From contig JAENZJ010000007.1 in NCBI GenBank assembly GCA_016841325.1, forward strand, positions 1 through 64,000: 64,000 bases of DNA, read 5' to 3'. Origin of the DNA: Thermincola carboxydiphila (GTDB lineage: Bacteria > Bacillota > Thermincolia > Thermincolales > UBA2595). Shown piece by piece: positions 1 through 64,000 of the stretch (its first letter is position 1; every line of letters starts with the position of its first letter). Below the pieces are notes generated by a model, which was not told the DNA's origin, ran no database searches, and worked only from the letters and a program-made list of their open reading frames with translations. Made by a program: the position numbers and the translations under genes.

Positions 1-94
1 CGTATAATCGCTTAGCAGGCGACCGCCTTCGACCTACTCGGCCATCTCTCCGTATTCGCGTCGCGGCTGTTAATAAGCTTCGCCTAGCGGCGAC

Positions 95-155
95 AACAAT
101 TTTTCCCGAGACCTCAACGTACAGCCAGTACGCCTCGGCCTCGGCAAAAATTGTT
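95..155. repeat. Long imperfect hairpin
   Basis: Two arms, 95-110 and 140-155, are inverted copies matching at 15 of 16 positions (arm AACAATTTTTCCCGAG). Inside them CGTAC (118-122) faces GTACG (128-132) across a 5-nt loop. No gene is visible in positions 1-274, and this part is more GC-rich than typical intergenic DNA here. It may be one copy of a dispersed structured repeat or the end of a transcript from outside the window; the function is unknown. Confidence 0.55.
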
Positions 156-274
156 TCCTTGCTATGCTCGCTTCTGAACAGCCTTTGCATTTTACTTTAC
201 TTAAGCTATTTTGTTTTGCCACCATTGTCAATTGCAGTTATCACATTGTTAACTGCCAACTGCCTACTAGTTAA

Positions 275-364
275 TGGCGGAGGAGGTGGGATTCGAACCC
301 ACGGAACCCGTAAGAGTTCAACGGTTTTCAAGACCGCCTCCTTAAACCGCTCGGACACCCCTCC
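275..364 (-). tRNA. tRNA-Ser (anticodon UGA)
   Basis: Read on the minus strand this is a complete class II tRNA. The acceptor stem GGAGGGG pairs with CTCCTCC with one G-U pair, there is a long variable arm, the T loop carries GTTCGAATC, and CCA is encoded. The anticodon loop is CTTGAAA, giving anticodon UGA for serine. The discriminator base is G, which fits the C of the UGGC sequence in the serine T-box upstream of serC. It lies downstream of serS on the same strand, within the serine gene neighbourhood. Confidence 0.95.
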
Positions 365-425
365 GTCCGATACATTCTAGAGTATAACATAGAAAAAAAT
401 CGTTGTCAACAAAAGCATTTTGCTA

Positions 426-1771
<1,346 letters not shown>

Positions 1772-1817
1772 CACATCCCGCTGTCATAGGGAAAACTGCA
1801 GTTTCCCTTGTTTTTTA

Positions 1818-1846
1818 ATTATACTATATAGATTGCTGTTTTTCAA
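1818..1846 (-). promoter_or_regulatory. serS promoter
   Basis: On the minus strand TTGAAA and TATAAT are separated by exactly 17 bases, a near-consensus sigma-A promoter. Transcription from it gives a serS leader of about 115 nt, too short for a full T-box. Confidence 0.75.
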
Positions 1847-1896
1847 ACACCTGCACATAGTTTTACCAGTTTTCGGGAAACCTATTCGGACAATTC

Positions 1897-3483
1897 TTAC
1901 AGTAAAACCATTTTAACGTCATAGACTCCGTTTATCTTTGCAATTTCAGCCAGAGTAGCATCAGGTACAGCTGCATCCACTTCCAGGATCATGATTGCCT
2001 TTCCACCTACGACCTTACGGCCCACCTGCATTCCGGCAATATTAATATCATGTTCACCTATGAGGTTGGCAACAGGTCCGATTATCTTCGGCTTATCCTG
2101 ATGTGGTACCACCAGAATGTTCCCTGCCGGAACAACATTAATCCGGTAACCATCAATCATGACAATCCTTGGGTCGTCATCACCAAACAGGGTTCCTGAA
2201 ACCTCCTTGACACAGTCGGCTTCAACCTTCACAGAAATAAATGCTGTATAGTCTCCGGCCTCCGCGGTCTTAACCTCTTCAACCACAATACCTCTTTCCT
2301 TGGCCATTATGGGTGCATTAACAAAATTGACCGAGCCTGCTTCCTCAGCGATGGGCTCAAGAAACCCTTTAAGGAAAGCAGTGGTAAGAGGAGTTACATC
2401 AACCTGTGCCAGCTCACCGCTATATGTAATTTTTATATTCTTTACTGAACCGTTGGCTAACTGTGACTGCATCTTGCCAATTTTCTCTGCAAGTGTCAGG
2501 TAGGGTTTAATGGCTGCTAAAACATCGGGTTTAATAGGAGCAAGGTTAACAGCATTCTTGGCCATTTCACCCTTAACCAGTACATTAACAAACTCTTCAG
2601 CAACATCCAGGGCCACATTAACCTGGGCTTCCTTGGTCGAAGCCCCGAGGTGTGGAGCGACAACCACATTATTAAGTTCAAATAGCGGGCTCTCTGTAGT
2701 GGGTTCAGCCGCAAAAACGTCCAGTGCGGCTCCGGCCAGTTTGCCGCTCTTTACTGCCTCATAGAGATCCTCTTCATTAACTACCCCGCCGCGGGCCACA
2801 TTGATAATCCTGGCCCCGTCTTTCATCATGGCAATGGTATCTTTGTTAATCAGGTTGAGTGATTCTTTGGTTTTGGGAATATGCAGGGTCAGGAAATCAG
2901 CCTCTTTGAGGACATCCTCCAGGGACTTAAAAGTAATCCCATTAGCTGCGGCGGCCTCAGCAGAAACCATGGGGTCATAGCCGATGGTCTTCATTTCAAA
3001 GGCCTGTGCCCTCTTGGCAACAGCAGTCCCGATTCTTCCCAATCCGATAATTCCCAGGACCTTATTCCTTAATTCAACTCCCAGGTATTCCTTCCGCATC
3101 CATTTGCCTTCCTTCAGGTCCTTATGGGCCTGGGGAAGGTTACGGGCCAGACCAAGCATCAGGGCCAGAGTCTGCTCGGTTGCGGCTATAGTATTGCCAT
3201 CAGGGGCGTTAACAACAATTACACCCGCATTAGTAGCTGCAGGAATATCAATATTATCAACTCCCACACCGGCACGGCCGATTATTTTAAGATTTTTTGC
3301 CGCTGCAACTACCGGTGCAGTTATTTTGGTGGCGCTTCTTACAATAACCCCGTCATATTCGCCGATGATCTCGCAAAGCTCTTCTTCTGTCATCTTATTA
3401 TTATTAACAACTGCCTCAATCCCGCCTTCCGACAGGATTTTCACTGCTTTTTCGGAAACATTATCCAATACCAATACTTTCAT
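1897..3483 (-). CDS. serA: D-3-phosphoglycerate dehydrogenase
   Basis: Oxidises 3-phosphoglycerate to 3-phosphohydroxypyruvate with NAD, the first step of serine biosynthesis. The 528-residue protein is the long form: a catalytic and Rossmann domain with GLGRIG at about 147-152, the catalytic arginine in NVARGGVV, the catalytic histidine in VAPHLGAS, an intervening allosteric-substrate-binding domain, and a C-terminal ACT domain (about 457-528) that normally binds serine for feedback inhibition. It lies 83 bases downstream of serC and is presumably co-transcribed with it. Control is then expected at two levels: the leader RNA upstream of serC, and the ACT domain. Confidence 0.97.
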   Translation of the reverse strand: MKVLVLDNVSEKAVKILSEGGIEAVVNNNKMTEEELCEIIGEYDGVIVRSATKITAPVVAAAKNLKIIGRAGVGVDNIDIPAATNAGVIVVNAPDGNTIAATEQTLALMLGLARNLPQAHKDLKEGKWMRKEYLGVELRNKVLGIIGLGRIGTAVAKRAQAFEMKTIGYDPMVSAEAAAANGITFKSLEDVLKEADFLTLHIPKTKESLNLINKDTIAMMKDGARIINVARGGVVNEEDLYEAVKSGKLAGAALDVFAAEPTTESPLFELNNVVVAPHLGASTKEAQVNVALDVAEEFVNVLVKGEMAKNAVNLAPIKPDVLAAIKPYLTLAEKIGKMQSQLANGSVKNIKITYSGELAQVDVTPLTTAFLKGFLEPIAEEAGSVNFVNAPIMAKERGIVVEEVKTAEAGDYTAFISVKVEADCVKEVSGTLFGDDDPRIVMIDGYRINVVPAGNILVVPHQDKPKIIGPVANLIGEHDINIAGMQVGRKVVGGKAIMILEVDAAVPDATLAEIAKINGVYDVKMVLL

Positions 3484-3566
3484 TTTATGTCTGTCTCCCC
3501 TCGTAATATATTAACCGGTAATTCAGTTGTTTTTGCCAATCTAATAAGCCTTCTCAGCCAACCTGA

Positions 3567-4655
3567 TTAAGCCTTTTTACTCCTGAAATCATTCATGAAC
3601 TCAACCAGTTTTTCACAGCCGGCCACAGGCATAGCATTATAGATTGAGGCTCTGATACCGCCAACTTCACGGTGCCCCTTAAGACCTGCCAGACCTACTT
3701 TAGCTGCTTCGGCGATAAACTCTTTTTCCAGGTCCTCACTGGGAAGCCTGAAAGTGATGTTCATCAATGACCTGCTTGCCGGTTCTGCATGTCCCCTATA
3801 GAACCCGTTACTGTTATCAATGGCATCATACACCAGGGCGGCCTTTTGCTCATTACGTTTTTGGACAACTTCAAGACCTCCCTGGGATTTAACCCACTCC
3901 AGCATCAGCCTAATCATGTAAATTGTAAATGATGCCGGGGTGTTATATAAGGAATTGTTTTTGGCATAAGTATCATATTTCAACATTGTAGGCAGTGCCT
4001 GGTTTGACTTTTCTATCATATCTTCCCTGATGATTACAACTGCAGCTCCTGCAGGACCAAGGTTTTTCTGTGCCCCGGCGTAAATCAGCGCGAACTTGGA
4101 AACATCGGTCTTCTTTGAGAGGATATCACTTGACATATCAGCTATCAAAGGGACATCTCCGGTTTCGGGATAAGTCTTCCACTGGGTCCCGAAAATAGTG
4201 TTATTGGTGGTAATATGAAGGTAAGCAGGATCATCGCTCATCTTGATTTCATCAGGATTAGCCACCCGTGCAAAGTTAATTTCCTTGGTAGAAGCTGCAA
4301 CATGAGTTTCGCCCACTTTAACAGCTTCTTTATATGCCTTATTGGCAAAGCTTCCGGTAATGACGTAGTTGCCTGCTTTACCATCAACTATGTAGTTCAT
4401 GGGAATCATATCAAATTGTCCGGTTGCTCCCATACCTATAAAGAGAACCCGGTAATTATCAGGAATATCCATTAATTCCTTTAACAGCGTTTCGGCGCCA
4501 ACAATTATTTCTTCAAACTGCTTGGAACGGTGGCTGATCTCCATAACTGACATTCCGGTTCCCTTATAGTTCAGCAGCTCTTTCTGAGCTTCTTCCAGTA
4601 TTTCTGTCGGCAGCATGGCCGGGCCCGGGTTAAAATTAAATACTCTCTCTGTCAT
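3567..4655 (-). CDS. serC: Phosphoserine aminotransferase
   Basis: PLP-dependent class V aminotransferase converting 3-phosphohydroxypyruvate and glutamate to phosphoserine. The 362-residue protein starts MTERVFNFNPGPAMLP, typical of SerC; the PLP lysine lies in YAGAQKNLGPAG near residue 198. I chose the ATG at 4655, which has AAGGGAGAGG at good spacing, over an upstream in-frame start that would overlap that site. It is the first gene of serC-serA, directly behind the T-box terminator. A phosphoserine phosphatase (serB) is not seen in the window. The adjacent PLP synthase genes could supply its cofactor, though this link is only positional. Confidence 0.96.
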   Translation of the reverse strand: MTERVFNFNPGPAMLPTEILEEAQKELLNYKGTGMSVMEISHRSKQFEEIIVGAETLLKELMDIPDNYRVLFIGMGATGQFDMIPMNYIVDGKAGNYVITGSFANKAYKEAVKVGETHVAASTKEINFARVANPDEIKMSDDPAYLHITTNNTIFGTQWKTYPETGDVPLIADMSSDILSKKTDVSKFALIYAGAQKNLGPAGAAVVIIREDMIEKSNQALPTMLKYDTYAKNNSLYNTPASFTIYMIRLMLEWVKSQGGLEVVQKRNEQKAALVYDAIDNSNGFYRGHAEPASRSLMNITFRLPSEDLEKEFIAEAAKVGLAGLKGHREVGGIRASIYNAMPVAGCEKLVEFMNDFRSKKA

Positions 4656-4782
4656 TTTAAAAACCTCTCCCTTCAAAATTATGTTTTAGTATCCTTTTGG
4701 TACCCATGATTTTTTAGTATTACTGGCTTCAAAAAAATATGTCCCTGCTCTTCATCCACCTCCTGAACCGAGTAGAAAAAAC

Positions 4783-5040
4783 AATACCTCTCCTCCCAAG
4801 AAAGAGTTTACTTTCTCAGGGACGAGAGGTTATTTCCCGCGGTGCCACCCTGTTTGGCCGGTAAAGCCGGCCCTCCTTAAAAATGCTGTAACGGGCATCA
4901 ACCGGTGAAGCTTGGAAGACTTCCCACTCCGGGGTGGATTCAACATCGGATTTTGCCGGTTTGCACCATCCACCGGCTCTCTTCAAAAATCCTCTATTTA
5001 CTGTCCCCTTCATAATGTTTGCCATATATTTCGTTTTTTT
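4783..5040 (-). promoter_or_regulatory. T-box leader, serine (specifier UCC)
   Basis: On the minus strand a complete T-box is visible. The antiterminator core GGGTGGCACCGCGGG is at about 4836-4851, and the terminator stem (4787-4829, CCTCTCGTCC with GGGAGGAGAGG) is followed by T-rich DNA. Stem I contains the distal-loop sequence AGAGAGCCGGTGGATGGTGC. The specifier region reads GTTGAATCCACCCCGGAGT, so the likely specifier codon is TCC (plus-strand 4936-4938), serine. The UGGC tail-binding sequence matches a G discriminator, as in the tRNA-Ser of this window. Uncharged tRNA-Ser should promote read-through into serC-serA. Confidence 0.9.
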
Positions 5041-5071
5041 AGGTTTTTTTGCCGAAAAGCCAATGATACAG

Positions 5072-5101
5072 AAAAGAGGTCCACCTCACGGTGACCTCTG
5101 G
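5072..5101 (-). terminator. Riboswitch expression-platform terminator
   Basis: On the minus strand AGAGGTC...GACCTCT forms a stem followed by TTTTCT, between the glycine aptamers and the T-box. Its 5' arm CCAGAGGTC (5093-5101) is perfectly complementary over 9 nt to GACCTCTGG (5227-5235), the 5' strand of the second aptamer's P1 helix. That pairing would act as an antiterminator. Confidence 0.75.
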
Positions 5102-5151
5102 CGACAACAGAAGAATAAGCTTCTCCTACTATTGTAGGAAAAACCGCCCCT

Positions 5152-5338
5152 CCACTCTGTCCTTTTGCCTGAGAGATTCGCCGGAAAATCCGGTTTTGCT
5201 CCTTCGGCGCTTGCAAACAAGTCTCTCCAGAGGTCTGTCCTGTTACAGTAACATACACCCGGTATACCTGAGAGTTTTAATCCGGTTTGGGATTGCCGGA
5301 CCTTGCCCCTTCGGCGGGTTTCCCCTTCTTCTGTAACA
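5152..5338 (-). promoter_or_regulatory. Tandem glycine riboswitch
   Basis: Two glycine aptamers in series on the minus strand. The first (5241-5338) is closed by TGTTACAG/CTGTAACA and contains CCGCCGAAGGGGCAAG and ACTCTCAGG. The second (5152-5235) contains the hallmark GGAGAGACTT, GCGCCGAAGGAGCAAAA and CGAATCTCTCAGGCAAAAGG, with P1 formed by CCTCTG and CAGAG. Unlike most glycine riboswitches, which precede gcv genes, this one lies upstream of the serC T-box. The complementarity with the terminator arm suggests glycine turns transcription off. Confidence 0.93.
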
Positions 5339-5370
5339 TTCATTCAGCCAATATACTGTTTCAATTTTAT

Positions 5371-5399
5371 ATTATATTCTCCTTGTTATGGATTGTCAA
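5371..5399 (-). promoter_or_regulatory. Promoter of the serC-serA leader
   Basis: On the minus strand TTGACA, 17 bases, TATAAT: a perfect consensus sigma-A promoter. It overlaps the last codon of pdxT, so serC-serA has its own transcript starting about 30 nt before the riboswitch. Confidence 0.9.
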
Positions 5400-5980
5400 C
5401 GCAAATTGTGAAATGTTTTACAAAAATTTATAAACAACCGGTGAACCCTGGTATCATCAGTTAATTCAGGGTGAAAAGCAGCTGCCATAAAGTTCTTTTC
5501 CCTGGCAAAAACAATCTTGCCATCCACAGTTGCCAGCACTTCCACCCCATCCCCGACTTCTTCAATGTATGGAGCACGGATAAAAACGGCCCTAAAAGGC
5601 TCTGGGCCCAGTCCTTCTATCTGGAGATCTGTTTCAAAACTATCAACCTGCCTGCCAAAAGCATTGCGCCGTGCCGTAATATTCATCAGGCCAAGGCGTG
5701 GCTGGGTGCTGTTCACAATATCCCTTGCCAAAACAATCAGACCTGCACAGGTCCCAAAAACAGGCATACCCTGCTCAGCCAGCGCTTTTATGGGATCGGC
5801 AATATCAAAATCATTCATCAGTTTGCCTATTGTGGTACTTTCTCCCCCCGGGATAATTAATCCGTCTATATTTTCCAGCTGTTCTCTTTTTCTGACCTGG
5901 ACTGTCTCACACCCCAGGCTTCTCAGGGATTTTTCGTGCTCAATAAATGCTCCCTGCAGAGCCAAAACTCCTATACGCAT
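5396..5980 (-). CDS. pdxT: PLP synthase glutaminase subunit
   Basis: Class I glutamine amidotransferase that hydrolyses glutamine and channels ammonia to PdxS for de novo pyridoxal 5'-phosphate synthesis. The 194-residue protein starts MRIGVLALQGAFIEH. It has the glycine-rich GGESTTIGKL, the nucleophile cysteine in FGTCAGLIVLA (about residue 79) and the His-Glu pair in AAFHPELTDD near the C terminus. I chose the ATG at 5980 because it matches the family start; a longer reading upstream runs through pdxS. It lies 7 bases downstream of pdxS, clearly the same operon. Confidence 0.97.
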   Translation of the reverse strand: MRIGVLALQGAFIEHEKSLRSLGCETVQVRKREQLENIDGLIIPGGESTTIGKLMNDFDIADPIKALAEQGMPVFGTCAGLIVLARDIVNSTQPRLGLMNITARRNAFGRQVDSFETDLQIEGLGPEPFRAVFIRAPYIEEVGDGVEVLATVDGKIVFAREKNFMAAAFHPELTDDTRVHRLFINFCKTFHNLR

Positions 5981-5987
5981 AATTATA

Positions 5988-6872
5988 TTACCATCCTCTT
6001 TCCTGCATGCGATCCACATCTGCCAAAGTGGAAATATTGATTCCGACCATTGGCTCCCCAAGGTCTTTTGACACTTCAGCCAGCACCTGAGGGTCGTTAT
6101 AGTGAGTAGTTGCCGCAACAATGGCCTTAGCCCTCTTTGCAGGATCTCCCGATTTAAAGATACCTGAACCCACAAAAATACCATCACACCCCAGTTGCAT
6201 CATCAGCGCCGCATCAGCCGGAGTTGCTATCCCGCCGGCAGCGAAGTTTACTACCGGCAGCCTGCCCAGCTTGGCCACTTCAACTACCAGGTTGTACGGA
6301 GCACCCATTTCCTTGGCTGCAGTCATTAATTCTTCTTCAGGCAGATTTTGCAGTTTGCGTATTTCACTCATAACCATACGCATATGCCTGACCGCTTCTA
6401 CAACATCACCGGTTCCCGGTTCTCCTTTGGTACGGATCATGGCTGCGCCCTCACCAATCCTTCTCAGTGCTTCCCCCAGGTTTCTGGCGCCACAGACAAA
6501 TGGCACCTTAAAGGCGTTTTTATCGACGTGGAACTGTTCATCTGCGGGTGTCAGGACCTCACTCTCATCAATATAATCCACACCCAGAGACTCTAAAATC
6601 TGAGCCTCAACAAAGTGGCCGATCCTGCATTTAGCCATAACAGGAATAGTAACAGCATCAAGAATCCTTTTAATTATTGTGGGGTCAGCCATGCGGGCAA
6701 CTCCCCCTGCAGCCCGTATATCTGCAGGAACCCTTTCAAGAGCCATAACGGCACATGCCCCGGCCTCTTCTGCAATTTTGGCCTGTTCCGGTGTGGTTAC
6801 ATCCATGATAACCCCACCTTTTAACATTTCTGCCAGGCCTTTTTTTACTTTCCATGTACCCTGTTCAGCCAT
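5988..6872 (-). CDS. pdxS: PLP synthase, synthase subunit
   Basis: TIM-barrel enzyme that combines ribose 5-phosphate, glyceraldehyde 3-phosphate and ammonia from PdxT into PLP; it forms a dodecamer decorated with PdxT. The 294 residues match the family length. Visible landmarks are the N-terminal [20 protein letters not shown], the active-site lysine in [10 protein letters not shown] (about residue 81), the second lysine region around [13 protein letters not shown], and the phosphate-binding [14 protein letters not shown]. The ribosome-binding site is AGGAGGG upstream of ATG 6872. This route marks the organism as using the DXP-independent vitamin B6 pathway. Confidence 0.98.
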
Positions 6873-6999
6873 ATTATTCTTCCCTCCTGTTTATGTAAAC
6901 ATATTAGATATCTAAGTTAATAATACTTAAATATTTTACTACAGTTTTTTTCAACAAACAAGGGGCGGGAATAAACAAGCCTGAATATTATTTCCGGAA

Positions 7000-7029
7000 A
7001 AAGAAAAACCACGAAAATTTATTTCGTGG
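7000..7029 (-). terminator. Terminator of the cytochrome cluster
   Basis: On the minus strand CCACGAAA-TAAA-TTTTCGTGG is followed by TTTTTCTTTTT, a strong intrinsic terminator 19 bases after the stop of the six-heme cytochrome gene. It separates the cytochrome module from pdxS-pdxT. Confidence 0.9.
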
Positions 7030-7047
7030 AAAAATTTTAGCTTTATG

Positions 7048-7677
7048 CTATTCATTAACGACAATTTTATCTTCAGCTTTGATGTTTTTATGGCACGCGT
7101 TACAGGCATCTGTTGCCATATCCCCGTTGTGGCAGCGCATACAAACCGGCATCAATATCTGGTTATCTTTTTTGATAATGCTTCTTGCCTGGGTATCTGT
7201 AAATACAGCCGGATTAAACTTCTTGTTCTTATCCACATATTCTGTTTTTATGTAATCAGATACGTGGAGGTGAGTTACATTGCTGTGGCAGTCCACACAG
7301 TCAATTTGTTTGATAACATGAAGCTCATGGGGAAATATAATATCTCCGGGAGGAGAAACGTTACGGGTATTGGTGTGACAAGATGTGCACACCTCATCCG
7401 GGATTATATCTGACTTCTCAACAGGTGTTGGAATGACGTTCCTCCAGTGCTTGTATGCAAATGTCCCAATTGTTATATCCTGGTGACATTGTAAGCATCC
7501 GAACTGATTATGGGATGTGACCAGCCAGGTATAATAATTTGGTTTCATCTCATGACAGTTGGCACAGAATCCCACTTCTTTCTTAAAACTCTTATCTGTA
7601 AAGGCCTGAAAATTGAACAGGAATGCTGCTGTTACTGCCACTGCAAACATTGCCACCATTAACTTTATAAATCTCAT
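7048..7677 (-). CDS. Six-heme c-type cytochrome, NapC/NrfH-like
   Basis: Predicted membrane-anchored multiheme cytochrome facing the outside of the cell. The 209-residue protein has one N-terminal hydrophobic helix (about 5-22) acting as signal-anchor, then six CxxCH sites starting at C38, C61, C97, C127, C179 and C192. The first (FCANCHEM) resembles the first heme of NapC/NrfH quinol dehydrogenases, which pass electrons from menaquinol to a periplasmic or surface partner. It is the last gene of the minus-strand module with a cytochrome b and a seven-heme cytochrome. No terminal reductase is encoded nearby, so the electron acceptor is unknown; extracellular or surface electron transfer is one possibility. 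Confidence 0.85.
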   Translation of the reverse strand: MRFIKLMVAMFAVAVTAAFLFNFQAFTDKSFKKEVGFCANCHEMKPNYYTWLVTSHNQFGCLQCHQDITIGTFAYKHWRNVIPTPVEKSDIIPDEVCTSCHTNTRNVSPPGDIIFPHELHVIKQIDCVDCHSNVTHLHVSDYIKTEYVDKNKKFNPAVFTDTQARSIIKKDNQILMPVCMRCHNGDMATDACNACHKNIKAEDKIVVNE

Positions 7678-7737
7678 CTATCACCGGACCTCCTTTCCCA
7701 AAAAAGGCTGGATGGTAAAACTTTTTATCGGATTTTT

Positions 7738-7857
7738 TTAGTGAAATTTCCCAAATCCCATGGGAAGCATCCATGTTAAAAAACTGATTAATATGATACT
7801 ATAGAAAATAAACTCAATCATAATGAGTGGTTTGCTTTTAGAAAAACGACCAGCCAT
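7738..7857 (-). CDS. 39-residue single-helix membrane protein
   Basis: Short gene starting MAGRFSKSKPLIMIEF, with one hydrophobic helix (about residues 11-32) and a tail ending MGFGKFH. Support comes from a strong AAAGGAGG ribosome-binding site 8 bases before ATG 7857 and from its tight position between the cytochrome b and the six-heme cytochrome. It could be a small accessory subunit stabilising the cytochrome b complex, as seen in other respiratory complexes. That role is inferred only from context. Confidence 0.65.
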   Translation of the reverse strand: MAGRFSKSKPLIMIEFIFYSIILISFLTWMLPMGFGKFH

Positions 7858-7890
7858 CTTGTTATCCTCCTTTCATAACAGGAAGTCCAA

Positions 7891-8661
7891 TTAACCGGAT
7901 CCGGGAAAATTTCTGCCTGAAGAAATTATTGTTCCTCTGCCTGGCATTTCCTGTTGCTGTTCACTGATCATTTCCAGTTCCAGTCCATGCTCCAGCTTCA
8001 TAGTTTCCAAATCTATTTTGCCATCCCACCAGACCCAGCTCATAGGGAAGAAATCAGGTTGGAAGTGTACATTGTAAAAGTGCCAGGTGAAAATAAATAC
8101 TACTGCAAGTACAGCCTCATCACTGTGAGCCCACCTGTAGGCATCTACAAACCACTTGGGAAAATACTGGAAGGTAAATTCCGGGAACCACATCAAAAGC
8201 CCGGAGCCGCCAATCATGAACATCCCCCAGAAAACAGCCCAGTAGTCAAACATCTCTTTCCACTGATAACGCCCGAATTTAGGATGTTCATCACTCTTAC
8301 CCAACTGGTAGGCAAAATATTGCTTCAATGCGGTCCAAGTCCCTTTTGACCATGGCAGCATCGGTATCGTCAGGTTATGGCGATACTTGACAGCGTAAAG
8401 AAGCGAATATCCTAAATGATAAATACATGTTAAAAATATCAACGTTCCCGCAAACAGGTGCCAAAACAGCAATCCGTCCCCTCCGCCAAAGAAGGAGGCA
8501 AGAGCTTGAGCCCAGGCTTTATGATGAAACTTAATGGGCAGCCCTGTGAGAGCACATACTATGAACGGAGCGTAAATTCCAAAGTGCACCAGGCGGTGGT
8601 GAATGTTCCAGCGCTGGTAAACTGTTTTATTTTGCGGAAAACCAGCATTAACATCAGCCAT
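7891..8661 (-). CDS. Cytochrome b, formate dehydrogenase gamma-type
   Basis: Integral membrane diheme cytochrome b (256 residues) of the FdnI/cytochrome b561-like family. Histidines in helix contexts include WNIHHRLVHFG near the N terminus, LFWHLFAGTL, and TWHFYNVHF late in the protein; these would ligate two b hemes and exchange electrons with menaquinone. About four transmembrane segments are visible. I place the start at ATG 8661 (MADVNAGF), which has a GTAGGTG site, rather than a GTG three codons earlier that overlaps it. It sits between the two multiheme cytochrome genes and probably links the quinone pool to them. Confidence 0.85.
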   Translation of the reverse strand: MADVNAGFPQNKTVYQRWNIHHRLVHFGIYAPFIVCALTGLPIKFHHKAWAQALASFFGGGDGLLFWHLFAGTLIFLTCIYHLGYSLLYAVKYRHNLTIPMLPWSKGTWTALKQYFAYQLGKSDEHPKFGRYQWKEMFDYWAVFWGMFMIGGSGLLMWFPEFTFQYFPKWFVDAYRWAHSDEAVLAVVFIFTWHFYNVHFQPDFFPMSWVWWDGKIDLETMKLEHGLELEMISEQQQEMPGRGTIISSGRNFPGSG

Positions 8662-8725
8662 AGTTTTCACCTACTCCCCTTTTATTCTCCGGAAAAATTA
8701 ACCGCTACAACTAACGTCAATTACT

Positions 8726-9613
8726 TCAATGACTGTCAGGCTTGTTGGCATCAGACCATTTACGACGCAGTTCAAGCAGGATACATACCAAAACAAAGGT
8801 AATACATCCTATCACCAGCCACGAGAAACAGATCAGAACCCAGAATGATACGGCGCCGTCACCGGTCGGTTCCAAGCTGTAATGCATCTTGCCTTTGGCC
8901 ATGTTTTCCAGAGGAAAAAGGTGGCACTTAGCGCAAGTCTTCGGTGTATTTTCCGGGGATACCATGGATTCTTTTTCTCCGGGGCCAAGAATATTGTGGC
9001 TGCCGTGGCAGCTGACACAGCTGGCAGCTTCTTTGCCACCTAAGAGTACTGACTTTGCGTGGAAGTCGAGATCATACTGCTCAAAAACTTCTTCATGACA
9101 GTTGCCACAGGTATGTGGCACCTGATTATGATTGATAGTTGCTTCAGGTACTTCTTTTTTATAAATATTGTGAATACCGTGGCAGTCACTGCAATAAGCA
9201 TTTTGCCTGCCTTCAGCACTGTTCACCTGACCATGTATGCTCTTATTGTAGTCAGCTACTATATCTTTATGACACCTGCGGCATTCGCCGTTAACCTGTG
9301 CCACAAGCTCTTTTCCCTTTAAGGCGCCTGTATGAGGATAGTCGGATATATTGGTATGACAGTATGTGCAGGGCATGGTACCATGCATGGAAACCTCATA
9401 TTTGGCCTTATCTACATAAAGGGAGACGGTTTTTCCGTCAAAATTGGCATTTAACCCCTGGGCTGCGTGACAGCGTAAACATCCTTCATTAATTATTACA
9501 GCCTTTTGCAGCAGGTCTTCCGCAAATGCAGCCGGACCAAATGCAAGAAATGTTATTATAAATAGTATGGCAACTATAAAAGCTTTTCTGGTGCGGCCTT
9601 TGTTTGTGCCCAT
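8726..9613 (-). CDS. Seven-heme c-type cytochrome with C-terminal anchor
   Basis: Exported multiheme cytochrome of about 295 residues. It has an N-terminal signal segment ending around AFAED and seven CxxCH sites (CLRCH, CTYCH, CRRCH, CSDCH, CGNCH, CVSCH, CAKCH). A C-terminal transmembrane helix (SFWVLICFSWLVIGCITFVLV) is followed by a basic tail, so the heme domain faces outward and is tethered at the C terminus. Several CH..H spacings suggest bis-histidine hemes. The start at ATG 9613 has an AGGGGTG site at good distance. First large gene of the module; a terminator with the AGUCC motif precedes it, so its expression may depend on read-through. Confidence 0.85.
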   Translation of the reverse strand: MGTNKGRTRKAFIVAILFIITFLAFGPAAFAEDLLQKAVIINEGCLRCHAAQGLNANFDGKTVSLYVDKAKYEVSMHGTMPCTYCHTNISDYPHTGALKGKELVAQVNGECRRCHKDIVADYNKSIHGQVNSAEGRQNAYCSDCHGIHNIYKKEVPEATINHNQVPHTCGNCHEEVFEQYDLDFHAKSVLLGGKEAASCVSCHGSHNILGPGEKESMVSPENTPKTCAKCHLFPLENMAKGKMHYSLEPTGDGAVSFWVLICFSWLVIGCITFVLVCILLELRRKWSDANKPDSH

Positions 9614-9645
9614 GAGCATCTCACCCCTTTCTTGTTCACAAAAAC

Positions 9646-9688
9646 GCCAGCATCGGATGCTGGCCTCTGGACTGGTTTGCCTCAGGAC
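9646..9688 (-). terminator. AGUCC mini-hairpin/terminator element A
   Basis: On the minus strand GTCCTGAGGC (9679-9688) and GTCCAGAGGC (9663-9672) lie 16 nt apart, just before the hairpin GCCAGCATC-CG-GATGCTGGC and a GTTTTTGT tail. It lies between the two-helix membrane genes and the seven-heme cytochrome gene. Confidence 0.7.
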
Positions 9689-9719
9689 TAAAGTCCGGGT
9701 ATTCTTTTAAAAGGTTTTG

Positions 9720-9914
9720 TCACATTACCGGCGGCCAAATCAATGTTAAGGAAATGGTGAATGTTACAGTTGAGAAAACAACACCCAGTACCAGGAATAC
9801 CACCAGTTTGCCAATAAAATTCTGGATAGAAAACTTATAATAGGTAAGATATGCACTAACACTGAAGCCAAAGAGAACGATTAACAATACACCAATTATA
9901 AACAGAGCTGACAT
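9720..9914 (-). CDS. Small two-helix membrane protein (copy 2)
   Basis: A 64-residue, very hydrophobic protein with two predicted transmembrane helices (about 3-24 and 36-58) separated by a short polar stretch YYKFSIQNFIGK. Its C terminus LTLIWPPVM is nearly identical to that of the neighbouring 65-residue protein (LTIIWPPVMM), so the two are paralogues from a tandem duplication. I do not recognise the family. The position upstream of the cytochrome genes, with an AGUCC/terminator element on either side of the pair, suggests membership of the same respiratory module. Confidence 0.75.
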   Translation of the reverse strand: MSALFIIGVLLIVLFGFSVSAYLTYYKFSIQNFIGKLVVFLVLGVVFSTVTFTISLTLIWPPVM

Positions 9915-9945
9915 TAGCCTTCCCCCCTTCCCTAATACAATTTTC

Positions 9946-10143
9946 TTACATCATTACAGGCGGCCATATAATTGTCAGGCAGAGTACAAAGGTAAATGCT
10001 GAAGCAGCCGCACCGATCATCATAAACACCACCATCTTTAATTTGGGATCCCTTAGTGGAAATTTAAAAAAGGATATGTATCCACTGATACAGAAGCTGA
10101 ATAAGAGAATCAGAACCATAATAAGCAAAAACATCGTTTTCAT
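9946..10143 (-). CDS. Small two-helix membrane protein (copy 1)
   Basis: A 65-residue membrane protein with two hydrophobic helices (about 3-25 and 37-60), paralogous to the gene immediately downstream: same layout GYISFFKFPL between the helices and the same WPPVM ending. Ribosome-binding site AAAGGAGGGG precedes ATG 10143. The family is not recognised. Two similar subunits could form a heteromeric membrane component, or one could have replaced the other; nothing in the sequence decides this. Confidence 0.75.
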   Translation of the reverse strand: MKTMFLLIMVLILLFSFCISGYISFFKFPLRDPKLKMVVFMMIGAAASAFTFVLCLTIIWPPVMM

Positions 10144-10260
10144 ACATTAGCCCCTCCTTTCAGGGAACCAGTTCACTACCTTCCGAAAAAATACCCGGTT
10201 ACTCTTCCTTGTAATTTACGTCTAAATCAAAACAAACTAAAAACTGGCTTTACAGAAACA

Positions 10261-10303
10261 GCCAGCATAAATTTGCTGGCCTCTGGACTTTTTGTCTCCG
10301 GAC
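10261..10303 (-). terminator. AGUCC mini-hairpin/terminator element B
   Basis: On the minus strand GTCCGGAGAC (10294-10303) and GTCCAGAGGC (10279-10288), 15 nt apart, then hairpin GCCAGCA-AATTTA-TGCTGGC and a TGTTTCTG tail. It starts 4 nt after the stop codon of the Com-like gene 10308-10481. Confidence 0.7.
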
Positions 10304-10307
10304 TATC

Positions 10308-10481
10308 TTACTTATATTCAATTTTGGGTCTGTTTTGTTTTACAGCTGATTCACCGTCCTGACCTTCATGGTCGGCAAATTCAAGGATAACAAACCTTTT
10401 GCAGTGGCGGCACTTAACCAATACCACATTACCCTTCAGCTGGCAGACAATCTTGCCACATCTGCACCTGACATTTTCCAT
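10308..10481 (-). CDS. Com-like zinc-finger protein (copy 2)
   Basis: A 57-residue protein starting MENVRCRCGKIVCQ. Cysteines at 6, 8, 13, 24 and 27 give a small zinc-ribbon (CxCGKxxC ... KCRHCK) like the Com family, named after the phage Mu zinc-finger protein that binds RNA and activates translation. An AAGGTG site precedes ATG 10481. It is a paralogue of the gene at 10746-10931 with identical cysteine spacing; the C-terminal tails differ. An AGUCC/terminator element follows immediately. A nucleic-acid-binding role in the cytochrome module is inferred, not shown. Confidence 0.75.
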   Translation of the reverse strand: MENVRCRCGKIVCQLKGNVVLVKCRHCKRFVILEFADHEGQDGESAVKQNRPKIEYK

Positions 10482-10600
10482 AAAAATTCACCTTCTTTGC
10501 TTATTGTTTTACCCCCTTTGCCGGTGGATGCCTGAAAACATACTTCCCGAACCATAAGATGTTTTTTTATGGGTCACCTCCCCGTCAAGATATACAAAAA

Positions 10601-10642
10601 GCCAGCATATTCGCTGGCCTCTGGACTTAACAGTCTCCGGAC
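10601..10642 (-). terminator. AGUCC mini-hairpin/terminator element C
   Basis: On the minus strand GTCCGGAGAC (10633-10642) and GTCCAGAGGC (10617-10626), 16 nt apart, then GCCAGC-GAATAT-GCTGGC and TTTTTGT. It is almost a duplicate of element D, 100 bp away, and lies in the leader of the second Com-like gene. Confidence 0.75.
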
Positions 10643-10698
10643 TTTCACTTTTTATTTTTTTGTTAAGTAATACTCTTTTATTTCCGGGGATGAAAAAA

Positions 10699-10741
10699 GG
10701 CCAGCATATTTGCTGGCCTCTGGACTTAACAGTCTCCGGAC
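10699..10741 (-). terminator. AGUCC mini-hairpin/terminator element D
   Basis: On the minus strand GTCCGGAGAC (10732-10741) and GTCCAGAGGC (10716-10725), 16 nt apart, then perfect hairpin GGCCAGCA-AATA-TGCTGGCC and TTTTTTC. It starts 4 nt after the stop codon of the first Com-like gene. Confidence 0.8.
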
Positions 10742-10745
10742 TTTT

Positions 10746-10931
10746 TTACATCGTCTTATGACAGTGACGATGATGATTATTGACCCTGTTAATCAAGTTT
10801 GGTGATATTGAGAGTTTATTATCTTCTGCTTTTATAAAAACAAACCTTTTACAATGGCGGCACTTGATTACCACAAACTGATGGTCTGACTGGCAAACTA
10901 TTTTTCCACAATCACATCTTACGTCTAGCAT
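10746..10931 (-). CDS. Com-like zinc-finger protein (copy 1)
   Basis: A 61-residue protein starting MLDVRCDCGKIVCQ, with cysteines at 6, 8, 13, 24 and 27 in the same pattern as its paralogue at 10308-10481 (KCRHCKRFV is identical). The tail is histidine-rich (NNHHRHCHKTM). The start at ATG 10931 has a GGAGGG site. Com-like zinc-ribbons bind nucleic acid in the characterised Mu case; here the target is unknown. It is the first gene of the minus-strand cytochrome module and is followed at once by element D, so autoregulation through that RNA element is an attractive but untested idea. Confidence 0.75.
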   Translation of the reverse strand: MLDVRCDCGKIVCQSDHQFVVIKCRHCKRFVFIKAEDNKLSISPNLINRVNNHHRHCHKTM

Positions 10932-11346
10932 TCTCTCATCCCTCCAGTATTCTCTTAAACTTCATATCATACTTTCAATAAATTCTTCACTCCCTATCTT
11001 TTGCCTGAATATTCTTGATTTTCCCCCCAAGATATTTACTCTTTGGCAGACCCTTAATTACTAATTTACTAGTATTAGGCCTTCTTAAAATTCTGTTTGC
11101 CAACCAATCCGGACACCTTATCAATGTCTAGATTTCTGTACACTTCTTCGCTTTTCTTAAAAATCCTTTTTTTTGGCGAAGTTAGTGCAGTTTTTCACAA
11201 ATGCCGCGCAGCTTTGTGTTTTTATGTGATTATTATATTGTATTCCTACGCTAAGCTAAAACTCCTTGTTTTTTTGTTAAGAAAAATATTCCTTTTTCTG
11301 CTATATTTCGACAAAATGTGCTAATTTTGTGCCTGCATTGTCCACA
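10932..11346. other. AT-rich intergenic region
   Basis: About 415 bases between the first Com-like gene and the gyrA terminator. It should hold the promoter of the cytochrome module, reading leftward. I see no clear -35/-10 pair at 17-base spacing, no convincing gene and no RNA element; only a short inverted repeat CTAAT/ATTAG near 11060-11077. Confidence 0.4.
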
Positions 11347-11408
11347 AAGAAAGACCGGTTAACAAACCGGTCTCTGGACTCTTTGTCTCGGGACTCTTGC
11401 CTCGGGAC
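11347..11408 (-). terminator. gyrA terminator with three AGUCC mini-hairpin units (element E)
   Basis: On the minus strand GTCCCGAGGC (11399-11408), GTCCCGAGAC (11385-11394) and GTCCAGAGAC (11370-11379) occur 14-15 nt apart, followed by AGACCGGTT-TGTT-AACCGGTCT and TTCTTTG. The stem sequence differs from elements A-D but the repeated units are the same, which argues that the units themselves are conserved. It lies 117 bases after the gyrA stop. Confidence 0.8.
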
Positions 11409-11524
11409 TATTATTTTGGTCTTAATACTAAATTTCTCTTTCGGTTAATTGTATTCGCATTTAATTTTAAAATTCCTTCTCCAATTTACGTTTTTTCTGA
11501 AAAATTACTTAATTTTCGTCCTTT

Positions 11525-13969
11525 TCAATCTTCATCTTTGGTCGCTACTTTGGCCAGGGCTACCACAGAATCCTTTTGATCAAGCCGCATCAGGGTAACA
11601 CCCTGAGTAGTCCTTCCCATTGAGGAAATATCTTTTACTGAGAGCCGGATAATAATACCCTCTGCCGTAATCATCATAATCTCCTCATCTTCATTTAGTA
11701 CTTTTATTCCAATCAACGGCCCGTTCCGTTTGGTTGGTTTAATGGTCATCATACCTTTACCGCCGCGGCCCTGAGTACGATATTCCTCGAGCCTGGTCCT
11801 CTTGCCATAACCGTTTGCCGTAACCACCAGGAGGTGTGTACCTTTTTGCACAAGGTCCATCCCCACAACACGGTCCTTATGTGACAGGGTAATTCCCCTG
11901 ACACCCCTCGCAGTTCTGCCCATACTCCTTACTTCTTTTTCAGGGAATCTTATTGACATCCCGTTAGTTGTACCGATAATAACCTCATCATTCCCTGAAG
12001 TAAGTTTAACATCTATCAATTCATCCCCTTCATCAAGGGTAAGGGCTATCAGGCCGTCTTTTCTTGAAGAGATGTAGTCACTCAGCGGGGTTTTTTTCAC
12101 GATTCCCTTTCTGGTTGCAGTGAACAGGAATGACTCAGTTTCGAAAGTCTTTACCGGGATAACAGAAGTAATTGTGTCATCACCTGCTATCTGCAAGAGA
12201 TTGACAATTGCCGTTCCTTTAGCCTGTCTCCCCGCCTCCGGAATCTCGTGCACCTTTAGTTTGTATACTCTTCCTTTTTTGGTAAAGAAAAGAATATAGT
12301 GATGTGTTGTTGTAATAAACATGTGTTCCACAAAATCATCTTCTTTTGTTCCCATAGCCGTAACACCACGGCCGCCGCGTTTCTGACTCCTGTATGTATC
12401 CAGTGAGATACGCTTGATATACCCATAATGAGTTACTGTAATTACCATGTCCTCTTCAGCAATCAGGTCCTCATCTTCAATCCTGGTATCATCATCTGAT
12501 ATTACTGTTCTTCTTTCATCATTGTATTTGTTCCTGATTTCCTGTAACTCTTCTTTGATAATATCCAGAACCATGTGCTCATTGGCCAGTACAGCCTTAT
12601 AATATGTAATTCTTTCGACAAGATTTTTGTATTCCTCTTCAAGCTTGTCTCTTTCCAGACCGGTCAGCCTCTGGAGACGCATTTCCAGAATCGCCTGTGC
12701 CTGCTTTTCTGATAGGCCGAATCTTTCCATCAAAGCTGCTCTGGCAATATCCACCGTACGTGATTCCCTGATGGTCTTGATTACTGCATCCAGGTTATTC
12801 AGAGCAATGCGCAGGCCTTCTACGATATGTGCCCTTGCTTCAGCTTTATTGAGTTCATATCTTGTTCTCCGGGTAATAACATCCTTCTGGTGCTCAAGGT
12901 AATAAAACAGGACTTCTTTCAGGTTGAGGGTACGGGGCCGTCCGTCAACCAGAGCAATCATAATTACTCCAAAAGTCTCCTGCATCTGGGTGTGTTTATA
13001 AAGTTGGTTCAATATTACATTGGCATTGGCATCACGCCTGAGCTCAATAACAATCTGCATTCCGGTGCGGTCTGATTCATCGCGCAGGTCTGTAATACCA
13101 TCTATCTTTTTCTCCCTGACCAGGTCAGCAATCTTTTCGATTAGTCTGGCCTTATTTACCTGATAGGGAATTTCGGTAACAAGTATCCTCATTTTACCAT
13201 TGGCCATGCGCTCAATCCTAGCCTGAGCCCTTACCCGGATGACTCCCCGGCCGGTTGTATAAGCATCAACTATTCCCTCACGGCCCATAATAATGCCAGC
13301 GGTAGGAAAGTCCGGCCCCTTAATGGTCATCATCAACTCTTTGGGAGTAATGTCCGGCTTTTCGATTAATGCGATTACACCATCTATTACTTCCCCGATA
13401 TTATGAGGCGGAATATTTGTTGCCATTCCTACTGCAATACCCGACGACCCGTTGATAAGCAGATTTGGTATCCTTGAAGGCAGCACTACAGGTTCTTTAA
13501 GGCTGTCATCAAAGTTGGGCATATATTCGACTGTATCTTTTTCAATGTCCCGCAAAAGTTCGGTTGCAATTTTGGACATCCGGGCTTCAGTATAACGCAT
13601 CGCAGCTGCTGAATCACCGTCAATAGAACCAAAGTTTCCGTGGCCATCAATAAGTGGATACCTGGATGCAAAATTCTGGGCCAACCGGACCATTGCATCA
13701 TAAACAGCAGAATCCCCGTGAGGGTGGTATTTACCCAGTACTTCACCGACGATTCTGGCTGACTTCTTATGAGGCTTATCCGGAGTCATCCCCAATTCAT
13801 GCATTGCATATAAAATACGCCTGTGTACCGGCTTCAGGCCATCCCTGACATCAGGTAATGCCCTGCCCACAATAACACTCATGGCATAGTCTATATACGA
13901 ATTCTTCATTTCCTCGTTAATGTCAATAGGCAGTACTTTTCCTGTACCGATTTCTGTCAAGTCTTTCAC
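11525..13969 (-). CDS. gyrA: DNA gyrase subunit A
   Basis: Breakage-reunion subunit of type IIA topoisomerase, introducing negative supercoils with GyrB. The 814-residue protein has the N-terminal winged-helix/tower region, with the active tyrosine in [13 protein letters not shown] (about residue 123). The quinolone-resistance region ([13 protein letters not shown]) has serine at the usual position. The C-terminal beta-pinwheel contains the GyrA box QKRGGRG. It lies 21 bases downstream of gyrB and is surely co-transcribed. The last residues are acidic (KVATKDED). Confidence 0.98.
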
Positions 13970-13990
13970 CTCTTGGTTGATTCAATTCTT

Positions 13991-15946
<1,956 letters not shown>

Positions 15947-15993
15947 TTATTCCGTTAATCACAAGAATAACGCAAAAACCGTGGTTCTAATGC

Positions 15994-16275
15994 TTACCAC
16001 GGTTTGTCTTTTTTCAATTTATCATTTTTCTCAATCTCCTCTTTTGACCTTTTCTTCAGTGTGGTCGGTGAAATAGGAGACAGAAAAATTTTCTTTGTTG
16101 TTATTATAAAAGACTTTGGGGTTGCATTATCTGTAATACTGGTAATAAAACCGTCATCTTCTGCGAGTTCCATAAACTCCCTATTAATATCTGATTTATT
16201 AACTAATTGTAAATTAAGAATAGCTATTACTTCTTCTTTGGGGACAACAGTGTCTCCTCCCAAATGAATAAACAT
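15994..16275 (-). CDS. remB: RemB-like regulator (DUF370 family)
   Basis: A 93-residue protein starting MFIHLGGDTVVPKEEVIAIL, the hallmark of the YaaB/RemB family, which in Bacillus lies at this same spot between recF and gyrB. RemA/RemB proteins regulate matrix genes in Bacillus subtilis, probably by binding DNA. The C-terminal 30 residues are unusually lysine-rich (LKKRSKEEIEKNDKLKKDK). The start overlaps the recF stop region with 1 base between genes. Confidence 0.85.
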   Translation of the reverse strand: MFIHLGGDTVVPKEEVIAILNLQLVNKSDINREFMELAEDDGFITSITDNATPKSFIITTKKIFLSPISPTTLKKRSKEEIEKNDKLKKDKPW

Positions 16276-16276
16276 G

Positions 16277-17401
16277 TTAACCCTCCTGTATTATATTTAT
16301 GTTACCTGATTCTACTTCGAATATACGGCTGTTATCCATAACAGTATCAAAGACATCTTTGACCCCTGTAGAAGTAACAAATGTCTGCACTTTACCCTTT
16401 ACTACCCTGAGAAGATATTTTCTTCTGTTAGTATCAAGTTCAGACATAACATCATCAAGGAGGAGTATCGGATACTCCCCTGTTTCATTTTTCATGAATT
16501 CTATTTCAGAGAGCTTCATACTGAGGGCCCCGGTTCTTTGCTGCCCCTGTGATCCAAATGACTTGACATTAATTTTACCTATCCTGATATCGATATCATC
16601 CCTGTGAGGTCCTGATATCGTTATTCCTTTTATTATTTCCATTTTCCTGTTTTCTTTCAGCTTTTTTAAAAAAATATCTTCACCTTTTACTTCTGCCTCT
16701 TCTATATCCAGATTTATTGAAGGCAAATATGTAAGATTAAGTTCTTCATTTCCCTCAGTAATATTTGCATGAATTTTTCTTGCAATAGGTGTCAGCTTCT
16801 GAATGACTTCTTTTCTTTTTTTTATAATATTTACCCCGTATTCTGCAAGCTGCATGTCCCATACACTAAGGAGGTCCTCACTTTCTTCCCCTTCCCTGAC
16901 GGCCTTTAACAGGGAATTCCTCTGTGACAAGATCCTGTTATAATTAGACAGGCTGTGGCAGTAATAAGGACTTACCTGAGATATCTCTATATCCAGATAT
17001 CTTCTCCTTACAGAAGGCCCCCCTTTAACCAGCATCATATCTTCCGGAGAAAAAAGCACGGCATTAATAACACCTATCAATTCACTAAGTTTCTTCCTAG
17101 GCTGTCCGTTAACCTTGAGAATCTTTTTTCCGTCCGCCCTTGTGGAAATCTCAATTTTTATTCTTCCGGAAAATTTTTCTCCAAACAGTGTTATCCTGAA
17201 GAAATTTTCTCCCCATAAAATAAGTTCTTTATCAAGACCGGTACGGTGTGATTTACCTGTAACTGTATAAAAAAGTGCTTCCAGAATATTGGTTTTTCCC
17301 TGTGCATTTCTGCCGGTAATAATATTCAACATTGGATGAAAATCTATCTGTATATCCCGATAATTTCTATAGTTACTCAGAGAAATGCCGTTAACCAGCA
17401 A
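16277..17401 (-). CDS. recF: DNA replication and repair protein RecF
   Basis: SMC-like ABC ATPase that helps load RecA at single-stranded gaps. 374 residues. Walker A is GRNAQGKTNILEA (about 30-42), the ABC signature region is SFGSQGQQRTGALSMKL, and Walker B is ILLLDDVMSELD. The gene lies 30 bases downstream of dnaN. The small S4-domain gene (yaaA) often found between dnaN and recF in Firmicutes is absent here. Confidence 0.96.
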   Translation of the reverse strand: MLVNGISLSNYRNYRDIQIDFHPMLNIITGRNAQGKTNILEALFYTVTGKSHRTGLDKELILWGENFFRITLFGEKFSGRIKIEISTRADGKKILKVNGQPRKKLSELIGVINAVLFSPEDMMLVKGGPSVRRRYLDIEISQVSPYYCHSLSNYNRILSQRNSLLKAVREGEESEDLLSVWDMQLAEYGVNIIKKRKEVIQKLTPIARKIHANITEGNEELNLTYLPSINLDIEEAEVKGEDIFLKKLKENRKMEIIKGITISGPHRDDIDIRIGKINVKSFGSQGQQRTGALSMKLSEIEFMKNETGEYPILLLDDVMSELDTNRRKYLLRVVKGKVQTFVTSTGVKDVFDTVMDNSRIFEVESGNINIIQEG

Positions 17402-17431
17402 TTAAAAACATCTCCTCATCCAGAAACATCT

Positions 17432-18541
17432 TTAAACAACTCTGATGGGCAGAATCAGGTAAATATAACTTTCGTCATCAATGGGCTTTATTATTCCCGG
17501 GCTTAAGGGACCGGTTAACTCTACCATCATCTCTTCTGTATCAATTACTTTGATTACATCAATCAGGTACTTTGAATTAAATGCTATCTGGGTCTTCTCT
17601 CCCTCCATCACAATAGGAACCTGTTCCTCTATCTTTCCTATATCAGGACTGTTTGATGAAATCATCATGTATTCTTCCTCGATATTAAATTTTATTACAT
17701 TGGAACCGTCTTTTGCCAGTAATGAGGCTCTTTCGGCTGATTCCAGCAGGTCTTTGGTTTTAACCTTTATTTTTGTTTTGCAGCCCTGTGGAATTACCTG
17801 TCGATAGTTTGGAAACTGTCCTTCTATCAGTCTGGAAACAAATCTGATTCCAGGCATTTCGAATACCACCTGGTTATCTCCAAAAGCAATCTTGAGGTCT
17901 TCACCTTCCCCGGTCATTATTTTATTAAGTTCATTAAGTGTCTTCCCTGGAATAATAACGGATTTTTCCATAGATTCCTGAGCTTTATCAATCTGTCCTA
18001 TCCGGTAAGCCAGCCTGTGTGTGTCGGTAGCTACAAGTTTCATATTCCCCTGTTCTATTTCCATAAGAATTCCGGTAAAAATAGGCCTGTTATCATCAGT
18101 TGAAGTTGCAAAGCCAACCTGTCTTATCATAGTCTTAAATTGCTCCTGCTTGACAGACAGTACTGAGTCACTGTCCACAGTAGGCAGACTGGGAAAATCT
18201 TCTTCAGGCATTCCCAGCAGATTAAATTCTGACTGTCCATATCTGATTATGGTATTATTTTTTTCTTTACTGCTTTCAAAATTTATGGTCACATCAGGCA
18301 GCCGCCTTACTATTTCCGAAAAATACTTTGCCGGAAGGACAACTCCTCCTTGTTCCTCTACGGTGGCCGGAGTAACACATTCTATACCAAGTTCCAGATC
18401 AGTGGCGCTAAAAGTAAGGTGTCCTTCGGAAGCCTTAACCAATATTCCTGTTAATACCGGGAGAGGGTTTTTTGCCGAGACCGCTCTTTGAACTATCTGT
18501 ACTCCATGCGAAAGATTATCTTTTGAAGCAATAACTTTCAT
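17432..18541 (-). CDS. dnaN: DNA polymerase III beta sliding clamp
   Basis: Ring-shaped processivity clamp, 369 residues starting MKVIASKDNLSHGVQIVQ. Three repeated clamp domains are recognisable; the C terminus YIYLILPIRVV is typical. I choose ATG 18541, preceded by AAAGGAGG at 8 bases, over a longer in-frame start at 18565 that would include this site. Follows dnaA with 273 bases between, a stretch carrying DnaA boxes. Confidence 0.97.
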   Translation of the reverse strand: MKVIASKDNLSHGVQIVQRAVSAKNPLPVLTGILVKASEGHLTFSATDLELGIECVTPATVEEQGGVVLPAKYFSEIVRRLPDVTINFESSKEKNNTIIRYGQSEFNLLGMPEEDFPSLPTVDSDSVLSVKQEQFKTMIRQVGFATSTDDNRPIFTGILMEIEQGNMKLVATDTHRLAYRIGQIDKAQESMEKSVIIPGKTLNELNKIMTGEGEDLKIAFGDNQVVFEMPGIRFVSRLIEGQFPNYRQVIPQGCKTKIKVKTKDLLESAERASLLAKDGSNVIKFNIEEEYMMISSNSPDIGKIEEQVPIVMEGEKTQIAFNSKYLIDVIKVIDTEEMMVELTGPLSPGIIKPIDDESYIYLILPIRVV

Positions 18542-18814
18542 AAAAAAGACCTCCTTTATCCACAAGGGGAGTTTTTGTAAATTAAATTTTTCTTTTTTAT
18601 TATATTTAAATAAAATAAAGAGTAATAGTAGTAATACATGTGAATATGTGGATATATGTTTTCAAAGCTTGTCCCCCTAATCCAAGAGGGTGTTGAAAAC
18701 TTGTTTATATTAACTGCTGTTTATTAACAAAAAAAACAAACCGGAAAAAACCTTATAAATTATTCACATCTATTAACAACAAATACCGCTGATATCCAGA
18801 TATTTATCCCCAAT
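18542..18814. other. dnaA-dnaN intergenic region with DnaA boxes
   Basis: AT-rich spacer containing TTATCCACA (18556-18564, perfect box), TGTGGATAT (18647-18655, inverted near-match) and TTATTCACA (18760-18768). Together with the boxes upstream of dnaA this looks like a bipartite origin as in Bacillus, where the unwinding element lies downstream of dnaA. Confidence 0.7.
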
Positions 18815-20218
18815 TCAATTTGATTGCATAATAATGTTTTTTAACTCCTTTAGTGTTGACTGGAGCACAGTATCTTCCTGGAGGTCTGAAGATATTTTTT
18901 CGTGTGCATGCATTACTGTTGTATGGTCCCTGCCGCCAAATTCCTCACCTATTTTAGGAAGTGAATTATCGGTCAGTTCCCGGCAAAGATACATGGCTAT
19001 CTGTCGCGGAAAAGCAACTGATCGGGTTCTTCTTTTTGATTTAAAATCATCCAGCCTGAGGTTAAAGTACTCAGAAACAGCTTTTTGAATCAGTGATATC
19101 GTAATAACTTTGGGCTTTCTGGCCGGCAGAATATCTTTTAGTGCTTCATTTGCCAGTTCAGGGGTGATAGGTGCGTTTTTAATTGATGAAAATGCCATAA
19201 CTCTTATTAATGCACCTTCAAGTTCCCTGATATTAGAATGAATTTGATCAGCTATATAGGAAATCACATCATCAGAAACCTTGAGATTTTCCAATTTGGC
19301 TTTTTTTCTGAGTATAGCTATTCTGGTTTCCAAATCAGGCGGCTGAATATCTGTAATAAGTCCCCATTCAAAACGTGAGCGTAAACGGTCTTCTAAAGTA
19401 GGTATTTCTTTTGGAGGTCTGTCACTGGAAATTATTATCTGTTTATTTGCCTCATGCAAGGCATTAAATGTATGGAAAAACTCTTCCTGAGTTCTCTCTT
19501 TCCCTGCCAGGAACTGAATGTCATCAACAAGGAGAATATCCATAGTCCGGTATTTATTCCGAAAGTCAACAGTTTTATCATCCCGTATGGCATTTATAAG
19601 TTCATTGGTGAATTTTTCCGAAGATACATAAAAGACCTTGGTAGAAGGTGAATGGGTCAGGATATGGTGTCCTATCGCCTGCATCAGGTGAGTTTTTCCC
19701 AAACCGACTCCGCCGTATATGAAAAGTGGATTATAGGATTTGGCCGGAGATTCAGCAACTGCAAGGGAAGCTGCATGTGCAAAACGGTTGCTGTTACCGA
19801 CAACGAATGTATCAAAGGTGTATTTTGGATTAAGGTAGGAATAAGACAGTTCCGCAAAATTATTTTTCTCAACATAGGTGTTTTTTGATGGTTCATTGTT
19901 ATAAGTGTCAGGTTTTTCAAAGGAATCAGACTCAAAAATATCATCATAAAAATTAGCCTCACCTGAACTCGGCAGAACAAAAGAAAGCCCTACTTCCCTG
20001 TTAAGGAGTTTTTCCAGTGAATTTTTAATGAGGTGATAATAACGGCTTTCCAGCCAGTCTTTGGCAAAGTCATTGGGGACCTCAATGACCATTGTATGAT
20101 CACGATACTGGACCGGTCTGGTGAATTTGACCCACATCTCGAAAGAGGGTTTACTTACCTGTTTTTTAAGTATAGATAAGATCTGTTGCCATATTTCATC
20201 GATTTCCGGTAACAGCAT
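18815..20218 (-). CDS. dnaA: Chromosomal replication initiator DnaA
   Basis: AAA+ initiator that binds DnaA boxes and opens oriC. 467 residues. N-terminal domain I ([18 protein letters not shown]), a short linker (domain II, about 95-130), the AAA+ domain with Walker [14 protein letters not shown] and Walker [15 protein letters not shown], and domain IV with the box-recognition signature [15 protein letters not shown]. Start ATG 20218 has AGGAGG. DnaA boxes lie upstream and downstream of the gene. Confidence 0.98.
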
Positions 20219-20828
20219 AATTAAAAACCTCCTAGAAAAAACAAACGATTATTTATTATTAAGAATAATTACTAAAAGTTATCCACAATTTAGTTCAACT
20301 TAAAAAAAATACGTATTTTTAGAGCGTTATCTTAACCATATCAGAGACAATGTAAGTGGAGACCTACAGTTATAAGAGATTAAGGGCACTTAAAAAAAAT
20401 TTTGTAAAATATTAGAATGTATCGTAAAATCCGATAAAACGTAAAACCAGACAACTTATACACAGGTTATACACAAAAAAATTATACTGTGGATTTTATT
20501 AATCAGCCAAGAAAAAGCCAAGCATTAAACAGTAAATTATAATAACGCCAAAAGAGAAACAAAAATACCATTCTGGAAAATGGTATTAAAGTTTAGGAAA
20601 TATCATTTATTCACATTCTATCCCCAGACTGTAATATTAATTAATGTAATACACAGTAATTAAGTTCATAATGTATGTACCTGAAATGGAATAAAAAACA
20701 GGCTTGTCTTAATTTTGGTAAGTTAATGATACCAAATTTCAGATATGTTATCAACAATTAATTTAAAAGTTATACACAATTGAAAACGGTTATTTTAACC
20801 GGAAAACCAGGTGATCAGGTTATTGCCC
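20219..20828. other. Chromosomal origin region (oriC), dnaA-rpmH interval
   Basis: About 610 AT-rich bases between the divergent dnaA and rpmH genes. DnaA boxes: TTATCCACA (20279-20287, perfect), TTATACACA (20456-20464, 20467-20475 and 20770-20778), TTATTCACA (20607-20615), TTATCAACA (20748-20756), and an inverted near-match TGTGGATTT (20488-20496). Gene orientation switches here from minus to plus, as expected for bidirectional replication. No gene is apparent. Confidence 0.88.
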
Positions 20829-20857
20829 TTGACGTTACAGGATGATTAATATATAAT
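20829..20857 (+). promoter_or_regulatory. rpmH promoter
   Basis: TTGACG, 17 bases, TATAAT. A second TATAAT (20918-20923) with a weaker -35 lies closer to the gene. Confidence 0.7.
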
Positions 20858-20949
20858 TTTGTGTGTATGTCTCTGGATTGAGGACAAACTAACATCTGGC
20901 AATGAATTTTCTGGCTGTATAATGAATATTAAAAAGGAGGTGCTATACT

Positions 20950-21084
20950 TTGAAGCGGACTTATCAGCCGAAGAACCGCAAGCATAAAAGGGTTCATGGC
21001 TTTTTAAAAAGAATGAGTACAAAAGCAGGTCGGAGATTATTAAAAAGACGACGTCTTAAAGGAAGAGCAAAACTGTCAGCATAA
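20950..21084 (+). CDS. rpmH: Ribosomal protein L34
   Basis: A 44-residue, strongly basic protein of the large ribosomal subunit, reading [17 protein letters not shown] at the start and ending KGRAKLSA, as in all L34 proteins. The start is TTG with an AAAAAGGAGGTG site 7 bases upstream. First gene rightward from oriC and followed by rnpA, the universal bacterial order. A GGCCGC/GTGGCC hairpin with TTTT directly after the stop (21085-21104) may partly terminate the transcript, reducing rnpA relative to rpmH. Confidence 0.96.
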
Positions 21085-21104
21085 GGCCGCTTTTAGTGGC
21101 CTTT
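21085..21104 (+). terminator. Hairpin after rpmH
   Basis: GGCC-GCTTTTAGT-GGCC followed by TTTTGGTTT, immediately after the rpmH stop. Short stem, so probably a partial terminator. Confidence 0.5.
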
Positions 21105-21218
21105 TGGTTTATATCCTGTAAAAGAGGTTAATAGTTATGAAAAAGTTCTGATAAGGGTATAGTATATATAATAAGGCTTTTTTAGCCTTTAAGGGTACAT
21201 TTTACCTGTGGAGTAAAT

Positions 21219-21563
21219 ATGGGGATACTTGTCGGCTTATCAAAAACCAGAGAGTTTAATAGAGTCTATAAGGGCGGGAAATCTGTTGTTGATAAATATC
21301 TGGTAATGTATTACCTGTCCAATGACCAGTCTTTGACCAGATTTGGTTTTTCAGTCGGAAAAAAAATCGGAAAAGCAGTTATCAGAAACAGGATTAAAAG
21401 AATTATGAGAGAAATATGTAGGAAAAATATTGATTTAATCAAAGATGGTTTTGATTGTGTTATTATAGTGAGACCAAGAATTATCGAAGATCCTACATAT
21501 AAAAATCTGGAGAAAAGCTTTTTGAAGCTGGCTGCAAGGGCTGGGCTTATTAGAAAGAGTTGA
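21219..21563 (+). CDS. rnpA: Ribonuclease P protein component
   Basis: Basic protein cofactor of RNase P, which matures tRNA 5' ends. 114 residues with the conserved RNR-like signature in [18 protein letters not shown] (about 50-67) and the early [13 protein letters not shown]. The start ATG 21219 has only a weak GGAG upstream. It lies between rpmH and yidD as usual. Confidence 0.95.
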
Positions 21564-21567
21564 AAAA

Positions 21568-21777
21568 ATGAAAAGACTGGTTATTTTGTTATTAAAATTT
21601 TATCAGAAGGTATTATCTCCTATGAAACCCAACAGCTGTCGTTTTTATCCAACCTGCTCCGAATATGCGCTGCAGGCTGTTGTCAGGTATGGTGTTGTTA
21701 AGGGTTTTTTCAAAGCAGCAGGTAGAATAATGAGGTGTCATCCTTTCAATCCGGGAGGATATGACCCTGTAAAATAA
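21568..21777 (+). CDS. yidD: Membrane insertion efficiency factor YidD
   Basis: A 69-residue protein with the family signature [20 protein letters not shown] and [11 protein letters not shown]. YidD is a small inner-membrane-associated protein that assists YidC-dependent insertion. It lies 4 bases after rnpA and 27 bases before yidC, so these form one operon. Confidence 0.95.
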
Positions 21778-21804
21778 AGAACTTATTTAAAGGGGGGTTA
21801 ACTT

Positions 21805-22545
21805 TTGAGCCTGTTTGTAGACGGGATGACACAGGTACTGAATTTTTTTTACAATATCACCAAACAGATAGGTTTACCCAGTTATGGTTTGGCAATAATA
21901 TTCCTGACTGTTGCCATAAAAATGCTGCTTTATCCTCTTAGTGTAAAACAGATGAGGTCTCTTAAAATTACTCAGCATTTACAGCCAAAAATAAAAGAAG
22001 TCCAGGAGAAATATAAAAAGGATCCTCAGAAAGCACAGACGGCGGTAATGGAGATTTATAAACAATATGGTGCCAACCCTCTGTCCGGGTGCCTGCCGCT
22101 GCTGATTCAGATGCCTATATTAATTGCACTGTATCAAACACTTTATAAGTTTGAATTTCCGGAAAAGGCGCATGCAGCTTTTCTCTGGATTCAGAATCTA
22201 AAGGAACCTGATCACTTCTACGTAATGCCCATATTAGCTGCAGTGACTACTTTTGGGTTACAGAAAATGACAACAAACATGAAAGACCCTACTCAAAGGA
22301 CGATGCTGTTTGGGATGCCGCTGTTTATTGGTTTTATTACATATAAGTTCCCTGCAGGTCTGGGTTTATACTGGGTAATGACGAATATAGTTGGCGCTGT
22401 TCAGCAGTATTTTATTAACAGACAGCCTTTGCCGGATGTTATAAAGGAGGAAGTTGCCAAAGATGAAGGAGATAACCAAAACCGCAAAGACAGTGGAGGA
22501 AGCAGTAGAGGAAGCGTTAAAAGAACTAAAGCTGGAAAAAGATGA
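21805..22545 (+). CDS. yidC: Membrane protein insertase YidC
   Basis: Inserts and folds membrane proteins with or without SecYEG. 246 residues, the short Gram-positive form without the large periplasmic domain. Five hydrophobic segments; MLLYPLSVKQMRS carries the start of the cytoplasmic helical hairpin, and PLLIQMPILIALYQTL and FPAGLGLYWVMTNI are typical. The C-terminal tail is basic (GSVKRTKAGKR). The start is TTG with AAAGGGGGG upstream. The 3' end overlaps jag by 83 bases. Confidence 0.95.
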   Translation: MSLFVDGMTQVLNFFYNITKQIGLPSYGLAIIFLTVAIKMLLYPLSVKQMRSLKITQHLQPKIKEVQEKYKKDPQKAQTAVMEIYKQYGANPLSGCLPLLIQMPILIALYQTLYKFEFPEKAHAAFLWIQNLKEPDHFYVMPILAAVTTFGLQKMTTNMKDPTQRTMLFGMPLFIGFITYKFPAGLGLYWVMTNIVGAVQQYFINRQPLPDVIKEEVAKDEGDNQNRKDSGGSSRGSVKRTKAGKR

Positions 22546-23083
22546 AGTTGAAATTGAAGTATTAGAAGAAGCAAGTAAGGGTCTATTTGGTATTTTGGGG
22601 ACAAAAGATGCCAAAGTTAAAGTAACTGAAAAAATTGTGCCTGAAAAAAAAGCGGTTAGAATTTTAAAGCAGATTTTTAGTTTCATGGACCTTGAAGTTG
22701 ATATCAGCATCAGTAAACATGAAGATTATACCAGGATTGACCTTTCCGGGCCTGACCTGGGCATTCTTATCGGACGCAGGGGTGACACACTGGATTCTTT
22801 GCAGTATTACATTAATCTGGCGGCAAACAAAAAAGCTGAAAAAAGAGTTAAATTTATCATCGATGTAGAGGGATACCGCCAAAGACGGCAGGAAACCCTA
22901 AACCGGCTTGCCCTGAAACTGGCTGACAAAGCGAAGAGAAAGGGCAGGAATGTTGTTCTTGAACCAATGAATCCACATGAAAGAAGAGTAATACATACCG
23001 CACTGCAAAATCATAAAGAGGTTTTTACTTACAGTGAAGGTGAAGAACCATACAGAAAAATTATAATTTCTCCCAAAAAATAA
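22463..23083 (+). CDS. jag: RNA-binding protein Jag (KhpB)
   Basis: A 206-residue protein with an N-terminal Jag domain (TVEEAVEEALKELKL, GLFGILGTKDA), a KH domain (about 90-145, GILIGRRGDTLDSLQY) and a C-terminal R3H domain (NPHERRVIHTAL). Jag/KhpB binds RNA and affects cell division and sporulation in Firmicutes. The ATG at 22463 is chosen because AAAGGAGG lies 12 bases upstream; the in-frame TTG at 22454 is too close to that site. The unusual feature is the 83-base overlap with yidC in another frame. Confidence 0.93.
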   Translation: MKEITKTAKTVEEAVEEALKELKLEKDEVEIEVLEEASKGLFGILGTKDAKVKVTEKIVPEKKAVRILKQIFSFMDLEVDISISKHEDYTRIDLSGPDLGILIGRRGDTLDSLQYYINLAANKKAEKRVKFIIDVEGYRQRRQETLNRLALKLADKAKRKGRNVVLEPMNPHERRVIHTALQNHKEVFTYSEGEEPYRKIIISPKK

Positions 23084-23114
23084 TGGGTAAGAAAAAATGT
23101 TAATAAAATCGTTA

Positions 23115-23147
23115 AAACCCAGTAATAATTAATATTACTGGGTTTTT
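23115..23147 (+). terminator. Terminator after jag
   Basis: AAACCCAGTAATA-ATTAA-TATTACTGGGTTTTT, a long stem with a T tail, between jag and mnmE. The A-run on the other side makes it potentially bidirectional. Confidence 0.85.
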
Positions 23148-23199
23148 GCAAAGAATACCGTTTTCATTTAACTTAATTCTGTTAGTGGAGGTAGCTTTG

Positions 23200-24576
23200 G
23201 TGATAGATGATACTATAGCGGCAATATCGACCCCAATAGGTGCTGCCGGAATAGGAATAATAAGGCTGAGTGGAGCAAAGGCCGTTACGATAGCAGAAAA
23301 AATTTTCCGGGGTAAAAAAAAGAAACTGGCCGAAACACCTACCTTCAGTATGAGTTATGGGCACATAATTAACGGCAACGGAGAAATAGTTGATGAAGTA
23401 TTGGTTTCTGTTATGAGGGCTCCAAATAGTTATACCACAGAAGATGTCGTGGAAATTAACTGTCATGGAGGAGTTGTTGCCGTCAGAAAAGTCATGGGAC
23501 TGGTCTTAAAACACGGAGCCAGGACGGCTGAACCCGGAGAGTTCAGTAAAAGGGCTTTTTTAAACGGAAGGATTGACCTGGCCCAGGCAGAGTCGGTGAT
23601 TGACTTAATTAATGCCAAAACCGAAAAGAGCTTTGAGGTGGCAGTCAATCAACTGACAGGTGTTCTGTCGGAAAAGATCAAAAACCTGCGCAGATTGCTG
23701 CTGGAATTAATTGCACACATAGAGGCAGGAATTGATTTTCCTGATGAGGATATTGAAGATATAAACGTCTCTGTAATCATAACAACGGTCCGGGAAATAT
23801 CAGGTGAAGTTAGCAGACTTATAGAGACATCGGAAACAGGTAAAGTTCTGCGTGAAGGTATAAAAACAGTAATTATCGGTAAGCCCAATGTGGGAAAATC
23901 TTCGCTGCTGAACGCACTTCTCAGGGAAAAAAGAGCTATTGTGACAGATGTGCCCGGTACCACCAGGGATATAATTGAAGAGATCGTAAACATCAGGGGT
24001 ATCCCCCTGAAGCTTGTGGATACAGCAGGAATCAGGGAGACTGAAGACTTTGTTGAAAAAATCGGTGTGGAAAGGTCCAAAGAGGTGTTTGCCGGAGCAG
24101 ACCTGGTACTTTTGATGATAGATGCTTCCACAGGATTAACAGATGAAGACATGGGTATTATTAAGTTAATGAAAAACAAAAATTACCTGGTAATCATAAA
24201 TAAGACTGATTTAAAAATGGAGACAGATTTTTCTGAAATAAAAAATCTGGTTGGGGAAAAGGATATAGTGGAGATGTCTCTCCTTACCGGTGAGGGGCTG
24301 GAACTTCTAAAAGATAAAATTGAAAAAATGGTCTATGCCGGAAAGGTTTTTGCACAAAATGAGGTGATGATCACTAACATCAGACATAAACATTCACTGG
24401 AAAGGGTCATGCAAAGCCTGGAAGAAGCAATGAAAACAATTCAGCACGGGATGCCTGTTGATTGTGTGGCTATAGACCTGAAGGCAGCGTGGGAAATATT
24501 AGGTGAAATAACCGGTGAAACGGTAAATGAAGACTTGGTAGACCAGATTTTCAGTCAGTTTTGTATTGGGAAATAG
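23200..24576 (+). CDS. mnmE: tRNA modification GTPase MnmE
   Basis: With MnmG it installs the carboxymethylaminomethyl group on wobble U34 of several tRNAs. 458 residues: N-terminal folate-binding domain (starting VIDDTIAAISTPIG), helical domain, and an inserted G domain with G1 GKPNVGKSSLLN, G3 DTAGIRETED and G4 NKTD. The C-terminal FCIGK has the conserved cysteine. I choose GTG 23200 because GTGGAGGTAG precedes it; an in-frame start at 23146 lies inside the preceding terminator region. Confidence 0.97.
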   Translation: MIDDTIAAISTPIGAAGIGIIRLSGAKAVTIAEKIFRGKKKKLAETPTFSMSYGHIINGNGEIVDEVLVSVMRAPNSYTTEDVVEINCHGGVVAVRKVMGLVLKHGARTAEPGEFSKRAFLNGRIDLAQAESVIDLINAKTEKSFEVAVNQLTGVLSEKIKNLRRLLLELIAHIEAGIDFPDEDIEDINVSVIITTVREISGEVSRLIETSETGKVLREGIKTVIIGKPNVGKSSLLNALLREKRAIVTDVPGTTRDIIEEIVNIRGIPLKLVDTAGIRETEDFVEKIGVERSKEVFAGADLVLLMIDASTGLTDEDMGIIKLMKNKNYLVIINKTDLKMETDFSEIKNLVGEKDIVEMSLLTGEGLELLKDKIEKMVYAGKVFAQNEVMITNIRHKHSLERVMQSLEEAMKTIQHGMPVDCVAIDLKAAWEILGEITGETVNEDLVDQIFSQFCIGK

Positions 24577-24585
24577 GAGGATATC

Positions 24586-26475
24586 ATGGAATATCATGCT
24601 GGGGACTATGATGTCATTGTTGTAGGTACCGGACATGCAGGTTGTGAGGCTGCACTGGCAGCAGCAAGGATGGGTTGCCGGACTCTGGCACTGACACTTA
24701 ATCTGGAGAATGTTGCTTTTATGCCCTGCAATCCGGCTGTAGGAGGACCGGCCAAAAGTCATCTGGTGAGAGAAATAGATGCCCTGGGAGGAGAAATGGG
24801 TGTCAATATTGACCAGACAAACATCCAGGTAAAAATGCTGAATACGGGAAAAGGGCCGGCAGTACATGCCCTTAGAGCTCAGGCAGATAAAAATATGTAT
24901 CAGGCCCGGATGAAAGCAGTACTGGAAAATCAGGAACGGCTTGACCTGAAACAGGCCATGGTGGAAAAAATTATAGTCAGGGACGACAGGATACGGGGCA
25001 TTATTACCAGAAATGGAGCCGTATTTAATTCAAAAGCTGTGGTCATTACTGCAGGTACATTTCTTAAGGGTAAAATTATAATTGGTGATACATCATACAG
25101 CGGAGGCCCTAACGGACAGGAACCATCCATTAAACTTACCGACAGTCTAAGGGAATTCGGAATTGAACTGGCCAGGTTTAAAACAGGTACTCCTCCAAGA
25201 ATACACCGTGATTCTGTTGATTTTTCCAAAATGATAATTCAGCCGGGCGATGAAAATCCGCAGTGTTTTTCCTTTGTAGGGCAAAGAGTCGCCCGGGAAC
25301 AGGTGCCCTGCTGGCTTACATATACAAGTGAAGAAACCCATAAGGTTATCAAAGAGAATTTGCATCGCTCCCCACTGTTTAGTGGTAAAATTGAAGGGGT
25401 TGGCCCGCGATACTGTCCTTCGATTGAAGACAAAGTGGTGAGATTTGCCGATAAACCAAAACACCAGATATTTTTGGAGCCGGAAGGTCTGGATACCAAG
25501 GAAATGTATGTCCAGGGGTTTTCCACCAGTCTGCCTGAGGATGTCCAGATTAAAATGCTGCGTACAATTCCGGGACTGGAAAAAGCTGAAATAATGAGAG
25601 CAGGATATGCTATTGAATATGATTTCCTCCCCCCAAACCAGCTTAAGCTTACTCTGGAAACTAAACTTATCAATGGCCTGTTTACGGCGGGGCAAATTAA
25701 TGGAACCTCAGGATATGAGGAGGCAGCTGCCCAGGGTATAATTGCCGGTATCAATGCAGCCTGCTATGTAATGGGTAAAGAGCCCCTTATCCTGAAAAGG
25801 TCTGATGCATATATAGGCGTCCTTATTGATGATCTGGTCACAAAAGGGACCAATGAACCCTACCGTCTTATGACATCCAGAGCCGAATACAGGCTTCTGC
25901 TGAGACAGGATAATGCAGACCTCAGGCTAACTGAAATCGGATACAGGATCGGACTGATTAATGAAGACAGGTATCAGCTGTTTAGTGAAAAAAAGAAATT
26001 GATTGAAAGAGAAAGAGAAAGGTTAAGTAAAACTACGGTTCCGGCAGATAGTAAGGTCCAGGAATTACTTGTTAAAAAAGGGAGTACTGAAATCCGCCAA
26101 AACACCAGTGTTATAGACTTGCTGAAAAGGCCTGAGATCGATTATACGGACCTGCAGCAAATACTGGACGGGTTCCCTGCCCTTCCTGAAGAAATTGTTG
26201 AACAGGTTGAAATTCAGGTAAAGTACGAGGGTTATATAAAGAGGCAGATGGAACAGGTAGAAAGGTTTGCCAAAATGGAAAACAAAAAAATTCCTAAAGG
26301 GATAGACTATGAGAAGATTATGGGTTTGTCAAATGAAGCAAAACAAAAACTTTCCGCTTTAAAACCTGATTCGGTTGGACAGGCTTCCCGGATTTCAGGG
26401 GTTTCACCTGCAGATATTTCTGTCCTCCTGGTACATATTGAACAGAAAAAGCGGAACCGGGCAACGGAGGCCTGA
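24586..26475 (+). CDS. mnmG: tRNA uridine-5-carboxymethylaminomethyl modification enzyme MnmG
   Basis: FAD-dependent partner of MnmE in wobble-uridine modification. 629 residues. The FAD dinucleotide-binding [17 protein letters not shown] is at the N terminus, followed by the MnmG signature [15 protein letters not shown] and later [16 protein letters not shown]; the C-terminal helical region binds MnmE and tRNA. It lies 9 bases after mnmE with an AGGAGG site, in the same operon. Confidence 0.98.
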
Positions 26476-26479
26476 TGAT

Positions 26480-27223
26480 ATGCAAAAGACACTGGAAGAA
26501 ATAATGAGTGAAGGGTTAACTGCTCTGGGAATTAGCCTGCAAAAAGATAAAGTGGAACTTTATTTCAGGTATCTTGAAATTCTACTGGAGTGGAACAAAA
26601 AATTTAACCTTACAGCAATAGTTAAACCTGAAGAAATAATTGAAAAACATTTTTTGGACAGTATTGCCCCCCTTCCCTATATCATGAAAATTAAACATGA
26701 CACTCTGATTGATGTAGGTACAGGAGCCGGATTTCCCGGAGTACCGTTGAAAATTGCTTTCTCAGGTACCGAAGACTCGGTTGATACAAATATAGTTTTA
26801 CTGGATTCTCTCAAAAAAAGAATACAATTTTTGGAACACCTGATAACAGAATTGAAACTGGTCAAAATTCAACCGGTCCATGGAAGGGCTGAAGACTACG
26901 GTAAGCAGCAGGAGTACCGGGAAAAATTTGATATTGCTGTTTCCCGTGCTGTTTCCGGATTGGCGGTATTGTCTGAATATTGTCTCCCCTTTGTAAAGGT
27001 AGGAGGAATTTTTATAGTTTACAAGGGGCCAAATGTAAATGATGAGCTTATGGAAGGCGAGAAAGCAGTCAGGATTCTGGGTGGTACAATAGCAGAAATA
27101 AGGGAGTTTACACTTCCGGGTTTAGAGCAAAGCCGGAATCTCATAATTATCCTGAAAACAGGGCCTACTCCGGATAAGTTTCCCCGAAAGGCAGGAGTGC
27201 CTGAAAAAAGACCATTATCTTGA
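26480..27223 (+). CDS. rsmG: 16S rRNA (guanine-N7) methyltransferase RsmG
   Basis: SAM-dependent enzyme methylating N7 of a guanosine in the 530 loop of 16S rRNA. 247 residues with the SAM-binding motif DVGTGAGFPGVPLKI and WNKKFNLTAI near the N terminus. The start ATG 26480 has ACGGAGG; the gene is 4 bases downstream of mnmG. Two extra hydrophilic stretches (EDSVDTNIV and the C-terminal PTPDKFPRKAGVPEKR) lengthen it slightly over the Escherichia protein. Confidence 0.96.
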   Translation: MQKTLEEIMSEGLTALGISLQKDKVELYFRYLEILLEWNKKFNLTAIVKPEEIIEKHFLDSIAPLPYIMKIKHDTLIDVGTGAGFPGVPLKIAFSGTEDSVDTNIVLLDSLKKRIQFLEHLITELKLVKIQPVHGRAEDYGKQQEYREKFDIAVSRAVSGLAVLSEYCLPFVKVGGIFIVYKGPNVNDELMEGEKAVRILGGTIAEIREFTLPGLEQSRNLIIILKTGPTPDKFPRKAGVPEKRPLS

Positions 27224-27252
27224 AACAATAACATAATATGGTTAGGTTTTGC

Positions 27253-27295
27253 AGTGGTGTATTCCAAAGAGTAAACCGGATACACCACTTTTGTT
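27253..27295 (+). terminator. Terminator after rsmG
   Basis: AGTGGTGTAT (27253-27262) pairs with ATACACCACT (27280-27289), followed by TTTGTT. Ends the mnmE-mnmG-rsmG transcript. Confidence 0.8.
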
Positions 27296-27611
27296 ATGAA
27301 GAAAAAAGATGTGTTGTATCGAACTGGTGTTCCCGTATTAAATTGCTATATAAGGCGTTATTAAGGCGGGGTTAAGGGTAAGACCTTTATCAGTAGAGTT
27401 TTCTTCTTAAAAAGCAAAAAAACCACTATTGCAAATAATGTTAATAAATGGTATTAAGCGCCGGTCCATAGCACTGCATGGATTTGTAGAAATTTGCTGA
27501 AACGTGACAAACAGGGGATGTAATGAAATTAAAGAGTGAATTATGAAGGAAATTAAAAATAGCGTGTGGAATTAAGAGTAAAAACAGGGTTAAGATTGGA
27601 TGGTGCGAAAG
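27296..27611. other. Intergenic region upstream of parA, with a LexA-like palindrome
   Basis: About 315 bases without a convincing gene. The palindrome CGAACTGGTGTTCC (27320-27333) resembles the Gram-positive LexA operator CGAAC-N4-GTTYC with one doubtful position. The promoter of parA-parB is expected here; I see no clear consensus pair. Confidence 0.45.
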
Positions 27612-28373
27612 ATGGGAAGGGTCATTGCGATTGCTAACCAAAAGGGCGGTGTGGCCAAAACGACAACAGCCGTAAATCTTGCTGCATGTATTGCTGCCCA
27701 GGGAAAAAAGGTACTGTTAATAGACATTGACCCCCAGGGAAATGCTTCCAGTGGATTAGGTTTGGATAAAAACAACCTGACTTACTGCATCTATGATGTG
27801 CTTATTAACAGTTTGCCTGTAGAAAGTGTTACATGTAAGGTGGAAATTGAAGGACTTGAAGTCGTTCCGGCAACAATCCAGTTAGCAGGCGCTGAAATTG
27901 AACTGGTGACCGCGATTTCGAGAGAGGTAAAACTAAAAAAGGCAATCCAGGGTGTTAAAGATAAATATGATTATATCTTTATTGACTGCCCTCCTTCTCT
28001 TGGATTATTGACAATAAATGCCCTGTCAGCAGCAGACTCTATATTAATTCCGATTCAATGTGAGTATTATGCTTTGGAGGGATTAGGGCAATTGATGAAC
28101 ACCATAGAACTTATCAAAAAACACCTCAATAACAAGTTGGAAATCGAAGGTGTATTGTTGACAATGTTTGATGCCAGGACTAATCTTTCCATTCAGGTAG
28201 TTGAGGAAGTGAAGGCATATTTTAAAAACAGAGTCTATAGTACCATTATTCCGCGCAATGTCAGGTTAAGTGAGGCACCGAGTCATGGGAAACCGATTAT
28301 AATATATGACCCCAGGTCAAGAGGAGCAGAAGTTTATCAGGAACTGGCGAAGGAAGTGACAGGAATTGAATAA
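27612..28373 (+). CDS. parA: Chromosome-partitioning ATPase ParA/Soj
   Basis: Deviant Walker A ATPase that, with ParB and parS, segregates origins and modulates DnaA. 253 residues starting [19 protein letters not shown]; the P-loop reads KGGVAKTT, an alanine variant of KGGVGKTT common in clostridia. Walker B region is [14 protein letters not shown]. An in-frame ATG at 27600 is possible; 27612 matches the family start better, though neither has a strong ribosome-binding site. Its stop overlaps the parB start by 8 bases. Confidence 0.95.
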
Positions 28374-29229
28374 AAAAGGGCTTGGCAAAGGGCTGCAGGC
28401 TTTATTACCTGCTTCCAGGGATGATTCTGATGAAGTAGGTAAAGTAATTGAGATACCGGTTGCAGATATAAAGGTTAATAAGAAGCAGCCGCGGACTGTC
28501 TTTGATGAAGACAAGCTAAATGAGCTGGCTTCCTCAATAAAGGAGCATGGGGTTGTCCAGCCGATTCTGGTAAGGAAGACAGAAGAGGGTTCTTACGAAA
28601 TTGTGGCCGGGGAGAGACGGTGGAGAGCCTGCAAAAAATTAGGGATTAAAAACATTCCTGCAATTGTCAAAGAGCTGGATGAAAAAGAGACCACTGAAAT
28701 TGCCCTCATTGAGAATATTCAGAGAGAAGACCTGAATCCTATAGAAGAGGCTTCCGCATATAGAACACTTATAGACAAATTTGGTCTTACTCAGGAACAA
28801 CTTTCAAACAGAATAGGCAAAAGCAGGCCGTTTATAGCCAACACACTCAGGTTACTGGCGCTTCCAAAAGGTCTCAGGGACCTGGTTTCACAGGGGAAAA
28901 TATCGGCTGGTCATGCAAGGGCTTTGCTGAGCATACAGAAAGAGAAACAACAGGAAGAGTTAGCTGAGAAAATAGTTAAGTACGGGTTATCGGTGAGACA
29001 GACTGAAAACACTGTTAAAGAAATGTTACAGGACAAAAAAAAGAAACCGACATCATCAGTTGCTGAAGATCCAATTATTAGAGAGATCGAAAACCGCTTA
29101 AAAACCAGGTTTAGTACAAAGGTTGTGGTTAAAGACAAAAACAAGAGAGGCTCAATCGAAATAGAGTATTATGGTGAAGAGGAATTGCAGAGAATTATTG
29201 ATTTGTTATTGGGGGAAATCGAACTTTAA
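28366..29229 (+). CDS. parB: Chromosome-partitioning protein ParB/Spo0J
   Basis: CTP-dependent DNA clamp that loads at parS and spreads. 287 residues: N-terminal [12 protein letters not shown] that contacts ParA, the CTPase/ParB box with [12 protein letters not shown] (about 83-94), helix-turn-helix [16 protein letters not shown] for parS recognition, and a C-terminal dimerisation region. The start is TTG 28366, translationally coupled to parA. Two parS-like sites lie just after its stop. Confidence 0.96.
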
Positions 29230-29232
29230 AAA

Positions 29233-29248
29233 TGTTTCACATGAAACA
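29233..29248. promoter_or_regulatory. parS-like site 1
   Basis: TGTTTCACATGAAACA, a palindrome matching the parS consensus TGTTTCACGTGAAACA except for one central base. 4 bases after the parB stop codon. Confidence 0.8.
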
Positions 29249-29269
29249 TAACAAACAACAGTCACCCGA

Positions 29270-29285
29270 TGTTTCACGTGAAACA
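29270..29285. promoter_or_regulatory. parS site 2
   Basis: TGTTTCACGTGAAACA, a perfect parS palindrome, 21 bases after site 1 and about 8.7 kb from oriC. Confidence 0.95.
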
Positions 29286-29294
29286 CTGGATAAA

Positions 29295-29318
29295 ATAACC
29301 ACCCTTCCGGGTGGTTAT
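29295..29318. terminator. Hairpin after parB
   Basis: ATAACCACCC-TTCC-GGGTGGTTAT is a perfect stem-loop, but only A/T-mixed DNA follows, so termination strength is uncertain. Confidence 0.5.
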
Positions 29319-29357
29319 ACTAATTAAACACTTCTACTTGCTGTTTGGAGGATTAAA

Positions 29358-30503
29358 ATGATATATTTGGATAATGCGGCTACAACCTGGCCAAAACCTG
29401 AATCAATGGTGAAAGCCGTCGGAGACTGTATCAGAAATACAGGCGCCAACCCCGGCAGAGGCGGGCACCAGATGTCGCTTGCGGCAGGGAGGTTAATATA
29501 TGATGCCCGTGAATTATTGGCAAAATTATTTAATATTGATAACCCGTCACGAGTTGTCTTTACGGGAAACGCAACAGAATCCCTGAATTTAGTCTTAAAG
29601 GGCATTCTGAAACCCGGAAGTCATGTTGTTACCAGCTCCATGGAACATAATGCCGTGGCCCGGCCATTGCATTTTCTGAGACAACAGGGAGTTGAAGTGA
29701 GTATAGTAGAGTGTTCGCCGTCAGGTGTTTTAGACCCTGCAGATGTGGAGAAGGTTGTCAGGAAAAATACGAAGGCACTGGTGGTCCTCCATGCATCAAA
29801 TGTGACAGGGACCATAATGCCTGTGGAGCAGCTGGGCCAAATAGCTGCCAATCATGGCATCAGCTTCATCCTGGATGCAGCCCAGACAGCCGGTTATCTG
29901 GATATAGATGTCGAGAAACTGCATATTGATGCCCTGGCATTTACCGGGCATAAAGGTTTATACGGCCCGCAAGGCACTGGTGGGCTATTTGTCAGGGAAG
30001 GCCTGGAAGTCATACCTTTATTGCAAGGGGGTACCGGAAGTAAGTCAGAGTCCCTGGAACAGCCTGTTGACCTGCCTGACCGCTTTGAAAGCGGAACTCC
30101 TAATACTCCGGGAATTGCAGGTCTGGCAGAAGGAGTAAGGGTTATTACCCAAAAAGGACTCGGAGAAATCAGAAGACATGAAAACCTTCTTTTGCAGCGG
30201 TTTATTGACGGACTTGAACAACTCAGACAGGTGCAGATATATGGACCTAGTGATCCGGCACAGCGGGTCCCGGTAGTATCTTTGAACATCAAAGATCAGG
30301 ACTCCTCAGAAATTGCTTTCATCCTGGACAGGGTATATGGTATAGCCTGTCGCAGCGGCCTGCATTGTTCTCCACAGGCACATAAAACAATCGGTACCCT
30401 CAAAAAGGGTACCGTAAGGTTCAGTTTTTCTATGTATAATACAATTGAAGAAATTGACAGAACACTTCATGCTCTTGAGGAGATTATAACAGAGGTATCT
30501 TAA
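29358..30503 (+). CDS. Class V aminotransferase, cysteine desulfurase-like
   Basis: PLP enzyme of 381 residues starting MIYLDNAATTWPKPE, resembling the cysteine desulfurase branch found next to selenium or sulfur genes in clostridia. The PLP lysine is in ALAFTGHKGLYGPQGTGG (about residue 200), and a candidate catalytic cysteine is in RSGLHCSPQAH near residue 339. If a true desulfurase it would liberate sulfur from cysteine for cofactor synthesis. It converges on larB with overlapping stop codons; LarE needs sulfur, so a functional link is possible but unproven. Confidence 0.85.
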   Translation: MIYLDNAATTWPKPESMVKAVGDCIRNTGANPGRGGHQMSLAAGRLIYDARELLAKLFNIDNPSRVVFTGNATESLNLVLKGILKPGSHVVTSSMEHNAVARPLHFLRQQGVEVSIVECSPSGVLDPADVEKVVRKNTKALVVLHASNVTGTIMPVEQLGQIAANHGISFILDAAQTAGYLDIDVEKLHIDALAFTGHKGLYGPQGTGGLFVREGLEVIPLLQGGTGSKSESLEQPVDLPDRFESGTPNTPGIAGLAEGVRVITQKGLGEIRRHENLLLQRFIDGLEQLRQVQIYGPSDPAQRVPVVSLNIKDQDSSEIAFILDRVYGIACRSGLHCSPQAHKTIGTLKKGTVRFSFSMYNTIEEIDRTLHALEEIITEVS

Positions 30504-31258
30504 TTCCTTTCAGCCAGACGTACAATTGAGATGGCCATGGCAGCAGCCCCGAAGCCATTATCTATATTAACCACCGCAATTCCGGAAGCACAGGAATTAA
30601 GCATAGCCAGAAGTGCGGCCAGGCCGCCAAAACTGGCTCCATATCCTATGCTGGTGGGGACAGCAATTACGGGTACATCTACCAGGCCTGCAACCACGCT
30701 GGCCAAAGCGCCTTCCATTCCGGCGACCACTATAATTACAGCGGCCTTTCGGATCAGTTCATGGTGACTGAAAAGACGGTGAATCCCGGCAACCCCGACA
30801 TCATAAAGCCTGGTGACGGTTCCCCCCATTATTTCCGCTGTGACGGCTGCTTCTTCTGCCGCCGGAAGGTCGGCTGTACCTGCGCTGATTACGAGGATCG
30901 GGCTTTTGTACTTATGAATAGTATCATTCTCTATTGTAATACAGCGGGCAAGCTGGTGATACTGGGCCCGGGGACACTCCTGTTTTACCGTATCATAAAC
31001 ATCTATTCCCGCTCTGGTTGCCAGGACATTAGTATTGCACTTAGCAAGTCTGGAAACGATTTCAGCAACCTGGGAACATGTCTTACCTTCACAGAAGACG
31101 ACTTCAGGGAACCCATTTCTCAGGTTCCGGTGGTGGTCAAGTTTGGCATAACCCATATCTTCAAAAGGAAGGTTTTTCAGTTTCTCCAGGACCGTATCTA
31201 TATCCATCTGACCGTTTATCAGGCGACCAAGCAGGTTGCGTAAATAATTACTGTCCAT
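30500..31258 (-). CDS. larB: Nickel-pincer cofactor biosynthesis protein LarB
   Basis: Carboxylates and hydrolyses nicotinic acid adenine dinucleotide in the first step to the nickel-pincer nucleotide cofactor. 252 residues with PurE-like features: VISAGTADLPAAEEA, RLYDVGVAGIHRL and the C-terminal NIDNGFGAAAMA. The ATG at 31258 is chosen for its GGAGGAG site; it lies inside the end of larE (11-base overlap), so the two are translationally coupled. LarC and a LarA-type racemase are not in the window. Confidence 0.93.
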   Translation of the reverse strand: MDSNYLRNLLGRLINGQMDIDTVLEKLKNLPFEDMGYAKLDHHRNLRNGFPEVVFCEGKTCSQVAEIVSRLAKCNTNVLATRAGIDVYDTVKQECPRAQYHQLARCITIENDTIHKYKSPILVISAGTADLPAAEEAAVTAEIMGGTVTRLYDVGVAGIHRLFSHHELIRKAAVIIVVAGMEGALASVVAGLVDVPVIAVPTSIGYGASFGGLAALLAMLNSCASGIAVVNIDNGFGAAAMAISIVRLAERN

Positions 31259-32075
31259 ATCGGGTCTCCTCCGGAAGAATTTCATTAAAACTGCCGCTCC
31301 GAAATCCCTTCAAATCAATACTTACATAAATGAAACCAAGGGTTTCAAAGTGGCGGACAATATCTGTCCTAAAATTGTCTGAAAGAAATCTTTTAAAAGT
31401 ATCCACAGGGACTTCGATTCTGGCCAGATTACCATGATGTCTTACCCTCAGGTCTTTAATACCCAGGGACCTTAAAAATGTTTCTGCTTCCTCTATCTGC
31501 CTTAATTTTCTGCTTGTAATCCTCTGCCCATAGGGAATCCGCGAAGAGAGACAAGGCATGGCCGGTTTGTCCCAGTTGGGCAGCCCAAGCTGGCGGCACG
31601 CTTGTCTGATTTCAGACTTTGACAACCCTGCTTCCTGAAGAGGACTCCTGACACCGAGTTCCCGGGCGGCCCTGATCCCCGGGCGGTAGTCACCGGTATC
31701 ATCAGCATTGGAACCGTCAACAACCCACTTCAGCCCCTGTTCATCAGCAATGGCCTTTAATTTTCGAAAAAGCCCTGTTTTGCAGTGGTAGCAGCGTTGC
31801 GGAGAATTTTCAACAAATAATTCATTCTTCATCTCTATTGTTTCTATGATAATGTGCCTAGCACCGATTAATTTTGCAATTTTACAGGCATTGTCAATTT
31901 CAGCCGCAGGGTATACTTCAGAAGTGGCAGTAACGGCAAGTACATTCCTCCTGCCCAGTATTTTCACAGCTGCTTTAAGCAGCAGTGTACTGTCTACTCC
32001 ACCCGAAAAGGCAACCAGCACGGTTCCCATGTCCAGCAAGTTTTCCTGTAATTTGCGGGAAAAAATTTCTGCCAT
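31248..32075 (-). CDS. larE: Sulfur-inserting protein LarE
   Basis: ATP-pyrophosphatase-family enzyme that adds sulfur to the pyridinium precursor of the nickel-pincer cofactor. 275 residues with PP-loop VAFSGGVDSTLLL (about 21-33). Three cysteines stand out: C95 and C98 in RCYHCK, and C175 in MPCLSSR. The single-cysteine sacrificial type has only the last; the three-cysteine type is known to hold a [4Fe-4S] cluster for catalytic sulfur transfer, so this one should be of the cluster type. ATG 32075 has GGAGGG upstream. Confidence 0.93.
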   Translation of the reverse strand: MAEIFSRKLQENLLDMGTVLVAFSGGVDSTLLLKAAVKILGRRNVLAVTATSEVYPAAEIDNACKIAKLIGARHIIIETIEMKNELFVENSPQRCYHCKTGLFRKLKAIADEQGLKWVVDGSNADDTGDYRPGIRAARELGVRSPLQEAGLSKSEIRQACRQLGLPNWDKPAMPCLSSRIPYGQRITSRKLRQIEEAETFLRSLGIKDLRVRHHGNLARIEVPVDTFKRFLSDNFRTDIVRHFETLGFIYVSIDLKGFRSGSFNEILPEETRYGQ

Positions 32076-32284
32076 ATTCAGTATTCCCTCCAAGAGTTCT
32101 GATAGGTTATATGAGAAACGAAATCAGGCATATGTCGGTAATGTGCTTACATTTTAATACAGGGGTAACAGGTTGTCAAATAAACATAATAATATCAGCA
32201 GAAAATAACAACAGGCAAGAGGATTTTGTCGTCAAATGTTGAAATTAATAGAGCTATCAATTTTGGGGAGGCGGGGTTAAATTA

Positions 32285-32785
32285 ATGGAACAAGCTCTTG
32301 AATTTATCCAGGCCAATAATGATATTCTTACCCTTATCTCTTTATGTGTTGCGGCTTTGTCATTATTATTACTCCTTATAAATTTTTTGCGGACAGGACG
32401 GTTGATGAGGAAGTACCGGACAATGATGAGAGGCGCACAGGGACAAGACCTGGAGCAAATGTTAAACTCGTATATGGCCAAAGTGGATGCTTCCCTGGCA
32501 AAGACAGAAGAAGTAAGGAAGGCATACACGGAGATTCTGGAAATGGCAAAAAATTCCATACAAAACGTGGGTGTTATCAGGTACAATGCCTTTGATGATA
32601 CCGGGAGTGACCTTAGTTTTGCCGTGGCGCTTCTTGACCACAGGGGTGACGGTCTGGTTATCAGCAGTCTGTTTGGGAGGAATGAGACCCGTACCTATGC
32701 AAAGCCCGTAAGGAACGGGGTATCAGATTATCTCTTATCCAGTGAAGAGGAGCTGGCTATCCAAAAGGCGATGGGCAGACGGTAA
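32285..32785 (+). CDS. DUF4446 family membrane protein
   Basis: A 166-residue protein with one N-terminal transmembrane helix (about 15-36), a basic segment (RTGRLMRKYRTMMRG), a coiled-coil-prone stretch (LEQMLNSYMAKVDASLAKTEEV) and a C-terminal domain with VGVIRYNAFDDTGSDLSFAV. Members are common next to parB in clostridia; the function is unknown. Start ATG 32285 follows GGAGGCGGGG. The larE gene diverges from it across about 210 bases. Confidence 0.85.
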   Translation: MEQALEFIQANNDILTLISLCVAALSLLLLLINFLRTGRLMRKYRTMMRGAQGQDLEQMLNSYMAKVDASLAKTEEVRKAYTEILEMAKNSIQNVGVIRYNAFDDTGSDLSFAVALLDHRGDGLVISSLFGRNETRTYAKPVRNGVSDYLLSSEEELAIQKAMGRR

Positions 32786-32852
32786 TCCTGTTCTGAATAA
32801 ATGGCATGCTTCCTGAGAAAAATAAAGAAAATTATTGTCAGGAGGCACCAAA

Positions 32853-33143
32853 ATGCCATTAACTGTTGCCATTCAAAGTGGATTAGAGGATTTAGCTGCT
32901 GCACTGAGGGAGAGGGGATATGATGTTGTCAGCATGGAAGACGAGACGGGGCCTGTCGATGTCATTGTATACTCAGGGGTATCCAATGACCTGACAGTAT
33001 TTGATACTGTTGATTATTATGGTGACGGGACCACCATGGGTGTCAGCAACCCTTCCGGAGTGATGCTGGTAAATGCCCACAGTCATTCCCCTGAACAGGT
33101 GATTTCTCTTATTAACCACCGGTTTGGCTGGTTGGAGGGATAA
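32853..33143 (+). CDS. YkuS-like protein (UPF0180)
   Basis: A 96-residue protein starting MPLTVAIQSGLEDLAAAL, with a central VDVIVYSGVSNDLTVFD and ending RFGWLEG. It fits the uncharacterised YkuS/UPF0180 family of Firmicutes. The start at ATG 32853 has AGGAGG 8 bases upstream. It is followed closely by the phosphoribosyltransferase gene. Confidence 0.75.
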   Translation: MPLTVAIQSGLEDLAAALRERGYDVVSMEDETGPVDVIVYSGVSNDLTVFDTVDYYGDGTTMGVSNPSGVMLVNAHSHSPEQVISLINHRFGWLEG

Positions 33144-33146
33144 TAG

Positions 33147-33803
33147 TTGCTTTTTGAAGACCGCAGAGATGCCGGAAAAAAACTTGCCTCACTATTAACA
33201 AAATATAAAAATAAAGATACGGTAGTCCTGGGCATTCCACGGGGTGGTATTGTAGTGGCTGCCGAGGCTTCCCGGGTTCTTGAAGCGCCTATGGATGTAA
33301 TTATTCCACGGAAGATTGGCGCCCCTCACAATCCTGAAGTGGCTATTGGGGCCGTAGCACCTGATGGTACCGTTATTACAGATGAACACATGCTAAGGCT
33401 TTTGGAAATTCCCGGGGAAGTGGTGGAAAAACTGGCTGATTCAGTATCGGCAGAAATCCGGCGCCGGGAAAATGTTTACAGAAAGGGCAGGTCTGCACCT
33501 AATCTACGGGGAAAAACGGTAATTGTAACTGATGACGGGATTGCAACCGGATTTACCGTAAAGGCTGCCCTCAAATCACTCAGAAAAGCAGGACCCTCCC
33601 ATCTTGTACTGGCTGTTCCGGTTATGCCTGCTGATACGGCAGTTGTATTAGAAGAAATGGTTGATGACCTGGTTTGTCTGCACAAAGCAGAGAATTTCAG
33701 CGCAGTAGGGCAATTTTATCGTGATTTTGAACAGACCACAGACACGGAGGTTATTCAGTTATTGGAGCAAAATAAAGGTACAATAAAAACGGGGTCATCG
33801 TGA
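33147..33803 (+). CDS. Phosphoribosyltransferase-family protein
   Basis: A 218-residue type I phosphoribosyltransferase-like protein. The PRPP-binding motif reads TVIVTDDGIATGFTVKAAL (about 123-141), with the usual acidic pair. LGIPRGGIVVAAEAS near the N terminus is also typical. The target base is unknown; such proteins are often annotated only as PRTase or possible dienelactone-linked domains. TTG start with GGAGGG upstream. Its stop codon is inside the following terminator. Confidence 0.85.
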   Translation: MLFEDRRDAGKKLASLLTKYKNKDTVVLGIPRGGIVVAAEASRVLEAPMDVIIPRKIGAPHNPEVAIGAVAPDGTVITDEHMLRLLEIPGEVVEKLADSVSAEIRRRENVYRKGRSAPNLRGKTVIVTDDGIATGFTVKAALKSLRKAGPSHLVLAVPVMPADTAVVLEEMVDDLVCLHKAENFSAVGQFYRDFEQTTDTEVIQLLEQNKGTIKTGSS

Positions 33804-33813
33804 GCCCCGTTTT
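33786..33813. terminator. Bidirectional terminator
   Basis: AAAACGGGG (33786-33794) pairs with CCCCGTTTT (33805-33813). A-run and T-run on both sides make it active in both directions; it contains the stop codons of both converging genes. Confidence 0.88.
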
Positions 33814-34018
33814 ATTGTGTGTCGGTAAAATCCGCCGGCTTGCCGGTCCTGGTTTTGTTTTCCTCATCCAGGATTACCAGGGCTTCATCCATGCTTTCCG
33901 TATAGTCAGAAAAGAATGCATTTACCTGAGTTTCTGAGAACACCGGAAGCTCCCGGGCTGTATTTATTTTGGAACCGGTCCGTGAAGAGCTGCGGGCTGG
34001 GCGGCTTATTTTTTCCAT
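33812..34018 (-). CDS. Hypothetical 68-residue protein
   Basis: Starts MEKISRPARSSSRTGSK, polar, with an acidic middle (YTESMDEALVILDEENK). No family is recognised. A strong AAAGGAGGGG precedes ATG 34018. It follows the stress-protein-like gene by 12 bases, so it is probably co-transcribed with it and yyaC. Confidence 0.65.
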   Translation of the reverse strand: MEKISRPARSSSRTGSKINTARELPVFSETQVNAFFSDYTESMDEALVILDEENKTRTGKPADFTDTQ

Positions 34019-34030
34019 GATCCCCCTCCT

Positions 34031-34426
34031 TTAAAAATATGCGCCTTTTTCTTTCAATATTGAACTTGCCCTGTCAATTTCCTCTTCATTAGTGACCAGG
34101 GTCACCAGAAAAGCCTTTCCGCCTGCATCATCATAACCTGGCGGAACATACCCTTCAACAGATGGGTCAGCCCCAAGGAGAATACGGGTATCATTCTCTG
34201 AAAGATTTCCGGTGTTGGCGGAAAACAGTGTCAGGCCGGTAAGTGTTTCTGCCCTGCCGGCAATAGGATTGTTGTATGAGGCATCATTGGAAACTCCATA
34301 TCTGCTTATCCTGTCAAGCTGGACCTGGGAAAAGCCGGATTCCTTAAGCGCTTTTACAGCTTCCTGGGCGCTGGTGCTGCTGGGGAAATATGCCAGTATA
34401 GAGTGTTCTCCCGGGGATAGCTGCAT
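34031..34426 (-). CDS. Hypothetical protein, general-stress-like fold
   Basis: A 131-residue protein starting MQLSPGEHSILAYFPSS. The phrase AQEAVKALKESGFSQVQLDRISRYG resembles the repeat of YflT/17M-type general stress proteins, but the match is weak. An AAAGGAGG site precedes ATG 34426; an in-frame start at 34516 would overlap yyaC. Location downstream of yyaC hints at a sporulation or stress role, as inference only. Confidence 0.7.
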   Translation of the reverse strand: MQLSPGEHSILAYFPSSTSAQEAVKALKESGFSQVQLDRISRYGVSNDASYNNPIAGRAETLTGLTLFSANTGNLSENDTRILLGADPSVEGYVPPGYDDAGGKAFLVTLVTNEEEIDRASSILKEKGAYF

Positions 34427-34503
34427 ACTGTATTGCCTCCTTTGCGAAAAATTTGTTTTTATTGATATTGTGTGCAGAAACCAAAAAAAAATAAGCCGGT
34501 AGG

Positions 34504-35097
34504 CTAAACCGTCCACTCCTGTTCCCTGTCAAACATCATACTGCTTTCGTGAATGCCCCGGCTGATTATTTTTGCCATTTTCATTACAATGCTGAGGCGG
34601 GTATTTTGAAGCACAAAATACTCCATAAATCCGCCTACATTCACTATTCCGGTGATGTGGAGATGGCCAACCGGGGGCAGGTGTTTGTTTACCCCGGCAC
34701 CTGGTTTGAGGGCTCCTTCTCCAATATTTATATAACCGACACTGTCAACACTGCCAAGGCAGGCATCAATGGCTACCACAAAAGGGTTCTCCAGCTGATT
34801 GACAACACTCAGGTAAGTTGACAGGTTTGTTGCGTGAACAGGGGTTTCAAGTGTTCCCATGACCTTAAAAAATTTATGCTCAGTTTCAAGAAGGCTGCTT
34901 CCAACAAGTGGTCCCAGGCTGTCCCCTGTTGACCTGTCTGTGCCGATACATATAATTACCCGTGGTCTGTCCGGGGAAAAGTTTTTTCTGATTTGCTGCG
35001 AAAATGCCAGGGCAAATTTATCTAATGCGTCTTTATCTTCAACATGAATCTTAACATGTGTCGGACTGTTTCTTTGTACAGATGGGAAAAGGTGCAT
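34504..35097 (-). CDS. yyaC: Spore protease YyaC
   Basis: A 197-residue protein of the YyaC family, related in fold to the HybD hydrogenase maturation protease and germination protease. Visible marks are CIGTDRSTGDSLGPLVG (about 50-66), VAIDACLGSVDSVGYI and GVNKHLPPVGHLHITGIVN. It is a spore-former marker gene. It diverges from the hydrogenase-like operon; the fold relation to HybD makes this neighbourhood curious, but the sequence is plainly YyaC rather than a hydrogenase protease. Confidence 0.9.
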   Translation of the reverse strand: MHLFPSVQRNSPTHVKIHVEDKDALDKFALAFSQQIRKNFSPDRPRVIICIGTDRSTGDSLGPLVGSSLLETEHKFFKVMGTLETPVHATNLSTYLSVVNQLENPFVVAIDACLGSVDSVGYINIGEGALKPGAGVNKHLPPVGHLHITGIVNVGGFMEYFVLQNTRLSIVMKMAKIISRGIHESSMMFDREQEWTV

Positions 35098-35110
35098 ACT
35101 GACCTCCAGG

Positions 35111-35155
35111 AAGTAGTTATCCGGAATATTTAAAAGTAGTTATCCGAGATATTTA
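35111..35155. repeat. Two 22-bp direct repeats between yyaC and the hydrogenase-like operon
   Basis: AAGTAGTTATCCGGAATATT at 35111 (22 bp to 35132) recurs as AAGTAGTTATCCGAGATATT at 35134 (to 35155), 20 of 22 bases identical, period 23 bp, about two helical turns. The placement in a divergent promoter region suggests an operator for a regulator binding one DNA face. Confidence 0.65.
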
Positions 35156-35263
35156 TATGTACATTAAAATCAAATTATACTTAAATGGGTAAAAAAGGAG
35201 TTTCTGCTTCATTTGTCGAAAAAAGTACCTTAAAATCCGATTGTACATGGGCGGAGGTTGCAC

Positions 35264-36325
35264 ATGAAACATCTTAGCCGCAGACAATTTATCAAACTCT
35301 GTACAGCATCAGCTGCAGCCCTTGGGATTTCCCAGGTATGGGTTCCGGCAATCGGTAAAGCGTATCAAAACGCAGCCCAGGGCAGCCCTCCGGTGTTGTG
35401 GATTCAGGGGTCTGCCTGTAACGGGTGTTCATCATCCCTGTTAAATTCAGTTCATCCCAATATGAAAGAAGTGCTTCATGAGATCATCAATCTTTCGTAT
35501 CACCCGGGAATATCAACAGTAACAGTCAGGCACCTTCCTGATTACCTTCTTGATAGGGCACAACAAAACAGGGGCAGGTTTATCCTTGTTGTGGAAGGGG
35601 CCATTCCAACGGCCGGTCAGGGAAATTTCCATATTATCGGGCAGGATTCCCAGGGGAAGAAGATTACTCTGATAGAGCTGCTGAAGAAACTGGGAGAACT
35701 TACCGAGACAATAGTTGCTGTGGGTTCGTGTGCCTCATTTGGTGGTATTTCCGCTGCCGAGCCTAATGATGCAGAGTGTGTGGGACTGGAAAGGCTGATT
35801 GAGGTCAGTAAGGTGATTAATATTCCAGGCTGCCCGCCTCATCCGGACTGGATAGTGGGAACCCTTGCCCATCTGCTGCTTTTTGGGAGGCCGGAACTTG
35901 ACGACTATGGGAGACCCAGGGTATTTTTCCAGGGCCTGATACATAATAATTGTCCCAGGAGACAGTACTTTGACAACAGTATTTTTGCCAGGAAATTTGG
36001 TGAGGAGGGGTGTTTGCTGCAGGTCGGCTGTAAAGGCCCGCTTGCCCATGGTGACTGTCCCACCAGGCTATGGAACGGGGCATCTTCCTGGTGTGTCAAT
36101 GCCAATGCTCCCTGTATCGGATGTACAGACCCCAGTTTTCCTGACCTGACCATGCCTTTCTATAAAAGGATGCCGGAAATACAGGGACCGGGAATTACTT
36201 CTACTGCAGATGCCATTGGCATCGGTGTAGGGGCAGCTACAGCAGCAGGACTAGCAGTTCACCTGGCCGGAAATTATTTTTCCGGTCGAATTGGAAAAAA
36301 GAACAGCCGGGAGGATGAGGCATAG
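35264..36325 (+). CDS. [NiFe] hydrogenase small-subunit-like protein, Tat-exported
   Basis: Electron-transfer subunit of a group 1-type hydrogenase, 353 residues. Twin-arginine signal SRRQFIK at 5-11. Proximal cluster ligands C52, C55, C156 and C190; distal cluster H227, C230, C250 and C256; medial cluster C265, C284 and C287. C277 sits where typical enzymes have the proline that keeps the medial cluster a [3Fe-4S], so a [4Fe-4S] is predicted. A C-terminal transmembrane helix (about 317-337) anchors it outside the membrane. ATG 35264 is chosen for its CGGAGG site. It shares a stop/start overlap with the large-subunit gene. Confidence 0.93.
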   Translation: MKHLSRRQFIKLCTASAAALGISQVWVPAIGKAYQNAAQGSPPVLWIQGSACNGCSSSLLNSVHPNMKEVLHEIINLSYHPGISTVTVRHLPDYLLDRAQQNRGRFILVVEGAIPTAGQGNFHIIGQDSQGKKITLIELLKKLGELTETIVAVGSCASFGGISAAEPNDAECVGLERLIEVSKVINIPGCPPHPDWIVGTLAHLLLFGRPELDDYGRPRVFFQGLIHNNCPRRQYFDNSIFARKFGEEGCLLQVGCKGPLAHGDCPTRLWNGASSWCVNANAPCIGCTDPSFPDLTMPFYKRMPEIQGPGITSTADAIGIGVGAATAAGLAVHLAGNYFSGRIGKKNSREDEA

Positions 36326-37677
36326 TGGCAGAATTACTGGTTATTCATCCTCTGAACAGGGGTATCCGGCCAATAAGACTGGAAGTGGAAACAGAGTCCC
36401 GCAAAATAACTTCTGCAAAAGCAGGGACCACATTTTACTGGGATTTTGAAAAGACTCTGCAGGGCAAAGACCCCCTTGATGCCATCCAACTGACCCAACG
36501 TTGCAGCGGAATAGACTTTATTTCTCATGCTGTTGCTGCCGTCCGGGCCTTGGAGGGTATAGCCGGGGTTTCTGTGCCGCCAAATGCGCGGTTGATCAGA
36601 AATATTTTGTTGGCCCTGGATATGATTTACGGAAATCTGGCGCACTTTTATCAAAACGCAGTGCCTGATTATATACCTTTAAAGACGGGTCCTGCAGTGC
36701 ACGGACAGGATGGGGACTTCCGGGTCCCGCCTACTGTGGCTGAAAGGATTGCGGCTAATGCGTGGCAGGCGCTGGAAATGCGCAGCCTGATCCATAGCAT
36801 GACTGGTGTTGTGGCAGGAAAAGCACCTCATATCTGTAATGTTGTATTTAGCGGCATTACCCGGAATTTAAATATAGCCGACATACTTAAGTTAAAATCA
36901 AATCTCGGCGAGGTTGGCAGGTTTGTATTCAATGGGTATACAAGGGACCTGGAAGACCTGGAAAAAGCGTATCCTGATTATTTTGACCTTGGTAAGGGAG
37001 ATGGACGCCTGCTAACTGTAAACGAATTTCCCGCAAACAAGCCGGGTGAATTTATGATTCCCGGTTCAGTCAAAACAGGCACCGGGAACCTGGTGCTGGA
37101 TACAGGTCTGATAACCGTAGCTTGTGCAGGGTCCTGGTTTGAGGCAGCGGACTCAGGGAATACTACCCTGGCAGGACCTTTTAAGACCTCACCTGATAAG
37201 CCTGGAGGATATTCCTGGGTGAAAGGCGCTTTGTATGACAAAAAGACTTTTGAGGTAGGGGCTCTGGCACGAATGTTGTTGTCAGGCAATTCTGTTACCA
37301 CCGGCATGGGGGCACGGGCCTTTTCCGTCATGGGCCGTTTTCGGGCCCGCCTTGAGGAAACTAAAGCCTTGTTGGAAAAAATTTCTGCCTGGATAGAAGA
37401 ATATGAACCCGATGGACAGCTAACGGCAGAATCAGAGGTCCCGGAAGAAGGGTTGGCAATCGGTGCTGCCGAAGCGTCCCAGGGGTCGGTTATTCATTAT
37501 GTCTCTTTGAGTGACGGCAGGATTGAATTATATAATGCCCTGGATTCATTCTCGTGGAACCTCTGTCCACAGACGGCAGACAATAACAGGGGGCCAATGG
37601 AACAATCACTTATCGGACTTACTGTTGCTAACCCGGAAAGCCCTGTAGAGGTGCTCAGGGCAGCCCGGTCATTTTAA
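36325..37677 (+). CDS. [NiFe] hydrogenase large-subunit homologue lacking NiFe ligands
   Basis: A 450-residue protein that aligns with group 1 large subunits throughout (FYWDFEKTLQGKDPLDA, HAVAAVRALEG, GKAPHICNVV, QSLIGLTVANPESPVEVLR). The N-terminal RxCGxC motif is RCSGID (59-64), so both cysteine positions are replaced, and the last motif DPCxxCxxH is absent because the protein ends at RSF450. RIEGH is replaced by RGIRP (12-16), and the active-site arginine of APRGA is Q386. The fold is kept but the metal site is not. The gene is intact, GTG start coupled to the small subunit, so it looks functional rather than a pseudogene. Activity unknown. Confidence 0.9.
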   Translation: MAELLVIHPLNRGIRPIRLEVETESRKITSAKAGTTFYWDFEKTLQGKDPLDAIQLTQRCSGIDFISHAVAAVRALEGIAGVSVPPNARLIRNILLALDMIYGNLAHFYQNAVPDYIPLKTGPAVHGQDGDFRVPPTVAERIAANAWQALEMRSLIHSMTGVVAGKAPHICNVVFSGITRNLNIADILKLKSNLGEVGRFVFNGYTRDLEDLEKAYPDYFDLGKGDGRLLTVNEFPANKPGEFMIPGSVKTGTGNLVLDTGLITVACAGSWFEAADSGNTTLAGPFKTSPDKPGGYSWVKGALYDKKTFEVGALARMLLSGNSVTTGMGARAFSVMGRFRARLEETKALLEKISAWIEEYEPDGQLTAESEVPEEGLAIGAAEASQGSVIHYVSLSDGRIELYNALDSFSWNLCPQTADNNRGPMEQSLIGLTVANPESPVEVLRAARSF

Positions 37678-37702
37678 ACCGGAACATGAGAGGTGGCCGG
37701 TC

Positions 37703-38341
37703 TTGGCTAAGGAAATTTATTGCCATACAATACCTGCCCGGATTTTACACTGGATAAATGCAGCCAATATTGGTCTTTTGACCACATCGGGCATGTATAT
37801 CAGGGATCCGGAGGTTTTTGCCCTGTTTGCCAACATGGATATTGCCAGGAAAACACATTTTATCGCCATGTACCTGATTATTTACGGCATCCTGATAAGG
37901 ATATACTATTCATGGGTAAGCAGGGATTACCGTGAATTAATGTTCCGGCCGCGGGATTTCAGAGAGTTTCCGGCTCTGTTCAGGTATTATCTGTTTATAC
38001 GGAAAGAACCGCCCGAGTCCGGAAAATATAACGCAGGCCAGAAGCTGCTCTACAATGCTTGGGCAGTGCTGGTATTCCTTCAGGCCGTCACCGGGTTCGG
38101 ACTCTATTTTCCTGATGGGTTGGCAGCTTTTGTGAGGATGTTTGGGGGACCGGTGGTTATCAGGCAGCTTCATTTTGCCATAACCTGGGTTTTTATTGTT
38201 TCTGTGGCCCTTCATGTTTATCTCTCCTTTATAGGTGGATGGATGGTTATAAAATCCATGATTACAGGATATCTGCCGGAAGGAGTATATATGCAGCCGG
38301 TGGCTGATGAAACTGAAAGGGGAAATATAGGGGATTTTTAA
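37703..38341 (+). CDS. Hydrogenase-type cytochrome b (HyaC/HupC-like)
   Basis: A 212-residue integral membrane protein with four predicted helices. Histidines in ILHWINAANIG, KTHFIAMYL and RQLHFAITWVFIVSVALHVYL are the likely ligands of two b hemes. In group 1 hydrogenases this subunit passes electrons from the small subunit to quinone. TTG start with GAGAGGTGG upstream, 25 bases after the large-subunit homologue. Its conservation implies that the complex still exchanges electrons with the membrane. Confidence 0.9.
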   Translation: MAKEIYCHTIPARILHWINAANIGLLTTSGMYIRDPEVFALFANMDIARKTHFIAMYLIIYGILIRIYYSWVSRDYRELMFRPRDFREFPALFRYYLFIRKEPPESGKYNAGQKLLYNAWAVLVFLQAVTGFGLYFPDGLAAFVRMFGGPVVIRQLHFAITWVFIVSVALHVYLSFIGGWMVIKSMITGYLPEGVYMQPVADETERGNIGDF

Positions 38342-38388
38342 GAGACCACGCGGTTTTCGGATGGTTTTCGGATGTGGAGGGAATTGAC

Positions 38389-38730
38389 TTGCACGAAATG
38401 GCATTAATGGCAGGTGTTTTTGATATTATCAGGCAGTACACCACAGACCTGTCTGATAAAAATGTCACCAGGGTTACCCTGGTTGTCGGGGAAATGACCA
38501 ATGCAGTACCCGAGGCCCTGGAAGCAGCCTTTGAGGTACATGCAAAAGGAACTCCGGTTGAGGGAGCAAAACTGGTGATAAAGGATATCCCGCTGGTGGC
38601 AAGGTGCCGCAGCTGTGGCTGGGAAGGTAAAACGGAAAAACATGTTTTTATGTGTCCCGGGTGTTCATCCTTTGGCATGGAACTGATTTCCGGCCGGGAA
38701 TTATATGTGGAAAGCCTGGAGGTGGAATAA
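38389..38730 (+). CDS. hypA: Hydrogenase nickel incorporation protein HypA
   Basis: Nickel metallochaperone, 113 residues. The TTG start at 38389 gives MHEMALM, placing the nickel-binding histidine at position 2 as the family requires; a longer reading would bury it. The zinc site has CRSCGWEG and CPGCSS (cysteines about 73, 76, 89 and 92). GGAGG lies 9 bases upstream. It overlaps nothing but is one base from hypB, and works with HypB to insert nickel into hydrogenase large subunits. Confidence 0.95.
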   Translation: MHEMALMAGVFDIIRQYTTDLSDKNVTRVTLVVGEMTNAVPEALEAAFEVHAKGTPVEGAKLVIKDIPLVARCRSCGWEGKTEKHVFMCPGCSSFGMELISGRELYVESLEVE

Positions 38731-38731
38731 C

Positions 38732-39388
38732 GTGGAGATTAAAGTAAATACCGGCATCCTCAGTGCAAATGAGCAAAAAGCAGTGGAGAACAGGAAACTC
38801 TTTAAGGAAAACGGGGTTTTTGCCATCAACCTTATGGGTTCTCCCGGAGCCGGCAAGACTACTGTTTTGGAAAAAACCATTGATTACCTGAGCGGGAAAG
38901 TCAGGCTGGCAGTAATTGAAGGAGATATATATACCAGCAAAGATGCCAGGAGAATTGAAAAATACGGAGTTCCTGTTGAGCAGATTAATACCGGCGGGGC
39001 CTGTCATCTTGATGCCAAAATGGTGTCAGGGGCTCTTAGTAAGTTTGACCTGACCGGACTTGACCTGATGGTTATTGAAAATGTGGGCAATCTGGTCTGC
39101 CCTGTTGAATTTGACCTTGGTGAAGACCAGAAAATTGCAGTCCTTAGCATTACTGAGGGAGATGATAAGCCGATGAAATATCCCCTGCTTTTCCGGGAGT
39201 CAGGGGCAGTTATTCTGAATAAAATGGATATCCTTGACTTTACTGATGTGGACCTTGAAGGCTTACGCAAGGATATTCACATAATTAATCCTGATATTAA
39301 AATTTTTGAAGTATCGGCCCGGACCGGACAGGGTATTGATCAATGGGCAGAGTGGTTAACAGACAGGGTTAAAGACACTGTGAAATAA
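38732..39388 (+). CDS. hypB: Hydrogenase nickel incorporation GTPase HypB
   Basis: SIMIBI-class GTPase, 218 residues. P-loop GSPGAGKTTVLEKT (about 37-50), the HypB signature GGACHLDAKMV with the interface Cys-His pair, ENVGNLVCP, and NKMD. It lacks a histidine-rich N-terminal nickel store. GTG start at 38732 with GGAGGTGG. The partner large subunit of this operon has no nickel ligands, so HypA/HypB probably serve another hydrogenase elsewhere in the genome. Confidence 0.95.
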   Translation: MEIKVNTGILSANEQKAVENRKLFKENGVFAINLMGSPGAGKTTVLEKTIDYLSGKVRLAVIEGDIYTSKDARRIEKYGVPVEQINTGGACHLDAKMVSGALSKFDLTGLDLMVIENVGNLVCPVEFDLGEDQKIAVLSITEGDDKPMKYPLLFRESGAVILNKMDILDFTDVDLEGLRKDIHIINPDIKIFEVSARTGQGIDQWAEWLTDRVKDTVK

Positions 39389-39422
39389 AAACACTGTGAA
39401 ATAAATACACAGGGGTGGTTTG

Positions 39423-40124
39423 ATGAATATTTTGGATATCATTTTTGTTGTTATACTGGCATATGGTGCATACAGGGGTTATCAAAAAGGATTGTTTGCC
39501 ACTGTTTCCCGGGTGGCAGGTTATCTGGCAGCACTAGTTGGGGCAGTATTGCTGTACCAGCCGCTGGCCCTTTTTCTGGGAAACGAAATGCGTTTCAGGG
39601 AAGCACTTTCTCCCTGGATAGCAGAAACCATGGCTATCCCGGCAGCTTCATTTCAAACCGAAATTAATGATGTAGCCTTTGACAAGGCCAAAGCCATTCT
39701 GGAGGGCTACCGGATGCCAGAGGTATTTAACAGCCTTATGGAGGAAATCATCAGTAAGATTTCTGAAGTGCCGTCAGCAGGGATTAATTCTCTCGGAGAG
39801 GGCATTACTTATACAGTAAGCGGATATATCCTTAATGCCGTTAGCTTTGTATTGATATATATACTGCTCTCAGTTTTGTTCAGAATCATTATCCCGAAGG
39901 TATTCACAAGTGTTAATCCAAAACCTGTAACATTTCTTGATAAAATATGCGGCTCTGTCCTTGGTATGGGCGGAGGCATGCTTACAGTCAGTGCAATCAT
40001 TATCTTACTTACCCCCCTGGCTTCAATGGGAGCCATGAAAGGAAATGACAGCCCCCTGGCAAATATGATGGCCGGTTCAATCACAGTGGATAAAGTAATG
40101 GGTATTTTAAGCGGATTTTTCTAA
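39423..40124 (+). CDS. CvpA family membrane protein
   Basis: A 233-residue protein with an N-terminal helix followed by YGAYRGYQKGLFATVSRVAGY, the CvpA/colicin V production signature, and further hydrophobic segments around 25-45, 130-155 and 180-205. Function is poorly known; the family is involved in envelope stability in other bacteria. ATG 39423 has AGGGGTGG. Confidence 0.82.
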   Translation: MNILDIIFVVILAYGAYRGYQKGLFATVSRVAGYLAALVGAVLLYQPLALFLGNEMRFREALSPWIAETMAIPAASFQTEINDVAFDKAKAILEGYRMPEVFNSLMEEIISKISEVPSAGINSLGEGITYTVSGYILNAVSFVLIYILLSVLFRIIIPKVFTSVNPKPVTFLDKICGSVLGMGGGMLTVSAIIILLTPLASMGAMKGNDSPLANMMAGSITVDKVMGILSGFF

Positions 40125-40245
40125 TATTTCAGGAAATTATGCCCTGAGGTAAAAGTATGGGAGAAACTTTTGTTTACCCTGGGTTTATTTCGGGGGTTTA
40201 TACATAAAATAGTACAAGTGTATACTATAATCTTTGGAGGGTCCC

Positions 40246-41688
40246 ATGGAAAAACAAGGTAAGGAATTAAAAGAGCGTTGGAAGGAGCTCCGGGATGACC
40301 TGAGCTTCAGGCAGAGGCATGTCTGGGACATCTTATCCCCACAGGAGCGGGAGGAAACCCAGAAGTTTGCTGAAGACTATAAGGGATTTCTCAACAGAGC
40401 CAAAACTGAGCGGGAAGCCGTTGCTGAAATAGTTCACCTGGCCGAAAAGGAGGGGTATGTTTCCCTGGATGAAATGATGGAGCGCGGTAAGAAACTCCGG
40501 CCGGGAAATAAGGTTTATGCCGTAAACCGAGACAAAAATGTAGCCCTTATTGTCATTGGCAAAGAACCGGTCTGGAAGAGTCTCAATTTGATTGGTTCTC
40601 ATCTGGATGCCCCCAGACTGGATTTAAAACCTGTCCCCTTATACGAGGACCAGGGGATAGCATTTCTGAAGACTCATTATTATGGGGGAATCAAGAAGTA
40701 TCACTGGGTTTCACATCCCTTGGCTATTCATGGGGTTGTAGTCAGGCAAACCGGGGAAAAAATAAATATTCAGATAGGTGAAGCAGACAATGACCCGGTT
40801 TTTGTAATTACAGACCTGTTACCACACCTGGCCAAAGAACAGTTAAAGAAAAAGGTCGGAGAAGCTGTAAGCGGTGAAGCCCTTAATATACTGGCCGGGA
40901 CCCTGCCCTTTGAGGAAAAGGAGGCCAAAGAAAGGGTCAAACTGGCAGTATTGGAGCTTTTACAATTAAAGTACGGTATAAAGGAAGAAGACCTGATAAG
41001 CGCTGAACTGGAGCTGGTACCGGCAGCCCGGGCTAGGGATGTGGGGCTTGACCGCAGCATGATTGGCGCATATGGTCAGGATGACCGGATTTGTGCTTTT
41101 ACTTCAATGAGGGCGCTGCTGAAATGCCAGAATCCGGTCCATACAGCAATTGCATTATTTGTTGATAAGGAAGAAATAGGCAGTACCGGAAATACGGGAA
41201 TGAAGGCCCGGTTCCTGGAGAACACAGTGGCCGAGCTCTTATACCTGATCACCGGGGATTATGATGAAATATACTGCAGAAAGGCCCTGGCCAATGCCAG
41301 AGCGCTGTCTGCAGATGTTGGCGCAGGTATTGACCCGGGATGGGAAGGTACCCATGACAAATATAATGCCGCACGGTTGGGAAACGGTATTGTGGTCACC
41401 AAGTATACCGGTTCGGGAGGGAAATACTCCACCAGTGATGCCAATGCGGAGTTTGTTGCTGAAATCAGGAGGATTTTTAATGAAAACAGGATTATCTGGC
41501 AGACTGGCGAGCTGGGCAAAGTAGACCAGGGCGGCGGCGGTACCATAGCACAGTTTATGGCCCGCTACGGGATGAATGTCCTGGATTGCGGTCCGGCCCT
41601 GCTGAGCATGCATGCACCTGTGGAGATTTCTCACAAGGCAGATCTATATATGTGTTATCAGGCCTATCATGCCTTTTTCAACAGCTAA
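40246..41688 (+). CDS. M18-family aspartyl aminopeptidase-like protease
   Basis: Zinc aminopeptidase of 480 residues. Metal ligands and signatures are visible in GSHLDAPRLDLKP, FVDKEEIGSTGNTG and ADVGAGIDPGWEGTHD, and the C-terminal SMHAPVEISHKADLY. It should release N-terminal acidic or other residues from peptides in the cytoplasm. ATG 40246 follows GGAGGGTCCC. A TATAAT at 40226-40231 is only about 15 bases upstream of the start, and no convincing -35 accompanies it. Confidence 0.92.
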   Translation: MEKQGKELKERWKELRDDLSFRQRHVWDILSPQEREETQKFAEDYKGFLNRAKTEREAVAEIVHLAEKEGYVSLDEMMERGKKLRPGNKVYAVNRDKNVALIVIGKEPVWKSLNLIGSHLDAPRLDLKPVPLYEDQGIAFLKTHYYGGIKKYHWVSHPLAIHGVVVRQTGEKINIQIGEADNDPVFVITDLLPHLAKEQLKKKVGEAVSGEALNILAGTLPFEEKEAKERVKLAVLELLQLKYGIKEEDLISAELELVPAARARDVGLDRSMIGAYGQDDRICAFTSMRALLKCQNPVHTAIALFVDKEEIGSTGNTGMKARFLENTVAELLYLITGDYDEIYCRKALANARALSADVGAGIDPGWEGTHDKYNAARLGNGIVVTKYTGSGGKYSTSDANAEFVAEIRRIFNENRIIWQTGELGKVDQGGGGTIAQFMARYGMNVLDCGPALLSMHAPVEISHKADLYMCYQAYHAFFNS

Positions 41689-41694
41689 CCGAAT

Positions 41695-41719
41695 CCAGCC
41701 GCGGGGCTGGTTTTTTTTT
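41695..41719 (+). terminator. Terminator after the M18 peptidase gene
   Basis: CCAGCC-GCGG-GGCTGG followed by a run of nine T. Confidence 0.9.
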
Positions 41720-41825
41720 GCGTATTTCTCTGCATTTTTTCTGTATCTAATTTGAGAGAGGAATTATCCATGGTGTGTCGAAAGTATTTACAAATATAGG
41801 ATAAATGGATGAGGGTGAAGGCTTG

Positions 41826-42869
41826 ATGGATTTTGTATTTGGGTTTACATTGCTGATTTTGGGAACAATCGTTATTGCGGCATTAATTTTTAGGAAGATA
41901 TCAGGAAAAAAGGGGAAAACTGATGACCCTGCCGGGTTGAATGGTCCGGGGAACACTTTAAATTATAATTCAGATAACACTGGCAAGCTGGAAAAGCATA
42001 TCAGGGAAAAAAATTTTGCTGTCATAGAGCAGGTTATCCGCGAAATTGACAGCTACCCTGCTGAAAAGCAGAAAATAATCAGGCGTGTCCTGACCGAGGC
42101 GGGAGTGACCAAACATTATGTGTCTCAGCTCTCTGACAATAAGAATACAGTACGGGCTGCGGCTGCAGAATGCCTCGGAACCATCAGGGACCTGAAAACA
42201 CAGGAACCGTTGTTCCTGGCTATGGCTGACAAGAGTGAAGAGGTACGCCTGGCTGCGGCAGAAGCCCTGAAAAGTATAGGTGATGCTTCAATAGCGGGGA
42301 TGTTAGTCCAGTCATTAAAAGAACCTAACCGGTGGCTCCCGGCCAGAACCGCAGAAGTACTGGTCTCACTGGGCCTGCGTGCAGTACCGGCCTTACAGGC
42401 CGCACTGGAAGATGATGACCCTGTTTTCAGGGGATATATCATTGAAATTCTTGGGGAAATCGGTGATCCGTCTTCTGCTGCGGCACTGCACCGCGCTCTG
42501 GAGGACCCTGCGGTAAATGTAAGGCTGGAGGCAGCCAGAGCCCTGGGGAAAATAGGACATAAAGATTCGATACCATCACTTGTGAATGCACTGGGAGACC
42601 CCGAAGTAAAGGTAGTTGTCCAGGCCATAAGTTCCCTCGGCAGGATTGGAGGGGCCGAAGTAATGGGGTATATCGCCGGAATGCTTAACCACAGTGATGC
42701 TGTAATAAGGTTTACGGCCCTTGATGCCCTGCGCCGCATGGGCTCCGAAGGATTGAAATATATCAGGGAAACAGCTTTTAACAAAGGACACCCTTCTGCA
42801 GAAAGAGCGAGGGAAATAATCAGGGAGATTGAGGGAGACGGTGCCAGCATAAAAATCCGGTACAAGTAA
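41826..42869 (+). CDS. Membrane-anchored HEAT-repeat protein
   Basis: A 347-residue protein with one N-terminal transmembrane helix (MDFVFGFTLLILGTIVIAALIF), a polar linker, and then about six to seven HEAT-like repeats from residue 100 onward, each of the form VRLEAARALGKIGHKDSIPSL. Such proteins are scaffolds for protein contacts or lyases; the partner is unknown. ATG 41826 has GAGGGTGAAGG; an in-frame ATG 21 bases earlier has none. Confidence 0.85.
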   Translation: MDFVFGFTLLILGTIVIAALIFRKISGKKGKTDDPAGLNGPGNTLNYNSDNTGKLEKHIREKNFAVIEQVIREIDSYPAEKQKIIRRVLTEAGVTKHYVSQLSDNKNTVRAAAAECLGTIRDLKTQEPLFLAMADKSEEVRLAAAEALKSIGDASIAGMLVQSLKEPNRWLPARTAEVLVSLGLRAVPALQAALEDDDPVFRGYIIEILGEIGDPSSAAALHRALEDPAVNVRLEAARALGKIGHKDSIPSLVNALGDPEVKVVVQAISSLGRIGGAEVMGYIAGMLNHSDAVIRFTALDALRRMGSEGLKYIRETAFNKGHPSAERAREIIREIEGDGASIKIRYK

Positions 42870-42915
42870 ACCGGATTTCATAAATTATTCAATTTGGGAA
42901 GGGGGAGAAATCAAG

Positions 42916-43833
42916 ATGAATCTGGAAAGCCTGTCAGTGCTGACTGAAAAAGCAATTGCATATAGAGATGAGATGCTAAAATTTGCCGGTACTATAATTG
43001 GGATCTTTATTTTAGCATTTGTCCTGATCAAGGTGGGAGACATAATTATCAGCCGCATTCTTAAGCCGCGGGACCAGAAGTTCTACTTTGATGAACGAAG
43101 GGTTCTGACCTTAAGGACACTCGCCAGGAGTATACTAAGATATGTTGTTTATTTTATGGTTGGGTTCACGGTATTAGGGCAGATTGCAGAGCTAACCGGT
43201 ACTGACCTTAAAGGTTTTTTGGCCGGCGCGGGTATTCTGGGAGTGGCCCTGGGTTTTGGTGCCCAAAGCCTGGTCAGGGACGTTATTACAGGTTTTTTCA
43301 TATTATTGGAAAATCAGTATGCGGTGGGGGAATATATCACTACCGGCGGGTTTTCGGGCGTTGTTGAGGAAATTGAACTTCGTGTAACCAAGCTGAGGGA
43401 CTGGGGGGGAGAGTACCACATCATCCCCAATGGACAGATAACAGCTGTCACAAACTTAAGCAGAGGCAGCATGAGGGCATTGGTTGAAATAGGAATAGCT
43501 TATGAAGAAGATATAGACAGGGCTCTTGAAGTCATGAAAAAAGCTGCTGCCGACCTCGCCGGGGAACTTGGGGATATTATTGTGGAAGGGCCGGATGTCC
43601 TGGGGGTAGTTGCCTTTGGACCAAGTGAAGTGGTGGTCCGGACAGTGGCCCAAACCAAGCCAATGGAGCAATGGCGTGTGGAGCGTGAGCTGCGCAAAAG
43701 ATTTAAAGAGGCTTTTGACAGGGAAGGCATCGAAATCCCGTACCCGCGCCAGGTTATTATTGCAAAGGGCGATGATGGTAAGCAATCAGCCGGTAGATCC
43801 GGAAATGGGGTTGAAGTCTATGGTGACAGGTAA
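42916..43833 (+). CDS. Small-conductance mechanosensitive channel, MscS family
   Basis: A 305-residue protein with three N-terminal hydrophobic segments, the pore-helix TM3 as FLAGAGILGVALGFGAQSLVRDVITGFFIL (positions about 95-124) and the cytoplasmic beta domain VGEYITTGGFSGVVEEIELRVTKLRDW. It should open on hypo-osmotic shock. AGGGGGAG precedes ATG 42916. Its end overlaps the next gene by 14 bases. Confidence 0.93.
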   Translation: MNLESLSVLTEKAIAYRDEMLKFAGTIIGIFILAFVLIKVGDIIISRILKPRDQKFYFDERRVLTLRTLARSILRYVVYFMVGFTVLGQIAELTGTDLKGFLAGAGILGVALGFGAQSLVRDVITGFFILLENQYAVGEYITTGGFSGVVEEIELRVTKLRDWGGEYHIIPNGQITAVTNLSRGSMRALVEIGIAYEEDIDRALEVMKKAAADLAGELGDIIVEGPDVLGVVAFGPSEVVVRTVAQTKPMEQWRVERELRKRFKEAFDREGIEIPYPRQVIIAKGDDGKQSAGRSGNGVEVYGDR

Positions 43834-44032
43834 AACACATAAATACCAGGTAGGTGATATTGTTCAGATGAGAAAGGCCCACCCCTGTGGCAATGACCGC
43901 TGGGAAGTTACCCGCACCGGAATGGATTTCAGGATAAAATGCCTGGGCTGCGGGCGCCAGCTGATGCTGCCGCGGCCTAAGTTTGAAAAGGGTGTAAAAA
44001 AAGTGATTCAGCCCGCCGGGGGTCCAAAATAA
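43820..44032 (+). CDS. DUF951 family protein
   Basis: A 70-residue protein with YQVGDIVQMRKAHPCGNDRWEV and CLGCGRQLMLPRPKFE, the standard pattern of this small family found before ychF in many Firmicutes. The cysteine pair and single C suggest a zinc-binding fold; a nucleic-acid role is often assumed but not shown. ATG 43820 is my choice; ATG 43805 is also in frame. It overlaps mscS. Confidence 0.85.
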   Translation: MVTGKTHKYQVGDIVQMRKAHPCGNDRWEVTRTGMDFRIKCLGCGRQLMLPRPKFEKGVKKVIQPAGGPK

Positions 44033-44118
44033 TATTTTGGGGTGTAAGATAAAGTTGCATCAGCCATTGAGATAAGGTATAATTTTCAAAGTGGAAAGTA
44101 GAGAAAGGATGAACCTTC

Positions 44119-45213
44119 ATGCAGCTAGGAATCGTGGGACTGCCCAATGTAGGCAAATCAACCCTTTTTAATGCAATTACCAGGGCAGGAGCTGAAGCAG
44201 CTAACTACCCCTTTTGTACCATAGACCCCAATGTCGGGGTTGTGGAAGTGCCTGATGAAAGACTGGACAGGCTGGCTGAAATGGTCAGGCCCCAAAAAGT
44301 TGTCCCTACAGTGACAGAGTTTGTGGATATTGCCGGCCTGGTAAAAGGGGCCAGCAAGGGAGAGGGCCTTGGCAATAAGTTCCTCTCCCATATCCGGGAA
44401 GTAGATGCCATTGTCCATGTGGTCAGGTGTTTTCAGGACACCAATGTAACTCACGTGGAGGGTGATATCGGTCCGGCAAGAGATATTGAGACAATAAACA
44501 TGGAACTGGTCCTTGCTGACCTGGAAACTATGGAAAAACGGCTTGAGCGGACCCGGAAAATGATGAAAACCCATGACAAGAAATATGAGGCCGAATTAAA
44601 AGTACTGGAACGTATTCAGGAAGCCCTTGATTCCGGAAGGCCTGTACGTAGTGTCAGGTTTGAGCCTGAGGAGCAGGCGCTGTTAAAGGATGCCAATTTT
44701 CTGACCGCCAAACCGGTGCTGTATGTGGCCAATGTCAGTGAGGATGACTTACCTGATGCCAAAGGCAACCCCCTTGTGGAAGAAGTCAGGAAAGTTGCAG
44801 CAGGTGAAAGCTCTGAAGTGGTTGTGGTCTGTGGAAAAATTGAAGCAGAGATAGCTGAACTGGAGGAAGAAGAAAAGACCGAGTTCCTTGCAGACCTGGG
44901 TCTTCAGGAATCCGGGCTGGACAGGCTCATCAGGGCGGGATACCGTTTGCTGGGTCTGCTGACCTTTTTTACTGCCGGACCCCAGGAAGTAAAGGCCTGG
45001 ACTATCAGAAAGGGCACCAAAGCTCCGCAGGCTGCGGGTAAAATCCATACTGACATTGAGAGAGGATTTATCAGGGCAGAAGTGGTGTCTTATGATGACC
45101 TGATGGCTGCAGGTTCCCAGGTACAGGCCAAAGAAAAAGGTCTGGTCCGCCTTGAAGGCAAGGATTATATTATGAAAGACGGAGACGTGGTCTATTTCCG
45201 CTTTAATGTCTAA
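44119..45213 (+). CDS. ychF: Redox-regulated ATPase YchF
   Basis: Obg-family P-loop protein that prefers ATP, 364 residues. G1 [15 protein letters not shown] at 6-20, G3 [19 protein letters not shown], coiled-coil insertion around 135-170 and a C-terminal TGS domain ending [10 protein letters not shown]. It associates with ribosomes and stress responses. Common neighbour of rpsF and DUF951. Confidence 0.97.
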
Positions 45214-45224
45214 TTTAAAAAAAA

Positions 45225-45251
45225 GCACTTGCGGGTTACCCCGCCAAGTGC
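45225..45251. terminator. Bidirectional terminator between ychF and the DUF2225 gene
   Basis: GCACTTG-CGGG-TTAC-CCCG-CCAAGTGC with a bulge; A8 on one side and T5 on the other. Confidence 0.88.
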
Positions 45252-45255
45252 CTTT

Positions 45256-46491
45256 TTATTCCTGTTCCACCTCTTTTAATTTATCAAGCCCGTCCCGGGC
45301 CATATCTTTGAGCAGGGCTATTCCGTTCCGGCGGCTGTTGGCCCTGAACCAGTATTCCCTGGCTTCCTTAAGATTCCCCAGGCCAAAAGCCAGCCTGCCC
45401 ACGAGATATTCTATTTTTTGGTCCTGACTTTCAGACCTGTGCCCGGACATATAGGCAGCCTTGAATTTTTCCAGGGCATTCTTCCGTGCCTCCAGCGCCT
45501 TATCGGGCTCATCGAGGTCATCATAGAGCCAGGCAATATTCAACCACATGCCTGCTACCCTTTCATCCATACCCTCACTTTTAATGAAACCGTCACAGCA
45601 GTCAATAGCGATAAGATAGGCATTAATGGCAAACCCGGCGGTGTTTACATTTTTAAAATTTGGGGTGAACCGCAATTTTCGTTGTTCAGTCAGGTTAGCC
45701 AGTTTCTTTTTCTGAATGGGACTTAACTTTTCAAATTCGTTTCTCCGCATGGCATAAAGACATTCAGGGCATATCCACACATTATATTTCAGGGGCTCTA
45801 TATCTTCGTAAATCACCCGTAATTCATCTGTCCTGTCAACCTGTTTTAACCGGCTGTCCCTGATGGCAAGGGCTTCAAAAGTATTGCTACATACCGGGCA
45901 TTTAACTTTTTTATTAAAAGTATATTGTTCACTAACAGCTGGGTTATCGCGGCTTACAGCCTTATCAGTGTCAAGATTTTCATCTCTGAAGGCCGGAGAT
46001 GCTGCCGCTGCGGAAGGTTCTGTGGCGGTATCTGTTGCCCCCGGCGAGGGTTCCGTTTTATCAGTCTGCTTCTCAGCCGTCTGGTCAGACCCTTTATCAC
46101 TGCCATGTCCCCAGGGGGAATGTTCCGTGATCCCGGCTTCCCTCAGGCAGGCTGACAAGCCCCGGATCCGTCCGGCTAAACCCTGCATAATACGGAAGAT
46201 AAGCTGGGGATTTGTAGCAGCGATTTCATCAAAGTTATCCCTGTTAATTATCAGTAGCACTGAATTATCAGAAGCTATGGCTGTATACCCCCTGCGATCT
46301 CCCACAAGGAGGGACATTTCTCCGAAAAAGCCCCCCTGCGGGATGTTGGTAAGGATCATTTTACGCTTATTAGACAGGGTGCTAAGTTCCACAGATCCCT
46401 TCAAAACAATAAACATCTCGTGCCCGGGGTCCTTTTCCTGAAAGAGCACGGTTCCCCTGGCAACAGTACGCATATATTGATTGACGGTCAT
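45256..46491 (-). CDS. Cyclic-nucleotide-binding-like domain fused to DUF2225
   Basis: A 411-residue protein. Residues about 1-120 form a CRP-type cyclic-nucleotide-binding fold (TVLFQEKDPGHEMFIVLKG, GGFFGEMSLLVGDRRGYTAIA). A Pro/Ser/Thr/Ala-rich linker (about 135-190) leads to a DUF2225 domain with CPVCSNTFEALAIRDSRL and CPECLYAMRR (two CxxC zinc sites), then TPR-like helices to the end. No DNA-binding domain follows the CRP fold, so it is not an ordinary CRP regulator. ATG 46491 follows GGGGGG. It faces against the direction of replication-arm genes. Confidence 0.85.
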   Translation of the reverse strand: MTVNQYMRTVARGTVLFQEKDPGHEMFIVLKGSVELSTLSNKRKMILTNIPQGGFFGEMSLLVGDRRGYTAIASDNSVLLIINRDNFDEIAATNPQLIFRIMQGLAGRIRGLSACLREAGITEHSPWGHGSDKGSDQTAEKQTDKTEPSPGATDTATEPSAAAASPAFRDENLDTDKAVSRDNPAVSEQYTFNKKVKCPVCSNTFEALAIRDSRLKQVDRTDELRVIYEDIEPLKYNVWICPECLYAMRRNEFEKLSPIQKKKLANLTEQRKLRFTPNFKNVNTAGFAINAYLIAIDCCDGFIKSEGMDERVAGMWLNIAWLYDDLDEPDKALEARKNALEKFKAAYMSGHRSESQDQKIEYLVGRLAFGLGNLKEAREYWFRANSRRNGIALLKDMARDGLDKLKEVEQE

Positions 46492-46716
46492 AGATAAATC
46501 CCCCCTGTGCTGGATTCCAACAATTGGCTGAGAGTACAATTCGACAGCATACGACATCTTTCCTGCCTAAGTGCCGGGAAAAGGCGTTAATTTGGCATTT
46601 ATGGGATTATGGGCTGCCAGATGACCTGTTCGGGAGCCAGTTTAAGTAGTAAAATGGTAATAGGAAAACAATACACAGACCAGGGAGTGGACTGTCAGAA
46701 ATGTGTGGTGTCATGA

Positions 46717-47472
46717 ATGAAGAGAATTGTTTCATTGGCAGCAATAATTGTACTTCTCGCCGGCAGTGGTATTTTGGCAGGGTTGCTGCTCCGGAATAAC
46801 AATGGCTTGCCTCAGCAGGGAAGCGGCGAAAATGATTTGGGAAACCGCTCCGTCAAACCGGATAAGCCGTTAAGGGAGCCAATGGAAATAAAACGTTTAT
46901 TGTCCGGCAAAGATACTGATAATGACGGGCTGGATGACCTTGAAGACATAGTTGCAGGCGGCAGGGCTGAAGTAGCAAGGGGACCTGCTTATGCCAGTGC
47001 TTACTACAGTGGCGGATATCCTCCGGAGAACGAAGGTGTTTGTACTGATGTTATCTGGAGAGCTTTCCGTGACGCAGGCTATAACCTGAAGGAAATGATT
47101 GATAAGGATATCCGTGAAAGTACCGGGGCATATCCAAGAGTGGCAGGCCGACCTGATCCCAATATTGATTTCAGAAGAGTACCAAACCTGGTCACCTTTT
47201 TTGAAAGACATGCCGAAAGCCTGACAACTGAGGTCAGGCCTTATGACCGTGAAAACCTTATCCACTGGCAGGGTGGCGATATAGTTGTATTTGGCCCGCC
47301 GCTGTGGCATATTGGAATTGTTTCCGATGAAAGAAGAGAGGACGGGGTACCCCTGTTAATACATAATGGAGGTCCCTGTCCCAGTGAAAATGATATGCTT
47401 TTGGAATGGCCCGGTCCTATACAATATCACTTCAGGTTCCCCGGCTCTGCCGCTGACTCGGTAAAACAATAG
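46717..47472 (+). CDS. DUF1287 secreted protein with calcium-loop motif
   Basis: A 251-residue protein with an N-terminal signal-anchor helix (about 4-25), a DTDNDGLDDLED calcium-binding loop at about residue 66-77, and the DUF1287 core with ARGPAYASAYYSGGYPPENEGVCTDV in three pieces around 89-114, QGGDIVVFGPPLWHIGIVSD and LIHNGG. The Cys-His combination resembles NlpC/P60-like folds, so a cell-wall peptidase role is conceivable. Confidence 0.8.
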   Translation: MKRIVSLAAIIVLLAGSGILAGLLLRNNNGLPQQGSGENDLGNRSVKPDKPLREPMEIKRLLSGKDTDNDGLDDLEDIVAGGRAEVARGPAYASAYYSGGYPPENEGVCTDVIWRAFRDAGYNLKEMIDKDIRESTGAYPRVAGRPDPNIDFRRVPNLVTFFERHAESLTTEVRPYDRENLIHWQGGDIVVFGPPLWHIGIVSDERREDGVPLLIHNGGPCPSENDMLLEWPGPIQYHFRFPGSAADSVKQ

Positions 47473-47501
47473 CTGATCCCCCGATTAGAATCCGTTAATT
47501 C

Positions 47502-47530
47502 TTGCCATCCGCCACTGAATATGATATAAT
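47502..47530 (+). promoter_or_regulatory. rpsF promoter
   Basis: TTGCCA, 17 bases, TATAAT, upstream of the structured rpsF leader. Confidence 0.85.
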
Positions 47531-47540
47531 AATGCATCGA

Positions 47541-47610
47541 GGCCCCCAGGGTCTCCTTTTACAGCCCTGCTCCACCTCTGTGGTGGGGCCGCCAGTCCGA
47601 AGGGAGGAGG
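47541..47610 (+). promoter_or_regulatory. Structured rpsF leader (possible S6:S18 site)
   Basis: GGCCCC (47541-47546) pairs with GGGGCC (47585-47590). Inside are CAGGG/CCCTG (47547-47551 with 47565-47569) and CCAC/GTGG hairpins, giving a three-way junction. CCAGTCCGAAGG follows just before the ribosome-binding site. Leaders of rpsF operons often bind the S6:S18 dimer; identity here is inferred from position and folding only. Confidence 0.5.
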
Positions 47611-47619
47611 TGAATAGCT

Positions 47620-47904
47620 ATGCGAGCTTATGAGGTACTGTACATTATTAAGCCTTTGGAAGAAGAACAGACAGAAGCTGTTATTGAAAAGTTCAAAAGC
47701 CTGATTGAAAACAACGGTGGAGAAATTGTCAGTCTCGATAAGTGGGGAAAACGCAAACTCGCATACGAAATCAAGCATAACCGGGAAGGGTATTATGTCT
47801 TGATAAAGTTTAACGGTACGCCGGAAACTGCAGCAGAGTTAGACCGTGTTTTCCGCATTACAGACGAAATTCTCAAGTTCATGATTATCCGTGAAGAAGA
47901 TTAA
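47620..47904 (+). CDS. rpsF: Ribosomal protein S6
   Basis: Small-subunit protein that pairs with S18 on the 16S rRNA central domain. 94 residues, [20 protein letters not shown] at the start, [20 protein letters not shown] in the middle. GGAGGAGGTG precedes ATG 47620. Heads the rpsF-ssb-rpsR operon. Confidence 0.97.
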
Positions 47905-47956
47905 TTTGCGGATACTTGCAGATAATCGGATAGAACGGCCAAGGGGGTATTTTTTC

Positions 47957-48352
47957 GTGCTAAACCGTATTGTACTTATCGGAAGGTTAACAAAGGACCC
48001 CGAGTTGAGGTATACGCCAAATGGCAAGGCGGTGGCCGGCTTTACCCTGGCAGTTGACAGGCCTTTTAAAAACCAGCAGGGCGAACGTGAAGCAGACTTC
48101 ATTAATATAGTTGTCTGGGGAAATCAGGCCGAAAACTGTGCCAACTACCTTGCCAAGGGCAAACTGGCAGCTGTGGATGGCCGACTTCAGATTCGTTCCT
48201 TTGATGGACAGGACGGCCAGCGCCGTTGGGTTACCGAAGTAGTAGCCGATTCGGTACGATTTTTAAGTCCCAGGGACAGCTCGGCAAATTCGGCTGATTC
48301 CGGTATTATGGGCAAAGAAATTGATTTCTCTGATGATGACATACCGTTTTAA
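47957..48352 (+). CDS. ssb: Single-stranded DNA-binding protein
   Basis: Tetrameric OB-fold protein protecting single-stranded DNA; 131 residues. Starts [20 protein letters not shown] from GTG 47957 (AAGGGGG upstream), and ends with the acidic tip [14 protein letters not shown] that recruits repair proteins. The linker is short. Standard place between rpsF and rpsR. Confidence 0.97.
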
Positions 48353-48447
48353 GAAGACATGTAATTTAAAGAACCTGACTTTTAAGAATATGACATTTAA
48401 GAATATGACTGATAATCGATTGTCACTTTAGCCTTAGGAGGGATAAC

Positions 48448-48678
48448 ATGAAACGTGACCGGGGCAGAAGACCCAGGAAAAGGGTCTGTTCATTCTGTAT
48501 AGATAAAGTTGAAGCCATTGATTATAAAGATGGCGGAAAGCTTAAAAAATACGTTACTGAACGCGGCAAAATCCTGCCGCGCCGAATCTCCGGGAATTGC
48601 GCCAAACATCAGCGCCAGCTTACCATTGCTATTAAGAGGGCGCGTCATATGGCATTACTGCCATTTACCGCAGAATAA
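48448..48678 (+). CDS. rpsR: Ribosomal protein S18
   Basis: A 76-residue basic protein with [18 protein letters not shown] and the C-terminal [11 protein letters not shown]. Cysteines C18 and C21 keep part of the zinc-binding C+ type motif. AGGAGG site upstream. Last gene before a strong terminator. Confidence 0.96.
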
Positions 48679-48695
48679 GAAAACACCGATTTGGA

Positions 48696-48721
48696 AGGGG
48701 AGCACCTGGTGCTCCCCTTTT
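48696..48721 (+). terminator. Terminator of the rpsF-ssb-rpsR operon
   Basis: AGGGGAGCACC-T-GGTGCTCCCC followed by TTTTGGG. Confidence 0.9.
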
Positions 48722-48832
48722 GGGCTATAAGGGTCAGGCAATTACTCTGGAATAAATTGATTCCGTATCTTTGAAGGAAAACCACCCGGGTTTGCAGAAT
48801 AATTAGCAGGATACCGAAAAGGAGGTAATGGG

Positions 48833-49156
48833 ATGCCCTTAATTAACCAGGGAATCGATATTGCCAAAAATATCAGGGTGATTGAATGGCTGAAAACGGA
48901 ACTGGTAACCACTGTTGCCTCTTTGTTCAGGGCAATGATGAAAAACAGCCAGGAAGCCGTTGAGGATGCTTTGGCAGGCATGGTTATGACCGTTTATGTA
49001 ATGGCCCGCAGGCTGGGTGTCGGCTTTGCCCAGCTGGATATAAGGGTTGAAAGTAAAATAAGAAAAGCCATCAAAGAAAAACATGAATTGGAAGATTGGT
49101 ACGGGGACCTGACGGCATTGCTCAGGTATAGAGGTGACAAAAAAGAGGTGAAATAA
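48833..49156 (+). CDS. MazG-like family protein
   Basis: A 107-residue helical protein with LFRAMMKNSQEAVEDALAGMVMTVYVMARRLG and DWYGDLTALLRYRG (the two stretches are about 30-61 and 89-102). The family is distantly MazG-like, found in clostridia before yybS; a nucleotide pyrophosphatase role is not certain because the EExxE metal motif is not clearly present. AAGGAGG upstream. Confidence 0.7.
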   Translation: MPLINQGIDIAKNIRVIEWLKTELVTTVASLFRAMMKNSQEAVEDALAGMVMTVYVMARRLGVGFAQLDIRVESKIRKAIKEKHELEDWYGDLTALLRYRGDKKEVK

Positions 49157-50113
49157 TTGACTGAGCACAAGAGGCTCAGCCCTTTGGCAGAAGGGGCCTT
49201 TATGGCTATGCTTGCTGCAGCTGTTGGGGTTGTTGCCATTTGGTTTTTGCCTGTTAAGTTCCTGGTTGATTTTGTCTGGGGAATTCCGATAATTATTATT
49301 ACTAAGAGGTATGACCTGAGGACCGGTTTTCTTACACTCGGGGCAACTTTTTTTATTACCGCCCTGATCGCCGGCCCGGTAATGACTGTATTGTTGCTTA
49401 CGGAACTGGCTCCCCTGGCAGTAGCATATGCCATCTTGTTTAAATACAAGAAATCACCGGGAACGATTCTTATTATCGGGGTGGTTGTTTCCATTATTTC
49501 AGATTTGCTTACAGTGTTAGGTTACTTTTATCTCCTGGATACGCTTGTTGTTCCCACAGAGCAGGAACTGAGGGCCCATGTTGAACAGTTTATGGCACTT
49601 TACACAGGCATGGGGATGGATGCTAATCAGGCCCGTGTAATGGTGGAGACAGCAATCAGGCTTACCCTTGTGCTGATACCAAGCACTCTGGCTATTGTGG
49701 CGGCTGTGCGGGCCTTTTTTACCTATATGGTTGCCACCAGAGTGATGCGCAGGCTAAATTATAAAACAGACAGCCTGCCCCCCTTTACCGGCTGGCAAAT
49801 ACCCTGGTATTCTGTCTGGGTTTTAATATCCGGGCTGGTAATGAGCCTGGTGGGTGACTATTATAAGCTGGCCACAATGGCAGCTATCGGAAAAAACATT
49901 GTTTTTATTGTTTCCCCGCTGTTCTTTATTATCGGATTGTCTGTGGTAACGTACTTTTTTCAAAAATGGATGATACCTAAATGGACCAAGGTTTTGCTTG
50001 TTATAATAGCTTTGATAAATTTCAGTGGAAGTCTGGTGTTATTTACACTCATAGGATTGTTTGATCCCCTGGTTTCATTCCGAAACTGGTGGCGAAAACC
50101 AACAGATGAGTAA
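49157..50113 (+). CDS. YybS family (DUF2232) membrane protein
   Basis: A 318-residue protein with about eight transmembrane segments, starting from TTG 49157 directly after the MazG-like gene. It matches the YybS layout found upstream of rplI in Firmicutes, where it may be a transporter component. An RYDLRTG loop and long linker (YTGMGMDANQARVMVE) are visible. Confidence 0.85.
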   Translation: MTEHKRLSPLAEGAFMAMLAAAVGVVAIWFLPVKFLVDFVWGIPIIIITKRYDLRTGFLTLGATFFITALIAGPVMTVLLLTELAPLAVAYAILFKYKKSPGTILIIGVVVSIISDLLTVLGYFYLLDTLVVPTEQELRAHVEQFMALYTGMGMDANQARVMVETAIRLTLVLIPSTLAIVAAVRAFFTYMVATRVMRRLNYKTDSLPPFTGWQIPWYSVWVLISGLVMSLVGDYYKLATMAAIGKNIVFIVSPLFFIIGLSVVTYFFQKWMIPKWTKVLLVIIALINFSGSLVLFTLIGLFDPLVSFRNWWRKPTDE

Positions 50114-50123
50114 GGAGGTTATC

Positions 50124-50570
50124 ATGAAGGTAATTCTGCTTCAGGACGTTAAGAAAATTGGGTCAAAGGGTGATGTAATCGAAGTTGCCGAGGGCTACGC
50201 AAGAAACTATCTGCTGCCCCGGAAACTTGCTGTGGAGGCTACCCAGGGTCATATGAAAGACCTCAGTCAAAAAAAGGCCTCTGAGGCCAGGAAAAAAGAA
50301 AAAAGGCTTGAAGAAGCCAAAAAGCTGGCTGAAAAACTGGCTAAACTCACAGTGAAGATTCCTACCAAGGTGGGTGAAGCCGGCAGGCTGTTTGGGTCAA
50401 TCACCACCAAGGATATTGCAGATGCCTTAAAAGCCCAGCACAAAATTGATATAGATAAAAAGAAAATGGACTTGGAAAGTCCTATTAAGTCTCTCGGAGT
50501 GTTTCCCGTTACAGCTAAACTGCATCCACAGGTCCAGGCAAAATTTGATGTACATGTTGTTGAAGAATAG
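50124..50570 (+). CDS. rplI: Ribosomal protein L9
   Basis: 148 residues: N-terminal RNA-binding domain MKVILLQDVKKIGSKGDVIE and GYARNYLLPRKLA, long connecting helix with KKEKRLEEAKKLAEKL and a C-terminal domain. ATG 50124 has AAGGAGG at 7 bases. It follows yybS by 10 bases. Confidence 0.97.
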   Translation: MKVILLQDVKKIGSKGDVIEVAEGYARNYLLPRKLAVEATQGHMKDLSQKKASEARKKEKRLEEAKKLAEKLAKLTVKIPTKVGEAGRLFGSITTKDIADALKAQHKIDIDKKKMDLESPIKSLGVFPVTAKLHPQVQAKFDVHVVEE

Positions 50571-50608
50571 TCGTAAAAGCTGCTGAAACAGGAAATGAAG
50601 GGGGTAAC

Positions 50609-52582
50609 ATGATGAAAAACTTTTTGGACAAGTTTATTACCCGGCCTGAAAGGTCTGAAATGGCAGAAAAGTTTACCGGGGAAGAACACTTAAAGAGGCA
50701 GGTGAATGCCCTTTATGGGCTGCTGACAAACATATACGGCTCAGATAAGGTTGTCTTAAAGGCCGGAAAGCTGGAAGCCCTGAACCTGCTCCGGTCGGAG
50801 GTCTTTGAGGAGCGGGTGCTGGGTCTGCAGAAAATAGTATTTGAAGACCCGACTATTGATAAAATTCCTGAAATGGAAGAGATTCCGCAGATTATAGATG
50901 ACATTGAAGATGAAATAGCAGATATTATTGCCAGAAGGTCTGTTGAAGACAAGCTGGAAAAAAAGATTGCCGAAAAAATGCAGCAGCGTCACGAAGAATA
51001 TGTTAAAGAGATAAAGATGCAGGTCATCAAGGAAAATGCCGGCCCGGAAAATGCCCAGACCCTGAAAAAACTAGCTATCCTGGAGAAACTGGAACAGAAA
51101 AAGCTTTCCAGGTCGGCAATTGAAACCCTCAGGCCGGATTCTTTTGAAGAGATTATTGGTCAGGACAGGGCCATTAAATCCCTGATGGCTAAGCTGGCCT
51201 GCCCCTTTCCCCAGCATATTATCCTTTACGGGCCTCCGGGGGTAGGTAAGACTACAGCAGCCCGCCTGGCATTAAAGGTAGCCAAAAAATTAAAAGGGAC
51301 TCCCTTTGAAGAGGATGCCCCGTTTATTGAGGTTGATGGTACTACTTTGAGGTGGGACCCCAGGGATGTGACCAATCCCCTGCTGGGTTCGGTGCATGAT
51401 CCGATTTACCAGGGGGCCAGGCGGGACCTTGCCGAAACGGGCATTCCCGAACCAAAGCCCGGTTTGGTGACAGATGCTCATGGAGGAGTCCTGTTTATTG
51501 ACGAAATCGGGGAACTGGATGTGATCCTGCAGAATAAACTCCTAAAGGTGCTTGAAGATAAGAGAGTTTCATTTGATTCCGCTTATTACGACCCTCATGA
51601 TTCAAATGTGCCCCATTACATTAAAAAGCTTTTTGAGGAGGGCGCTCCGGCAGATTTTATTCTGATAGGAGCTACTACCAGAGACCCGTCAGATATTAAC
51701 CCTGCGATCCGTTCCCGCTGTGCAGAAGTCTATTTTGAGCCCCTGACCCCCAAAGACATAGAAAATATCATCATCAATGCCGCTGCCAAACTGGATGTGA
51801 ACCTGGATAAGGGGATTCCCGAAGCTATCAGTGAATATACCATAGAAGGCCGGAAGGCTGTGAATATCCTTGCCGAAGCCTATGGGCTGGCACTGTATAA
51901 ACTACAGGCCGCTGCAGGTGATGAGGAGAGAACAGAAAAAGCCGGCCCGGTTACAGTCAGGATGGAAGATGTCCTTGAAGTGGCCCAGGTAAGCAGGCTT
52001 TCTCCTTATGTTACGGTTAAGGGGTCTTCGGCCTGTGAGACCGGACGGATATTTGGGCTGGGAGTTGCCGGGTTTGTCGGATCTGTTCTCGAAATTGAGG
52101 CGGTAGCTTTTAAGGCCCGGTCTGAGGGTAAAGGAACCATCAGGTTTAATGATACTGCCGGAAGCATGGCTAAGGACTCGGTATTTAACGCGGCATCGGT
52201 GATCCGGAGGGTTTCAGGAGAAGATATCGAAAACTATGATATACATGTGAATGTTATCGGCGGGGGCCGGATTGACGGGCCATCTGCGGGAATTGCCATT
52301 ACTGCGGCCATTCTGAGCGCCCTGCAAAACAAGCCGATTCGCCAGGATGTAGCCGTAACCGGAGAAGTCTCCATACAGGGACGGGTAAAGCCGGTTGGCG
52401 GTGTTTTTGAGAAGATTTACGGGGCTAAACAGGCCGGGATGAAAAAAGTGATCGTTCCCGGTGAAAACCGCAAAGATGTCCCGGTGGACCTTAAGGGCAT
52501 TGACATAGTGCTGGTGGATACGGTCGATGAGGCTCTGGTGCACCTGTTCCAGCAAGACAGACAACAGTCCCTGGTAGTCTGA
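50609..52582 (+). CDS. lonC: ATP-dependent protease LonC-like
   Basis: A 657-residue Lon-family protease of the spore-associated LonC type. Helical N-terminal region to about 170, AAA+ module with Walker A YGPPGVGKTTAA (about 207-218) and Walker B VLFIDEIGELD, and a C-terminal protease domain with the catalytic serine in RIDGPSAGIAI and lysine in GRVKPVGGVFEKIYGAKQ. It lacks the large N-terminal Lon domain. Start ATG 50609 or the next ATG (50612). Lies between rplI and dnaB. Confidence 0.9.
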   Translation: MMKNFLDKFITRPERSEMAEKFTGEEHLKRQVNALYGLLTNIYGSDKVVLKAGKLEALNLLRSEVFEERVLGLQKIVFEDPTIDKIPEMEEIPQIIDDIEDEIADIIARRSVEDKLEKKIAEKMQQRHEEYVKEIKMQVIKENAGPENAQTLKKLAILEKLEQKKLSRSAIETLRPDSFEEIIGQDRAIKSLMAKLACPFPQHIILYGPPGVGKTTAARLALKVAKKLKGTPFEEDAPFIEVDGTTLRWDPRDVTNPLLGSVHDPIYQGARRDLAETGIPEPKPGLVTDAHGGVLFIDEIGELDVILQNKLLKVLEDKRVSFDSAYYDPHDSNVPHYIKKLFEEGAPADFILIGATTRDPSDINPAIRSRCAEVYFEPLTPKDIENIIINAAAKLDVNLDKGIPEAISEYTIEGRKAVNILAEAYGLALYKLQAAAGDEERTEKAGPVTVRMEDVLEVAQVSRLSPYVTVKGSSACETGRIFGLGVAGFVGSVLEIEAVAFKARSEGKGTIRFNDTAGSMAKDSVFNAASVIRRVSGEDIENYDIHVNVIGGGRIDGPSAGIAITAAILSALQNKPIRQDVAVTGEVSIQGRVKPVGGVFEKIYGAKQAGMKKVIVPGENRKDVPVDLKGIDIVLVDTVDEALVHLFQQDRQQSLVV

Positions 52583-52592
52583 TTACCTTATT

Positions 52593-52640
52593 TGCGGTAT
52601 ATATAGTATGCGGTATATATAGTATGCGGTATATATAGTA
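52593..52640. repeat. Three tandem 16-bp repeats upstream of dnaB
   Basis: TGCGGTATATATAGTA occurs three times without spacers (52593-52608, 52609-52624, 52625-52640), 35 bases before the dnaB start. Each copy holds the -10-like TATATAG. It may modulate transcription or be a slippage product. Confidence 0.85.
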
Positions 52641-52674
52641 TACAGAGGAGTTTGTCTTAAGGAGGTGGGCGAGG

Positions 52675-54015
52675 ATGAGTATCCCACTAGAGAAAGTCCC
52701 ACCACAGAACCTGGATGCCGAGCAGTCGGTGCTGGGGGCAATGCTTATTGATAAAGAGGCCGTGGTAAAAGCCGTTCAGGTTCTGGCTCCTGATGATTTT
52801 TACCGTGATGCAAATGGCCATATATTTGAAGCAGCGGTAAACCTGTTTAATCGTAATGAGGCAGTTGACCTGATAACACTGTCTGAAGAACTTAAGCAGT
52901 CCGGGCTGCTTGACCAGGTAGGCGGTGTTTCTTATGTTGCCGGGCTTGCCAATTCAGTACCCACAGCAGCTAATGTGGAATACTATGCGCGGATTGTTCT
53001 GGAAAAGAGCCTTTTGCGAAAGCTCATCAGTGTGTCTACCAGAATTGCCCAGATGGGATATGAAGGTGAAGAGGAAACCGAAGCATTGCTGGATAAGGCA
53101 GAACAGATGATTTTTGAGCTGGCCCAGCGAAAAAACCAGGCAGGTTTTGCTCAGTTGAAAAATATCCTTATGGAGACTTTTGAACGGATTGAATTCCTGC
53201 ACCAGAACAAGGGTGCGATCACAGGTGTGCCCAGCGGATTTTCCGACCTTGATAAGCTGACCTCCGGCTTTCAGCCTTCAGACCTGGTGATTGTGGCTGC
53301 CAGGCCTTCAATGGGGAAAACAGCATTATGCCTTAACATAGCTCAATATGTGGCTACACGGAAAGAGCTTCCGGTTGCTGTATTCAGCTTGGAAATGTCC
53401 AAGGAACAGCTGGTTACCCGAATGTTGTGTGCCGAGGCAATGGTAGACCAGCAGAAAATAAGGACCGGACAGCTGGCAGACAAGGATTGGCAGCAGTTGA
53501 CCAGGGCCGCAGGGCCGCTGTCCAGGGCCCCTCTGTTTATAGATGACACTCCGGGGATCACCCCGATGGAAATGAGGTCCAAATGCAGGAGACTGAAGGC
53601 CGAACACGGCCTTTCCCTGATTGTCATTGACTACCTGCAGCTTATGCAGGGGCGGAAAAGGACTGAGAACAGGCAGCAGGAGATTTCTGAGATTTCCCGG
53701 TCTCTGAAAATGCTGGCCCGTGAAGTCCAGGCCCCTGTTATTGCGCTCTCCCAGTTAAGCCGTGCCGTGGAACAGAGGCAGGATAAGAGGCCGATGATGT
53801 CGGACCTCAGGGAGAGCGGCTCACTGGAACAGGATGCGGATATTGTTATGTTCATATACCGTGATGAGTACTATCATCCTGAAGAATCTGAGAAAAAAGG
53901 GCAGGCAGAGATAATTATAGCCAAACAAAGAAACGGCCCTGTTGGGTCTGTGGACCTGGGCTTCCTAAAGGAATACACTAAGTTTGTAAATTTGGACAAA
54001 CGGCACGGGGAGTAA
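52675..54015 (+). CDS. dnaB: Replicative DNA helicase DnaB
   Basis: Hexameric helicase of the replication fork (446 residues; DnaC in Bacillus nomenclature). N-terminal domain starting PLEKVPPQNLDAEQSVLGAM, and RecA-like motor with Walker A AARPSMGKTALCLNIA (about 208-223), Walker B LIVIDYLQLM and the C-terminal arginine region. AAGGAGG upstream of ATG 52675. Confidence 0.98.
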   Translation: MSIPLEKVPPQNLDAEQSVLGAMLIDKEAVVKAVQVLAPDDFYRDANGHIFEAAVNLFNRNEAVDLITLSEELKQSGLLDQVGGVSYVAGLANSVPTAANVEYYARIVLEKSLLRKLISVSTRIAQMGYEGEEETEALLDKAEQMIFELAQRKNQAGFAQLKNILMETFERIEFLHQNKGAITGVPSGFSDLDKLTSGFQPSDLVIVAARPSMGKTALCLNIAQYVATRKELPVAVFSLEMSKEQLVTRMLCAEAMVDQQKIRTGQLADKDWQQLTRAAGPLSRAPLFIDDTPGITPMEMRSKCRRLKAEHGLSLIVIDYLQLMQGRKRTENRQQEISEISRSLKMLAREVQAPVIALSQLSRAVEQRQDKRPMMSDLRESGSLEQDADIVMFIYRDEYYHPEESEKKGQAEIIIAKQRNGPVGSVDLGFLKEYTKFVNLDKRHGE

Positions 54016-54030
54016 GTTTCCCGTGTCTTT
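54004..54030 (+). terminator. Terminator at the dnaB stop
   Basis: CACGGG-GAGTAAGTTT-CCCGTG followed by TCTTTTG; it contains the dnaB stop codon. Confidence 0.75.
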
Positions 54031-54044
54031 TGTTTAAATACTTT

Positions 54045-54073
54045 TTGACAATACCGGCATGCTTTGTTACAAT
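54045..54073 (+). promoter_or_regulatory. Promoter of the FAD oxidoreductase gene
   Basis: TTGACA, 17 bases, TACAAT. It gives a leader of about 185 nt before the next start codon; I see no known riboswitch in it. Confidence 0.8.
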
Positions 54074-54263
54074 ATTATCGTTGGGCATTGTGTGTAAGTC
54101 CGGCAAAATTGTATTTTGACCTGAAATATTCGTTCATTTTGGAGGGGTAAACTGCAAATACATTTTTTTAAATACTCATCAGTAATCTGTATGGGTTATT
54201 TTTATGTGTGGCGAAAGTTTTTCTCCAGGTGGAAATGAATTCACAGGGACAGGAGGCGACAGG

Positions 54264-56976
<2,713 letters not shown>

Positions 56977-57032
56977 TATTGACACCGGCAGAATAATCTG
57001 TTAGCATTGAAGAGACAAAAACACTGACAACT

Positions 57033-57062
57033 TTGTGATATTTGTTCTAAATGGAATATAAT
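57033..57062 (+). promoter_or_regulatory. Probable promoter of the pabB/trpE-like gene
   Basis: TTGTGA and TATAAT with 18 bases between. It precedes a leader ending in a terminator-like hairpin. Confidence 0.5.
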
Positions 57063-57126
57063 CATATGACTTTCGGTATGATCTGGTCCGTCTGACTGCG
57101 TTTAGCAAAACCTCAGCGGGCATCCC

Positions 57127-57157
57127 ACCGGATAGGCTTAGCCTGTTCGGTTTTTTT
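57127..57157 (+). terminator. Leader terminator upstream of the pabB/trpE-like gene
   Basis: CCGGATAGGC-TTA-GCCTGTTCGG folds into a stem and TTTTTTTATT follows, only about 25 bases before the start codon. Placement after a promoter suggests attenuation; the sensing RNA upstream is not recognised (no TGGNACC T-box core). Confidence 0.65.
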
Positions 57158-57182
57158 ATTTATAAGTTAGGGAGGAATGAAA

Positions 57183-58730
57183 ATGTATTTCCCCGGGAAA
57201 GAGGAGTTTTGCGGCTATTACAAAAAGGGACTGAGGGTTCCGGTGATGACGGAACTGCCGTTAGCCGGTGACACGCCGGTGACAGTGATAGAAAAACTGG
57301 GGCTGACGGGTGCGCCCCTCTGCCTGCTGGAAAGTGGGAAGGGTACCGAAAATCTGGCCAGGTATTCATTCCTTGGGTTTGACCCCCATTGTGTCTTTAA
57401 GAGTCACGGATGCCGGGTGGAAGTTTCCCGGGGTGGAAATGTACATGTGTGCAATGGTAACCCCTATAAAGAATTGCAGAAGATAGTTGATTCATACCAT
57501 GGCTTCAGGTTTGCCGGGCTACCAAAATTCTGGGGAGGGGCAATGGGTTATTTTAGCTATGATATGGGCAGATTCTTTGAAAAGCTTCCGGAGCAGGCAA
57601 CAGATGACCTGCAGGTCCCGGATTCTTATTTCATGTTTTTTGACAAGGTAATCTGTTTTGACCATTTAGAGAAATCCATGAAGGTTATAGTGACAAGTGA
57701 CCCGGAAACCATTTCCGACCCGGAACAGGCCTACTGGGCAGCCCAAAAGGAGATTAACCGGGTTATACACACTATTAAAAGCGGGAAACCGGGAGATGAG
57801 ATAACTGTTTCCCAGCAAGGCCGGGCGCTGCAGAATAAATTCGAGCCATATTGTAATGTAACCAGGGAGCAGTTTGAAGAAATGGTAACAAGGGCTAAAG
57901 AGTATATTAGGGCAGGGGACATTTTTCAGGTCAACCTTTCCCTCAGGCTTGGTAAGGAAACGCCTGTGGCACCGTTTTTGCTTTATAAAGTATTGCGGCA
58001 GATAAATCCGTCCCCTTATATGAGCTTTATAGACTTCGGTGACCTGCATATTGTAAGCTCATCTCCTGAACTGCTGGTACGGCTGACAGGTGACCTGGCC
58101 GAGACCAGGCCCATTGCCGGAACCAGAAAACGCGGGGACTGCAGGGAAGAGGACCTGGCGCTGGCGCAGGAACTAATTTCCAATGAAAAAGAACGGGCCG
58201 AACATATCATGTTGGTTGACCTTGAAAGAAACGACTTGGGCAGGGTCTGCCGGTATGGTACAGTTGAGGTTAATGAACTGATGATTATTGAAGAGTATTC
58301 ACATGTGATGCATATTGTGTCAAATGTCAGGGGCCGGTTGGCAGAGGATAGGGACCGGTTTGACCTCTTTAGGGCCTGTTTTCCGGGAGGCACCATAACG
58401 GGAGCCCCCAAAATACGTTCCATGGAAATCATTGAGGAACTGGAACCCACCAGAAGAGGCCCTTATACAGGTTCTATAGGGTTTTTTGGGTATGGAGGAG
58501 AATTCGAAATGAATATTGTCATCCGCACCATATTAATGAAAGCCGGTCAGGCGTATGTGCAGGCAGGAGCCGGTATTGTAGCTGACTCTGTCCCGGAGCG
58601 GGAGTACTATGAATCCCTGAAAAAGGCCGAGGCCCTGCTAAGAGCAATGGAGCTGGCTGAGGAAATATCCGGGGAAGCGCCCCCGGAAGCATCCGAAAAT
58701 GAAGAAATGCATGCTGCCGGAGGGAAATAA
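57183..58730 (+). CDS. Chorismate-binding enzyme, component I (PabB or TrpE type)
   Basis: A 515-residue chorismate-utilising enzyme. N-terminal domain has CLLESGKGTENLARYSFLG, like the tryptophan-site motif of TrpE; the catalytic domain has PIAGTRKRG, FPGGTITGAPKIRSMEII and QAGAGIVADSVPE. Enteric PabB has lysine in PIKGT; alanine there is the TrpE state but some Firmicute PabB proteins share it. A pabC-like gene starts 3 bases downstream and no trp genes are nearby, which favours 4-amino-4-deoxychorismate synthesis for folate. ATG 57183 has AGGGAGG at better spacing than ATG 57177. Confidence 0.82.
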   Translation: MYFPGKEEFCGYYKKGLRVPVMTELPLAGDTPVTVIEKLGLTGAPLCLLESGKGTENLARYSFLGFDPHCVFKSHGCRVEVSRGGNVHVCNGNPYKELQKIVDSYHGFRFAGLPKFWGGAMGYFSYDMGRFFEKLPEQATDDLQVPDSYFMFFDKVICFDHLEKSMKVIVTSDPETISDPEQAYWAAQKEINRVIHTIKSGKPGDEITVSQQGRALQNKFEPYCNVTREQFEEMVTRAKEYIRAGDIFQVNLSLRLGKETPVAPFLLYKVLRQINPSPYMSFIDFGDLHIVSSSPELLVRLTGDLAETRPIAGTRKRGDCREEDLALAQELISNEKERAEHIMLVDLERNDLGRVCRYGTVEVNELMIIEEYSHVMHIVSNVRGRLAEDRDRFDLFRACFPGGTITGAPKIRSMEIIEELEPTRRGPYTGSIGFFGYGGEFEMNIVIRTILMKAGQAYVQAGAGIVADSVPEREYYESLKKAEALLRAMELAEEISGEAPPEASENEEMHAAGGK

Positions 58731-58733
58731 CAC

Positions 58734-59591
58734 ATGGGTAACACAGTGTATCTGAACGGGAAATTTGTCCCTGCAGATGAGGCCGCGGTGTCTGTCTTTG
58801 ACCATGGGCTCCTTTACGGGGACGGCATTTTTGAGACTATGAGGGCATATAACGGAAAAATCTTTATGCTTTCTGAACACCTGGACAGGCTCTACAGGTC
58901 AGCAAAAGACCTGGAGTTAAACATGCCGTGGTCCCCGGGGGAACTGGCTGAAGTCCTTGGCAGGCTGGTATCCCTGAATGGGGATAACCAGTATATCCGC
59001 CTGACAATCACCAGGGGCCCTGGTCCTGTGGGTATTGACCCCCGTCTTTGTCCTGAGCCGACAATAGTGGTTTTTTCCAAAGACATTACCATAGATGAGC
59101 GCCTGTATAGGGAAGGGGCCAGAGCGGTCTTTGTGGAGACTCCGCGCAACCTAGCTATGGCAGTAAGGACAGATATAAAGTCACTGAATTTCTTAAATAA
59201 TATCCTGGCCAAACGGGAGGTAATCCGTTACGGAGCTGATGAAGGCTTTATGCTCAATTACAGGGGTCAGGTGACAGAAGGGACTGTAAGCAATGTTTTT
59301 ATGATAAGGGATAATTGTGTGCTGACTCCATCCCCGGCGTGCGGACTTCTGGAAGGCATTACCCGGGTGAAGGTTATCGAAATAGCATACCGTATCGGCT
59401 GCCAGGTGGAAGAAACAGTTCTCTTCAGACAGGACTTGGAGAATGCGGAAGAGGTATTTTATACCAATTCAGGTTCAGAAGTGGTCCCTGTCGTCATGTT
59501 GGACAACCGGCCGGTGGGTAACGGGAAGCCGGGGAGAGTTACTCTTAAGTTGTTAGAGCGGTACAGGGATTGTACCCTTGCACAGGACTAA
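58734..59591 (+). CDS. pabC: Class IV aminotransferase, likely aminodeoxychorismate lyase
   Basis: PLP fold type IV enzyme, 285 residues: FDHGLLYGDGIFETMRAYNG near the N terminus, the PLP lysine in DIKSLNFLNNILAKRE (about 146), and EGTVSNVFM. The family includes PabC, branched-chain and D-amino-acid aminotransferases; coupling to the chorismate enzyme supports release of p-aminobenzoate and pyruvate. GGAGGG upstream of ATG 58734. Confidence 0.82.
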   Translation: MGNTVYLNGKFVPADEAAVSVFDHGLLYGDGIFETMRAYNGKIFMLSEHLDRLYRSAKDLELNMPWSPGELAEVLGRLVSLNGDNQYIRLTITRGPGPVGIDPRLCPEPTIVVFSKDITIDERLYREGARAVFVETPRNLAMAVRTDIKSLNFLNNILAKREVIRYGADEGFMLNYRGQVTEGTVSNVFMIRDNCVLTPSPACGLLEGITRVKVIEIAYRIGCQVEETVLFRQDLENAEEVFYTNSGSEVVPVVMLDNRPVGNGKPGRVTLKLLERYRDCTLAQD

Positions 59592-59600
59592 TCTGGAGGA

Positions 59601-59647
59601 CTCCTGTATGTATGTCGGGTGACAGATACATACGGGAGTTTTTTTTA
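59601..59647 (+). terminator. Terminator after pabC
   Basis: CTCCTGTATGTATGTC pairs with GATACATACGGGAG across a short loop, then eight T. Confidence 0.88.
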
Positions 59648-59801
59648 CTTAACAGCAGGAGTCTGGCGTCGACATGCGAAACTATATAAGCTTAAATAAT
59701 AATCATAACAATTTTAGTCCTTAATCAACAAAATGTGAGTTAAAATACAAGGAACTTTCCGGCCTAAAGCAGAATATGATTTACAGGGCAGGTGATAAAA
59801 C

Positions 59802-61967
59802 ATGAAAACTGCAGTAAAACTTTTATTAAAAAAAATTATAGCAGTTTTGTTCAGGGTCAGGACTGTCAATTTTGAAAAGCTTAAAATGGAAGGCAAGGTC
59901 ATTATCACACCGAATCACCCGTCGTTTCTTGACGGAGTACTGCTATACCTGTTCCTTCCCAAAAATGCGGTATATATTATCAATACAGATGTTGCCCGCA
60001 GATTTTCTTTTATCCTCAGGTTTGTAAATCACCTCACAATTGATCCCCTTAATCCTTACGCGATGAAGCAGATAATTAATCTGGTAAACCGGGAAATCCC
60101 TGTGGTGCTTTTCCCTGAAGGGCGGATCACTACCACAAAGGGATTAATGAAAATATACGAAGGCGTAGGTTTTGTGGCCTTAAAGACGGGTGCGGTAATT
60201 TACCCGGTGATTATTAACGGTCCTGAATATTCGCGGTTTTCAAGAATAACCGACAAGGTAAAGAGCAGATGGTTTCCTCAAATCGATTTATTTGCAGACG
60301 AGCCGGTCAGTTTTGAACTTCGCGATGACAGCAGCCTCCAGGAACAAAAACACCAAGTTAGTGACAGGATTCTCACTATAATGCAAAATGCGATGTTTAA
60401 GAGCAGATTCAGGGAAAATGTAAACCTGTTTGATGAACTTACAGTAGCTGCGCGGAAGCATGGCTGGAACACGTGTATAGTTGAAGACCAGAAACAAAAG
60501 GTATCATACCGGAAACTGGTCCTGGTATCATATATATTGGGTGGTAAATTTAAAAGTATTTTGCACGATTCTGAAGAGACTGTCGGAGTGCTGCTGCCCA
60601 GTGCGGTGGCACATGTGTCCACCCTTTTTGCTTTGTCTTACCTTAACCGTACCCCGGCAATTATAAACTTTTCAACAGGCCCCAGAAACGTTGTCGATTG
60701 TGTACAGACAGCCGGTATCAAAACTGTCCTGTCTTCAAGGGAGTTTATTGAAAAGGCGGGTCTGGAAGCAATGGCAGAGTCCCTGGAAGCATGCTGTAAA
60801 ATGGTTTATTTGGAAGATATCAGGGCCACGGTAGGTTTTGGGGACAAAATTTCCGGTCTGCTGAGCCTGTGGACAGGGAAGAAACGAGATAAAACAGACA
60901 GGCACCGCCTGATCCTGTTTACTTCAGGCAGTGAAAGTAAGCCTAAAGGAGTAATTCTTAGACACAGCAACATAACTGCAAATATTCACCAGGTGTCGAG
61001 TGTGATTGATTTTCATAGCAGGGACCGGATTCTTAATTTCCTGCCAATGTTCCATGCCTTCGGCCTGACGGCGGGTGTGTTCCTGCCGGTCCTGTCAGGA
61101 GTCCCGGTTTTTCTCTACCCCTCTCCGCTGCATTATAAAATTATCCCTGAGATGATTTACAGTAATAATGCCACCATAATTTTCGGTACATCAACATTCC
61201 TGGCCTCTTACGGGAAATATGCCCATCCTTATGACTTTTACTCTATCCGCTATGTTTTTGCGGGAGCTGAGAAGTTAAAAGAGGAAGTCAGGACACTTTG
61301 GCTGGAGAAATTTGGTATCAGGATTATGGAAGGTTATGGGTGCACCGAAACGGCTCCGGTATTATCACTAAATACGCCTCTGTGTTACAGTAAAGGGGCT
61401 GTTGGCAGATTCCTTCCCGGTATAGAGTACCGGGTGGAACCGGTTGAGGGCATAAATAACGGGGGAAACCTTTTGGTAAAGGGTCCTAATGTCATGGAAG
61501 GTTACCTGCTGCATGAGCGTGGATATGTCCCTGCCGATGAGTGGTATGATTGTGGTGACATAGTAACGGTTGACAGTGAGGGTTATATCACCATTAAGTC
61601 CCGCCTGAAGAGATTTGCCAAAATAAGCGGGGAAATGGTCAGTTTGAACCTGATAGAGGAATTGGCAGAGAAGTGTTTCGGTCCTGAGGGGCAGTACGCG
61701 GCAATCAGTCTGCCTGATTCGGGGAAGGGGGAGAAGATTATCCTCTTTGCTGCCGGAAGTACGGTTTCCCTTCAGGACATGAGAGATTACCTGGCCTCTA
61801 ACGGGTACAGTATGCTCTGGTGCCCTTCAAAAATCATTATGATTAATGAGCTGCCTCTTTTAGGCAGCGGGAAAACGGATTATGTCAGCCTCAGGGAAAA
61901 TGTCATACAGGGCGTTTTTGGTCCCGGGGGCAACGGGGAAAAGACCCGTAAAGGAAAAACGGCATAA
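59802..61967 (+). CDS. Acyltransferase / acyl-ACP synthetase fusion (Aas-like)
   Basis: A 721-residue two-domain protein. Residues about 1-200 are a PlsC-type acyltransferase with NHPSFLDG (H-x4-D) and FPEGRITTTKG; residues about 215-710 are an AMP-forming acyl ligase with P-loop LILFTSGSESKPKG, YGCTETAPV and YDCGDIVTV. Aas recycles lysophospholipids by activating fatty acid onto ACP and acylating. The permease domain of LplT-Aas fusions is absent. No clear promoter seen. Confidence 0.88.
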   Translation: MKTAVKLLLKKIIAVLFRVRTVNFEKLKMEGKVIITPNHPSFLDGVLLYLFLPKNAVYIINTDVARRFSFILRFVNHLTIDPLNPYAMKQIINLVNREIPVVLFPEGRITTTKGLMKIYEGVGFVALKTGAVIYPVIINGPEYSRFSRITDKVKSRWFPQIDLFADEPVSFELRDDSSLQEQKHQVSDRILTIMQNAMFKSRFRENVNLFDELTVAARKHGWNTCIVEDQKQKVSYRKLVLVSYILGGKFKSILHDSEETVGVLLPSAVAHVSTLFALSYLNRTPAIINFSTGPRNVVDCVQTAGIKTVLSSREFIEKAGLEAMAESLEACCKMVYLEDIRATVGFGDKISGLLSLWTGKKRDKTDRHRLILFTSGSESKPKGVILRHSNITANIHQVSSVIDFHSRDRILNFLPMFHAFGLTAGVFLPVLSGVPVFLYPSPLHYKIIPEMIYSNNATIIFGTSTFLASYGKYAHPYDFYSIRYVFAGAEKLKEEVRTLWLEKFGIRIMEGYGCTETAPVLSLNTPLCYSKGAVGRFLPGIEYRVEPVEGINNGGNLLVKGPNVMEGYLLHERGYVPADEWYDCGDIVTVDSEGYITIKSRLKRFAKISGEMVSLNLIEELAEKCFGPEGQYAAISLPDSGKGEKIILFAAGSTVSLQDMRDYLASNGYSMLWCPSKIIMINELPLLGSGKTDYVSLRENVIQGVFGPGGNGEKTRKGKTA

Positions 61968-62038
61968 AAACACTATGGTCTTACTATGATTCACCAGTAG
62001 AGGTGACTAATACCACAGTGAAATTTTTTAAAAACCGG

Positions 62039-62067
62039 TTGACAAGATATCCGGTTTATAGTAACAT
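62039..62067 (+). promoter_or_regulatory. Promoter of tRNA-Lys/tRNA-Glu
   Basis: TTGACA, 17 bases, TAACAT. Confidence 0.75.
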
Positions 62068-62112
62068 ATGTATCTGTGAGACGCAATTTCCGGCTCACTT
62101 CCGGCAGATTGC

Positions 62113-62188
62113 GAGCCATTAGCTCAGTTGGTAGAGCACCTGACTTTTAATCAGGGTGTCGCTGGTTCGAGTCCAGCATGGCTCACCA
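62113..62188 (+). tRNA. tRNA-Lys (anticodon UUU)
   Basis: Acceptor GAGCCAT pairs with ATGGCTC; anticodon stem-loop CCTGACTTTTAATCAGG gives UUU; T loop GTTCGAGTC; CCA is encoded. 76 nt. Confidence 0.97.
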
Positions 62189-62200
62189 TTTTAATACCAT

Positions 62201-62276
62201 GGCCCCTTGGTCAAGCGGTTTAAGACACCGCCCTTTCACGGCGGTAACACGGGTTCGAATCCCGTAGGGGTCACCA
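62201..62276 (+). tRNA. tRNA-Glu (anticodon UUC)
   Basis: Anticodon stem-loop CCGCCCTTTCACGGCGG gives UUC; T arm CGGGTTCGAATCCCG; CCA is encoded. 12 bases after tRNA-Lys. Confidence 0.97.
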
Positions 62277-62310
62277 CTAAGTAAATTAAAAAAATCAACA
62301 TATATACTGA

Positions 62311-62335
62311 AGACACCTTTGAGGGGTGTCTTTTT
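62311..62335 (+). terminator. Terminator after tRNA-Glu
   Basis: AGACACC-TTTGAG-GGGTGTC followed by TTTTTG. Confidence 0.85.
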
Positions 62336-62684
62336 GTTGTTGAGGGCAGCGGAGCCGTTTCCACGGTCGTTAAGGCGATGCTGCTCGTTTCCTAAGAATT
62401 ATGTAAGAAGTGGGGTCTTTCCGACACTGCTCATGGTCTTGTTAATTAACCCACCAATTTTTTGGTGGGTTTACTTTTTTCTGGGTGCTTTCGACTATCA
62501 CCAGACAAACATACAAAATCAGCAGCAACTGTATCGTGATGTGCACCGGCAGATCAAAATTTAATTTTATCATGAACATGGCTGCTGTCGGTTTGATTTC
62601 CAGCGTTTACAGGCGTAAAAACGTTATTTCACTGCCCGGATCTTCTGAAAGGTGATTTTAGATAAAATTTCTTTAATTAACCAT
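62336..62684. other. Intergenic region between the tRNA clusters
   Basis: About 350 bases. A second terminator-like hairpin, AACCCACCAA (62448-62457) with TTGGTGGGTT (62462-62471) then TACTTTTTT, suggests a further small transcript ends here, but no gene or ncRNA is recognised. An open frame at 62319-62564 lacks a ribosome-binding site and covers both hairpins. Confidence 0.45.
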
Positions 62685-62713
62685 TTGACTAATAATCACA
62701 TAAGTTTTATAAT
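62685..62713 (+). promoter_or_regulatory. Promoter of tRNA-Gly and scfA
   Basis: TTGACT, 17 bases, TATAAT. A small hairpin GCAGTG-CTAAAA-CACTGC (about 62737-62754) follows before the tRNA. Confidence 0.8.
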
Positions 62714-62779
62714 ATACTTTATGGAGAGGGACTAGCGGCAGTGCTAAAACACTGCAAAACACTAATCATTGGTTTTACT

Positions 62780-62855
62780 GCGGATGTAGCTCAATTGGTA
62801 GAGTATCGGCTTCCCAAGCCGAGGGTTGCGGGTTCGAGCCCCGTCATCCGCTCCA
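62780..62855 (+). tRNA. tRNA-Gly (anticodon CCC)
   Basis: Acceptor GCGGATG pairs with CATCCGC; anticodon loop TTCCCAA gives CCC; T arm GCGGGTTCGAGCCCCG; CCA is encoded. It starts the transcript that apparently runs on into scfA, with no terminator between. Confidence 0.95.
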
Positions 62856-62907
62856 TTTGTATTTAATATCAGATTAATACTAATACATACATAGGAGGCA
62901 GTTGAAA

Positions 62908-63048
62908 ATGGCTAAACATATCAGGACCGTAAACAAGATGAACCTTCAGATAACCGTGAAGAAGGGCGGTTGTGGTGAGTGCCAGGCTTCATGCCAGTCA
63001 GCCTGTAAGACATCATGTACAGTTGGTAATCAGGTCTGCGCTAAATAG
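62908..63048 (+). CDS. scfA: SCIFF ranthipeptide precursor
   Basis: A 46-residue peptide ending in a six-cysteine core: cysteines at 22, 25, 29, 33, 37 and 44, the 'six cysteines in forty-five residues' peptide widely conserved in Clostridia. The leader reads MAKHIRTVNKMNLQITVKKG. The radical-SAM enzyme downstream makes thioether crosslinks from cysteine sulfur to other residues. AGGAGG precedes ATG 62908 by 9 bases. The physiological role is not established. Confidence 0.95.
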   Translation: MAKHIRTVNKMNLQITVKKGGCGECQASCQSACKTSCTVGNQVCAK

Positions 63049-63143
63049 CTAACGGTGAAACTTACTTAATAAACGAGTATTAATAACCTGATCCTTAGGG
63101 ATGAGGTTAATTTTTTGCAGGAAATAAAATGGGGGAAAGCTTA

Positions 63144-64000
63144 ATGATGAAACTTGGACAGGCAAATCAAAGCAAGCCCGGACAGATACATAAATTTAAA
63201 CTTTTTGGCACCAGGATTGTTCTTGATGTAAACAGCGGAGCAGTACACGTATTTGATTCCCTGGCCTGGGAAATAATCGATGATTTTTTATTAATGAAAC
63301 CTGAGGAGATTAGGGATAAGTACTCTGACCGCTATCAGGCTGCAGATATTGCGGAAGTGCTGGAGGAGATTTCTGCCCTGGTGGATGAGGGGGTTTTGTT
63401 TTCTGAGGATATTTATGGTGCTGAATCTTTTAACGAAACCAGTCGCCCGGTAGTCAAATCATTATGCCTGAACGTGTCTCATGACTGTAATTTAAGGTGC
63501 CGGTACTGTTTTGCCGGGAGCGGTAACTTTGGGGGAGAACGTATGTTAATGCCCGCGGAAACTGGCTGCAGAGCAATTGACTTTCTCCTGGAAAGTTCGG
63601 CAGGGCGTAAACATTGTGAGGTCGACTTTTTCGGTGGGGAACCCTTAATGAACATAGGGGCTGTCGAGAAAATTGTAGCCTATGGCAACAACCAGGCTGC
63701 TCAAAAAGGCAAGGAGATTAAATTTACCCTGACTACAAATGCCGTCGCCCTGAACAGTGACATTACCGAGTTTTTAAATCGGGAAAATATCAGTGTTGTC
63801 CTTAGTCTGGACGGCCGGCCCGAAGTAAATGACCAGATGCGGATTACTCCGGCAGGAAGAGGAAGTTATGACCGGATAAAGCCTAATATTACTGATTTTA
63901 TTCAGAGCAGAAATAATGAGAATTACATAGTCAGGGGCACTTATACCCGCTATAACCTTGATTTTTTCCGTGATGCCCTGCACCTGGCGGATGCTGGATA
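63144..64000 (+). CDS. scfB: SCIFF radical-SAM maturase (partial, runs off the window)
   Basis: The first 285 residues of a radical-SAM/SPASM peptide maturase. An N-terminal RiPP-recognition-like domain (about 1-90) precedes the [4Fe-4S]-SAM motif CNLRCRYCFAG (CxxxCxxC), then FFGGEPLMN and TLTTNAVAL. The C-terminal SPASM domain with auxiliary clusters lies beyond the window. ATG 63144 has GGGGGAAAG upstream; an in-frame ATG at 63129 lacks a good site. It acts on the adjacent scfA product. Confidence 0.93.
   Translation, partial: MMKLGQANQSKPGQIHKFKLFGTRIVLDVNSGAVHVFDSLAWEIIDDFLLMKPEEIRDKYSDRYQAADIAEVLEEISALVDEGVLFSEDIYGAESFNETSRPVVKSLCLNVSHDCNLRCRYCFAGSGNFGGERMLMPAETGCRAIDFLLESSAGRKHCEVDFFGGEPLMNIGAVEKIVAYGNNQAAQKGKEIKFTLTTNAVALNSDITEFLNRENISVVLSLDGRPEVNDQMRITPAGRGSYDRIKPNITDFIQSRNNENYIVRGTYTRYNLDFFRDALHLADAG

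Follow-up and report, generated by a model that had tools for sequence, protein, structure and literature searches.

In the class around Thermincola, a complete and selected hydrogenase-type gene set has lost its metal site, and its most likely task is electron transfer that does not serve hydrogen turnover. We analysed one copy in a stretch of 64,000 nucleotides of Thermincola carboxydiphila DNA (positions 1 to 64,000 of contig JAENZJ010000007.1, assembly GCA_016841325.1), hereafter the window. The best explanation, to which we give a probability of about 0.6, is a repurposed, membrane-bound, outward-facing and quinone-linked electron-transfer complex without a NiFe site or hydrogen chemistry, though its role is inferred and its redox partner is unknown. 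What can be read from the genes themselves is a Tat-exported small subunit (SSU) with ligands for three FeS clusters, a large subunit (LSU) of hydrogenase fold without NiFe ligands and a cytochrome b, together with vertical inheritance and purifying selection in the class. The orientation of the complex and its quinone link are inferred from homology.

The LSU gene is one uninterrupted frame of 450 aa from the GTG at 36325 to the TAA at 37675-37677, and its start overlaps the SSU stop (TAG, 36323-36325) by one base, in agreement with the intact, translationally coupled gene described in the first-pass annotation (Table 1). That annotation also claimed that the protein has no NiFe-ligating cysteine, lacks the RIEGH Glu and the APRGA Arg, and ends cleanly before DPCxxCxxH, and our alignment bears out each point. 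L1 reads RCSGID and L2 is absent; RGIRP and ASQGS stand at the two catalytic positions. The stop follows RSF directly, and neither DPCxxCxxH nor CxxC occurs in any frame of the 25 nt that separate it from the cytochrome b start. C60 within RCSGID aligns with the Ile of RICGVC, a position taken by Thr in most relatives, and thus is not a surviving ligand. It is hardly conceivable that the gene encodes a normal hydrogenase whose ligands are masked by a sequencing error or a wrongly read frame, the outcome that would have overturned the annotation, because eight other genomes show the same losses and no motif follows the stop; the orthologues refute it.

Table 1. Positions of the genes and motifs discussed, in window coordinates.
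Feature	Position	Strand	Evidence or remark
yyaC (spore protease family), divergent neighbour marking the conserved locus, outside the complex	34504..35097	-	TIGR02841 206 bits; synteny
SSU (HydA/HysB type) with Tat signal SRRQFIK, proximal, medial and distal FeS-cluster ligands and C-terminal membrane anchor	35264..36325	+	TIGR00391 270 bits, TIGR01409, PF14720, PF01058
LSU, ligand-less hydrogenase large subunit, 450 aa	36325..37677	+	NiFeSe_Hases (PF00374) 217 bits; AlphaFold2 pLDDT 92.8; TM 0.95 to [NiFeSe] hydrogenase
RIEGH position, RGIRP (residues 12-16)	36358..36372	+	proton-transfer Glu gone
L1 position (RICGVC), RCSGID (residues 59-64)	36499..36516	+	both Cys ligands replaced (S61, D64)
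APRGA position, ASQGS (residues 384-388)	37474..37488	+	catalytic Arg replaced by Gln386
C-terminal RSF and stop	37666..37677	+	frame stops just ahead of the DPCxxCxxH (L2) position
HyaC-type cytochrome b (b561 family), conserved His	37703..38341	+	PF01292 112 bits
hypA (nickel metallochaperone), same operon	38374..38730	+	TIGR00100 89 bits
hypB	38705..39388	+	TIGR00073 283 bits; true start probably 38732-38735

The earlier assignment to a group 1-type large subunit is supported by the Pfam match, the trees and the fold. With regard to the curated NCBIfam models, the closest ones are NiFeSe large subunits, matched far under their cut-offs: the [NiFeSe] HysA models NF045518 and NF033181 gave 280 of 780 and 311 of 600 bits, and the NuoD models gave 27 of 360 and 19 of 459 bits, so the protein does not qualify as NuoD-type either. 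An AlphaFold2 model from a 45-row alignment was well resolved (pLDDT 92.8; a run with the nine ligand-less rows alone reached 62 and was not used), and Foldseek placed it on [NiFeSe] large subunits (4kl8, TM 0.95, 28% identity); in this predicted structure the hydrogenase fold is kept. The LSU fails the catalytic criteria of group 1, namely L1 RxCGxC, L2 DPCxxCxxH with its protease-cut extension, the RIEGH Glu and the APRGA Arg; it meets those of fold, common ancestry in the trees, a Tat-exported SSU with three FeS clusters and a HyaC-type cytochrome b. Judged by these residues and scores, it does not belong to the catalytic group 1 hydrogenases; by descent and architecture it derives from them. 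The NiFe(CN)2CO centre cannot be held in the known way by a protein without the ligands. On this established knowledge of the family, the complex cannot use hydrogen as known hydrogenases do, this lack of H2 activity being inferred from sequence alone.

The ligand-less LSU is present in nine of the ten sampled genomes of the class, the copy in the window included (three from the window's genus, five more from its family, and G009 from a second family). The first-pass annotation had taken orthologues with the same losses in other species as the mark of a new family, and the eight others found here share 34-80% identity, have lost all four ligands and have the same end point, with RSF at the C-terminus in all of the nine except G009 (RAFE). 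All nine lie at one conserved chromosomal place. The first ligand position is Ser or Asn and the second Asp in the window's family, and they are Asn and Leu in G009. Against a profile of their own, the nine scored 632-790 bits and the next sequences at most 429 among 398 genomes sampled from the phylum, to which this screen of draft genomes was limited. A second search of the phylum, centred on G131 (described below), recovered the same genomes and nothing new; a scan of genome contigs returned only the Thermincola MAG that is our G001 and a canonical Aminicenantes gene, and the plasmid collection gave matches only at 31% identity or less among the matches listed.

These copies do not look like decaying genes. 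None of the nine LSU copies has a frameshift, and pairwise dN/dS within the window's genus was 0.11-0.20 for the LSU, 0.06-0.10 for the SSU and 0.10-0.14 for the cytochrome b. The FeS ligands of the SSU are intact in all nine orthologues and the main His of the cytochrome b is kept in the alignment. Moreover, about 38 LSU positions are newly fixed in at least seven of the eight LSUs of the family and rare in 34 canonical rows, including W39-D40 (in place of RG), D64-F65, D407, C414 and T417; as far as an alignment can tell, this is new constraint and not only the loss of an old one. The position of the canonical Pro in the xPTTWN stretch (P508 in E. coli Hyd-1) holds Ser, Ala or Pro here, and the residue after it is Phe or Tyr in eight of eight family members. 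Decay with frameshifts is ruled out by the intact orthologues and the low dN/dS, and the random degradation that would have refuted the first-pass annotation did not occur. Its proposal of a repurposed complex rather than decay therefore holds, given nine ligand-less orthologues without a frameshift, constrained and newly fixed residues, a kept fold and kept FeS and haem ligands in the partners, with the function of the repurposing unproven.

Some of the conserved residues, such as D64, H68, D407 and C414, might bind another metal centre: the window's family conserves all four, and three of them (D64, D407 and C414) are new. We consider this quite improbable, since the conservation of D64 and C414 does not extend to G009, that of H68 extends to canonical enzymes, and one Cys with a few Asp would make a weak metal site.

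In the tenth genome of the class, G004, the locus keeps yyaC, a broken C-terminal remnant of the cytochrome b, hypA and hypB, and the SSU and LSU are gone; this is a deletion of the three genes. The scar (L090:8514-8649) holds the remnant in two pieces between yyaC and hypA/hypB. In addition, the LSU evolves about twice as fast as the SSU. The faster LSU and the G004 deletion count against an electron-transfer role, since they leave room for an LSU that is merely a scaffold and show that one lineage can do without the complex. In that case the LSU would be a slow relic, a structural filler that stabilizes the SSU without any binding role, and the SSU with the cytochrome b, or the downstream hypAB, would be what matters. 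The weaker constraint on the LSU, the clean deletion in G004 with retention of hypAB and the single copy of hypB described below all fit this explanation, but it is unlikely in view of the absence of frameshifts in nine genomes, an LSU dN/dS well under 1, the newly fixed LSU residues and the state of G005. In G005 the hypAB genes were lost from the locus and the three genes for SSU, LSU and cytochrome b were kept, which counts for the electron-transfer complex. No hypB, hypD or hypE above cut-off was found in G005 (L036, L089), whose assembly is given as 100% complete. That genome also encodes a canonical large subunit of group 1 in which all four Cys are present, so that an assembly gap is possible and there is no more than a hint that the operon persists there without any NiFe maturation.

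In the window, the operon runs SSU, LSU, cytochrome b, hypA and hypB, divergent from yyaC. The SSU has an alternative start (TTG at 35258), and the cytochrome b reached 118 bits with TIGR02125, slightly below the cut-off of 121.5; together with the Tat signal and the PF01292 match this upholds the Tat-exported small subunit and HyaC-type cytochrome b of the earlier description. The presence of hypAB would suit a nickel enzyme and speaks against our reading; yet the operon hypB is the sole hypB above cut-off in the genome and hypD and hypE are located elsewhere, so the two genes probably serve the other hydrogenases of the genome, as we infer. The same genome has a second, canonical group 1 set (L041: RICGIC, DPCLACAVH). 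Two other large subunits of this genome, 516-518 aa long, match the full length of the Pfam family. Hydrogen metabolism is thus not lost along with the site in this operon. No antiporter-like pump subunits were seen in the operon neighbourhood. About 3 kb upstream (30500-32093) lie two genes that resemble larB and larE, which belong to the pathway for the nickel-pincer cofactor, named by eye without a profile.

Two genomes of other families, G131 and G097, carry the orthologous locus with yyaC beside the SSU, in assemblies that are 83-85% complete. The G131 LSU (L088:7158-8519) keeps RICGIC and DLCLACAAH, has APQGA and lacks the RIEGH Glu, and it ends exactly after the His of DLCLACAAH with no C-terminal extension to cleave. 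The G097 LSU (L072:2015-3346) has RICSEE, APGGM, RFRGS and APCAGCAAH, with one L1 Cys lost, and still has the extension. The tree-building advised in the first-pass annotation put all 11 LSUs in one clade (100/98), with the nine together (97/92), and the better conserved SSU recovered this clade as well (98/98), G097 and G131 being sisters to the class. In the nearest canonical operon of which the whole was read, that of G056, a maturation protease gene (TIGR00072, 145 bits) separates cytochrome b from hypA; the operons of the window and of G131 have no such gene. G131 and G097 look like living intermediates on the path of site loss; their states and the tree are observed and the order is inferred. 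The protease gene and the catalytic Arg and Glu would probably have gone first, followed by one L1 Cys and then by the whole set of four ligands along with the L2 end, with the caveat that the extension persists in G097.

A regulatory or sensory role, in which the complex would inform a regulator about the redox state of the quinone pool or the exterior instead of carrying respiratory flux, was considered because an [FeFe]-hydrogenase-like domain fused to a sigma-54 activator is encoded just upstream of the SSU in G009 (L040:6190-8382) and G131 (L088:3845-6070). In the window's family the locus has no such regulator, and soluble sensory hydrogenases differ from a Tat-exported SSU paired with a cytochrome b, so we regard the role as very unlikely. 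Also in G009, a second small subunit of 244 aa lies between LSU and cytochrome b (L040:11104-11835); it has the proximal-cluster domain only, with KK for the Tat RR, and is NuoB-like in content.

We return to the electron-transfer complex as the preferred explanation. The cytochrome b would exchange electrons with the menaquinone pool, the three FeS clusters of the SSU would relay them, and the LSU may cap the proximal cluster and give a non-hydrogen partner access to it. This partner could be a small redox-active organic molecule sitting where the active site used to be, or a redox protein that docks, a guess made without binding data. Electron transfer between menaquinone and an outside partner would be the simplest use of the remaining relay. 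Thermincola species are known for extracellular electron transfer, which lends plausibility to an outside partner, although no evidence here links the operon with that process. The common locus and end point, low dN/dS, newly fixed residues, kept partner ligands, intermediates, absence of the protease and kept fold support this explanation. On the other hand, no redox partner gene is conserved beside the operon in the loci of the window's family, and this counts against it. We also propose, only tentatively and with some doubt, that a group 1 hydrogenase became an oxidoreductase on the outer face of the membrane independently of complex I, with its vacated NiFe pocket used for a non-hydrogen redox substrate and with G131 and G097 preserving the stages.

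It is an old question how a hydrogenase module turned into the quinone-reducing part of complex I, and close living intermediates are lacking for it. In the present case a group 1 enzyme lost its active site inside a single phylum, and the same chromosomal locus shows the ligand set full, partial or absent in different genomes, so that the order of events and the new function may be tested in culturable anaerobes. Moreover, homology-based annotation (nickel-dependent hydrogenase large subunit, PF00374) includes genes without any metal ligand among the hydrogenases.

Other variants of group 1 large subunits were seen in the same survey. In other families the gene has an in-frame TGA (L011/L063, G043:C4:105042-106412; L012 of G052; L067 of G363; also G299, G329, G286 and G139), and in the four that were read it stands at the second L1 Cys (RICGV-TGA-P) with the remaining protein and DPCxxC intact. 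This suggests selenocysteine at L1, without data on the selenocysteine machinery; the known NiFeSe enzymes have it at L2. The large subunit L070 (G082:C66) has a canonical L1 and DVCSACATH and ends exactly at the His, so that no cleavage at the C-terminus is needed; in this it resembles G131, but it retains the Arg.

No ligand-less large subunit of group 1 with Tat export was found in the open-access papers searched, and the statement of the first-pass annotation that no counterpart with a Tat-exported SSU and a HyaC-type cytochrome b was known stands within that scope. Among known systems, the group 1 [NiFe]/[NiFeSe] uptake hydrogenases of the HysAB type with a HyaC-type cytochrome b, such as that of the G056 operon and the [NiFeSe] enzymes of Desulfovibrio vulgaris and Desulfomicrobium baculatum, share with the window complex the order SSU-LSU-cytochrome b, Tat export, FeS ligands and the LSU fold (TM 0.95; 28-34% identity), whereas the window complex lacks the L1 and L2 Cys, the RIEGH Glu, the APRGA Arg, the C-terminal extension and the protease gene in the operon. 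The canonical hydrogenase of its own genome (L041, G000:C6) has the same three-gene architecture with about 31% LSU and 42% SSU identity, but it has RICGIC, the Arg and DPCLACAVH and belongs to another clade. Ehr-type group 4 large subunits are also without the L1 and L2 ligands. NuoD and FpoD have lost L1 and L2 (PMC7886697), and the comparison with complex I and Ehr made in the earlier annotation is fair as an analogy, in that a hydrogenase-type large subunit without these ligands sits beside a cluster-bearing small subunit; it is not kinship, since window-type LSUs are of group 1 type. NuoD, FpoD and Ehr stand on the group 4 side, at the cytoplasmic face and with ion-pump subunits, whereas the window complex combines a group 1 LSU with a Tat-exported SSU and a cytochrome b and has no pump subunits.
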